A stretch of DNA of 36,692 bases from Candidatus Nitrosocosmicus sp. (GTDB lineage: Archaea; Thermoproteota; Nitrososphaeria; Nitrososphaerales; Nitrososphaeraceae), in assembly GCA_031177355.1 (NCBI GenBank), contig JAPSGR010000018.1, positions 1 through 36,692 of the forward strand, read 5' to 3'. Shown here in pieces: positions 1-36,692 of the stretch. Under the pieces are notes generated by a model, which worked only from the letters and a program-made list of their open reading frames with translations, had not been told where the DNA came from and did not search any database. The position numbers and the translations under genes were made by a program. How positions within the stretch are numbered: position 1 is the stretch's first letter; the number at the start of each line of letters is the position of its first letter.

Positions 1-46
1 AAACCCTGCTAATAGAGATATGCCCATATCTCTATTAGCAGGGTTT
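1..46. repeat. Perfect 22-bp palindrome at the window edge
   Basis: Bases 1-22 are the exact reverse complement of bases 25-46, with only CC between them. The right arm is the natural coding sequence of the MgtC-like protein, so the left arm looks like a fold-back copy of it. A perfect hairpin at base 1 is typical of an assembly or amplification artefact at a contig end, but a real structure cannot be excluded from the sequence alone. Confidence 0.9.
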
Positions 47-442
47 TTGATTGGTGCAGAAAGAGAATCAAAAGGAAAGGCCGCTGGAATAGGAACCCAC
101 TGTTTTGTAATAGGAGGATCAATGATTTTTACCTACATTTCTGCGCTAATTGATCCAAATTCAACATCAAGAATCGCCGCTCAGATTGTAACAGGTATCG
201 GATTTCTTGGAGCTGGTGTGATATTAAAAGGTGAGCTATTTGATAACAAGGAATCGGATACCCCGGCAAATAAGAAAGTAGTTAATTTGACTACTGCCGC
301 AAGCATATGGTTCTCTGGGGCTATAGGAATGGCAATAGGTTTTAATTTTTACTTTATCGCAATTATTTCCGTTGCCTTTGCCCTGATTGTTCCACGTATT
401 CCCCAGGTAGGAAAAAGACGGCAGGAGGATACAGACGAATAA
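20..442 (+). CDS. MgtC/SapB-family membrane protein, 5' end doubtful
   Basis: This is the hydrophobic MgtC domain, best known from bacterial MgtC, which modulates F-type ATPase activity and supports growth at low Mg2+. Family landmarks are clear: a GAERE motif near the N-terminus, GIGFLGAGVI around residues 60-69 and LTTAASIW near 90-97, spread over about four membrane segments. The ATG at 20 lies inside the perfect palindrome of bases 1-46, and the same frame is open to base 1, so the first residues and the start codon may not be natural. Family members usually have several more hydrophobic residues before GAERE. The protein ends in a short charged tail and lacks the C-terminal cytosolic domain of long MgtC proteins. 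It is convergent with the LpxD-like gene. The family call is firm; substrate and role are not established. Confidence 0.85.
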   Translation: MPISLLAGFLIGAERESKGKAAGIGTHCFVIGGSMIFTYISALIDPNSTSRIAAQIVTGIGFLGAGVILKGELFDNKESDTPANKKVVNLTTAASIWFSGAIGMAIGFNFYFIAIISVAFALIVPRIPQVGKRRQEDTDE

Positions 443-583
443 TGAGTATGAAAGCGATGAAATCAAATACATAATACAAAATACTGGCGAACTAATATAA
501 TACACATACTATGGTGATCATGTCCTATAGTTAATATAATTTAGGTAACAGTCTAACAACACAGAAGAAACAAAACCTAGTCG

Positions 584-615
584 AAACAGAGGTTCAATTA
601 CCATAACCTCTGTTT
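584..615. terminator. 11-bp hairpin between convergent genes
   Basis: Bases 584-594 and 605-615 form a perfect 11-bp inverted repeat (arm AAACAGAGGTT) around a 10-nt loop. It lies between the MgtC-like stop at 442 and the LpxD-like stop at 633, so it could end or protect transcripts from both sides. Archaeal termination depends mainly on T-runs, so the terminator role is inference. Confidence 0.5.
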
Positions 616-632
616 ACATAACTATTAACCAG

Positions 633-1625
633 TTATTGAATCAAATCGTATCTGGCTTGTCCAGCCATTAAAAAGAGTTTATCCTTGCTTGCAGTTATCT
701 TATTTTTTATTGATTTGGCCGGAACTCCTGCAACAATATCTTCATCTTGCACATCAGATATTATAGAACTGCCAGAACCAACAATAACCTTGTTACCTAT
801 TTTTAACTTATTTTTTATTGTGCTGTTAAGTCCAAGCCAGCAGTTACTTCCGATTTGCGTACTTCCACCGATAATTGTGCCTGCAGTCAGTTCAGTATTC
901 TTTCCTATACTCACGTTATGAGCAACATGACAAAGCGCATCAATCTTTGTCCCTTGTCCAATTGTTGTATCCGATAAAGAACCACGTGCTATTGAGCAGT
1001 TGGCATATATTTCTACGTCATTTTCAATAATTACTTTGCCATAATGAGGAAACTTTTCTAATTCCAAAGTTTCACTCGATCTTTCAAATGCAAATCCATC
1101 AGAACCAATGGTTGTGTTGGGTTGGATGGTACAATCGTTTCCTATTATACAATTTTGTAAGTTTACTTTAGAATCAATTTTTGTATTATCTCCAATTACA
1201 CAATCCTCGCCTATGACAACGTGATCTCCAATATAACAATCTCTACCTATTTTGGCTGAATCGGCTATAACTGCATTCAAGGATATACCTACTTTTGGAC
1301 GCTGACGGCTAATTTTTTTTGCAAGCCGAGTAAACTCAAGCCTTGGATTATGTACGAAAACTAGGAGTTGATTTTGATCCTGCTTTGGAGAGACCCGACC
1401 TTCCATATTCTTCTTGCATAAGATAACTCCAGCATTAGACCGTGAAATGGCCATAATGCCCCTGTTTTCATCGGCAGAGCAAAATGACACATCAGATGAT
1501 GTTCCCTCATATAAGGAAGATACATTTGTTATTAATTTAGACTTTAAGCTTGATATCTGGCCTTTAATTGTATAAGATGAATCAATAAGATGATCTAATA
1601 GTGATTCAACTGTCCATTGAACCAT
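633..1625 (-). CDS. LpxD-like hexapeptide-repeat N-acyltransferase
   Basis: In bacteria LpxD transfers a 3-hydroxyacyl chain from acyl carrier protein to the 2-amino group of UDP-3-O-acyl-glucosamine in lipid A synthesis. This 330-residue protein matches LpxD along its length (E. coli LpxD is about 341). The N-terminal 110 residues have the LpxD substrate-binding layout, including a VHNPRLEF segment near 91-98. A left-handed beta-helix of I-G-x4 hexapeptides follows. The diagnostic GSDGFAF (174-180), an acidic VEIYANCSIARGSL stretch and VAHNVSIG (234-241) are present; H236 sits where the E. coli catalytic His239 lies. The C-terminal AGVPAK is more like sugar O/N-acyltransferases such as PglD. 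Archaea are not known to make lipid A, so the acceptor is more likely another amino-sugar nucleotide of a surface glycan. A TATA-like box at 1645-1655 is about 25 nt before the ATG, giving a leaderless mRNA. Confidence 0.85.
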   Translation of the reverse strand: MVQWTVESLLDHLIDSSYTIKGQISSLKSKLITNVSSLYEGTSSDVSFCSADENRGIMAISRSNAGVILCKKNMEGRVSPKQDQNQLLVFVHNPRLEFTRLAKKISRQRPKVGISLNAVIADSAKIGRDCYIGDHVVIGEDCVIGDNTKIDSKVNLQNCIIGNDCTIQPNTTIGSDGFAFERSSETLELEKFPHYGKVIIENDVEIYANCSIARGSLSDTTIGQGTKIDALCHVAHNVSIGKNTELTAGTIIGGSTQIGSNCWLGLNSTIKNKLKIGNKVIVGSGSSIISDVQDEDIVAGVPAKSIKNKITASKDKLFLMAGQARYDLIQ

Positions 1626-1939
1626 ATCAGAGGTGATGTACCTTTTAATATAATTGTTTTCTACACGCTCATAATATGAAAATTATTGGATAAAATAATA
1701 TGCATTTATATAGATACAAATTAAATTCAATTATTAGTAAGTTAGATAAGGTTTTAGTTGAGACAAGAAGAAAACAGATTATAAATCAGCATTTTAAAGG
1801 AGATTGGCGGTAAACTTTATTAAAGAAACGATATAAAAAAAAATTCCAACTTACATATACAATTTTACCAAATATTTTGTTCAAAACACAATTTGTATAA
1901 CAATTCCCTAAAGAAAATATTCTTTAATAGGCATTAAAA
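1626..1939. other. Intergenic stretch: lpxD-like promoter only
   Basis: It holds the promoter of the LpxD-like gene (TATA-like AT-rich box at 1645-1655, minus strand) and AT-rich sequence downstream of the 74-residue gene. Nothing else is recognised. Confidence 0.5.
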
Positions 1940-2164
1940 TTATCCTAGCAGTTTAATCGTTACTGGTCCACCGCTTAGAGTCTTTTGCTCAAGCCTTATA
2001 ATCGAACGTTTTCCCCGATACATGACATATGTTTCAAACTCTCTTTCCCCAAATTCAAATTTGACACGTTTATTTAACCATTCTTTGGGAACAACAGCAG
2101 TGAGGCCCAAACCTGGCACTTGTCTAAAGTGTGTCTTGTATGACAAATTATTATTTTCAGACAC
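1940..2164 (-). CDS. Small hypothetical protein, 74 aa
   Basis: The function is not recognised. The start is GTG (2164-2162), read from a frame giving a polar N-terminus and then a predicted beta-rich body. The segment VVPKEWLNKRVKF (residues 24-36) recalls the 'VPKEWxGKxVKV' strand of small DUF2080/AbrB-like proteins found next to some archaeal transposases, but the similarity is short and no transposase is near. There is no signal peptide, cysteine or membrane segment. It is followed at some distance by the LpxD-like gene on the same strand, with about 310 bases between them, so a shared operon is unlikely. A weak AT-rich element near 2185-2192 could be its promoter. It is probably real because the composition is protein-like over the full length. 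Confidence 0.6.
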   Translation of the reverse strand: MSENNNLSYKTHFRQVPGLGLTAVVPKEWLNKRVKFEFGEREFETYVMYRGKRSIIRLEQKTLSGGPVTIKLLG

Positions 2165-2557
2165 AACAAGTTATACACTTGTAGGATACAAATACTTATT
2201 CTATCATTCTTAGTTTATAATTACCATGTAATTTTGGCGGTAATAGAGAAAACTAAACTTTGGTTGGAATTATCTTCCATTAAATTACAAAAATACCAAT
2301 GCAACCAAATATCATGTAATCTGTTCAGGTATTATGCTGTATATAATCTCCATTTCATTGGGGATGGCATTAACTATTGAATTTATTCGGATGGTTAGAT
2401 ACCAGTCACTTTTGTCGGATTAAAATAACGATATTAACCTAGATTTAAGAAAAGATATTTTCTTTTAAAGCCCTGCAACAAATGCATTAAAGGAAGTACA
2501 TGGCATTAAACACCTTTTATTACCAATGTTTATATAATACCGTGGGTAATTATTGTT
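2165..2557. other. Intergenic stretch between divergent small genes
   Basis: It separates the 74-residue gene on the minus strand from the coiled-coil gene on the plus strand and contains the promoters of both. No conserved gene, RNA or repeat was recognised in its centre. Confidence 0.5.
2529..2538 (+). promoter_or_regulatory. TATA box giving a leaderless start at 2558
   Basis: TTTATATAAT is centred about 25 nt before the ATG at 2558. This is the normal archaeal TATA-to-start-site distance, so transcription should begin at or within a few bases of that ATG. It favours 2558 over the second in-frame ATG at 2588. Confidence 0.6.
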
Positions 2558-3127
2558 ATGTCGTTACAAGATAAAAAAGAAACCAATATGAATTATAATT
2601 TTGATCAAACAATTCAGAATAACATTCAGATCTTTAATAGATCAATTGAAGAAATGACACGGTCGCTTAATCAAGTCTTTAATGAATCAAAGAAAAGCGT
2701 TGAAAGAAACATTTCTGAAGCAAACAATCAGATTCCGAGATATACTCAATCTATAAACGAAGTACAAGAACAAGCCGTACAAGCAACAAAAGACATTGCG
2801 GAAAATTATCTCGAATGTCAAAAGCAGGTTATCGATTCATTTCAATCTATCATCTCTCCATATATTGAAAATGCAAATAACCAATTACATAATAATCAAG
2901 AATTGTTTAGAAGACTACCAGAAATATATTCAAAGATTGGCAATAACTACACTGAAAATAGTATTGCAATGAGCAGAATAATTAACAGTATGGCGTTTTC
3001 AAACGTTGAGTTGATGAAGAATGCAATTAACAACACAAAAGAGCAATCAAAACATCTAGCAGAAATTGGAAAAAGAAACGTCATAGTTTACGAAACAATA
3101 GAAAAAGAAAACAGAAAAACCATTTAA
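2558..3127 (+). CDS. Soluble helical/coiled-coil protein, 189 aa
   Basis: The function is not known. The whole chain is rich in Gln, Asn, Glu, Lys and Ser with regularly spaced Ile/Leu/Val, predicting long amphipathic helices. There is no signal peptide, membrane segment or cysteine. The size, all-helical make-up and a central segment CQKQVIDSFQSIISPYIENA (about residues 88-107) resemble phasins, the proteins that coat polyhydroxyalkanoate granules. PHA synthases are known in soil ammonia-oxidising archaea, but no PHA gene is present here, so this is only a suggestion. The ATG at 2558 fits a leaderless transcript from the TATA box at 2529-2538. A T-rich hairpin follows the stop. Alternatives are a generic coiled-coil scaffold or a chemoreceptor-like helical fragment. 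Confidence 0.75.
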   Translation: MSLQDKKETNMNYNFDQTIQNNIQIFNRSIEEMTRSLNQVFNESKKSVERNISEANNQIPRYTQSINEVQEQAVQATKDIAENYLECQKQVIDSFQSIISPYIENANNQLHNNQELFRRLPEIYSKIGNNYTENSIAMSRIINSMAFSNVELMKNAINNTKEQSKHLAEIGKRNVIVYETIEKENRKTI

Positions 3128-3131
3128 AAGG

Positions 3132-3153
3132 TCTAAATTTTTTTAGATTTTTT
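3132..3153 (+). terminator. Short hairpin plus T-run after the 189-aa gene
   Basis: TCTAAA (3132-3137) pairs with TTTAGA (3142-3147) and is followed by a T-run to 3153. It sits directly after the stop codon at 3127. T-runs are the main archaeal termination signal. Confidence 0.5.
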
Positions 3154-3445
3154 AAAAATTTTTGCTTAAAAACCTATTTTTATTTTATCACTACATATTC
3201 AATATCCAATGTTCAATATTCATTTAACAATTGATTTCAAATCATTGGTTGCAAAAATCAAAATCCTATACGTGTTAGATAGCTCTGGATTAATTTAGAT
3301 TTAAAAAGCTATTAGATTCTATAAAAGGAATGATAAAAGAAATAATGTGTCTTTTTTGAGCTGAATATAATTTTAGTACCTTCAAAATAATTCTAAGTTC
3401 AAAATCTGTAACAATAGTTAATATAGTTTGGTAATAACATAATAT
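3154..3445. other. AT-rich intergenic stretch
   Basis: No gene is visible. The last 30 bases hold a likely promoter (TTAATATA at about 3418-3425, about 25 nt before the next ATG). Confidence 0.45.
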
Positions 3446-3859
3446 ATGCAAAGTGTCAGAAAAAAAGCATCAGAAGTTATAGCATCAGTAGCTTTAGCAC
3501 TATTAATTATCTACCTTGTAGACGTTTTAACTACAATGTTGACTGGACATGTAGGCTTTTTGCCATTTTCCTCTCAAGACAGAGGACTTATATTCGGAGC
3601 GTCTTCGATAGCTCTATTTATCGTTTCATTTGCGGTCAGTATAGGTGTTTATTCAAAGGTTACGGCCACACTTCTTATTATAGGCGGAGCCCTTATTGGG
3701 ACTTCAGTTCTGGTATCAACTTATATCACACCCCAGTTTATCAATAGTTTTGAAGGAACCAAGATAGTAACGCCACCTTTGCCTCAGTTTGTAGGTATAA
3801 TAATTCTAGGTTATGCTATAATGGGATCAGGTATATTCAAAGCGGTCAGGAAGAGATAA
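3446..3859 (+). CDS. Four-helix integral membrane protein, 137 aa
   Basis: A small hydrophobic protein of unrecognised function. Four membrane segments are apparent at about residues 10-30, 48-68, 72-92 and 112-131. A short positively charged N-terminus (MQSVRKKASE) and the C-terminal KAVRKR place both ends in the cytoplasm by the positive-inside rule. There is no enzyme signature, His/Asp cluster or cysteine motif. A TATA-like TTAATATA element near 3418-3425 lies about 25 nt before the ATG, consistent with a leaderless monocistronic mRNA. The composition is normal for the window. It is likely a lineage-restricted membrane protein. Confidence 0.75.
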   Translation: MQSVRKKASEVIASVALALLIIYLVDVLTTMLTGHVGFLPFSSQDRGLIFGASSIALFIVSFAVSIGVYSKVTATLLIIGGALIGTSVLVSTYITPQFINSFEGTKIVTPPLPQFVGIIILGYAIMGSGIFKAVRKR

Positions 3860-4229
3860 ACTCTATTCTCTGACAGCATATTTCATACCCCCAAGAGAGT
3901 CACTGTTTAGTTTCACTTCCATAATTATTTCCAAGATGAGATAATAGAGAGAAGAGGAGACATTCGCAATGCATCTCCAGATATTGGACAATTAGATTCA
4001 TCGAGCAATTAAGAGTCAAGTAGTTTTGGCCCGGCGGTCGTGTAGTTCTGGTATTAACCTTAACTTCCCAAACCTAGTAAACAGGGAACAATGTATTATT
4101 ACAATAATCCTTCTCTGTCATACCTTTCTCAGCCTATAAATACTAAAACTGATGTGGTAGATCTTAAACATCTAACATTTAACTTTTAACGTCTAACACA
4201 TAAAGCATAGTTTATACAACTAAACATAG
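3860..4229. other. Intergenic stretch with a tRNA-5'-half-like fragment
   Basis: No protein gene is seen. Around 4029-4052 the sequence (GCCCGGCGGTCGTGTAGTTC at its core) has the look of a tRNA acceptor 5' strand followed by a D-arm, but no anticodon or T-arm follows and a functional tRNA cannot be folded. It may be a degraded tRNA remnant. Confidence 0.3.
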
Positions 4230-4547
4230 TTGAAAATTTCAGACCTGTGTAATCTTATTGAAGAATCATTTCATTCAGGAAAATATCCTTTGTCGATAGA
4301 TACTGAAAAGACAATGTCATCATTGGTTAAAATTGTAAATAAATCATCCTCTGATGATTTCAAAGAAGACAATATAATAATTGAGACACGTATAAATGAC
4401 TTTTTTGTCTTAAATAATTATACTCCCGCCCTGTCTCACTTGCCCGGGATTATAGAAATGGATTGCTTAGAATCTTTTAAGATGCTTAGTCGTCGTATTG
4501 ATAGAATATCATCTAATAAATCGGATCATCTATTCATAAAAAAATAG
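4230..4547 (+). CDS. Small hypothetical protein, 105 aa, TTG start
   Basis: The function is not recognised. The frame opens right after an in-frame TAG (4227-4229) and the first start codon is TTG at 4230; the next ATG is about 28 codons on. A TATA-like TTTATAC at 4211-4217 is only about 17 nt upstream, closer than usual, which leaves the start uncertain. The protein is acidic-to-neutral, soluble and lacks a signal peptide. The spacing of hydrophobic residues around residues 1-35 and 78-95 suggests helices. It may be a small regulator or adaptor, but nothing specific supports that. Confidence 0.5.
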   Translation: MKISDLCNLIEESFHSGKYPLSIDTEKTMSSLVKIVNKSSSDDFKEDNIIIETRINDFFVLNNYTPALSHLPGIIEMDCLESFKMLSRRIDRISSNKSDHLFIKK

Positions 4548-4754
4548 ATGTAGGCAGCGTATAGTATTATTAATATCATTACATAACATACGGTTAGTAT
4601 ACGAATTTTTATTTTAATATTACTTTAACAAACATTATGATTGCTGACTTTGATTCGTTAGTGATTTAGGATTATTATACGCATCTAATTTGTTTCGATT
4701 GCCAAATAGTATGGATATTTTTTTGATAATTGAAAAAAAAGGAGAAAATTTTTA

Positions 4755-5027
4755 TTAGTTGTTTATTGTTTTATAATTTCTGGTAGGCGTCGCAAGCAAT
4801 TCCTCAATCTCGTTATTCATCCTTAAGAAAACTAATCCTTTTTGTGTTGTTTTGTATTCTGAACCTTCTACATATTCAATTAAATCATTTTCTATTAGGA
4901 CCGAAAGGTACTCTTTTAATTGCGCATAACTTAAAAATGCTTTGTACATAATTTTTGTCTTTGTTGCTCCACCATTTGCTGCATCAAGGATCATGGCCAC
5001 TATTTCGGTTCGGCTTCTGTATTTCAT
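4755..5027 (-). CDS. ArnR/HTH_45-like winged-helix transcription regulator
   Basis: This 90-residue protein is almost entirely one winged helix-turn-helix domain of the type common in archaea (ArnR1/HTH_45-like). R5-T-E-I-V-A-M-I-L opens helix 1. The segment GGATKTKIMYKAFLSYAQLK (about 19-38) holds the helix-turn-helix with the usual Tyr/Ser-x-x-Gln-L recognition helix. LIENDLIEYVEG leads into the wing, and YKTTQKGLVFL is the conserved wing-plus-helix ending. The C-terminal helix could mediate dimerisation. It probably binds DNA near specific promoters; targets are unknown. A strong TATA box (5051-5058) lies 27 nt before the ATG, giving a leaderless mRNA. It is divergent from the HxlR-type regulator, so the roughly 200-bp region between them could be an operator for either. 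Confidence 0.85.
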   Translation of the reverse strand: MKYRSRTEIVAMILDAANGGATKTKIMYKAFLSYAQLKEYLSVLIENDLIEYVEGSEYKTTQKGLVFLRMNNEIEELLATPTRNYKTINN

Positions 5028-5049
5028 ATATTATATAATACCTTTACTA

Positions 5050-5059
5050 CTATATAACC
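5050..5059 (-). promoter_or_regulatory. TATA box of the ArnR-like regulator
   Basis: On the minus strand the sequence reads GGTTATATAG, centred 27 nt before the ATG at 5027. This is ideal archaeal spacing for a leaderless transcript. Confidence 0.6.
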
Positions 5060-5226
5060 GCTACAAATCCATAACTCAATTTATCAATAAGAAGTACGGA
5101 GAGATTACTATCCGATGTTAATAGTATCAGATTAAAGTATAAAATTCGACTTTATCCTATATTACGGCTCAATATAAAATACATAGTATAAGAAGAAGTA
5201 CGAAAGTAAAAGTATAGTTATTTCAC

Positions 5227-5718
5227 ATGAAGAATGATATGGAGGGAGACGGCGAAGAGTTAGTAGGCGATAAAGAATGTATCATCAGACCACAGATTAA
5301 AATAATAAACTGCCCCATAAGGACAACATTAGGAGTATTGGGTAAGAAGTGGACAATGCTCATAATAAGAGATATCGGCTTTCTAAAAATTAACAGATTT
5401 AACAGGATACTTGAATCGATTCCGGGTCTCACGCCCAGGGTTTTATCCATGCGACTTCGAGAACTAGAACGCGAGGGAGTAATCAGATGCACACAAATAA
5501 AAAAAGAACAAACGATGGTTATTTGGAGTTTGACGGAAAAAGGAAAAGACATTCTGCCGATACTATTAATGTTAACTGCTTTTGGGTCCAAATGGTATTC
5601 TGAACTTGTATTTGAAGATAAAAAACCAAGAAGTCTGAACGAAGTATTTTCTTTGCCTGAAACTATTGAACAAATAATAGAATATCATAAGAGATTGAAT
5701 ATCGACCGTCCTTTTTGA
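5227..5718 (+). CDS. HxlR-family winged-helix regulator
   Basis: HxlR proteins are DNA-binding regulators, often responding to redox or small electrophiles through a conserved N-terminal cysteine. Here C29-P30-I31 precedes the typical start of the domain, followed by LGVLGKKWTMLIIRDI (35-50; the family signature GxKWxxxIL). The helix-turn-helix spans about 55-85, ending in LTPRVLSMRLRELEREGVI, and the wing about 86-104 (VIWSLTEKGKDI). The domain is complete. An extra tail of about 30 residues may help dimerisation. C29 is the likely sensor residue by analogy only. ATG 5227 and ATG 5239 are both possible starts. It is divergent from the ArnR-like gene. The family call is firm; the signal and targets are unknown. 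Confidence 0.9.
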   Translation: MKNDMEGDGEELVGDKECIIRPQIKIINCPIRTTLGVLGKKWTMLIIRDIGFLKINRFNRILESIPGLTPRVLSMRLRELEREGVIRCTQIKKEQTMVIWSLTEKGKDILPILLMLTAFGSKWYSELVFEDKKPRSLNEVFSLPETIEQIIEYHKRLNIDRPF

Positions 5719-5840
5719 TGTGAACGAGGTTAGTATAATCCCCATAAAGAACCGTTTCAAAAAAGAATAGAATCATATACAGTAAATCAATACCTTTACT
5801 AATTTATAAAATAGAATACCAGTATCATGTATCCAAACTA

Positions 5841-5850
5841 TGATATAATT
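5841..5850 (+). promoter_or_regulatory. TATA box supporting the ATG start at 5877
   Basis: TGATATAATT is centred about 30 nt before ATG 5877 and only about 21 nt before the upstream TTG at 5868. This favours the ATG as the translation start of the small secreted protein. Confidence 0.5.
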
Positions 5851-5876
5851 ATTTTCAATTATACAATTTGATTATA

Positions 5877-6146
5877 ATGAGTAACATAACAAAAACCCAC
5901 AAAGTCGGAATCTTTGCAATGTTTATTGCTGCAGCCTTAATTGGTTCAGTAGTTGCATTTGGCGATAACTATGCATACGCTGGAGGAAAGAAGAAACATA
6001 ACGATGCAGAACAAGAAATTGAACAAGGACAATCAAATGAACAGAATGCACAATGTGTCTCTGGAGAATTTTCATTATTATGTGGAAATAACATAAACTT
6101 GCAGTTACAAGAACAATTAGGTAACTTGGCTTTAGGCCAACAATAA
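5877..6146 (+). CDS. Small secreted Gln/Asn-rich protein A, 89 aa
   Basis: A signal peptide is clear: KTHK, a hydrophobic stretch GIFAMFIAAALIGSVVAF (11-28) and a likely cleavage after AYA near residue 35. The mature part is short, begins with a lysine/histidine patch (GGKKKHND), then is rich in Gln, Glu and Asn. It has two cysteines (C60, C69) that could form one disulphide, in QCVSGEFSLLCGNN. It ends LGNLALGQQ. The same ending and a similar QxxSGExSxxxGNN segment occur in the convergent gene at 6447-6770, and a looser version in the gene at 7322-7600, so this is a local family. The function is unknown. The N-x-A-x3-Q ending fits half of the curlin repeat consensus, so self-assembly on the surface is a possibility only. 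A TTG at 5868 is an alternative start, but the TATA spacing favours ATG. Confidence 0.8.
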   Translation: MSNITKTHKVGIFAMFIAAALIGSVVAFGDNYAYAGGKKKHNDAEQEIEQGQSNEQNAQCVSGEFSLLCGNNINLQLQEQLGNLALGQQ

Positions 6147-6154
6147 TTTTTTTT
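6118..6154 (+). repeat. 37-bp repeat, copy 1 (inverted partner at 6439-6475)
   Basis: This segment covers the last nine codons of secreted protein A, its TAA and eight T of the T-run. It is identical, in opposite orientation, to 6439-6475 at the end of protein B. The flanking base on the coding side already differs. Confidence 0.95.
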
Positions 6155-6438
6155 TGTATTAATAACTATTAATAATACTTAAGACGGTTTTACTATTTTC
6201 TTATGATTTGATTGCAATAGCCTTTATCTTTTTCCTCTAATAAGGGTCATTCCGTATCAAATTTGGCGTATTCAAAATAAAAAATTTTTCGCTTCGTAAA
6301 GTTACATATTATCTTATTTGGCAATAAGAACAATCACAAAATCAAAAGCTCCTTAAATTTTCCAAAAAAAAGTTATGAAACAAGACACAATTGAGATTGA
6401 ATAACGATAAGATTAAACGTGAATTAGATACTTTATTT

Positions 6439-6475
6439 AAAAAAAATTATTGTTGGCCTAAAGCCAAGTTACCTA
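6439..6475 (-). repeat. 37-bp repeat, copy 2 (inverted partner at 6118-6154)
   Basis: This is the exact inverted copy of 6118-6154 and covers the end of secreted protein B, its stop codon and the T-run. The 284 bases between the arms share no obvious similarity. The T-run at the outer end would serve as the terminator of each convergent gene. Confidence 0.95.
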
Positions 6476-6770
6476 TATTATCATTGAAGAACAAACCAAC
6501 ATTATTTCCGGATGCGATAGAATCTTCACCAGAAACTACCTGACTATTTTGAGTAGATGATTGTTCTTGAGATATACTCTGTTCTGCTTCATTTGAATTT
6601 CCGTTTTCGTTATTGTTGTCATCATGATCATGATCATGATCATCATCGTCACAAGAATGTGCAAATGCAAAGAAACTATCAGATGTAATGATAGCAGGCA
6701 CTACAGCTATTATCAGCGTCGCAACGGCAATTGTTACCATTATGGACTTTTTTCTTTTTTCAGATAACAT
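6447..6770 (-). CDS. Small secreted Gln/Asn-rich protein B with Asp/His tract
   Basis: This is a paralogue of the convergent protein A. A basic N-terminus (SEKRKKS), a hydrophobic stretch (IMVTIAVATLIIAVVPAII) and a cleavage region around FAFA mark a signal peptide. The mature protein begins with HSCDDDDHDHDHDD, an acidic-histidine tract that could bind divalent metal ions. A Gln/Ser/Asn-rich segment follows (SISQEQSSTQNSQVVSGEDS, then GNN), and it ends IGNLALGQQ exactly like A. The two cysteines of A's core are absent here (QVV replaces QCV), and the single Cys lies beside the Asp/His tract. ATG 6779 is an alternative start three codons upstream. The TATA-like TAATATATTA at 6796-6805 is 31 nt before ATG 6770 and 22 nt before ATG 6779, so the inner ATG is preferred. 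The function is unknown. Confidence 0.75.
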   Translation of the reverse strand: MLSEKRKKSIMVTIAVATLIIAVVPAIITSDSFFAFAHSCDDDDHDHDHDDNNNENGNSNEAEQSISQEQSSTQNSQVVSGEDSIASGNNVGLFFNDNIGNLALGQQ

Positions 6771-6795
6771 ATGAGTCATTGAAATATTGAAGGAT

Positions 6796-6805
6796 TAATA
6801 TATTA
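6796..6805 (-). promoter_or_regulatory. TATA box of secreted protein B
   Basis: TAATATATTA lies upstream of the signal-peptide start and is self-complementary. Its distance to ATG 6770 (about 31 nt) predicts a leader of about 5 nt. Confidence 0.5.
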
Positions 6806-7321
6806 GAATTTGATAGATTCTATCTATAATATTTTTCTGCGCCATAATTAAGTGCTTATAATTATCCTAGTAAGAAATATCAAGGTTAAAGCGGTAAAAA
6901 TTCTAACTGTAATTTGAATCCAAAATTTCATACTTGTATTATTATATAAATTGATTTTAAGATTACTTATTTCACGATGAAAATGCATTCTTTAGTAATT
7001 ATGGTTTCTTTGAATGAGAAAAACTTCCTGATTCATCTGATTATAACCAAGACTAAATGTAGAAACGCTTGGATATTTTATATTAAAGTTTGTTTGATGC
7101 AAATCGCATCGGCTTTAGGCATTATTTGTTGATTTTTGATGCGCTCTATTTATATGCATTCGATTCCAAGGCTTAGCCTCAGAGACCTTGAATCATTTCT
7201 TATCAAATGGAAATAATTCTCCTTTTTTAACAAATTCCCTTGTACTGAAATCATACCGGGCTGAGGCAGTAACATATGTTTGCTTTTATAAGGTAAATTG
7301 GAGAAACCTAAAGTTACACTG
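6806..7321. other. Intergenic stretch with no supported gene
   Basis: Open frames here are short, lack promoters at the right distance and have no protein-like pattern. No RNA gene or repeat was recognised. The region may hold upstream control elements for secreted protein B. Confidence 0.4.
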
Positions 7322-7600
7322 CTATTGTCCATACAAATTAAGGCCAGTATTTTCGCTTGATGATATATCTCCAGAATTACATGAATTTATTATCGTAGCA
7401 TTAGGTGGAGCATAACAATAAGAACCTTGAGAGGAGCTTTGGGAGCTAGTTATGTAACTGTCCTGAGGGGCAACGGGATTACTAACATCAAACTCGATAT
7501 AAGCATACAATATACTAGTTGGCACGTTTGAAATAGATACTGCAAGTAGTACAGCGACTAAAGTAAGCACTAATGGAATCTTTAATGAAAATTTATTCAT
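7322..7600 (-). CDS. Small secreted Ser/Gln-rich protein C, 92 aa
   Basis: This is the third small secreted protein of the cluster. A signal peptide (KIPLVLTLVAVLLAVSI, about 7-23) ends near LYAY. The mature part carries SSQSSSQGSYC and INSCNSGD, two cysteines (C62, C74) that could pair, and the ending NTGLNLYGQ. The Gln-x-Ser spacing, the paired cysteines, the SG(D/E)-S-x-N layout and the terminal GQ resemble proteins A and B, although overall identity is low. AT-rich TATA candidates lie at 7613-7628. It lies about 550 bases upstream of protein B on the same strand, too far for a tight operon. The function is unknown; a surface or matrix role is inferred from secretion and composition. Confidence 0.7.
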   Translation of the reverse strand: MNKFSLKIPLVLTLVAVLLAVSISNVPTSILYAYIEFDVSNPVAPQDSYITSSQSSSQGSYCYAPPNATIINSCNSGDISSSENTGLNLYGQ

Positions 7601-7951
7601 CTATTATATAATCAATATATCATATTTCGACATTATGTAACTTCCATCTGAATTTTTGTTATTGTAATTTATTTCATTAAATAAGAGGGTTAATTTGAGT
7701 GTACAGGGATAAAAGCCATCCTCCAAAGTTCTTGATAAAGTATTCCTAATTGAGATTTGTAATACTGAATCAAAGCAATTTACATGAGTTGTTATTTCAT
7801 GTATCATAAATTCAGATAAAACAAAAATCAGAAGATTTTGAATTATAATTAATTTACAAATCAAACATAAGATCAATTTTCCATTAGTCTAGTCACGCCA
7901 AGATGTCTACTTTTTTATTTTATGTATTCTTAAGTATGAAATGGTTTACTT
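7601..7951. other. Divergent promoter region of protein C and the primase
   Basis: AT-rich sequence holding the promoters of the minus-strand secreted protein and the plus-strand primase (T-rich/TATA-like stretch about 7912-7924). A minus-strand frame at 7604-7876 has no support as a gene. Confidence 0.45.
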
Positions 7952-8995
7952 ATGATTGAGGACGACATACGATATATTCTATCTCATTTCGATAGACAAG
8001 AATTCTTGTTTCCCCGATCTATTATGACATCCAAGACAAAGGGTCAAACTTTTGTTGATTCGGAAGAACAAATGATCGAATACTTTAAGGAATCTAACTT
8101 TGTTGATTGTAGAATTAATGGGTACCCCTTCCATGATGAAACAGAGAGAAGAAAGTTGTATCCAAGCTTTATTTTTATAGACTTGGATTTATCATTATGT
8201 TCTACTTGTAAATATCCAATTAGGAAGTTAGATTACATACTAAAACAAACTACGAAGAAAATAGAAGAGAAAATCGACGGTCATCCTACGATCCTTTGGA
8301 CTGGAGGTGGCTATCATATTTATCAACCAATGAAAATTGTCACTAAGGATGGACAAAAGCGGCCTTTAGAAGCTTTTAAAGAATTTGAAGAATTCATTCC
8401 AATAGTAAGAAATGATTTAACCACTGAAATTATTCGTTTTGCTGCAAAATACTTTACTGATGGTAAAGGAGATCCAAAGCATAATCCTTCTATCTATTCA
8501 TGTTTAGTTCGTTTTCCGGGAACAGTTAATTCAAAGTATAATGAAACAGTAAAAATGATCCAACCATGGGATGGTAAAGAGGCTATAGCAAACACTTTGG
8601 TGTTGCCTTTCATTGACCATTTAACTCAATTAAGAATTGAAGCAGAGAGATTAAGAAAGAGATACGAGATAACTAGACCCATAGCAGATAACAGGAAAAT
8701 AGTGTGGATAGAAAAGTTACTTGATACTCCAATTTATGACCACAGATACTTTTGTTTATGGCATATTTTGATACCGTATCTTAAAAACATTAGAGGATTA
8801 TCACATAATGAAATAATCATCATATTGACAGAATGGTTAGATAAATGTAATAAGTTATACAAAGTTAAGTGGAAATATCCACAAAGGATTAAGCAACAAT
8901 TAAGATATGATAAAGGCTATCCACCTATCAGTTTAGAAAATTTAAAGAAAGAGAATTTTGAATTATACATGTTACTGCAAAATTCGATGAGTTAA
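7952..8995 (+). CDS. Stand-alone archaeo-eukaryotic primase (PrimPol-like)
   Basis: AEP-superfamily proteins make RNA or DNA primers and in mobile elements often replace the host primase. The three catalytic motifs are visible: FIDLDL (75-80; metal-binding D77 and D79), TGGGYHIY (117-124; the sxH nucleotide-binding motif) and a later acidic D170 in YFTDGKG. LVRFPGTVNSK (185-195) is the 'RxPGTxNxK' segment typical of PrimPol-type enzymes. A C-terminal region of about 110 residues is helical, with a PriCT-like winged-helix look. At 347 residues it is complete for a stand-alone primase and is not the PriS subunit of the chromosomal primase. No helicase, polymerase or integrase lies beside it. 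Nearby are a GNAT pseudogene, tRNA-Val and its duplicated 5' piece, so it may be a relic or domesticated gene of an integrated element. Confidence 0.8.
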   Translation: MIEDDIRYILSHFDRQEFLFPRSIMTSKTKGQTFVDSEEQMIEYFKESNFVDCRINGYPFHDETERRKLYPSFIFIDLDLSLCSTCKYPIRKLDYILKQTTKKIEEKIDGHPTILWTGGGYHIYQPMKIVTKDGQKRPLEAFKEFEEFIPIVRNDLTTEIIRFAAKYFTDGKGDPKHNPSIYSCLVRFPGTVNSKYNETVKMIQPWDGKEAIANTLVLPFIDHLTQLRIEAERLRKRYEITRPIADNRKIVWIEKLLDTPIYDHRYFCLWHILIPYLKNIRGLSHNEIIIILTEWLDKCNKLYKVKWKYPQRIKQQLRYDKGYPPISLENLKKENFELYMLLQNSMS

Positions 8996-9134
8996 CTTCA
9001 GCTTGTAAATTAACGCCGTTTTGTTTATCGATCTTGTATATTACACCTTTTGGAATACTTGTAGAAACATTTTTTCCGAATATATACTATCAGACTTGCA
9101 TGAATGGTATTAGTTTAACCTTTTTATGTCAAAG

Positions 9135-9500
9135 CTAGTTATACCGGTGTAAATTTCTAATATTTTTATGGCCTATAGATAATTCATATCTTTTAATATC
9201 TTGCAAGGCGTCTTCAATTGATTTCATTAGTTTTATCCCTATACCTTGATTCTGATATTACGGATATACAATTAATCTTTTAATAAAAACAGTATCGTGG
9301 ACATTAGAATCTTTAACTGATCCGACTATATCATCATTGTATATTGCTTTGAGAAAAAGAGATTCTGAAAATTTTATTATTTCATTTAGAGTTTGTAGTA
9401 ACGGTGGAGAAATATCGAAATCGTTATAAATATCTGCTTCAGTCCTAAAATATTGATTATGCAATAATAATATATCTTTAATCCTCAATAGTTGTTTTTG
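9135..9500 (-). pseudogene. Broken GNAT N-acetyltransferase
   Basis: GNAT enzymes move an acetyl group from acetyl-CoA to an amine. The first part reads HNQYFRTEADIYNDFDISPP, then LKAIYNDDIVGSV and FIKRLIVYP, the normal first half of a GNAT. A TAA (9258-9260) then interrupts it, and the same frame continues as YQNQGIGIKLMKSIEDALQD, which is the acetyl-CoA-binding motif A (Q-x-x-G-x-G). Reading then runs through LSIGHKNIRN to a TAG at 9135-9137, short of the usual C-terminal beta strands. The 5' end also lacks a proper start: the frame opens at a TAA (9501-9503), and TTG 9488 is the only candidate. One nonsense mutation and truncated ends make it a pseudogene, unless the stop is a sequencing error. 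Confidence 0.75.
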
Positions 9501-9911
9501 TTATTTTTATAGAAGTCATCATTCTGCTTTCATTTATCAATTAAAATAATCTATATCCTGATAAGCTCTTTGTTTCCTAATTTATATTATACCGCATTTA
9601 GTAAGATGCGGAATAGCACTAAAACATTACCAGACGATCTTATGAGAAGCAGTAAGACTGACTTCAACTCGCTCTCAGAGCCGAAATAAAAGAAATGATG
9701 CGAAAATGCATATCAAGAAGCCCTGAAAACCTTCTTAAGGCTTTCAACTCAATTAAAAAGAATAACAATCACAAATATTATATTAAGAACAAAAATGGAG
9801 ATAAAGATAGTATAAGGGCCGGTGGTCTAGCCTAGGTATCGGTTAGTATAGAAAAGAGTTTCTATTTTTTTAAACAATATCCTCATGTATTTAAAAAAAT
9901 GAAAAGAATAT
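9501..9911. other. Intergenic stretch with a tRNA-Val 5' remnant
   Basis: No gene is seen. It contains a small hairpin (CCGCAT 9592-9597 with ATGCGG 9606-9611) and the copied upstream region and first 18 bases of tRNA-Val at 9767-9833. Confidence 0.5.
9767..9833 (+). repeat. Duplicated tRNA-Val promoter and 5' end
   Basis: This segment matches 11022-11087 with about five differences. It includes the AT-rich upstream region and the first 18 bases of tRNA-Val (9816-9833, identical in both). After base 9833 the similarity stops, so no anticodon arm or T-arm is present. It is a dead partial copy lying 1254 bases before the intact gene. Confidence 0.85.
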
Positions 9912-10511
9912 CTATCTTTGAGATCCATCATCTAGGGGTAGGTTTTCATTGTTACTATCGTCTGATGTTTGTTGTTCTAGGACGGTTGGATTTTGTGGTA
10001 CAGCATCTATCAAATTAGGATTTGAAGATAAAGAATTCTCTGATTCGCCATTTTGGTTATTTGACGAATCTTCTAGTTGTTCTAATGTGCCTACATTACC
10101 AAGTGGGACACGTTGGTCAGTGACCGGAGACTGGGGATTTGGTTGTTTGGCATCATCTATAACTATGTCACCTTCAGGAACAACATTTCCTTTGTAAGGT
10201 GGCGGCATATAACCTACTAGATGCTTCTCACCACAATTATTTGTCACATCACCTGTTTTTATATCGATATCACAATGCTGACAGTATCTAATTTCTATTC
10301 CTTCTTCATCACTTTCATACCAGCAACAGGTAACAACTAGAGCTGCTGGATTATCCTCACATTTACCACCACTAAAATTCGGGTCTTGAGGAACTGCATT
10401 TGCATACGATATGGGAATATATAAGGTCAAAGCGATTGAAAATATTAGAGTTATTATTCTCATATTGGATTTTGCGTCTGTTTGGGTAATAATGGTATTA
10501 ACCACATTCAT
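9912..10511 (-). CDS. Secreted cysteine-containing protein, 199 aa
   Basis: The function is not recognised. A hydrophobic stretch MRIITLIFSIALTLYIPISY (17-36) followed by ANA gives a likely signal peptide cleaved near residue 39. The mature N-terminal half has six cysteines (C51, C62, C63, C77, C80, C93), with a WYESDEEG...YCQHC core. This compact disulphide or metal-binding domain resembles thaumarchaeal secreted proteins of unknown role. The C-terminal half is low complexity, rich in Asn, Ser, Pro, Gln and Asp, and probably unstructured. ATG 10511 is preferred because a TATAAAT box at 10536-10542 lies about 28 nt upstream; ATG 10463 would give a more ordinary signal peptide length. It lies between the partial and intact tRNA-Val copies. 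Confidence 0.75.
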   Translation of the reverse strand: MNVVNTIITQTDAKSNMRIITLIFSIALTLYIPISYANAVPQDPNFSGGKCEDNPAALVVTCCWYESDEEGIEIRYCQHCDIDIKTGDVTNNCGEKHLVGYMPPPYKGNVVPEGDIVIDDAKQPNPQSPVTDQRVPLGNVGTLEQLEDSSNNQNGESENSLSSNPNLIDAVPQNPTVLEQQTSDDSNNENLPLDDGSQR

Positions 10512-11021
10512 GGTCCTGGAGATAAGTATATAAGATTTATACCAAAATTCTAATACTCTTGTATTCTCATAATTTGCGTTTTAGTGTATTTAATCTAGTC
10601 AAATTGGGCATTATAAAGGCTTAAACCCAGAATGATAAACATAATGCTTTTGGCAATTTCTCAACAATTTAGATATCAATTCTTTCAAAATCAGAGATGC
10701 TGTCCCTTCAGGGTCAAAAGCAAGTATCAAAGTCATATAAATATAAGCTCAAAAGTATATTAAAGAAAAAGGTTGTAAACTGACCATACAAAGATTTGCC
10801 ACTTCTATCATCTATAATTCCAAACCAATTAGACCTTATAAAATCAGTAAGAATCAAAACACGAAAGTAGGTTCACATAATCTTACCTTAACAGTAAGAT
10901 TTATCAGAAAATGAATCAGTTAAGCACTTTTAAAAGGTCAATCTGTAGAAATAGTCTTTCAGGACCATCAAATGACAACACTATCCTAGGCAAGTTTCTG
11001 AAGGCCAATAAAATGGCCGAT
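10512..11021. other. Intergenic stretch with a hairpin
   Basis: No gene is recognised. AATCTTAC (10879-10886) pairs with GTAAGATT (10894-10901) around a 7-nt loop, and GGCCA/TGGCC (about 11003-11018) forms a smaller hairpin before the tRNA promoter. A small RNA is possible, but C and D boxes were not convincingly found. Confidence 0.4.
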
Positions 11022-11030
11022 AATCACAAA

Positions 11031-11040
11031 TTATATATTA
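11031..11040 (+). promoter_or_regulatory. TATA box of tRNA-Val
   Basis: TTATATATTA is centred about 34 nt before the mature 5' end of the tRNA, predicting a short leader. The same element, slightly altered, precedes the truncated copy at 9816. Confidence 0.55.
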
Positions 11041-11069
11041 AGAACAAAAATGAAGACAAAGATAGTATA

Positions 11070-11144
11070 GGGCCGGTGGTCTAGCCTGGTTAAGATACCG
11101 CCTTGACATGGCGGGGGTCGTTGGTTCGAATCCGACTCGGCCCA
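11070..11144 (+). tRNA. tRNA-Val (anticodon GAC)
   Basis: All parts fold. The acceptor GGGCCGG (11070-11076) pairs with TCGGCCC (11137-11143; one G-U) with discriminator A at 11144. The anticodon stem CCGCC/GGCGG holds loop TTGACAT with anticodon GAC, and the T-arm is GTTGG-TTCGAAT-CCGAC. There is no intron and CCA is not encoded. T-rich sequence follows and may terminate transcription. Confidence 0.97.
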
Positions 11145-11506
11145 TGTAAAATTTGTATTGTTTCTATAGACTTGATAGACTTATTTGACAACATAAAAGC
11201 TGTATTTATATTATATCGAATTTCCATGTTTGATGAGGCTTAAATAATTTAGTATATTGTTTTTGTATTACAGTATACTGCTTTTCTAAACTTGGTGAAT
11301 AGTAAAGATTGCATGTAATACAGTGTAAACCAACCTTCTAAAATGATTTTATAGATCTTAATCTGACATGGCTGAATTAAACCTCCTATGACAAAGTTGA
11401 CACCTAGTCAATGTTGTACGATAGTAAAATTATTATTTGATCTTTGAGTAGTACCATAATCTTTGTAAGATAATCATATTACACGGTGTTCAAAGGAAAT
11501 GAAGTA

Positions 11507-11549
11507 AGGGATTTGAACTCGCTCAAAGCTCTTTAAAGTTCAAATCCCT
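11507..11549. repeat. 13-bp inverted repeat with T-loop-like arms
   Basis: AGGGATTTGAACT (11507-11519) is the exact reverse complement of 11537-11549, with a 17-nt loop. Each arm contains GTTCAAATCC on one strand, which is the T-loop sequence of many archaeal tRNAs. The 5-bp T-stem is not conserved, so this is not a tRNA. Confidence 0.8.
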
Positions 11550-11935
11550 AAAATGAAAGGAAGAGAGCTCAATCCCTCATTGCACTAGTTTACTCACACC
11601 CGGATTTCGGAAGATCCTAAATTTGCAATATTAATTGTTTTGTTCAAATGAAAATTGTAACTATAGTGAAATATAATTATCGATTTACGGTGTTTTTAAA
11701 CACATTATAATAGTAATAATTACCCCCACAATAATTTCAAAATGGTCTTGTATTATAGTCCTCCCTCCAAGTCGCTCATGCAATACCCGATATTGTAGTA
11801 ATATTCGTCAGACAGCCAATTTCCCTTCTTGTTTAAGAGTCGGTGATTATTAGTAGATTGATACTAAGAGTATTTTTAATCAATTATTACTTGTAAAGCT
11901 TTATGTAATTACATTATTGCAAGATTCTGCATTGG

Positions 11936-11993
11936 CTAGGTAAACTTAATAACTAAAATTTAGGCATTTATGACGAATTAAGCATTTACCTAG
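11936..11993. repeat. 15/17-bp imperfect inverted repeat
   Basis: CTAGGTAAACTTAAT (11936-11950) pairs with 11977-11993, leaving a 2-nt bulge and a 26-nt spacer. All 15 left-arm bases are paired. It could be a small hairpin element, a footprint of a mobile element or an RNA structure. No target-site duplication is obvious. Confidence 0.75.
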
Positions 11994-12141
11994 TTTGAAT
12001 TGTCATTACTCTTAAGTGATTATATATGATGTTCATAAATAGCAATTACTAGGGTTTCAATAAGAACAACTTCAGTTTCACTCATGTGTATAGTAGTGCT
12101 TATCTAACTATAACGGTGACAATGATTAATTTAAAAATTGA

Positions 12142-12518
12142 ACAATCGATGGCGTAAGAGAAGGAGATTATGCAAGTGATCGAAAAGCACCTGTCGACAT
12201 AGAAGGTGAGAACATATACTTCTCCTGGGGGACTAACAATACCATAAATAACAATGAAGAGGTATGTTTAGAGCATCTACAAATGGCGGGCAAACATTTG
12301 GAGACAAGACAAACCTTTCAAATACGAGTGATGCTGATTCAACAAGAATAGAAGTAAAGGGAGAAGGAAGCACAGTAGTTGTTAGCTGGTGGGAGACAAA
12401 CCAGACAAGCGATATCCCAGTAGCAAGAATCAGCAACGATGCATGTAATACCTTTGGATCGATAATAATGCTTGGACAAAATGGAACTCTTGGCAGTATC
12501 GATGACGGAGGAGACTAA
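12142..12518 (+). pseudogene. Frameshifted BNR/sialidase-like beta-propeller fragment
   Basis: Two frames make one protein: up to about 12262 the reading is VDIEGENIYFSWGTNNTINN and then NEEV. One base is then missing and the frame beginning ATG 12264 continues as FRASTNGGQTFGDKTNLSNT, later VVVSWWETNQTSDIPVARIS and GTLGSIDDGG. The S-T-N-G-G-Q-T-F box is the Asp-box (BNR) type motif of sialidase-like propellers, and the alternating 'NIYFSWG...FRAS' and 'VVVSWWE...ARIS' units look like two propeller blades. Such proteins are normally several hundred residues and secreted. Here only about 125 codons remain, with no signal peptide, a frameshift and an early stop, so it is a gene relic. The fragment could be re-expressed from ATG 12264, but this is unlikely. 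Confidence 0.75.
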
Positions 12519-12644
12519 ATTAATGATAATTTCGTTTACACAACTTGTCCAAATAAGGTTAAAATGGATTTATTTGGATATGTGTGATGAAAATCAAGTT
12601 TTAAACTATGTATGCTATTAAGGAATATGTACATTAGTATTTGA

Positions 12645-12935
12645 ATGAGATCACAGGATACTTCAGAGGAGATCAAGCGCTTGTCTTATGCATTTATCAA
12701 ATTTTTGATTGAAAAAACGGGTGGTGAATTGAATATGCCCAAAAAATTTGTTGATATATATAATGACGCTTGTACAGAACAAAGCGGCAGTAACAACCCA
12801 TATGAAGAGAACATGGAGCTAAGACAGCATGTTCGAGATAACTTACTTGAAAACGGTTATATCTTTGTTGACCCAAAAGACGTCGATTCTATCTTTTTAA
12901 CACAAAAGGCCATAGATGAGTATGCAGACTATTAG
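12645..12935 (+). CDS. Small soluble hypothetical protein, 96 aa
   Basis: The function is not recognised. The chain is charged and mostly helical. It begins SEEIKRLSYAFIKFLIEKTG (8-27) and ends YIFVDPKDVDSIFLTQKAID, which looks like a compact winged-helix-type fold with the closing 'LTxKAxDEY' typical of archaeal DNA-binding proteins. The reading frame is intact, without cysteines or membrane segments. Its ATG is about 125 bases after the BNR pseudogene. No clear TATA box at the ideal distance was found. Intact coding between pieces of debris suggests it is under selection. It could be an orphan regulator, but this is inference from secondary-structure impression only. Confidence 0.65.
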   Translation: MRSQDTSEEIKRLSYAFIKFLIEKTGGELNMPKKFVDIYNDACTEQSGSNNPYEENMELRQHVRDNLLENGYIFVDPKDVDSIFLTQKAIDEYADY

Positions 12936-13005
12936 GGAACTTTGATATTGTGGTTTTTGTCATTGTTAAACATGATATTCATTTTATATTCTTAGGAATA
13001 CATAA

Positions 13006-13110
13006 AAAGTATTACAAGACAAACTTGATGACCTTGAAGTAGTTCATGGTATGGAGGGACTCGGTGAATGGACAGAAAGAGAAATGCCGACTTTAAAATT
13101 TGCATCATAG
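13006..13110 (+). pseudogene. Short coding remnant of unknown origin
   Basis: A 34-codon frame after an in-frame TAA reads VLQDKLDDLEVVHGMEGLGE followed by WTEREMPTLKFAS and TAG. It has no start codon, but the pattern is strongly protein-like, suggesting the C-terminal end of a lost gene. The family is not identified. Confidence 0.35.
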
Positions 13111-13269
13111 AAATTATCAACAGACAGCTACCAAACTTCCCCCCTATACCTCTTTTTCACGTATAGATTTAATGAAATTAGTTATTAGATTGCAGATAAA
13201 GGCAAACCGGTAATTTTTGAGATGTAGTGATTAGTATCAGAGAAAGACGTGTCCTTTCTATATTGACAA

Positions 13270-13442
13270 TCTAAGGATGATCGTCATATTGGAAATGATG
13301 TAAAATTAAGAAAAGTGCTCTGGCAATATCAGACAATGGTTATAGAGTTCTGAGACCCGCATCCATAATACTTTCCTATCATCTATACGCAGATATCTTT
13401 CATATATCGACGCCAGACAGATATGAAATCTTAAAGGTTTGA
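13270..13442 (+). pseudogene. Frameshifted remnant, possibly a glycosyltransferase N-terminus
   Basis: The frame up to about 13311 reads KDDRHIGNDVKLRK. After a one-base slip it continues SALAISDNGYRVLRPASIIL and ends STPDRYEILKV before TGA (13440-13442). The 'D-x-R...ND-x-K-x-R-K-S-A-L-A-x-x-D-x-G-Y-x-V' pattern resembles the first strand-helix unit of GT4-type glycosyltransferases. No start or body remains. The assignment is tentative. Confidence 0.3.
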
Positions 13443-13601
13443 GTTTTGTTTATTCAGCCTATATTAAAAACTATATTCATCTAAAAAGTATTTTAGCAAA
13501 AGCGTGGTATTAATGATGTTTCTGATTAAATCATAATAACAAACACAATGAATCTCTATTAAATCCAATAGGGTTAAAATGACTAACTGAGTTCCGTCAT
13601 G

Positions 13602-13769
13602 ATGGTTTCTCAGAAGTATTCAAGGCCATACTTGTTAATTTGGAATATTTTTAGACATCTCAAGGTTAAAGGTATCTTACCCATAGCTGTCACTAGGATT
13701 GAATCATCTCAACTAGAGATACCTAAATTTGACGTCGCCAAAACTTTTGGTATTTTGAAACAACTCTAA
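13602..13769 (+). CDS. Possible 55-aa small protein or gene remnant
   Basis: An ATG-initiated frame reads MVSQKYSRPYLLIWNIFRHL, then KGILPIAVTRIESSQLEIPK, and ends FGILKQL. The composition is protein-like, with a hydrophobic N-terminal third, but no family is recognised and no TATA box at the right distance is evident. It ends 14 bases before the convergent stop at 13784. It may be a relic like its neighbours and not an active gene. Confidence 0.3.
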   Translation: MVSQKYSRPYLLIWNIFRHLKVKGILPIAVTRIESSQLEIPKFDVAKTFGILKQL

Positions 13770-13783
13770 ATCATTCAAATTAT

Positions 13784-14863
13784 TCAAGGGATTAAGAACT
13801 GGATTGTTTCAGGTCGTTTGACAGGACTGTTTTCTCCAAACGTATATTGATTATAGTCATCGCCATAATCGACATTTACTTCAAAATCAGCCCCTACTGG
13901 CACTTCACTCGATTTGAATGTGAATGTTGTAGTTGTAGTTTCGCCTGCTGGGAAATATAATCCATACGCTGATTTGAAGATATTTTGTGGTTGATGATCT
14001 ACACTTATGGTAATACCGCCTGATATATCCTGTGGAGATTGATTGGTAACATGAACAATGACTCTAAATAATCCCGAGGTGGAGGGATCGTTGTCATCCA
14101 AATGACAAGACTCATAACCATCATCATAGCCTCTCATAAATTCGGAGGTATGGAAACTGGGACCTTTGCCTGGTTGATTTATGTATCTTTTTGAAGGGTC
14201 AGAGATTTTGGCATCAGAACAGCCATGATTATATCCAGATCTGTATGGTAAGTTGTTTGCAGTGTCATCATCCACTCTACATTCATCTAAGTTTGGGTGT
14301 TTTTGACAGACATAATCTTTGTATTCACAGGTTGGAAAATCGGGACTCATTATATAGCCAGGTTGACAAGGAACGTCGTCTGGAATACATCTTCCGCTTT
14401 CATCATCTTCATGGCTATGATATCCTTCTGGACATCGGTCATGAAAAGGAACACACTGCTCATCCTCATTCATACTAAAGCCTTCCGGACAGTTACCATT
14501 CTCATCTGGAGTGCATTTTGGTAAGGATGGATCAAACAAACAATCGCCATCAGGTTGCGTATTAGGAGATCCGCTCGATGGATTCAATTCACCATCTAAA
14601 TTTTGATTCTCGGTTGCGTCTGAATCTTTACTGGATGAATCATTCTCTGATATTAACTGTTCACCAGTATTTTCATTGCTTTCTTCAGATGAAGTTTCTG
14701 GAATAACTTGAATTACGTTGTCAGGTTGAGAATTGGTTTCATTGGTTTGTCCATTTACATTCAAGGTTGTAGTGAATGGCGCCAAAACAAGTGTCGATAA
14801 AACTATGAAAATTATAAGAATATGGACAAAATTTTGTAAATTTTTTCCTTTCAGACTAATCAA
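13784..14863 (-). CDS. Large secreted cysteine-rich protein, 359 aa
   Basis: A basic start (SLKGKN) and the hydrophobic stretch FVHILIIFIVLSTLVLAPF (12-30) form a signal peptide. Next comes an acidic Ser/Asn/Glu-rich linker (about 37-105). A cysteine-rich region (about 107-200) follows with repeated C-P-E-G-(F/Y) units such as NCPEGFSMNEDEQC, DRCPEGYHSHEDD and PCQPGYIM, spaced like EGF/TIL-type disulphide modules. The block GYNHGCSDAKISDP...GYDDGYESC (about 210-255) is a further Cys-containing module. The end (about 266-359) is beta-rich, Ig-like: LFRVIVHVTNQSP and YFPAGETTTTTFTF. The protein is probably anchored or shed at the cell surface; its ligand is unknown. The start is TTG (14863). 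A TATATA element at 14881-14886 is about 20 nt upstream, slightly short, so the start could be a few codons off. Confidence 0.8.
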   Translation of the reverse strand: MISLKGKNLQNFVHILIIFIVLSTLVLAPFTTTLNVNGQTNETNSQPDNVIQVIPETSSEESNENTGEQLISENDSSSKDSDATENQNLDGELNPSSGSPNTQPDGDCLFDPSLPKCTPDENGNCPEGFSMNEDEQCVPFHDRCPEGYHSHEDDESGRCIPDDVPCQPGYIMSPDFPTCEYKDYVCQKHPNLDECRVDDDTANNLPYRSGYNHGCSDAKISDPSKRYINQPGKGPSFHTSEFMRGYDDGYESCHLDDNDPSTSGLFRVIVHVTNQSPQDISGGITISVDHQPQNIFKSAYGLYFPAGETTTTTFTFKSSEVPVGADFEVNVDYGDDYNQYTFGENSPVKRPETIQFLIP

Positions 14864-15554
14864 ATTAATATTATGATACCTATATAATCTTTTTTAATCA
14901 ATATCTATTATGTTGAATTGTAATTCTAAACGGTTTCCGCTTTTTCTTCTAGTAGTATTTTCAAGAACTAAATTTCATATGGTTTCGGCGTTGATGGGAA
15001 ACAATATGACACAGATCTGATAGGAAAAATGAAATTCAAAAGATAAGGATGTTATAGGTATTATCTCACAACCTCATCCTCAATATCAAGATGTGATTTA
15101 ACTGAATCACTAGAGGATATTTTTTTCTTTCAGCCATCCAGTAGTCTGTTCGAATTGGCATAGGTAAAACAAAATCACTCTTTAGTAAACACGAACATAA
15201 ATTTTTTAATTAATTCAAACAAACTCAACTTGGAATCCAACTTGCGGAAACCTCGTATCGCTTCAACAGACAATAATATTATTTAATTTAACCAAATTTC
15301 TCTTATCCCAGCGTTTTAGTAATATTGGGTCAATTGTAATGTGGGATAGATGCTGAACTTGAGGTCTTATCTTTCATTAAGATGAGAATTTCTATTTCTT
15401 GTTCTTTATTTGATAGATATGATTCAAAACCTCAAAAATGTACCGTTAACAACATAAAGCCAACTCGGCCGATATTTTAATTCCCATTTATTTTGACCCT
15501 CTTCGTTATATATTAATAGTAAAATACAAATCTTCTGGAACCAGATATTAAATT
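14864..15554. other. Gene-free stretch of about 690 bases
   Basis: It carries the promoter of the secreted protein (TATATA at 14881-14886) and the 3' flank of the CorA-like gene. A short frame near 14972-15043 reads ISYGFGVDGKQYDTDL and may be another coding relic. Nothing else is recognised. Confidence 0.4.
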
Positions 15555-16559
15555 TTATTTACTGGACTTTTTATTATCTTGTTTTGTGATTTCCTTATCA
15601 TATGAAAATATCCATTTTTTTTTCCAAAACACAAACAACGATAACACAGTTACAGCTAACATTATTGTTACTAATATGCCTAAGTATTTCGGTGGTTCAT
15701 CGAGGTTATTTAAATCAAATCCCTGAAGACCTAATACACCTAACAAAAGTGAAAGCGGTAATACTATAGCAGAAAAAATAGTCAATACTCTCATTGTCTC
15801 GTTTATTTGTAAAGATACGCTACTCGAAAATATTTCTCTCGTAGAATTAATAGTATCCTGATAGGACTGTATCATTTCTATCAGCTGGTCAATATTATTA
15901 TAAACAATCTGGAGATATTTTATATCATCTTTGTCTTTCTCCATATTAAGGTGATAGTTTATAACATTTCTTGCGTCCCAGAAATATCGTCGAAGGGTAA
16001 TTACCTGTCTTGATATTGTATCTAAATAATTAAGTACCCGTCTCGTAGGTCTATACTGCGCGTCTTTTTCAATATCAAATACTTTGAGTTCTATTGCAGT
16101 CAAAAGTTGTTCATAATCCTCTACAATGCTGGATATTATGCTATAGTAAAGTGCATCGATGGAAGATTCCAAAATCGTTTTTCTGTCTGAGATAATCGTT
16201 CTTACCTTCGTTACTAAATCTATTTTATTCGAGTGAATAGTTACAAGCCACCGATCTTTTACATAAAAGTATAATGGAGAAGATTCAATATGTTCTAAGT
16301 TATTGAATTTCAATACAAGCAAAATAGTAAATTTACTGTTGTGTTCTGTTTCTTTTACAACTGGTTTTTTTGATTTTTGTCGAATTCTATCCAAGGCTTT
16401 TTTGTTAAGAGAAAATTGTTTTTCCAAATTTGCAATATCTTCATCAGTGGGATCTGAGATATCAATCCAAATATTGTGGTTTTTCTCTAAATCCCCATTT
16501 AATTCATTTTTCTCTTCTATCATTTCTTTTTGATTATAATAGAAGATTGTTTTTTGCAC
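15555..16559 (-). CDS. CorA-family Mg2+/divalent metal transporter, GMN motif absent
   Basis: CorA proteins are pentameric channels for Mg2+, Co2+ or Ni2+. This 334-residue protein has the standard layout: a soluble N-terminal domain opening HNIWIDISDPTDEDIANLEK, a long helical stalk (about 130-255) and two C-terminal membrane helices (about 257-277 and 292-312) with a basic tail (FWKKKWIF). The loop after the first membrane helix normally carries Gly-Met-Asn, the ion-selecting signature. Here the aligned segment is LGLQGFDLNN (276-285), so Met-Asn is replaced by Leu-Gln. This suggests altered selectivity or a ZntB/CorA-like relative; ZntB uses GIN. The start is GTG at 16559; ATG 16523 is an alternative, but the N-terminal strand is typical of the family. 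It is monocistronic and lies downstream of the GT4 gene on the same strand. Confidence 0.85.
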   Translation of the reverse strand: MQKTIFYYNQKEMIEEKNELNGDLEKNHNIWIDISDPTDEDIANLEKQFSLNKKALDRIRQKSKKPVVKETEHNSKFTILLVLKFNNLEHIESSPLYFYVKDRWLVTIHSNKIDLVTKVRTIISDRKTILESSIDALYYSIISSIVEDYEQLLTAIELKVFDIEKDAQYRPTRRVLNYLDTISRQVITLRRYFWDARNVINYHLNMEKDKDDIKYLQIVYNNIDQLIEMIQSYQDTINSTREIFSSSVSLQINETMRVLTIFSAIVLPLSLLLGVLGLQGFDLNNLDEPPKYLGILVTIMLAVTVLSLFVFWKKKWIFSYDKEITKQDNKKSSK

Positions 16560-16695
16560 TATATCAAATATAATTTTAAAGTATTAATGTATATTCAGCA
16601 TCTAGCATCGCGGCATATAGATTAGGTTAGTAATCTCAAATCACAACTTTCTAGGAGATAGTTTAACATATTCTTATCGATCATTTATTTATCTA

Positions 16696-17850
16696 TTATC
16701 TAGTATATTCAATTACTGATATGACATTTTGAGCTACTGATTTCCATGTCGGAAAGACGATATTTGACTTACTAATTACTGCATTCGATTGATTATTCAA
16801 ATCGTATTTATCAACGGATTTGATTGCTTCCTCTGCAAACAAGCTCCAATTTCCATATTCTACTAGTTTTATTTTTGTTTCTTCATTCTTAGAATAGAGA
16901 TCCTCAAATACAGGGATTTTCCATGCTATGACCGGGATTCCTAAAAAGAGTGCTTCAGCTACTGCTATTCCAAAGCCTTCTTTGGATGAAGGAAAAATAA
17001 AGACTTTAGCTCTAGAATAGAGATCTATCTTCTCCTCTTCAGATACAAATCCTTTATGGTCTATTCCAATGGATAATAATTTGTTAATGACCTCGGGGCT
17101 TGCACGTCCAACCATTACTAAATTAGAATTAGGTGTATGTTTTTTAATTTGCATCCATATTTTCTCCAAGAGAAAGAATTTTTCAATTCTTCCCATACAA
17201 AGAAAATCTATATCCTTCTTTTTTTCTATTTTCTTTTTTCCATGAATAATTACGTTGAGAAGATCGACATCTATTCCTGTTCCAACAATTGCAATTTTAT
17301 TTGTATTTACATTGTTTGTGAGTAAGATCTCATTTCTTTCCATGTTTTTATCCATACCTTTTCCAACATCGTAGATAGATTTTAGGTCTTCCATTGAAGA
17401 CTTGCTAACGGTCAAAATGATATCAGAGTTTTTTAGCATTACTGAAACAATACTTTCTATTAGGAAATTGTAGAATGTTTCGATAATGTTTTTGCAGACT
17501 GGTATTCTTTCTTCATAATGGTGAAAGACGACAAAGATTTTGGTATTCTTTCGAAATAATCTCAGAATCAGCCATACTACAATACTTGATTCTCCCCAAG
17601 CGTCTATAATTGCAAAATCAGGGGAATAAATAACAGTCCTTATTAGATCACGAATTTTATAGAATAGTCTATGTAAGATCTTTTTGGTATTCCCATGAAC
17701 ATATGATTTAATAACAGAATATCGATTACTATCCTCTATTTGGTCTGCAACTTTCTTCATCCACAGAAATCCACCAGTATAATTCATTGCTTTTGCAGGA
17801 TAACCAAAGAAAAGGATCTTAGGTCGCTTATTACTCAATGTAGATACCAA
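16696..17850 (-). CDS. GT4-family (GT-B fold) glycosyltransferase
   Basis: The enzyme transfers a sugar from a nucleotide-sugar donor to a glycan or lipid acceptor, keeping the donor's anomeric configuration. The N-terminal Rossmann half begins KILFFGYPAKAMNYTGGFLW (11-30; the G-G acceptor loop) and includes IFVVFHHYEERIP (105-117). The C-terminal donor half starts at IDFLCMGRIEKF (214-225), has LVMVGRASPE (244-253), and ends with PSSKEGFGIAVAEALFLGIP (287-306), in which E291-x7-E299 is the EX7E donor-binding motif of GT4. The C-terminal helix returns to the N-half as usual. The length (384) is complete. The start is TTG 17850, with no better ATG near the family's expected N-terminus. It is divergent from the exported lactonase and has no sugar operon around it. 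Donor and acceptor cannot be named; S-layer or exopolysaccharide glycosylation is likely. Confidence 0.88.
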   Translation of the reverse strand: MVSTLSNKRPKILFFGYPAKAMNYTGGFLWMKKVADQIEDSNRYSVIKSYVHGNTKKILHRLFYKIRDLIRTVIYSPDFAIIDAWGESSIVVWLILRLFRKNTKIFVVFHHYEERIPVCKNIIETFYNFLIESIVSVMLKNSDIILTVSKSSMEDLKSIYDVGKGMDKNMERNEILLTNNVNTNKIAIVGTGIDVDLLNVIIHGKKKIEKKKDIDFLCMGRIEKFFLLEKIWMQIKKHTPNSNLVMVGRASPEVINKLLSIGIDHKGFVSEEEKIDLYSRAKVFIFPSSKEGFGIAVAEALFLGIPVIAWKIPVFEDLYSKNEETKIKLVEYGNWSLFAEEAIKSVDKYDLNNQSNAVISKSNIVFPTWKSVAQNVISVIEYTR

Positions 17851-18015
17851 TACATATTTAACAAAGATTAAATAGTAAAAGCATTTCCATGTATTTGTCA
17901 GTCACTTAGAGTATCAAAAAGTAAATAGATTATTTTCTCTGTGTATTAACCGACAGAGTTTGTCATAGATTTATCTAGAGGTTAATGGAATTTCGATAAG
18001 TATCTAGATAGTCTT

Positions 18016-18023
18016 TTTATATT
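18016..18023 (+). promoter_or_regulatory. TATA box of the exported lactonase-like gene
   Basis: TTTATATT is centred about 30 nt before ATG 18050, predicting a leader of only a few bases. Confidence 0.55.
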
Positions 18024-18049
18024 AGTTAGGATCTTTAAACGATTTATTA

Positions 18050-19228
18050 ATGACAAAAGTAAGGACCATATCAGCATTGAGATTTACTATATTTGTAGTT
18101 GCAATCCTCCTAAGTTCAAGCTTATTTATAGTAATAAATCAATCCTATTCAGAAGGGACGTTTGTGTATGTTTCAAATGGTGAAGATGGAAATATTTCAG
18201 TCATGAAGCTAGACCCTGAAACTGCACATATGAAAATGGTGGAAAGAATCCCCGCCGGTCAGAATGTAAAGCATATGGCGCTTAGTCCTGATAATAGATT
18301 CCTGTATGCTTCAATCCGTTCAGAACCCTTCTCAGTAATTAGCTATTCTATTGATCCAGAAACAGGTAGCCTGACCAAAATTTCAAAAGCAACTTTGCCG
18401 GATAATATGGTGTACATCTCAACTGACTCAAATGGCCGCTATTTGTTATCAGTATCAAACAATAATGCAAAAATTGTTGTGAATAAAATAAGCATAAATG
18501 GATCTGTTCAACCTCAGCCTGTTCAAGTAATTTCCACAGATCCCAACCCACACGCAATTCTAGTGGATTCATCAAATCGCTTTGCATATGTTCCTCATTT
18601 AGGGAATGACAAAGTGAAACAGTTTTTATTTGATGAAATCACAGGTATCCTTACGCCAAATGAGCCAGAAGGAGTTAATACCAACGACGGTTCTGGACCA
18701 AGACATTTAGATTTCTCACCAGATAACAGATTTGTTTATGTGTCAAATGAAATAGATGGTACCGTTAATTCTTATAGAATAAATAACAAGACAGGAACTT
18801 TATCTGAAGTCCAAAGAATTTCTGCAATGCCTTATAATATGTTAGATAAACAATCATCAAACGATATTTCTAAAAATGATCACTCCACAATAAAGGATGT
18901 TAATGCTACTAACATGGGAGTGGCAGATATTCATGTTACACCTAATGGCAAATGGTTATACGTAAGTGAAAGAACCAATAGCACTATTGCAGCATTCGCC
19001 ATTGACCGGCATTTAGGAAATTTAACACATATTGGAAACTATGCCACTGAGAAGATTCCACGAGGTTTTAACATAGATCCTAAAGGTAATTTTGTTATTT
19101 CAGCAGGAGAAGAATCTGGTTATCTATCAGTCCATGTCATTAATCAAGAAAATGGTGAATTAATATTACATGGTAGGTACGAGTCTGGAAATAACCCCAA
19201 CTGGGTTGAAATTGTGGATTTTAAATAA
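18050..19228 (+). CDS. Exported lactonase-type seven-bladed beta-propeller
   Basis: The chain belongs to the 6-phosphogluconolactonase/YkgB/YncE-type propeller group. A signal sequence (RFTIFVVAILLSSSLFIVIN, 11-30) directs it outside the membrane. Blade repeats of about 45-55 residues follow, each with the 'D-x-x-x-R-F-x-Y-(V/A)-S' signature: FVYVSNGEDGNISVMKLDPE, LSPDNRFLYASI, VDSSNRFAYVPHLGND, FSPDNRFVYVSNEIDGTVNS and VTPNGKWLYVSERTN. DGSGPRHLDFSPDNRF matches the 'G-x-G-P-R-H' substrate-loop motif of bacterial 6-phosphogluconolactonases. Because it is exported, a cytosolic pentose-pathway role is unlikely; a lactone or other small surface substrate is more plausible. The protein is complete. 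Alternatives are a purely structural or binding propeller. It is divergent from the GT4 gene. Confidence 0.82.
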   Translation: MTKVRTISALRFTIFVVAILLSSSLFIVINQSYSEGTFVYVSNGEDGNISVMKLDPETAHMKMVERIPAGQNVKHMALSPDNRFLYASIRSEPFSVISYSIDPETGSLTKISKATLPDNMVYISTDSNGRYLLSVSNNNAKIVVNKISINGSVQPQPVQVISTDPNPHAILVDSSNRFAYVPHLGNDKVKQFLFDEITGILTPNEPEGVNTNDGSGPRHLDFSPDNRFVYVSNEIDGTVNSYRINNKTGTLSEVQRISAMPYNMLDKQSSNDISKNDHSTIKDVNATNMGVADIHVTPNGKWLYVSERTNSTIAAFAIDRHLGNLTHIGNYATEKIPRGFNIDPKGNFVISAGEESGYLSVHVINQENGELILHGRYESGNNPNWVEIVDFK

Positions 19229-19633
19229 AGATATTGAGAATGTTTAAACTATGATACAATGATACTATGATAATATAATTCAAATTCAGTTCCTAATCTA
19301 CTATAATGGCTAAGATTTCTAATATATCTTTGAGAGTATTTCACTCTTGTATAATTATACTAGATTTTACATTATTTGTAATATATGATGATACAATGCT
19401 AAATCCAACGATAGTACTAAAGTAACTCATATCCTGTCGGAAGAAAAAAGATATATTTCATACCTGAAAATTAGGGGATTTACTATTTCGAACTATAGAA
19501 GTACAATTTGATTAAACTGCCGAGTTTCTGTGGATTTTGATGCCAAGCACAATAAATTTTTATAAACCTCATCGCTTTATTTCAAAAGGATCACTTGAAT
19601 AGACTTATAAAAAAAGTGAAGTAGACCGATCTA
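19229..19633. other. Intergenic stretch between convergent genes
   Basis: No gene, RNA or strong hairpin was recognised in about 405 AT-rich bases between the lactonase-like stop and the stop of the FxLYD protein. Confidence 0.45.
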
Positions 19634-20818
19634 TCAATTATTTCCTTCGTTGTTTTCGATCCCTTCATCGCTGGTATTATTTTCTTGATTATTAGGATCT
19701 GTATTATCATCTAAAGAATCCTCATCCTCTTGTTCATTTTGTTCTTCTCTTTCTGCCTCCTCACATTCAGATAGGTCTCCACCAGACGATCCTGGCTCTT
19801 CACTACAGTTTTCATCGTCAAAAATTGGATTACCATTATCATCCCTCTTTTGTTCGCCACGCTGATTATCATTGTCGTTGTCATTGTCGTTATCATTGTC
19901 GTTGTCATTGTCGTTATCATTGTCGTTGTCATTGTCGTTATCATTGTCGTTATCATCAGATGGTATAAGATTTTGATTGTCAGGATTTACTATACCTAGG
20001 TTGTTACCTTGTAAAGTATTTTGAAATTCACTGCCGCTTATTATTTGAGTGGGGTTTGGATCATCAATAATAAAAGAAAACTTTGGATTTAATGGAGGGC
20101 TCATTGAACTCTGATTGGAATCTATATTCAGAGAATAAAAAGCAGCTTCAGACTTTGTTTTATTATCTGTTATTGTAATATCAAAAGGTGCCATTTGGTT
20201 GTTTGTAAGGCTACCAACATTGAGTCCAAAGCTTTGTGTTCCAATAATACCTAAACTTGAATTATCATAAAATGTTGCAACCAGATTTAAGAATTGTTCA
20301 GGTGACTGGCCTTGGTTTATTATACTACCTGTGATATGAGGATTTCCAACAGTATCTACGAATGAGCTGCTACCATTTAATACAAGAGTAGCTGGTTTTT
20401 CAATTGTTGGTTGAGAAGTAACAGAAAATTCCATAAAATTAAACTTGCCTAATATTTGTTGAGGATTCTGTATTACTATATCAAATGGAGATAGTTCACC
20501 TTGTCTAAGAGTTGATATTGATGAAAATGCAGAGTAATTTCCAATTATAGTATTGTTGTTAGTTGTATCATATAAAATAGCTGTGATTACAATATTTGTT
20601 TGAGGATCGACAGAAGTATTGTTTACCTCACCAATTATATGAAATTTACCAAAGTCATCTGTATAGGTTGATGTGCTTGTTATGTGGATAAGATTAGGCG
20701 AAGCATTTTGTGCAAAGCCTAAATGCACCTCAAACAAGCCACCATGGTCAAAAGTGGTAATGGCTATATATATCAATGATAGTATCACAGTTGATAAAAT
20801 ATTTTTTGACTTTAACAA
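19634..20818 (-). CDS. Secreted FxLYD-domain protein with Asp-Asn repeat
   Basis: An N-terminal hydrophobic stretch (ILSTVILSLIYIAITTF, 7-23) acts as a signal peptide or membrane anchor. Two similar beta domains follow (about 43-130 and 143-220). Each has 'G-x-(V/I)-x-N-x-(S/G)', then an aliphatic strand with 'LYD' or 'FYD' (IVITAILYDTTNNNTIIGNY and FLNLVATFYDNSSLGIIG), then 'L-x-x-x-(E/M)-x-(S/A)-PFDI'. This is the FxLYD pattern of envelope proteins with binding or structural roles. The C-terminal third is very acidic, with an Asp-Asn dipeptide tract and a Glu/Asp/Asn-rich tail that could bind Ca2+ or stay disordered. The start is TTG 20818, with no ATG near the signal peptide. The repeat tract is coded by a 24-bp minisatellite (19870-19957). 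Confidence 0.8.
   Translation of the reverse strand: MLKSKNILSTVILSLIYIAITTFDHGGLFEVHLGFAQNASPNLIHITSTSTYTDDFGKFHIIGEVNNTSVDPQTNIVITAILYDTTNNNTIIGNYSAFSSISTLRQGELSPFDIVIQNPQQILGKFNFMEFSVTSQPTIEKPATLVLNGSSSFVDTVGNPHITGSIINQGQSPEQFLNLVATFYDNSSLGIIGTQSFGLNVGSLTNNQMAPFDITITDNKTKSEAAFYSLNIDSNQSSMSPPLNPKFSFIIDDPNPTQIISGSEFQNTLQGNNLGIVNPDNQNLIPSDDNDNDNDNDNDNDNDNDNDNDNDNDNDNDNQRGEQKRDDNGNPIFDDENCSEEPGSSGGDLSECEEAEREEQNEQEDEDSLDDNTDPNNQENNTSDEGIENNEGNN
19870..19957. repeat. 24-bp minisatellite coding Asp-Asn dipeptides
   Basis: The unit TCATTGTCGTTGTCATTGTC plus GTTA recurs in tandem three times from 19870, with a half copy after it. Units are multiples of three, so gain or loss would change protein length without breaking the frame. 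Confidence 0.9.
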
Positions 20819-22691
20819 TTTATTCCTTATTTGATTTATTGGAGCATTTGTTAAAATAATTTGTTAATTTTATTATAAAAGATTACTATATATTATAATA
20901 CTGAATTAACTTCATATGCCATTTGTCTAATCCATCTGATATTTCAGCAGAGTGAGTTTTTTTTTACATGTCAGTATAAAACATTCATCCAAAAGGTTAA
21001 TGTAAAACAAGATACAATAAAATGGATAACTAACTTAAATCATGTTTAAGAGATCGGATATAAACAATCAAATAAATGAGAACATTATCTTTAACATTGC
21101 AAAAATTATCGCGAAATACAGTCTCGTCAAATTTTGATCCTTTTAAAAATTAAGCATCTAATCTGTTTAGATGTAAACTCAGTTAAATAAGAATAGAGAT
21201 TATCGGAAATAAAATCAATTAATTTAAGGTTAGTTAGTTAGTTATTTAGTATCTATAGATTTACTATATTGCATCAACATTCTTATGCTATATTTCACCT
21301 TCTATTTGTTTGTCAGTTTATGTTTTTAGGTACATATCAAAGATAAGTTCTATTTATTAATTTGTATTTGTCTGCATTCTATATGAATAAATATTAGATA
21401 TATTTAGCATCAGGATAAATACGGTATTGATATAGTTAGAAGGTATCTCAAGTCTATTTTGTACAATTTTTCTGTTCGATAAAACAGTATCGCATAAATA
21501 TCCATAAAGTAAATTTATATTAAAAAGAGAACTGTTGTGGATGAGATTTTCGTAGAAAGGTGATTTAATGGTCAAAAAATACTTGTGACCATTATCCCTT
21601 TCTATATTTTTAAACAAACAAAGGCAACTTGTGCTAAACTCACATGCAATTTGGCCCCAATTTCATATCAAATAAACAAATAATTTCAAGTTTATTATCA
21701 AATTCAAAATAAAAAGGTCAAACTTCAAGATAGAAATTATAGACTTGATTCTTTACTTTTAGGTCATTATAAACAAGATGATAAAGCCAAAGATAAAATC
21801 TTATAAGATATAATATCCAAATATACCATTTTTTGTAGTCATAAATTTATAGCTCTTATTGCAGGAGTATAGAGGGCTTGATTTCAAGAAAATATAAGAT
21901 AGTTTAGCTATGAGCGGATTCGGGCTTTATAAAGATGAAGATTTTGGATATAGTCAGCGCTCTAATAAACGAATTTATTGTATCTAAGGCAGAAACATGT
22001 AGAAATCTGTTACAAGCTTTGATAGCTAACAATATAAGGAATTACGATAAATGTTATTGGCTATTTCGGTGCTACATAGTACAAGACCTAGTAAATTATG
22101 TTACCCTTAAACGTATCCTAGTGATGTTTGGACTGAAGTTTCCGATATTAGGCAAGCTTACGTTAACAGGGGGATGATCTTACAGCATTTTTAACGCAGG
22201 CATAGTAGTTTCAATTACAGACACAATTAACCATTTGATACTTAAATATGGTAAACTCATTGAGAGAGAAAAATCAAACGCCATAATACTAATATGAACA
22301 AAAACTACTTGATTTCACTTTGGTTTTATCCTGGTCAAATACAGACCAATGCATTTAGATAATAAGGGGTCTGACCTATCATGTATCCATAGACTCTACA
22401 TAATGATACTTAAGGTTTTAAGGTTACTAAAATATGACCATGTTCGGTGGTGTGTGTTAAATCGATTCTTACAAGAAGGTAAAATGAATGTAGTTTTTCT
22501 ATAAATCATCCAATGTTTATCCACATCATCAATGATCTTAATTTGTAATTGTAATATTACAGGATTACTGATAATTATGTATTTCTGAATAAAAGATTAT
22601 ATAAAATTATGGTTATTTGACCAAATTTTACGAATTGGAATTAACTACGTAGAGGCAAAACTTACATATCTCTGCGTAACAATTCATAGAA
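20819..22691. other. Long gene-poor stretch (about 1.9 kb)
   Basis: This is the largest gap in the window. Frames of about 80-86 codons at 21357-21617 (minus) and 21935-22177 (plus) are open but not convincingly protein-like. A second frame at 21910 (beginning MSGFGLYKDEDFGYS) overlaps the latter, so 21910-22177 could be a frameshifted relic. No RNA gene was recognised. The GH38 promoter probably lies in the last 40 bases (TTACATAT about 22662-22670). Confidence 0.45.
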
Positions 22692-25412
22692 TTGGATAAA
22701 CCCATAGTACACATTGTTCCTCATAGTCATTATGATGCTATTTGGATCTTTAGTAAAGAAGAAAATTTTGATATTAATTGTAATTTCATTATTAGAAAAG
22801 CAATCGAGATACTGAAGGTCGAAAAAGATTTCAAGTTTATAATAGAACAAACATATCTTTTAGAAAATATAGAGATAAGTTATCCAGAATTATTTTCAGA
22901 GATAAAACGCTTTGTTCAAGAAGGACGCATAGAAATAGCCGGGGGAGAATATTTGATGTCGGATGTAATGCTTCCATCAGGAGAGGTATTAATTAGAGAG
23001 ATATTAGAAGGGAAGAATTATGTAAAGGAAAAATTTGGTAAAGATATTGTAGTATCATGGGGCGCTGATGAATTTGGTTATAATGCCCAGTGGCCTCAAA
23101 TCCTCAAAGAAAGTGGATACAAATATTTTGCTTTTAGGAGAGGAGTAACAGAACCTTTAATTTCGGAATTTTATTGGAAAGGCATCGATGGCACATCAAT
23201 CTTATCTCATTGGATGCCCTTAGGATACCGGGCTGGATTAGATTTGTCACTATTACATGAGACCTTTGAGCAGCTTAGAAGACAAGCATCTACAAGGCAT
23301 GTACTTATGCCGTCAGGTAGTGGTTCTACACCTCCTCAACCTGAATTATGTGATACAATCAATAATTATAACGAATCAGCTAAAAGCACAACCGACAACC
23401 CGTTCATGAGAGTATCTACCCCGTCAGAATTCTTTATGGCATTGGAGCATGAAATCCAAGAGAAAAAGGTTGTAATGTCTACTAAAAGGGGTGAAATGTA
23501 TTCTGGAAAGGCCTCTTTCGTATTTCCAGATAGTACATCGACCAGATCATGGATAAAGCAAGGGTTTAAGGAATATGAAACTTATTTACTTCTGCTTGAG
23601 AGATGGAATACGATATTAACATTAGTATCAAAAGATCATGACTTTAATGACGAGCTTAAAAAATACTGGAAGCAAGCACTATTCTTTGCAATGCATGATT
23701 CATTGCCCGGTACTGGAATAGACGCCGTTTATGATGAGATGAGGTCAGCATTTGACAAATTAGAGAACACACTTAAAAAATCACTAACCGAATGTCTTAC
23801 AGAGATAGCAAGGAGTACATTCGAACTGATTAACAAAGAACATATGCTGCTGGTATTCAATTCGGTTTCGTGGGAAGTGAAGGAATGGGTCGAGGCAACA
23901 GTCGATTTTGAAATTGATGAAGCCCTTGAAGTAATGGAATTACGTGCAGTAGATAGCAATGAGATTATTGACGTGGAAATATTAGACCTCGAACTTCATG
24001 AAAAGGACAGAGGAATAAAAAGAGTTCAATTAGGATTTGTAGTTAAACTTCCGTCATTAGGATATTCCATATATGAAATAATATACAGAAAAAAAGAAAA
24101 AGGGAAGAACAATGTAATGGATCATTCTCAACTTTTAGCCTATCCGAGATCGTATGAGACTAGATTTAACTTTGATGACTTCACATTGGAGATTGACGCT
24201 GAAACAGGTATCTTCACATTAATGAAATCAGATAAGCTATATTTTATAGGTAACGAGATACGAATTGAAGAAGAATTAGGGGATTTATACTATCATAAGG
24301 ACGTCACAGGAATAATAAAATCAGAGAGTGGTGAGGGAATTCCATTCGGAGTATTTAAGAAGGAAAAGTATACTGTATTGAACGGCAAGATCAGAACTAA
24401 AATTGTCTTTCAGAACAAGTACTATGCTATAAGATGGCCGTACAGGCTTAATGAAAAATTGCCGACAATAATATACCAGCATAGTTTCTTATCTGTTAGA
24501 AAGGAAATTTCTATATATAAGGGGTTATCCAGAATTGATTGTACTACATATGTGGAAAACAACCATCCACATGTGCGGATTAGAGTTAAATTTGACGTTC
24601 CTTTTAAGGGGTACACTTATTGGACGGGAACCCAATTTGGAGCAATTCAAAGGCCAACCAATCTATTTTATTTAAATAAGGATCCTGATGTAATGAAAAA
24701 ATGGAAGGAGTTACCGAGTGGAACTTTTCCATCGCTAGAATGGATTGACTTCTCAAACAAAGAACAAAACATAGGAATCACATTAACTCACGTCGGTATA
24801 CCCTCACACGAAATTAGAGATAACAGTATATACCTTACATTATTGAGAGGAGTCGAAACTCTTTCTGCCGATGGGACAAAAGGCCCATGCATTGCTACTC
24901 CCGACGCTGCTGAGAAAAGACCATATACTTTCAGATATTCACTTTCACCTCACAATGGAGATTGGCGTGATTTTTCAAGCTATAAAGAGGGCATAGGATT
25001 TAACATGAAGCCTATTGCAATACATCTTGTCAACAAAATAAAGGAACAGAAGAAATTTCCTTCTAATAAAGCGATAATGACACTAAAAAAATCAAGTGGT
25101 ATTTCATTCATTTCTATATCTCCCAAAAATGTGATACTCAGTACCCTTAAACTCCCACAACAAGAAATCAATAAGAATAATGGTAACACAATTATTTTGA
25201 GAGTTTATGAAACAGAGGGAAAAACGGTTGATACGAATATATCATTTTATTTCCCACTAAAGTCTGCTAAATTTTTGAATCTATTAGAGAATGAAAAAAC
25301 TGATGTTAAAGAAAAGATAGTGGTTGGAGGGGTTAACAATAATTCTATTAATTTCATCATACATCCATTTAAAATAATAACACTTCTGGTTGTATTCGAC
25401 TTTGATGGATGA
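22692..25412 (+). CDS. Glycoside hydrolase family 38 alpha-mannosidase
   Basis: GH38 enzymes cleave alpha-mannosides with retention, using one Zn2+. The 906-residue chain is full length. The catalytic domain opens IVHIVPHSHYDAIWIF (5-20), where H13-x-D15 are Zn ligands. GGEYLMSDVMLPSGE (84-98) is the conserved 'GGxxxxxD' segment. SWGADEFGYNAQWPQIL (122-138) contains the nucleophile D126, also a Zn ligand. FFAMHDSLPGTGIDAVYDE (331-349) supplies the fourth Zn ligand, H335. The three-helix middle domain (about 283-395) and the long beta-sandwich C-terminal domain follow. There is no signal peptide, so it probably acts in the cytoplasm on mannose-containing glycans or glycosides. The only in-frame start is TTG 22692 (a stop lies at 22677-22679). 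A TATA-like TTACATAT about 25 nt upstream implies a leaderless TTG start. No sugar transporter or kinase is adjacent. Confidence 0.92.
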   Translation: MDKPIVHIVPHSHYDAIWIFSKEENFDINCNFIIRKAIEILKVEKDFKFIIEQTYLLENIEISYPELFSEIKRFVQEGRIEIAGGEYLMSDVMLPSGEVLIREILEGKNYVKEKFGKDIVVSWGADEFGYNAQWPQILKESGYKYFAFRRGVTEPLISEFYWKGIDGTSILSHWMPLGYRAGLDLSLLHETFEQLRRQASTRHVLMPSGSGSTPPQPELCDTINNYNESAKSTTDNPFMRVSTPSEFFMALEHEIQEKKVVMSTKRGEMYSGKASFVFPDSTSTRSWIKQGFKEYETYLLLLERWNTILTLVSKDHDFNDELKKYWKQALFFAMHDSLPGTGIDAVYDEMRSAFDKLENTLKKSLTECLTEIARSTFELINKEHMLLVFNSVSWEVKEWVEATVDFEIDEALEVMELRAVDSNEIIDVEILDLELHEKDRGIKRVQLGFVVKLPSLGYSIYEIIYRKKEKGKNNVMDHSQLLAYPRSYETRFNFDDFTLEIDAETGIFTLMKSDKLYFIGNEIRIEEELGDLYYHKDVTGIIKSESGEGIPFGVFKKEKYTVLNGKIRTKIVFQNKYYAIRWPYRLNEKLPTIIYQHSFLSVRKEISIYKGLSRIDCTTYVENNHPHVRIRVKFDVPFKGYTYWTGTQFGAIQRPTNLFYLNKDPDVMKKWKELPSGTFPSLEWIDFSNKEQNIGITLTHVGIPSHEIRDNSIYLTLLRGVETLSADGTKGPCIATPDAAEKRPYTFRYSLSPHNGDWRDFSSYKEGIGFNMKPIAIHLVNKIKEQKKFPSNKAIMTLKKSSGISFISISPKNVILSTLKLPQQEINKNNGNTIILRVYETEGKTVDTNISFYFPLKSAKFLNLLENEKTDVKEKIVVGGVNNNSINFIIHPFKIITLLVVFDFDG

Positions 25413-25705
25413 GTGAGCATATTCAGGATAGAACGGATGGAATATTTTTTTTCAAGGAGAAATACGGCATACAGACACACGTTCCCTATAAGCAATCATA
25501 TTATTAAGAACAATCAAAATTATTTTAAAGTTAAAAATATCTATCACTCCGATAATTAAACCTCTATCTCAGAATAAGTCGCATTACTTTGCTTTTCTGA
25601 GCTTTAGAATCAGAGTAAAAAGACTACTATGAATTACAAATGAATTATTTTTTGCTGATCAGGATCACAGATATATATGTCTCATTATCTACCACTTGAT
25701 TATTA

Positions 25706-26872
25706 ATGAAAATGATAGCATTGGTCACAATACTTCTTTTGATCTACTCTATCAGTTACATCCATTCAGAAGCCATATCTCAAACCAATCAGTTTACACT
25801 TACTATTAACCCGGGTGCCTCAGATAGTAATAGTCAAAATCCAATTGAACCTGCCAATATCACTATACCCATTGGATCTACAGTAATTTGGTTAAACAAT
25901 GACTCTGTTTACCATCAAATAGTCTCTGGCACTTCCGATAAAGGCCCTACAAACATATTCTATGGAGACTTTTTTGGTCCAAACGAATCCTATAATGTAA
26001 CATTTGATACAGTAGGAGTATTTGATTATTATGATCCCATATGGACCAATATAAAAGGTCAGATAATAACGATACCTGAAAATAATACAGGTTTGAATGC
26101 TGGCTCATCTAATAATCAATCGGTTCAACTATTAGGTGATCAAAATTTTACACAAGATAACACAAATACTGGATTAGGTACAGGTAACAACTTACATCCT
26201 CAACAACAAACAGGTCTTATTGTGGAGAATCCTATACCTCAACCACAGCCTCAACCACAGCCTCAACCACAGCCTCAACCACAGCCTCAACCACAGCCTC
26301 AACCACAGCCTCAACCACAGCCTCAACCACAGCCTCAACCACAGCCTCAACCACAGCCTCAACCAGTACAAGATCAATCTTTTCAATCCTCACAAGAACA
26401 GTTTCAGATACCACAACATGGTGATATAAACAGTTTTAAAGCAACAGGTACAATAAACTCTTACATAGTAACACCTACTAGCCCATGGAATACCACAGGC
26501 GAATGGACTTTAATCGTTGAAGATGGAGATATAAAGAATTTCATAACAAATATGGCATGGTTTAATGGAACATCAGGTCATACGCACGATTTTTTAAATT
26601 TTGATTCAAGTGGAGATATAGAATTACCAGCGGACAACATCGTAACCATAGATGGTGAAATGGATATTGCATCAAATGGGGTTATAACATGGGATGAAGT
26701 AGAGTCCTCAATTAATATAGGTGGTGGAGGTAGAACGATTACAATAAACGTTGATCATGATGAAACTGATCATCATTTTGCTGGACAGCCTGTAGTTGGG
26801 GCTGTTACTTCGCTAACTCCTTGTTCAGATAGCCCAGGACCAAATATGGAGATTTTGCCAACCTGTGACTAG
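25706..26872 (+). CDS. Secreted cupredoxin-like protein with Pro-Gln linker, copper site lost
   Basis: A signal peptide (MIALVTILLLIYSISYIHS) leads into a plastocyanin-like domain (about 28-124): the strand ITIPIGSTVIWLNNDSVYHQ (52-71) has the family's first His ligand (H70). The second copper loop, normally Y-C-x2-H-x2-M-x-G, reads Y109-D110-P-I-W113-T-N-I116-K-G118, so Cys, His and Met are all replaced with spacing kept. A 10-unit Pro-Gln tract follows, then a C-terminal domain (about 240-388) shared in style with other secreted proteins of these archaea: SFKATGTINSYIVTP, HTHDFLNF, VTIDGEMDIASNG and DHDETDHHFAG. Histidines there could bind metal instead. The first domain is probably a non-copper structural cupredoxin. 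ATG 25706 or 25712 starts it; an ATATATAT box (25671-25678) lies about 31 nt upstream. Confidence 0.82.
   Translation: MKMIALVTILLLIYSISYIHSEAISQTNQFTLTINPGASDSNSQNPIEPANITIPIGSTVIWLNNDSVYHQIVSGTSDKGPTNIFYGDFFGPNESYNVTFDTVGVFDYYDPIWTNIKGQIITIPENNTGLNAGSSNNQSVQLLGDQNFTQDNTNTGLGTGNNLHPQQQTGLIVENPIPQPQPQPQPQPQPQPQPQPQPQPQPQPQPQPQPQPQPQPQPQPVQDQSFQSSQEQFQIPQHGDINSFKATGTINSYIVTPTSPWNTTGEWTLIVEDGDIKNFITNMAWFNGTSGHTHDFLNFDSSGDIELPADNIVTIDGEMDIASNGVITWDEVESSINIGGGGRTITINVDHDETDHHFAGQPVVGAVTSLTPCSDSPGPNMEILPTCD
26237..26365 (+). repeat. 12-bp minisatellite coding (Pro-Gln)n
   Basis: CCTCAACCACAG is repeated ten times without a mismatch (26237-26356), followed by a partial unit. It encodes Pro-Gln-Pro-Gln per unit. 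The open frames seen on other frames and on the opposite strand here are by-products of the repeat. Confidence 0.97.
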
Positions 26873-26880
26873 ATTCAGAA

Positions 26881-26914
26881 GAGTTTTCATAAAACTCGAT
26901 ATCTACTTTTTTAA
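26881..26914 (+). terminator. Hairpin plus T-run after the cupredoxin gene
   Basis: GAGTTTT (26881-26887) pairs with AAAACTC (26891-26897) around a 3-base loop and is followed by a six-T run. It begins nine bases after the stop codon. Confidence 0.55.
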
Positions 26915-27037
26915 TAAGTTATGAGACGACCTTAAGACGGATTCAAATAATAAAAGAGGTATTACTTTTTCTAGTCTGAAGATTTAAGGTTAAATCTATC
27001 CTAGCAGTAGTATACATCATCTAAAAGATTGTTGTTT

Positions 27038-27112
27038 CTACCCATCTTGACAACAATATCCACAATCGCAAATTCTATCACCATAATTTTCGCACGTATC
27101 GCTACATTCCAT
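27038..27112 (-). CDS. 24-residue cysteine-rich microprotein
   Basis: An ATG frame (27112-27110) encodes a 24-residue peptide ending in TAG at 27038-27040. Six of 24 residues are cysteine (C3, C7, C15, C17, C20, C21), as in MECSDTCENY followed by CDCGYCC, with four acidic residues and an acidic net charge. That density is typical of metallothionein-like metal chelators, small zinc peptides or disulphide miniproteins. It has no signal peptide, so metal binding in the cytoplasm is more plausible than disulphides. A TATA box (GATATATAG, 27138-27147) lies about 30 nt before the ATG, as for other genes in the window. It could still be chance, but cysteine codons are rare in AT-rich noncoding DNA. 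Confidence 0.55.
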   Translation of the reverse strand: MECSDTCENYGDRICDCGYCCQDG

Positions 27113-27137
27113 AGTGAAATTTATAAAACATTACACC

Positions 27138-27147
27138 TATATATCGC
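27138..27147 (-). promoter_or_regulatory. TATA box of the cysteine-rich microprotein
   Basis: On the minus strand the sequence reads GCGATATATAG, about 30 nt before the ATG at 27112, predicting a leader of about 4 nt. Confidence 0.45.
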
Positions 27148-27378
27148 TTACTAATTTCGTCTCTTTTTATATTTTTATATATTCATTTCGAGCATAATAT
27201 TCCGTTTTTCGTTTTGTTTGCAATAATTTTGCCTATTTAATATTTCTTACCTAAAATGAAGTAATTAATTTTTTGTTAAAATGACAATAATAAAATATTG
27301 AAAATTTGTTGAATTTTCTTATATTTTCTATATAAATTATTTATCTGAATCTATTCAATTTAGTATAATTAGAATCAT

Positions 27379-27389
27379 TTTTTATATAA
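27379..27389 (+). promoter_or_regulatory. TATA box of the zinc-finger gene
   Basis: TTTTATATAAC is centred about 34 nt before ATG 27420, giving a predicted leader of about 9 nt. Confidence 0.5.
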
Positions 27390-27419
27390 CATTGCATATT
27401 CATAAGATAGTGTAAATAT

Positions 27420-27668
27420 ATGGAAATTGCAAACCATGATTGGACCAATCAAATTAATTTTGGCTCAGTCTGTACTTTTCCTGATTGCAAAAACCAGTCA
27501 AGTTGTCAGTGCTATAAATGCCTGACTCTATATTGTAATACACATTTCCAAATCCATTCAGCCTCATGTATATTCTCTAATGTATCATCAAATTTAGACG
27601 AGTGGATTGGGCACTATCCAATTGAAGAACAAATCATTCACGAATCAAGAAATCTTTGTCTAGTATGA
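27420..27668 (+). CDS. AN1/B-box-like zinc-finger protein, 82 aa
   Basis: A single small treble-clef-type zinc domain occupies residues 18-50: C18-x4-C23, C29, C31-x2-C34, C39-x2-H42-x3-H46-x3-C50. The C-x4-C-x2-H ending is like AN1 fingers, while the overall Cys/His order also fits B-box domains. Two Zn2+ ions could be bound. These folds usually mediate protein-protein contacts, in eukaryotes often with ubiquitin-like systems. In archaea the partners are unknown. The rest (about 51-82) is a short acidic helical tail. There is no signal peptide. It is monocistronic with its own TATA box. The zinc-binding call is firm; the subtype and role are inference. Confidence 0.8.
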   Translation: MEIANHDWTNQINFGSVCTFPDCKNQSSCQCYKCLTLYCNTHFQIHSASCIFSNVSSNLDEWIGHYPIEEQIIHESRNLCLV

Positions 27669-27858
27669 CCTGAATTTGTAAGTTCGTTTTAGACCCCTTT
27701 TTTTCTTTAAATTTATATAATATTTTAATAAAATTAAATCAACATATGATATTTCTTATGCTATGAATGAAACTGATTTGGTTATTTTAATCTATAATTT
27801 AGACAATAAATAATTATAAATCTGATTTATTGTACAAAAAATTAAACAGATGAAAACT

Positions 27859-28254
27859 TTATCTATTCTTAATTATCTTAATGTCACCATTATTAGCCTC
27901 GACTAATACCTGTTTGAATTTGGAACTGCCACTTTCAGGAGTAATGAATATTGACGCGAATGGGCCCATATCGCCTAATTCTTGAGATTGTTCATTGTCA
28001 AACGTGACAGTAACATTACTAATAGAATAAAAATTGTTGTTACTTAATTTAACACTTATCGTTTCAACAGGTCCTCCCCTCTGAATGATTTCCAGATTTA
28101 ACCCGGAAGTTGAAAAATAAACATATAAAACTACAACTCCCACAATGGCAAATCCTATAAAAATTACTCTGCGTATTAACTTGAGCAGATTTCTCTTCTT
28201 ATTAGGACCGCTACTATATCTATCTGATCTATTATCATCATCCCAACGTCCCAT
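27859..28254 (-). CDS. Single-pass membrane protein, 131 aa (start revised)
   Basis: The function is not recognised. The N-terminal part is cytoplasmic and charged (GRWDDDNRSDRYSSGPNKKR). It is followed by one membrane helix, VIFIGFAIVGVVVLYVYF (residues about 31-48 from the start used here), and an external beta-rich domain of about 80 residues. That domain has a repeated strand pattern (ETISVKLSNNNFYSISNVTV, then FASIFITPESGS), like FxLYD or other small envelope domains. A longer reading from ATG 28299 is possible, but that codon lies upstream of the likely TATA box (28287-28295), so its mRNA would not contain it. ATG 28254, about 10 nt after the predicted transcript start, is preferred. 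It is the last gene of the minus-strand block. Confidence 0.75.
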   Translation of the reverse strand: MGRWDDDNRSDRYSSGPNKKRNLLKLIRRVIFIGFAIVGVVVLYVYFSTSGLNLEIIQRGGPVETISVKLSNNNFYSISNVTVTFDNEQSQELGDMGPFASIFITPESGSSKFKQVLVEANNGDIKIIKNR

Positions 28255-28286
28255 GTTATAGGGATTAAAATATACATGCAAATAAG

Positions 28287-28295
28287 TTTTATATA
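28287..28295 (-). promoter_or_regulatory. TATA box that decides the start at 28254
   Basis: On the minus strand GTTATATAAAAC is centred near 28291. Transcription should start near 28264-28266, downstream of ATG 28299 and upstream of ATG 28254. This rules out the longer reading frame start. Confidence 0.6.
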
Positions 28296-28586
28296 ACAAT
28301 AAGAAGTAATAAAGCTGCTAATTATTGAATAGGATTAATTGAAAGAATGATACATTCTACAATATGAAGCAATGATGACACGACTCCTCTCGTATGTAGT
28401 AATAAGATTATGCAATTTATCAAAAAGATAGATACAAAGAATTGTTTGACAAGTAAAGCATAATTATAGGATAGAAGACAGGAGATAACCAAAAATTAAG
28501 TGAATTTTAATTAAGCAAACTCAAATGTATATTGGGAATTAATTCTAATTACAGAATATTTTCAAAGATAAATTATCTTAATTTTT
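28296..28586. other. Intergenic stretch before nurA
   Basis: About 290 AT-rich bases after the nurA stop codon and before the next promoter. No gene, RNA or strong repeat is seen. Confidence 0.4.
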
Positions 28587-29453
28587 TCATTCATTTAAAG
28601 AGTCCCTAGATCCAAACTCGTTTTTAAAGCCATAGAGATTAGCCAAACGATGAATGTCATTATTTGTAATCTTGCAGGTTTTATGAGCAAGTTTTAGACA
28701 ATAAGGATATCCTCTAATACTATGAAAATATAATTTATTTAATAGATCCTGAATTTCATCATCAGAAATGTTTGGTTCGTTTACAATTTCTATCTTAATC
28801 AATGGAACATACGAAGAGAGTCTAACGTATATCTCAGTAACGTCTAGAGTAGAGGAGATATGAGAATTTAAGACTGGTAGGCTATATCCAGTCCCAAATC
28901 CTAATTTATTAAAATAATAAATATCAGCTGCTTTTGAACCATAATTTTTAAATTGGGTCCTTGAAGTTGAATTTTTAGAAACAAATATTATTCGAGTTTC
29001 ACCTGCCTGTTCATAAACTGTTTTGACATTCTTAACATAAGAACTATTTTTATTGTGAACTAAGTTAGATACTATTGAACCGTCGATGCATATTACATCA
29101 GCATTTTGATCCAATATTAATTTAGTAACATCTATTTCCATGTTCATTGCTCGAGTCCCAAGATAATCACTAGTGATATTACCTATCCCGTAATCCCATT
29201 TTGACTCGGCTTTTGACATGTCATTCTGTGAATTGATTGCTATGCTATCAATAATATAGAAATCAATCCCCTGAAAGGATTTCTTGTTCCAACTACTGTC
29301 CACTCCAATTGTGAATGCATATTTTCCAGTGGGCCTGTATGTTACCCATTTGTTTGATGCAATATTTAAAAGGTCTTCGAATTCATCACCGTGGATAGAT
29401 AAGATTTTAGTTTCCTTGTTTTTGATAGCATCTAAATATAAATCTGGTAGCAA
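28587..29453 (-). CDS. nurA: NurA 5'-3' nuclease
   Basis: NurA works with the HerA translocase and Rad50-Mre11 to resect DNA ends for recombination. The RNase H-like core is recognisable. IGVDSSWNKK (49-58) gives the first metal-binding acid D52, MNMEID supplies an acid near E106, and ICIDGSIV (121-128) gives D124. RIIFVSKNSTSR (154-165) is the conserved strand with 'SKxSxSR'. PLIKIEI (217-223) and RGYPYCLKLAHKTCKI (247-262) hold the catalytic-site Tyr and His (H257). The length (288) is slightly short for the family. The start is TTG 29453; a GATATATAAA box about 28 nt upstream (near 29479-29486) gives a leaderless transcript. HerA is not in the window. It lies 51 bases after the acyl-CoA synthetase gene on the same strand but has its own promoter. 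Confidence 0.85.
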   Translation of the reverse strand: MLPDLYLDAIKNKETKILSIHGDEFEDLLNIASNKWVTYRPTGKYAFTIGVDSSWNKKSFQGIDFYIIDSIAINSQNDMSKAESKWDYGIGNITSDYLGTRAMNMEIDVTKLILDQNADVICIDGSIVSNLVHNKNSSYVKNVKTVYEQAGETRIIFVSKNSTSRTQFKNYGSKAADIYYFNKLGFGTGYSLPVLNSHISSTLDVTEIYVRLSSYVPLIKIEIVNEPNISDDEIQDLLNKLYFHSIRGYPYCLKLAHKTCKITNNDIHRLANLYGFKNEFGSRDSLNE

Positions 29454-29504
29454 TAAATATTCTATATATCATTTTTTTATATATCAATTATGATATAATA
29501 TTAC

Positions 29505-31496
29505 TTATTCATTTGATTTTGAGATAACCAGTTTTTTAAGACTCTCTGGATTTTCTACTATTAGTAGATCATCAGGAGTAATTGGAATATTCATCAATTT
29601 TTGACGGATTAATCTTCTCAGAATTTTACCAGATCTATTTTTTGGAAGTTGTCCAACAAAGCAAATATCCTTTGGGAGAAGAAATTTGCCAATTTTTTCA
29701 ATTAAAAGTCTTTTAAGATCTTCCTTTGTTACTAATACATCGTAATCAGTCAAATTTGCCTCTTTTAGTGTGCAGAAAACATAGACGGATTCCCCAGTCA
29801 TCTCATTTGGAATACTAACAGCGGCTGATTCGATGACATCTCGATGGCTAGTCAATACTTCTTCGATTTCACTGGGATCAATTCTATGGCCGGATATCTT
29901 TATTACATCATCAACCCTTCCTGTTATATACCACATATTCTGCTTATCTATAGATACTTTATCTCCGTGATACCAAATATTGGGAAATTTTGACCAATAA
30001 GTTGCGATATATCTCTCCTCATCATTCAATAGGCCCATAGTCATTGCAGGCCAAGGCTTTTTGATCACAAGATAGCCGTTATTGACAGGATTTCCTTCGT
30101 TGTCGTATATATCAACATCGAACCCGGGAACTGGGGTGCCCACTGAAGTTGGAGTATTATCCAAGATGGGCAACATGCTAAGTATTGCTCCGCCTACCTC
30201 TGTTCCACCTGATAAATTTATTATCGGGCATCTGTTATTCCCTATATTCTCAAAATACCAATCCCACGCTTCTTTATTCAATCGTTCTCCCGTCGAAGCT
30301 AATAACCGAAGAGAATCAAAGTTATAGTTTGAATATTTAATATTATGTCGCATAAACTGCCTAATAGCAGTGGGTGCTGCGCCAAAAATGGTAACTTTTA
30401 GATCTTCAATTTGTTTAGCCCAAAAATCAATAGTTGGATAGTCTAGAGTATCCTCGAATACTACTGTGCAGGCTCCTATTATTGGCGACCCGTACACTAC
30501 CCAGGTTTGACCAGTTATCCAGCCAATGTCAGCATACCAAAAAATGGTATCATCATGTTTTAGATCGATAAGGTATGCTGATTGGTGTGCGGAAAATATT
30601 GAGAATCCACCGTGAGTTTGAATAGTACCTTTGGGTCTACCAGTGGTTCCTGAAGTATATAAAATAAACAATGGATCTCTGGAATCCATGATCTCTGATT
30701 CTAATCTTGTATTTTTATCAAAATTATCTAGTGATCTATCAATAATCTGATCAAAGGAAATTATATTGTTTTGATTTAAAGATCCAAGTTCTTCATTTTC
30801 ATCATTTACTAGTACGATCTTTTCCACATTTGTATTTCTAAATACTTCTTCCCAATGATCCTTTAATAAGATCGTTCTACCTCTTCTCTGCATCTTCTCA
30901 CTCGTTATTAAAAACTTGGAATTAGAATCAACCAATCTCTGCTCAAGGGCCAATTTTCCAAATCCAGAAAAAATGGGTACATGGACCGCTCCTAACATTG
31001 AGAGTGAATAGATCGCAATAAAAGTCTCGATTCTCATAGGTAGATATATTCCGACTTTGTCACCTTTTTTAACTCCTATATTTTTAAGAGCACTTGCTAA
31101 AACACGAACTCTTAATTCCAAGTTTCTAAAACTTAGTTTTTCCTTTACCCCATACTGATTTACAAAAACAAATGCAATCTTGTCTGGATGTCGTTCTATA
31201 TTTTTTTGAATAATATTATCAACGATATTGCACTTTCCACCAATAAACCATTCAGTCCACGGTATTCCCCGTTGGGTATTGATTACATTAGTATACGCTT
31301 GTTTCCATCTTATATCAAGATCATTATTTACTTCATCCCAATACCATTCAAGATTATCAATTGAGCGAGAATGTAAATCTTGTAGTGTTTCTATATGATT
31401 TTTTTTCATAAATTTGATTAAATTACTATCATTTTTCCAATCATCGGGTGCCAAATTATTAATCGAGAATTGTGGTACCTTCAAGTTTATTTTCAT
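29505..31496 (-). CDS. AMP-forming acyl-CoA synthetase (acetyl-CoA synthetase family)
   Basis: The enzyme joins a carboxylic acid to CoA through an acyl-AMP intermediate. At 663 residues it has the N-terminal ACS domain (EWYWDEVNNDLDIRWKQAYT, 50-69, then GIPWTEWFIGGKCN) and the ATP loop YTSGTTGRPKGT (280-291). YADIGWITGQTW (321-332) is the ACS signature. GRVDDVIKISGHRI (526-539) is the hinge with the adenylation Asp. GKILRR (623-628) has the catalytic K624, which is often controlled by acetylation. In acetate-specific enzymes the pocket reads WWQTETGG; here it is SGGTEVGG (429-436), so the Trp that limits the pocket to acetate is Gly430. A larger acid is therefore likely (propionate to branched or hydroxy acids). 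No pathway genes are adjacent. The start at ATG 31496 is well supported by the N-terminal domain. Confidence 0.92.
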   Translation of the reverse strand: MKINLKVPQFSINNLAPDDWKNDSNLIKFMKKNHIETLQDLHSRSIDNLEWYWDEVNNDLDIRWKQAYTNVINTQRGIPWTEWFIGGKCNIVDNIIQKNIERHPDKIAFVFVNQYGVKEKLSFRNLELRVRVLASALKNIGVKKGDKVGIYLPMRIETFIAIYSLSMLGAVHVPIFSGFGKLALEQRLVDSNSKFLITSEKMQRRGRTILLKDHWEEVFRNTNVEKIVLVNDENEELGSLNQNNIISFDQIIDRSLDNFDKNTRLESEIMDSRDPLFILYTSGTTGRPKGTIQTHGGFSIFSAHQSAYLIDLKHDDTIFWYADIGWITGQTWVVYGSPIIGACTVVFEDTLDYPTIDFWAKQIEDLKVTIFGAAPTAIRQFMRHNIKYSNYNFDSLRLLASTGERLNKEAWDWYFENIGNNRCPIINLSGGTEVGGAILSMLPILDNTPTSVGTPVPGFDVDIYDNEGNPVNNGYLVIKKPWPAMTMGLLNDEERYIATYWSKFPNIWYHGDKVSIDKQNMWYITGRVDDVIKISGHRIDPSEIEEVLTSHRDVIESAAVSIPNEMTGESVYVFCTLKEANLTDYDVLVTKEDLKRLLIEKIGKFLLPKDICFVGQLPKNRSGKILRRLIRQKLMNIPITPDDLLIVENPESLKKLVISKSNE

Positions 31497-31568
31497 TGGT
31501 GGAACAAGATAAAAGGTTTTTAGATCAACTATATTAATCTGTTTCAGAAATCTATTAATAATTAATAT

Positions 31569-32228
31569 TTATGGGACTAGAGGGTATTGGGAATTAAAAG
31601 AGTGCTCTCTTACCTGAGCGTCACTACCCCGATTTAAGGTATAAAAATAGGTCCCGTTAATATCAAATTCTTTTAGGCTAGAAGAATTATCAGATAATGC
31701 ATCTGTCAAATTACCTTGCGAATCAAACATAGTAGAAGCTTCTTCTGTCAGTGGTTCTCTATCACGCAGTACAATCGTTTGATTTCCGATTAGAGTATAC
31801 ACGGATTCAAGGGAATCGACAAAACCCTCCGTTCGGGTTCCAACATCTCCAGAGCCTATTCTGACGTTATCTAGATAAACATTGTAAGAAACTGTCTCAA
31901 GAATAGCGGCTCCTCTATTGGGATTATATGCATTAAAAGATACTTCTACCCTCAACTCATCATTTATTGGTACAACTCTAACTGAATTTACGGACAATGA
32001 TAGGTTTTGGTTATTGAGTTGTTGGGGACTTAACTGGTTGTGTTCATCAGATACTGAAGCGACTTGATTTGACTCTGTTGAAGTACTTTGATTTGTATTT
32101 AAAGCAGGTGTTAACGGATCATTTAAAATAGGGTTTTGTGCCATAAACCCGAAATTGAAAAAGAGGTAAAAGACTACTCCAATTATTATGATGCCTCCTC
32201 CTACTGCATAAATAATCCTTGTATTCAT
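31569..32228 (-). CDS. Membrane-anchored LEA2/WHy-domain protein, 219 aa
   Basis: A short positive start and membrane helix (IIYAVGGGIIIIGVVFYLFF, 5-24) anchor the protein, with the rest outside. After a Ser/Asn/Gln-rich linker (about 35-75), a domain of about 100 residues reads LSLSVNSVRVVPINDELRVE, then VSFNAYNPNRGAAILETVSY and NVYLDNVRIGSGDVGT. This is the LEA type-2/WHy pattern: a strand, 'NPN', then 'Y-x-(V/L)-x-(L/V)-x-(G/N)-x-x-(I/L)-x-x-G'. In plants and bacteria such domains accompany desiccation or stress protection; the role in archaea is unproved. A TTATAGG-type TATA box (32251-32260) lies 27 nt before the ATG, giving a leaderless mRNA. The protein is complete. Its neighbours are acyl-CoA synthetase and TyrRS, with no functional link evident. 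Confidence 0.75.
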   Translation of the reverse strand: MNTRIIYAVGGGIIIIGVVFYLFFNFGFMAQNPILNDPLTPALNTNQSTSTESNQVASVSDEHNQLSPQQLNNQNLSLSVNSVRVVPINDELRVEVSFNAYNPNRGAAILETVSYNVYLDNVRIGSGDVGTRTEGFVDSLESVYTLIGNQTIVLRDREPLTEEASTMFDSQGNLTDALSDNSSSLKEFDINGTYFYTLNRGSDAQVREHSFNSQYPLVP

Positions 32229-32250
32229 AAATATAAGACTACTATTTGTG

Positions 32251-32260
32251 CCTATAAAAT
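32251..32260 (-). promoter_or_regulatory. TATA box of the LEA2-domain gene
   Basis: On the minus strand the sequence is ATTTTATAGG, centred 27 nt before ATG 32228. This is the best-spaced leaderless promoter in the block. Confidence 0.65.
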
Positions 32261-32409
32261 GCTTTAGAAAAAAATCACAATAAGAGATTCAGAATGAAAA
32301 GAATTTACTTCATAGTATCAGTGATAAAAGTAATGTCTAGCTGAGATGCAGAGAAGTATTACCAAAGATATTATAACTAAAGCCCTGATTAATATGATAA
32401 GGAATAAGA

Positions 32410-33465
32410 TTATTGAAATATTTCAGCATAGTCATTTTGTAAATGATCCCTAATTGGAGAAATTATTTTATTCAAATATATACTTGTCGTCATTTTCAAA
32501 TCCATTGGATGTATATTGCCTTGCTCAAAAGCAATTTTAACCTCATCAAATGAAAAGTAAGATATATTTCCTCCATATTTTGATGGCCTTTCAATCACAA
32601 ATTCTTTAAACTCATGAAAAATTACATATTTAATTATTTCCAATATTGGATTATTTTGTGAAATCTTTGCAGGACAATAGGCCTTTTTGATCTTTGCAGA
32701 TATTTCATCTTCGCTATCATGTATTAGAATGCTACTTGAGGGATTACTCTTGCTCATTTTACTAAATACTTTAGATTCTTCAAAATTTTTTTCATATGAA
32801 TTAGAATTTAGAGTCATGGGTTCTGATAATCCAGGTAACAAATGATGATGAACCGAAACAGGAACTTTCCAGTCAAGTTTAGGAAATACCTCTCTCACCA
32901 GCATGTGTATCTTGCGCTGGTCTGTTCCCGCATGAACTATGTCAAGATCCATTGCTTTGATATCAACAGACTGCATAGAAGGATACAATAGTTGGGAGAA
33001 ATCTAATGCTTCCTTTTCAGTCCGTCCCATAATAGTCAAGGAACGAAGTGTTCGGGAAAGCGTGATCTGTTTTGAAAAGAGTATAAAATTCCTCCAATAG
33101 TCATCAGTTTCTTCGTATAACTTGGTCCCATGTAAAATATTAACACCTGGACAGAAAAAATTGAACGCTTTTTCATAATATTGTGAGACCTTTGAAATTA
33201 AATCCCAATCATTATTTAGCTTATTGTTAATATAAGTATGCCAATCCGCTAAAAAGACATTTGTCTTGACACCGGCAGCAAGAAAATCATTTAATTTAAA
33301 TCCGGTTAGTAAGAGACTGCCCAGATGCAATCTACCAGAAATTTCCAGTCCTATATAGTGCTTAGGAGAAGCATTACTACTAAACAATGAAATTAACTCG
33401 TCTCTTGTAACAACCTCTTCCGTAGGGGGCCTCCCTATCAGATCAACCTTTCCTTCTACATCCAT
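32410..33465 (-). CDS. tyrS: Tyrosyl-tRNA synthetase, archaeal type
   Basis: It charges tRNA-Tyr with tyrosine. The class I signature lies in YIGLEISGRLHLGS (37-50), where HLGS is the HIGH motif. LLYPSMQSVDIKAMDLDIVH (159-178) carries the tyrosine-binding Tyr161 and Gln165 pair. AGTDQRKIHMLVREVFP (179-195) is the conserved active-site segment, and KMSKS is at 236-240. The C-terminal anticodon-binding part is short, as in archaeal and eukaryotic TyrRS. The length (351) fits the family, and nothing suggests TrpRS, whose substrate loop differs. A TATA box (33491-33500) is about 30 nt upstream of ATG 33465, giving a leader of a few bases. The gene is 101 bases downstream of the Ppx/GppA gene. Confidence 0.93.
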   Translation of the reverse strand: MDVEGKVDLIGRPPTEEVVTRDELISLFSSNASPKHYIGLEISGRLHLGSLLLTGFKLNDFLAAGVKTNVFLADWHTYINNKLNNDWDLISKVSQYYEKAFNFFCPGVNILHGTKLYEETDDYWRNFILFSKQITLSRTLRSLTIMGRTEKEALDFSQLLYPSMQSVDIKAMDLDIVHAGTDQRKIHMLVREVFPKLDWKVPVSVHHHLLPGLSEPMTLNSNSYEKNFEESKVFSKMSKSNPSSSILIHDSEDEISAKIKKAYCPAKISQNNPILEIIKYVIFHEFKEFVIERPSKYGGNISYFSFDEVKIAFEQGNIHPMDLKMTTSIYLNKIISPIRDHLQNDYAEIFQ

Positions 33466-33490
33466 TGCTAAGCTGTAAAGGATGGAGAAG

Positions 33491-33500
33491 ATTATAAATT
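33491..33500 (-). promoter_or_regulatory. TATA box of tyrS
   Basis: AATTTATAAT on the minus strand is centred about 30 nt before ATG 33465. Confidence 0.55.
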
Positions 33501-33566
33501 GTTTAATCTAATATATTTTTCAAGAATATAATTTAACAAAATATTATAGAGCTATATGTTATTCTA

Positions 33567-34736
33567 TTAATATATCTTATTTACTTTAAAGCTTTCAAGT
33601 CTTCTTGGAAAGACATAAGATTTGGATTCTGATGATATTGGAAATGTGGGAATGGACGGATTATTCGAAGATATTTCGTTATAATTATTCTCGATAGCAA
33701 TCAAAGGTTCACAATTTATCCCTATGAATTTTCTTCTCTTCCGAAATTGTTTATCCATCTTAAAATATAGATAATGCTCAAGTACCCCTTCCCTAATCCC
33801 CGTGGGACAAATCAATAGATTATTAAAATTCATCTTCTCCATTAGTACCTTTAGAATAATGCTGCCAGCAGTGATAGTCCTTGATCTTTGCGAATCAACG
33901 GATCTAAGGTTAGACAATTCATACAATGATAATTCACGAAATATACTATTTGCAACATCGATCATTCTTTTCTCAAGTAAAACGTGATGATATGAAAAAG
34001 GAATATGCAGATTAAAAATTTTTGAAATAAATTTGTAAAGAGATCTTGCAGTTCCACCAATAGCAACCATCTCCAGATCTAATGATTCATCAAAATCAAA
34101 TTGATCTCTATAAGGCACACTCTTAGCAACGGCTTTTTCAAGCTTCTCATAATTAATTTTCGATTTGATTTTGTTATGATTGTTGATTTGATCAAATTTA
34201 ACGAATTTGTCGGATAATCTCAAAACACCTAAATCGAGACACAAGGTCTTTAGTATTCGGAAATCTCGTACGTGCATTAGTTCCATGCTACCACCACCTA
34301 AATCAAAAAAAAAGCCATTAGGAATGTGCATGTAAGACTGAGCACCTAAATATGAGAAAAACCCTTCCTCAGGTCCAGACAGTACATTAAAATAAATCCC
34401 CGTTTGATCATTTAATTTATAGATTACGTCTTTTTGATTTATTGCATCTCGGACCGCGCTGGTCGATATAGGTATGACAGTATCAATTGATTGATCTTTC
34501 AGGTCTTTACGAAAGGACACTAAGGCCCTAACAGTACGCTCTATGTTTTGCTTTGATATAATGTTATTATTTTTGCTTAGTTCTAATCCAATCTGGACAT
34601 ACTCCTGTCGTTGATATTTTTTCTTGTAATGCCCATTTTTGTATACATCATAGGTAGAAATTTTTACTGAATTATAACCTAGATCAATTATTGCAATACT
34701 CTCCTTTTTTTTACTTTCTACCGAACCATCATACAA
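33567..34736 (-). CDS. Ppx/GppA-family exopolyphosphatase
   Basis: Ppx removes phosphate from polyphosphate ends, and GppA converts pppGpp to ppGpp. The actin/Hsp70-like fold is visible: AIIDLGYNSVK (15-25) is the phosphate-1 loop, though the usual 'D-x-G-S-N-S' has Tyr for the first Ser. SGPEEGFFSYLG (120-131) has the catalytic E124 in the 'SG-x-E-E-(A/G)' motif. FFDLGGGSMEL (143-153) is phosphate-2, and AIGGTARSLYKF follows as the adenosine-loop-like segment. SQRSRTITAGSIIL and LICPTGIREGVL close the domain. The last 60 residues are a basic, Ser/Asn-rich tail. Polyphosphate storage is common in these archaea, which favours Ppx. The start used is TTG 34736. The frame is open further upstream without ATG, so the start is uncertain. 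The gene lies 94 bases after the cdc48 stop. Confidence 0.85.
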   Translation of the reverse strand: MYDGSVESKKKESIAIIDLGYNSVKISTYDVYKNGHYKKKYQRQEYVQIGLELSKNNNIISKQNIERTVRALVSFRKDLKDQSIDTVIPISTSAVRDAINQKDVIYKLNDQTGIYFNVLSGPEEGFFSYLGAQSYMHIPNGFFFDLGGGSMELMHVRDFRILKTLCLDLGVLRLSDKFVKFDQINNHNKIKSKINYEKLEKAVAKSVPYRDQFDFDESLDLEMVAIGGTARSLYKFISKIFNLHIPFSYHHVLLEKRMIDVANSIFRELSLYELSNLRSVDSQRSRTITAGSIILKVLMEKMNFNNLLICPTGIREGVLEHYLYFKMDKQFRKRRKFIGINCEPLIAIENNYNEISSNNPSIPTFPISSESKSYVFPRRLESFKVNKIY

Positions 34737-34830
34737 CTCTAATAAGTCTGAATTTTTATTTAATTTAAATTTTTTTCTAAATAGATCATTTGGTATAAGA
34801 ATTGTACAAAAATTTAAACAAATGATGAAG

Positions 34831-36692
34831 TTACCTGTATTGAGAAAGTGTAACTTTCTCCCCAGGTTTCATATCTCTCTGAGTTTTTATTTTCTTTACA
34901 GCATCTTCAAAGTGTTTCATAGTTACGTGTGCCTCTGAGGCATGCTTTGCAGCATCCTCTGGATTGCTATACTTTTGAAGATATTCATGCAATACTAATG
35001 AGATTGCGGTATTGGCTACTGCAGACATATCTGCTCCGCTAAATCCATCGGTTAATTCAGCTATTCTTTGTAAATTAACATCACTTGTCAATGGTTTCTC
35101 TTTTGCATATATTTCCAAAATCTTTAATCTTGTAGCGATATCCGGTTTTGGAACAAACACAATCTTGTCAAATCTACCTGGTCTTAACAAAGCACTATCA
35201 ATCATATCTAGTCTGTTAGTGGCAGCAATAATAACCACACCATTAAGTTCCTGAATTCCATCCATTTCAGTTAACAACTGGGAAACCATTCGCTCCGTTC
35301 CCGCATTTACTCCTTCCATTCCTCTTATTGGAGCAATGGAATCAATTTCATCAAAGAATACAACACATGGTGCTGCCTGTCTTGCGCGCCTAAAGATTTC
35401 TCGGATTCCTCTTTCAGATTCTCCTATCCATTTTGACAATAATTCAGGACCCTTTACACTGATAAAGTTAGCTTCTGATTCTGTTGCAACTGCTTTGGCA
35501 AGCATGGTCTTTCCTGTACCAGATGGACCATGCATAAGAATTCCTTTGGGAACTGAGTGTCCTAACTTTGTATAAAGGTCAGGGTATCTTAATGGCCATT
35601 CTACAGCCTCTTGAAGCTCTCTTTTGACTTCATCTAGGCCACCAATGTCTACCCACTCTACATCTGGAGACTCTAAATACACTTCTCTCATGGCCGATGG
35701 CATCACTTCTTTGAGTGCATTCTCAAAATCAGCCATAGAAATAATTAATTTTTCAAGCGTCTCCGGTGGTATTTTCTCATCTTCAAGATTAAGTTCTGGT
35801 AATAATCTTCTCAGACATTTCATTGCAGCTTCTTTACAAAGATATTCTAAATCTGCACCAACAAAACCATGGCTTACTGATGCAATCTTTTCTTGATTCA
35901 CATCAGAATCCAAAGGCATGTTTCTGGTATGGATTTGCAATATTTCTAATCTCCCACGTTTATCTGGAACTTTAATTTCTATTTCTCTATCAAACCTTCC
36001 TGGTCTTCTAAGTGCCGGGTCAATAGCATTGGGTCTGTTTGTAGCAGCTATAACAATTACTTTACCTCTTGCTTCTAACCCATCCATCAAAGATAGTAAC
36101 TGAGATACCACTCTTCTTTCAACCTCTCCCGTTACTTCTTCACGTTTTGGAGTAATAGAGTCTATTTCGTCGATAAATATGATAGAGGGAGCCTTTTCTT
36201 TGGTTTCTTTAAATATTTCACGCAATCTTGCCTCTGATTCACCATAGAATTTGCTCATAATTTCGGGGCCAGAAATACTGATAAAGTGAGCATTGCTTTC
36301 ATTTGCTACAGCCTTTGCTAGCAATGTTTTACCAGTACCTGGAGGTCCATACAGCAATACTCCTTTTGGTGCCTCTATACCCAATTTTTCAAATATTTCG
36401 GGATGTCTAAGTGGAAGTTCTATCATTTCTCTAACCTTTTGGGCCTCTTCTTTTAAACCTCCGATATCTTCGTATGTTACTTGCGGTACTCCACGCAGTG
36501 TTTCTCCGCGTTCAGCTATATGAAATACAGTTTTTTGGGTAACTAAAACAGCATCAACACCAGGACCTGGTGTGACACCTATAACTTGAAATGTAAGTCT
36601 ACCACCAAAGTACGGTACCATTACATTATCTCCTTTTATCAGAGGTACGCTTTCAAGAGCATCAGCTAAATATCGTTCATCAATTGGAGGAA
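34831..36692 (-). CDS. cdc48: Cdc48/VCP-type two-domain AAA+ ATPase, 5' end outside the window
   Basis: Cdc48 hexamers unfold tagged or aggregated proteins, often feeding the proteasome. The frame stays open to 36692, where residues [20 protein letters not shown] are the end of the N-domain. Numbering from the Met at 36621, D1 has Walker A GPPGTGKT (92-99), Walker B IIFIDE (147-152), [20 protein letters not shown] (191-210) and arginine fingers. D2 has Walker A GPSGTGKT (365-372; Ser for the usual Pro), Walker B VVFFDE (420-425) and a second 'ATNRLDMID...RPGRFD' segment. The end, KVTLSQYR, resembles the HbYX proteasome-binding tail but lacks the hydrophobic residue before Tyr. The first-hundred-residue N-domain is missing only because of the window edge. 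Confidence 0.95.

Follow-up and report, generated by a model that had tools for sequence, protein, structure and literature searches.

The window analyzed in this study (36,692 nt, 33% GC) is contig C44 of the 2.32-Mb draft genome (designated G000) of a strain of Nitrosocosmicus, an ammonia-oxidising archaeon of soil. The assignment to this genus follows from gene B, whose close relatives belong to Candidatus Nitrosocosmicus. It contains two convergently oriented genes, A and B, which encode secreted proteins and whose 3′ ends form a perfect inverted repeat (37/37 nt) separated by a loop of 284 nt. The features of this locus are listed below (coordinates of the window).

5227-5718, plus strand: HxlR-type HTH regulator located upstream of A; a syntenic flank, used as anchor for the A side (Pfam HxlR, 1.9e-20)
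5877-6146, plus strand: gene A, encoding an 89-aa secreted protein, MSNITK...GNLALGQQ (ORF; ATG at 5877, TAA at 6144-6146)
6118-6154, plus strand: left arm of the repeat, comprising the final 8 codons of A, the stop codon and T8 (direct repeat search)
6155-6438, no strand assigned: spacer of 284 nt; the homologous spacer is inverted in the related genome G009 (alignments)
6439-6475, minus strand: right arm of the repeat, comprising the final 8 codons of B, the stop codon and T8 (direct repeat search)
6447-6779, minus strand: gene B, encoding a 110-aa secreted protein, MTHMLSEK...GNLALGQQ, with a His/Asp-rich stretch (ORF; TAA at 6447-6449)
7322-7600, minus strand: small secreted protein with the end SENTGLNLYGQ; the syntenic flank on the B side (ORF)

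A previous reading of the window, based on the sequence only, had reported that the inverted ends of the convergent genes A and B are identical at the DNA level over 37 nt, and our analysis confirmed this. Each arm is composed of (i) 2 bases of the preceding codon, (ii) 8 whole codons encoding GNLALGQQ, (iii) the stop codon and (iv) a run of eight T residues; the tails of both genes thus read GGTAACTTGGCTTTAGGCCAACAATAA, followed by TAA and T8. The number of shared codons given in that reading (nine) has to be corrected to 8 plus 2 bases, while the identical tail, the stop codon and the T8 run stand as described. The repeat was recovered by direct search, and it is absent from the 25 longest repeats returned by a general repeat finder. 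It is the longest inverted repeat of the window; an origin by chance was ruled out, the next inverted repeat having a length of just 22 nt. A search of the G000 genome, allowing up to 3 mismatches, revealed no third copy of the 37-mer. The identity of the tails also exceeds what protein constraint would require, as had been proposed: all 8 codons are identical in the tail, compared with approximately half of the codons for the same residues elsewhere in A and B.

Other repeats of different character are present in the window. A 12-nt tandem repeat (CCTCAACCACAG; 26237-26365) encodes the long PQPQ tract of a secreted protein (25706-26872), and a further tandem repeat (19866-19950) encodes the (ND)n tract of a secreted protein located on the minus strand (19634-20818). 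Two 19-nt direct repeats (TATATTAAGAACAAAAATG and AGGGCCGGTGGTCTAGCCT) occur with near-equal spacing at two places approximately 1255 bp apart (9779-9833 and 11034-11087). This arrangement suggests the duplication of an element, which may be a pair of tRNA-like regions.

The secreted protein family and conservation of the locus

Genes A and B code for short representatives of a secreted, Q/N-rich protein family based on a module of approximately 50 aa (Q.I.Q.Q...QN..VSG......NN...Q.Q...GNNA.AQ). They are diverged paralogues, closely alike only in the C-terminal peptide GNLALGQQ, and they share little sequence outside the C-terminal module. When B was used as the query, 52 matches were found in G000 at E ≤10, and up to 69 at E ≤0.01 in single relatives. 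The loci of the family include 5877-6146 and 6447-6779 of the window, as well as L033, L034, L037 and L041. Members were identified in all 15 genomes of the genus, with a weak match in one of 10 other members of the taxonomic family and none in 16 genomes representing other families of the order.

No Pfam family matched the secreted repeat proteins above threshold, and a literature search revealed no publications describing them in Nitrosocosmicus. The structure predicted for a 319-aa member (low confidence, pLDDT 59) contains two long beta strands per repeat, and its comparison with the PDB yielded no significant match. We presume the family motif to be reminiscent of curli repeats. Nitrosocosmicus has no S-layer and carries hair-like surface filaments of approximately 30 nm whose nature is unexplained (PMC11559005). 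The genus is also devoid of the adhesion proteins found in other ammonia-oxidising archaea (PMC12448741). The secreted repeat family may be regarded as a source of candidate surface-fibre proteins.

The locus composed of A, the spacer and B is syntenic across the genus: HTH regulators and HxlR flank A, and a small gene of the GLNLYGQ type flanks B, with extra genes placed beside the latter in some genomes. Orthologues of A, and also paralogues, were found across the genus. Gene A is syntenic in G003, G007, G009 and G013; the HxlR neighbour is kept in the same four genomes and in G014, and the SENTGLNLYGQ-type neighbour is found on the B side in G002, G003, G007, G009 and G013. Orthologues of B, sharing 73-79% identity, are present in G002, G003, G007, G009 and G011. 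On the TyrRS species tree, the pair-bearing species occupy two clades. In G013, B has been lost, and A and the spacer are retained. In G012 (C185, 6113-6383), A is apparently broken mid-gene (the first match ends at residue 66), and the tail word is intact.

Variation of the gene tails between species

By the terms of the sequence-only reading, a lack of such DNA identity between the paralogues in sister genomes would have counted against it. This is not the case, since versions of 36 and 45 nt, with other sequences, were found in related genomes. The arms are identical in three of the four species in which both genes are readable, each with other silent codons and/or post-stop bases, i.e. three genomes have perfect arms of 36-45 nt that differ in sequence. 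In G003, the tails of A and B agree over 36 nt (GGCAATTTGGCATTAGGCCAACAATAA followed by ACTTTTTTT, with ACT7 after the stop codon TAA), and in G009 they agree over 45 nt from the glycine codon (the coding word GGCAATTTGGCATTAGGCCAACAATAA followed by CCTCTTTTTTTTAACACT, i.e. TAA and CCTCT8AACACT). The fourth pair, that of G007 (GGTAACTTGGCATTAGCC.. and GGTAACTTGGCATTGGGC..), has 2 mismatches among the 27 tail bases and further differences in the flank, which indicates that the homogenising process is intermittent. Sharing within pairs extends to silent positions (3 codons) and to the 3′ flank (up to 18 nt). Within this locus, the GGT-AAC state is common to A and B only among G000, G002, G005 and G007 of the TyrRS tree, and G000 alone has GCT in both genes. 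An unlinked paralogue in G003 (C10) ends with the identical 36 nt, and GGCAATTTGGCATTAGGCCAACAATAA as a coding word is frequent in the genus and in many genes of the family; G003 alone is therefore a weak case.

Comparison of A and B from the same genome at sites encoding the same residue revealed identical codons at 30 of 31 sites in the tail and at 55 of 109 sites in the body (Fisher test, P 5e-7, the sites being partly dependent on one another). Parsimony analysis, which covered four complete A/B pairs with few informative sites, required, for the body, 318 steps if the genes were grouped by orthology (A|B) versus 519 if they were paired by genome. The corresponding values were 8 versus 5 for the tail and 19 versus 16 for the 12-nt 3′ flank. 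Moreover, the pairing of each A with the B of its own genome gave the largest summed match among all 24 pairings. From these results it follows that the bodies track gene orthology and the tails track the genome. As in gene conversion, the within-genome paralogues outmatch the between-genome orthologues over the tail (G007 being a partial exception), and the orthology signal returns outside it, which marks the boundary of the tract.

The common ends might be of recent shared origin, the tail of B having been copied once from A, or both tails from a third gene, by domain shuffling. Exchange of modules is indeed frequent, as unlinked family members share long exact stretches. However, six genomes, drawn from both clades, have an orthologous B with this tail (in a syntenic position wherever the flanks are readable), and the TyrRS of the B-bearing genomes is only approximately 77-84% identical to that of G000, which argues that the A/B pairing is old. 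The tails have, in addition, subsequently changed together in separate lineages. We therefore consider a recent shared origin very unlikely.

It is similarly improbable that the tail is a functional 3′ element of the RNA or DNA (a terminator hairpin with a T-run, or a signal for mRNA processing or pairing) that has been conserved independently in both genes. The tail does contain a stem of 5 bp (TTGGC/GCCAA) that precedes T8, and the word GGCAATTTGGCATTAGGCCAACAATAA recurs in many genes of the family. Nevertheless, this stem is no more stable than expected by chance, the local hairpin folding energy being no better than that of shuffled sequence (z -0.32, -0.32 and -0.51); most family genes of G000, which end in GNNALAQQ or similar, lack it; T-runs follow nearly all genes of the family; and a search of Rfam gave no match for the region of the tail and spacer. 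The role in termination suggested by the sequence-only reading was thus not upheld. Silent sites of the tail are the same between species at 5/8 to 8/8, versus 0.5-0.9 in the body, and this similar divergence speaks against simple purifying selection at the DNA level. The differences between tails appear jointly in the two genes of a genome, a pattern that is not predicted by selection for a single optimum. The suggested pairing between the two mRNAs also has to be abandoned, since both carry the same sense tail rather than complementary ones and, barring read-through transcription, are unable to pair via the tail.

Inversion of the spacer in G009

In the draft genome G009, whose spacer (approximately 430 bp) is split over two contigs, this segment is inverted relative to those of G011, G012 and G013. 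On the A side, the G009 spacer sequence matches the B-side sequence of G011 (69% over 185 nt); on the B side, it matches the A-side sequences of G012 and G013. Every inverted score, computed without the 18 arm-proximal bases, was beaten by 0 of 1000 shuffles, and the same-orientation controls were weak or not significant. The orientation is concordant among G011, G012 and G013, and the spacers of G000, G002, G003 and G007 are too diverged to be oriented (best z for G000, 3.8). The order of the genes at the locus is conserved, which shows that the spacer alone has been flipped. Of the earlier proposal of a recombination site that inverts or swaps the genes, the inversion is thus borne out for the spacer of G009, and no swap of the genes was seen.

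Genes A and B of G009 lie on two contigs, each of which ends within the spacer; the neighbouring genes on these contigs are syntenic with those on either side of the locus. Misassembly is an unlikely source of the inversion, as it would need an exchange on both sides. The B-side arm of G009 bears the A-type flank CCTCT8AACACT, also found in A of the sister genome G014. This suggests, from the sequence of the flank, that the tail of A may have been copied onto B, i.e. that the direction of copying was from A to B.

There is little likelihood that the spacer flips often and is mixed within populations, each gene alternating between two 3′ untranslated regions. The contigs of four draft genomes (G002, G009, G011 and G014) end in or near the spacer, which is compatible with mixed orientation and is not evidence of it. 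Such frequent flipping, if true, would constitute a recombination-driven 3′ UTR switch in an archaeon. Although the segment bounded by the inverted arms occurs in both orientations between species, a programmed, site-specific inversion, with the arms as recombinase sites and the flip of the spacer as a regulated switch, is extremely unlikely: a Pfam search of the adjacent proteins revealed no recombinase domain; the arms vary in sequence between species, sit within coding ends, are decaying in G007 and do not contain a conserved core site; and the spacer, whose sequence is not conserved, consists only of 3′ flanks with no identified RNA feature, its inversion altering neither protein.

Probable exchange between the arms

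The A/B loci are syntenic, their tails are identical within genomes and co-vary between them, and in one of them the spacer is inverted. We conclude that the tails very probably represent partial concerted evolution, in which recombination between the arms homogenises the tails and sometimes inverts the spacer. Gene conversion, one of the explanations originally put forward, agrees well with the co-variation of the tails in sister genomes and with an identity that spans both silent and 3′ flank sites.

The molecular route was probably a template switch or homologous recombination. The tail-to-tail ends of the paralogues, placed a few hundred bases apart, would create a short inverted repeat, and protein constraint on GNLALGQQ would keep its arms similar enough for recombination. 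An exchange between the arms, most simply a template switch during replication, or else short-homology recombination, would then overwrite one arm with the other. This copying would extend to silent positions and to the first part of the 3′ flank, leaving arms that are near-identical within a genome and change between species. An alternative resolution of the same exchange would invert the spacer, as in the lineage of G009. Short-homology recombination, whether crossover or non-crossover, would give the same pattern as template switching. The exchange is presumably selectively neutral, because neither protein is altered.

Template switching between short inverted repeats is known to homogenise their arms and invert their spacers, e.g. 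in coding genes of yeast, where arms of 7-16 bp were described in a study confined to spacers of 70 bp or less (PMC8604942), which also cites earlier work on bacteria and phages. The two systems have in common that a near-perfect repeat is perfected in a lineage, that silent or multi-base changes cross between the arms, and that the spacer is flipped with the arms intact. In contrast to yeast, the repeat described here is found in an archaeon, has arms of 36-45 nt and a spacer of about 270-430 bp, and its arms are the tails of two paralogous genes, including the 3′ flank, recurring across a genus. Prokaryotic paralogues that evolve in concert through recurrent gene conversion have been reported, namely mtrA (PMC4632066) and those of a survey of 26 genes (PMC6053082). 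In those cases, as in ours, the process is recurrent, occurs in archaea, and renders within-genome paralogues closer than between-genome orthologues. Here, however, homogenisation is limited to the last approximately 27 coding nt and the first part of the 3′ flank, the remainder of A and B evolving separately; the layout is inverted, and the genes are not those of methanogens or of complex subunits. Ectopic recombination between the terminal inverted repeats of insertion sequences, as described in another report (PMC3004938), also flips the enclosed segment, but the repeats at our locus are gene tails and no mobile element is involved.

Exchange is not confined to the A/B locus. Unlinked family members of G000 have identical stretches as long as 60 nt in common (C31/C60), and the length of the shared stretch was for this reason dropped as sole proof. 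Tandem A-type genes at loci L204 (G005) and L205 (G007) are identical in their 5′ parts (over 146 and 120 nt, respectively) and differ in their 3′ parts, which is mosaic gene conversion. Being homogenised at the 5′ part rather than at the tail, these pairs were unsuitable as a control for tail identity. The long exact stretches and the tandem 5′ identity indicate that sequence exchange is general in the family. A second convergent family pair, located on contig C31 of G000 (L037), has a 43-nt perfect inverted repeat (2589-2631 and 4588-4630), which encloses a segment of approximately 2 kb with an ORF of 219 aa (3076-3735, minus strand). This pair, as analysed in G000, is in line with the same exchange process. 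No further tight convergent pairs of the family were seen in the coordinate lists of G003, G005, G007 and G009.

The DNA process recorded in the A/B tails is already known; they are a well-preserved natural instance of it, and their scale and setting are novel to some extent. They provide, within one archaeal genus, a compact record of arm copying and spacer inversion between repeats of 36-45 nt placed several hundred bases apart. They also caution that identical gene tails are no proof of functional 3′ elements, and point to a large family of secreted repeat proteins, so far undescribed and mainly confined to Nitrosocosmicus.
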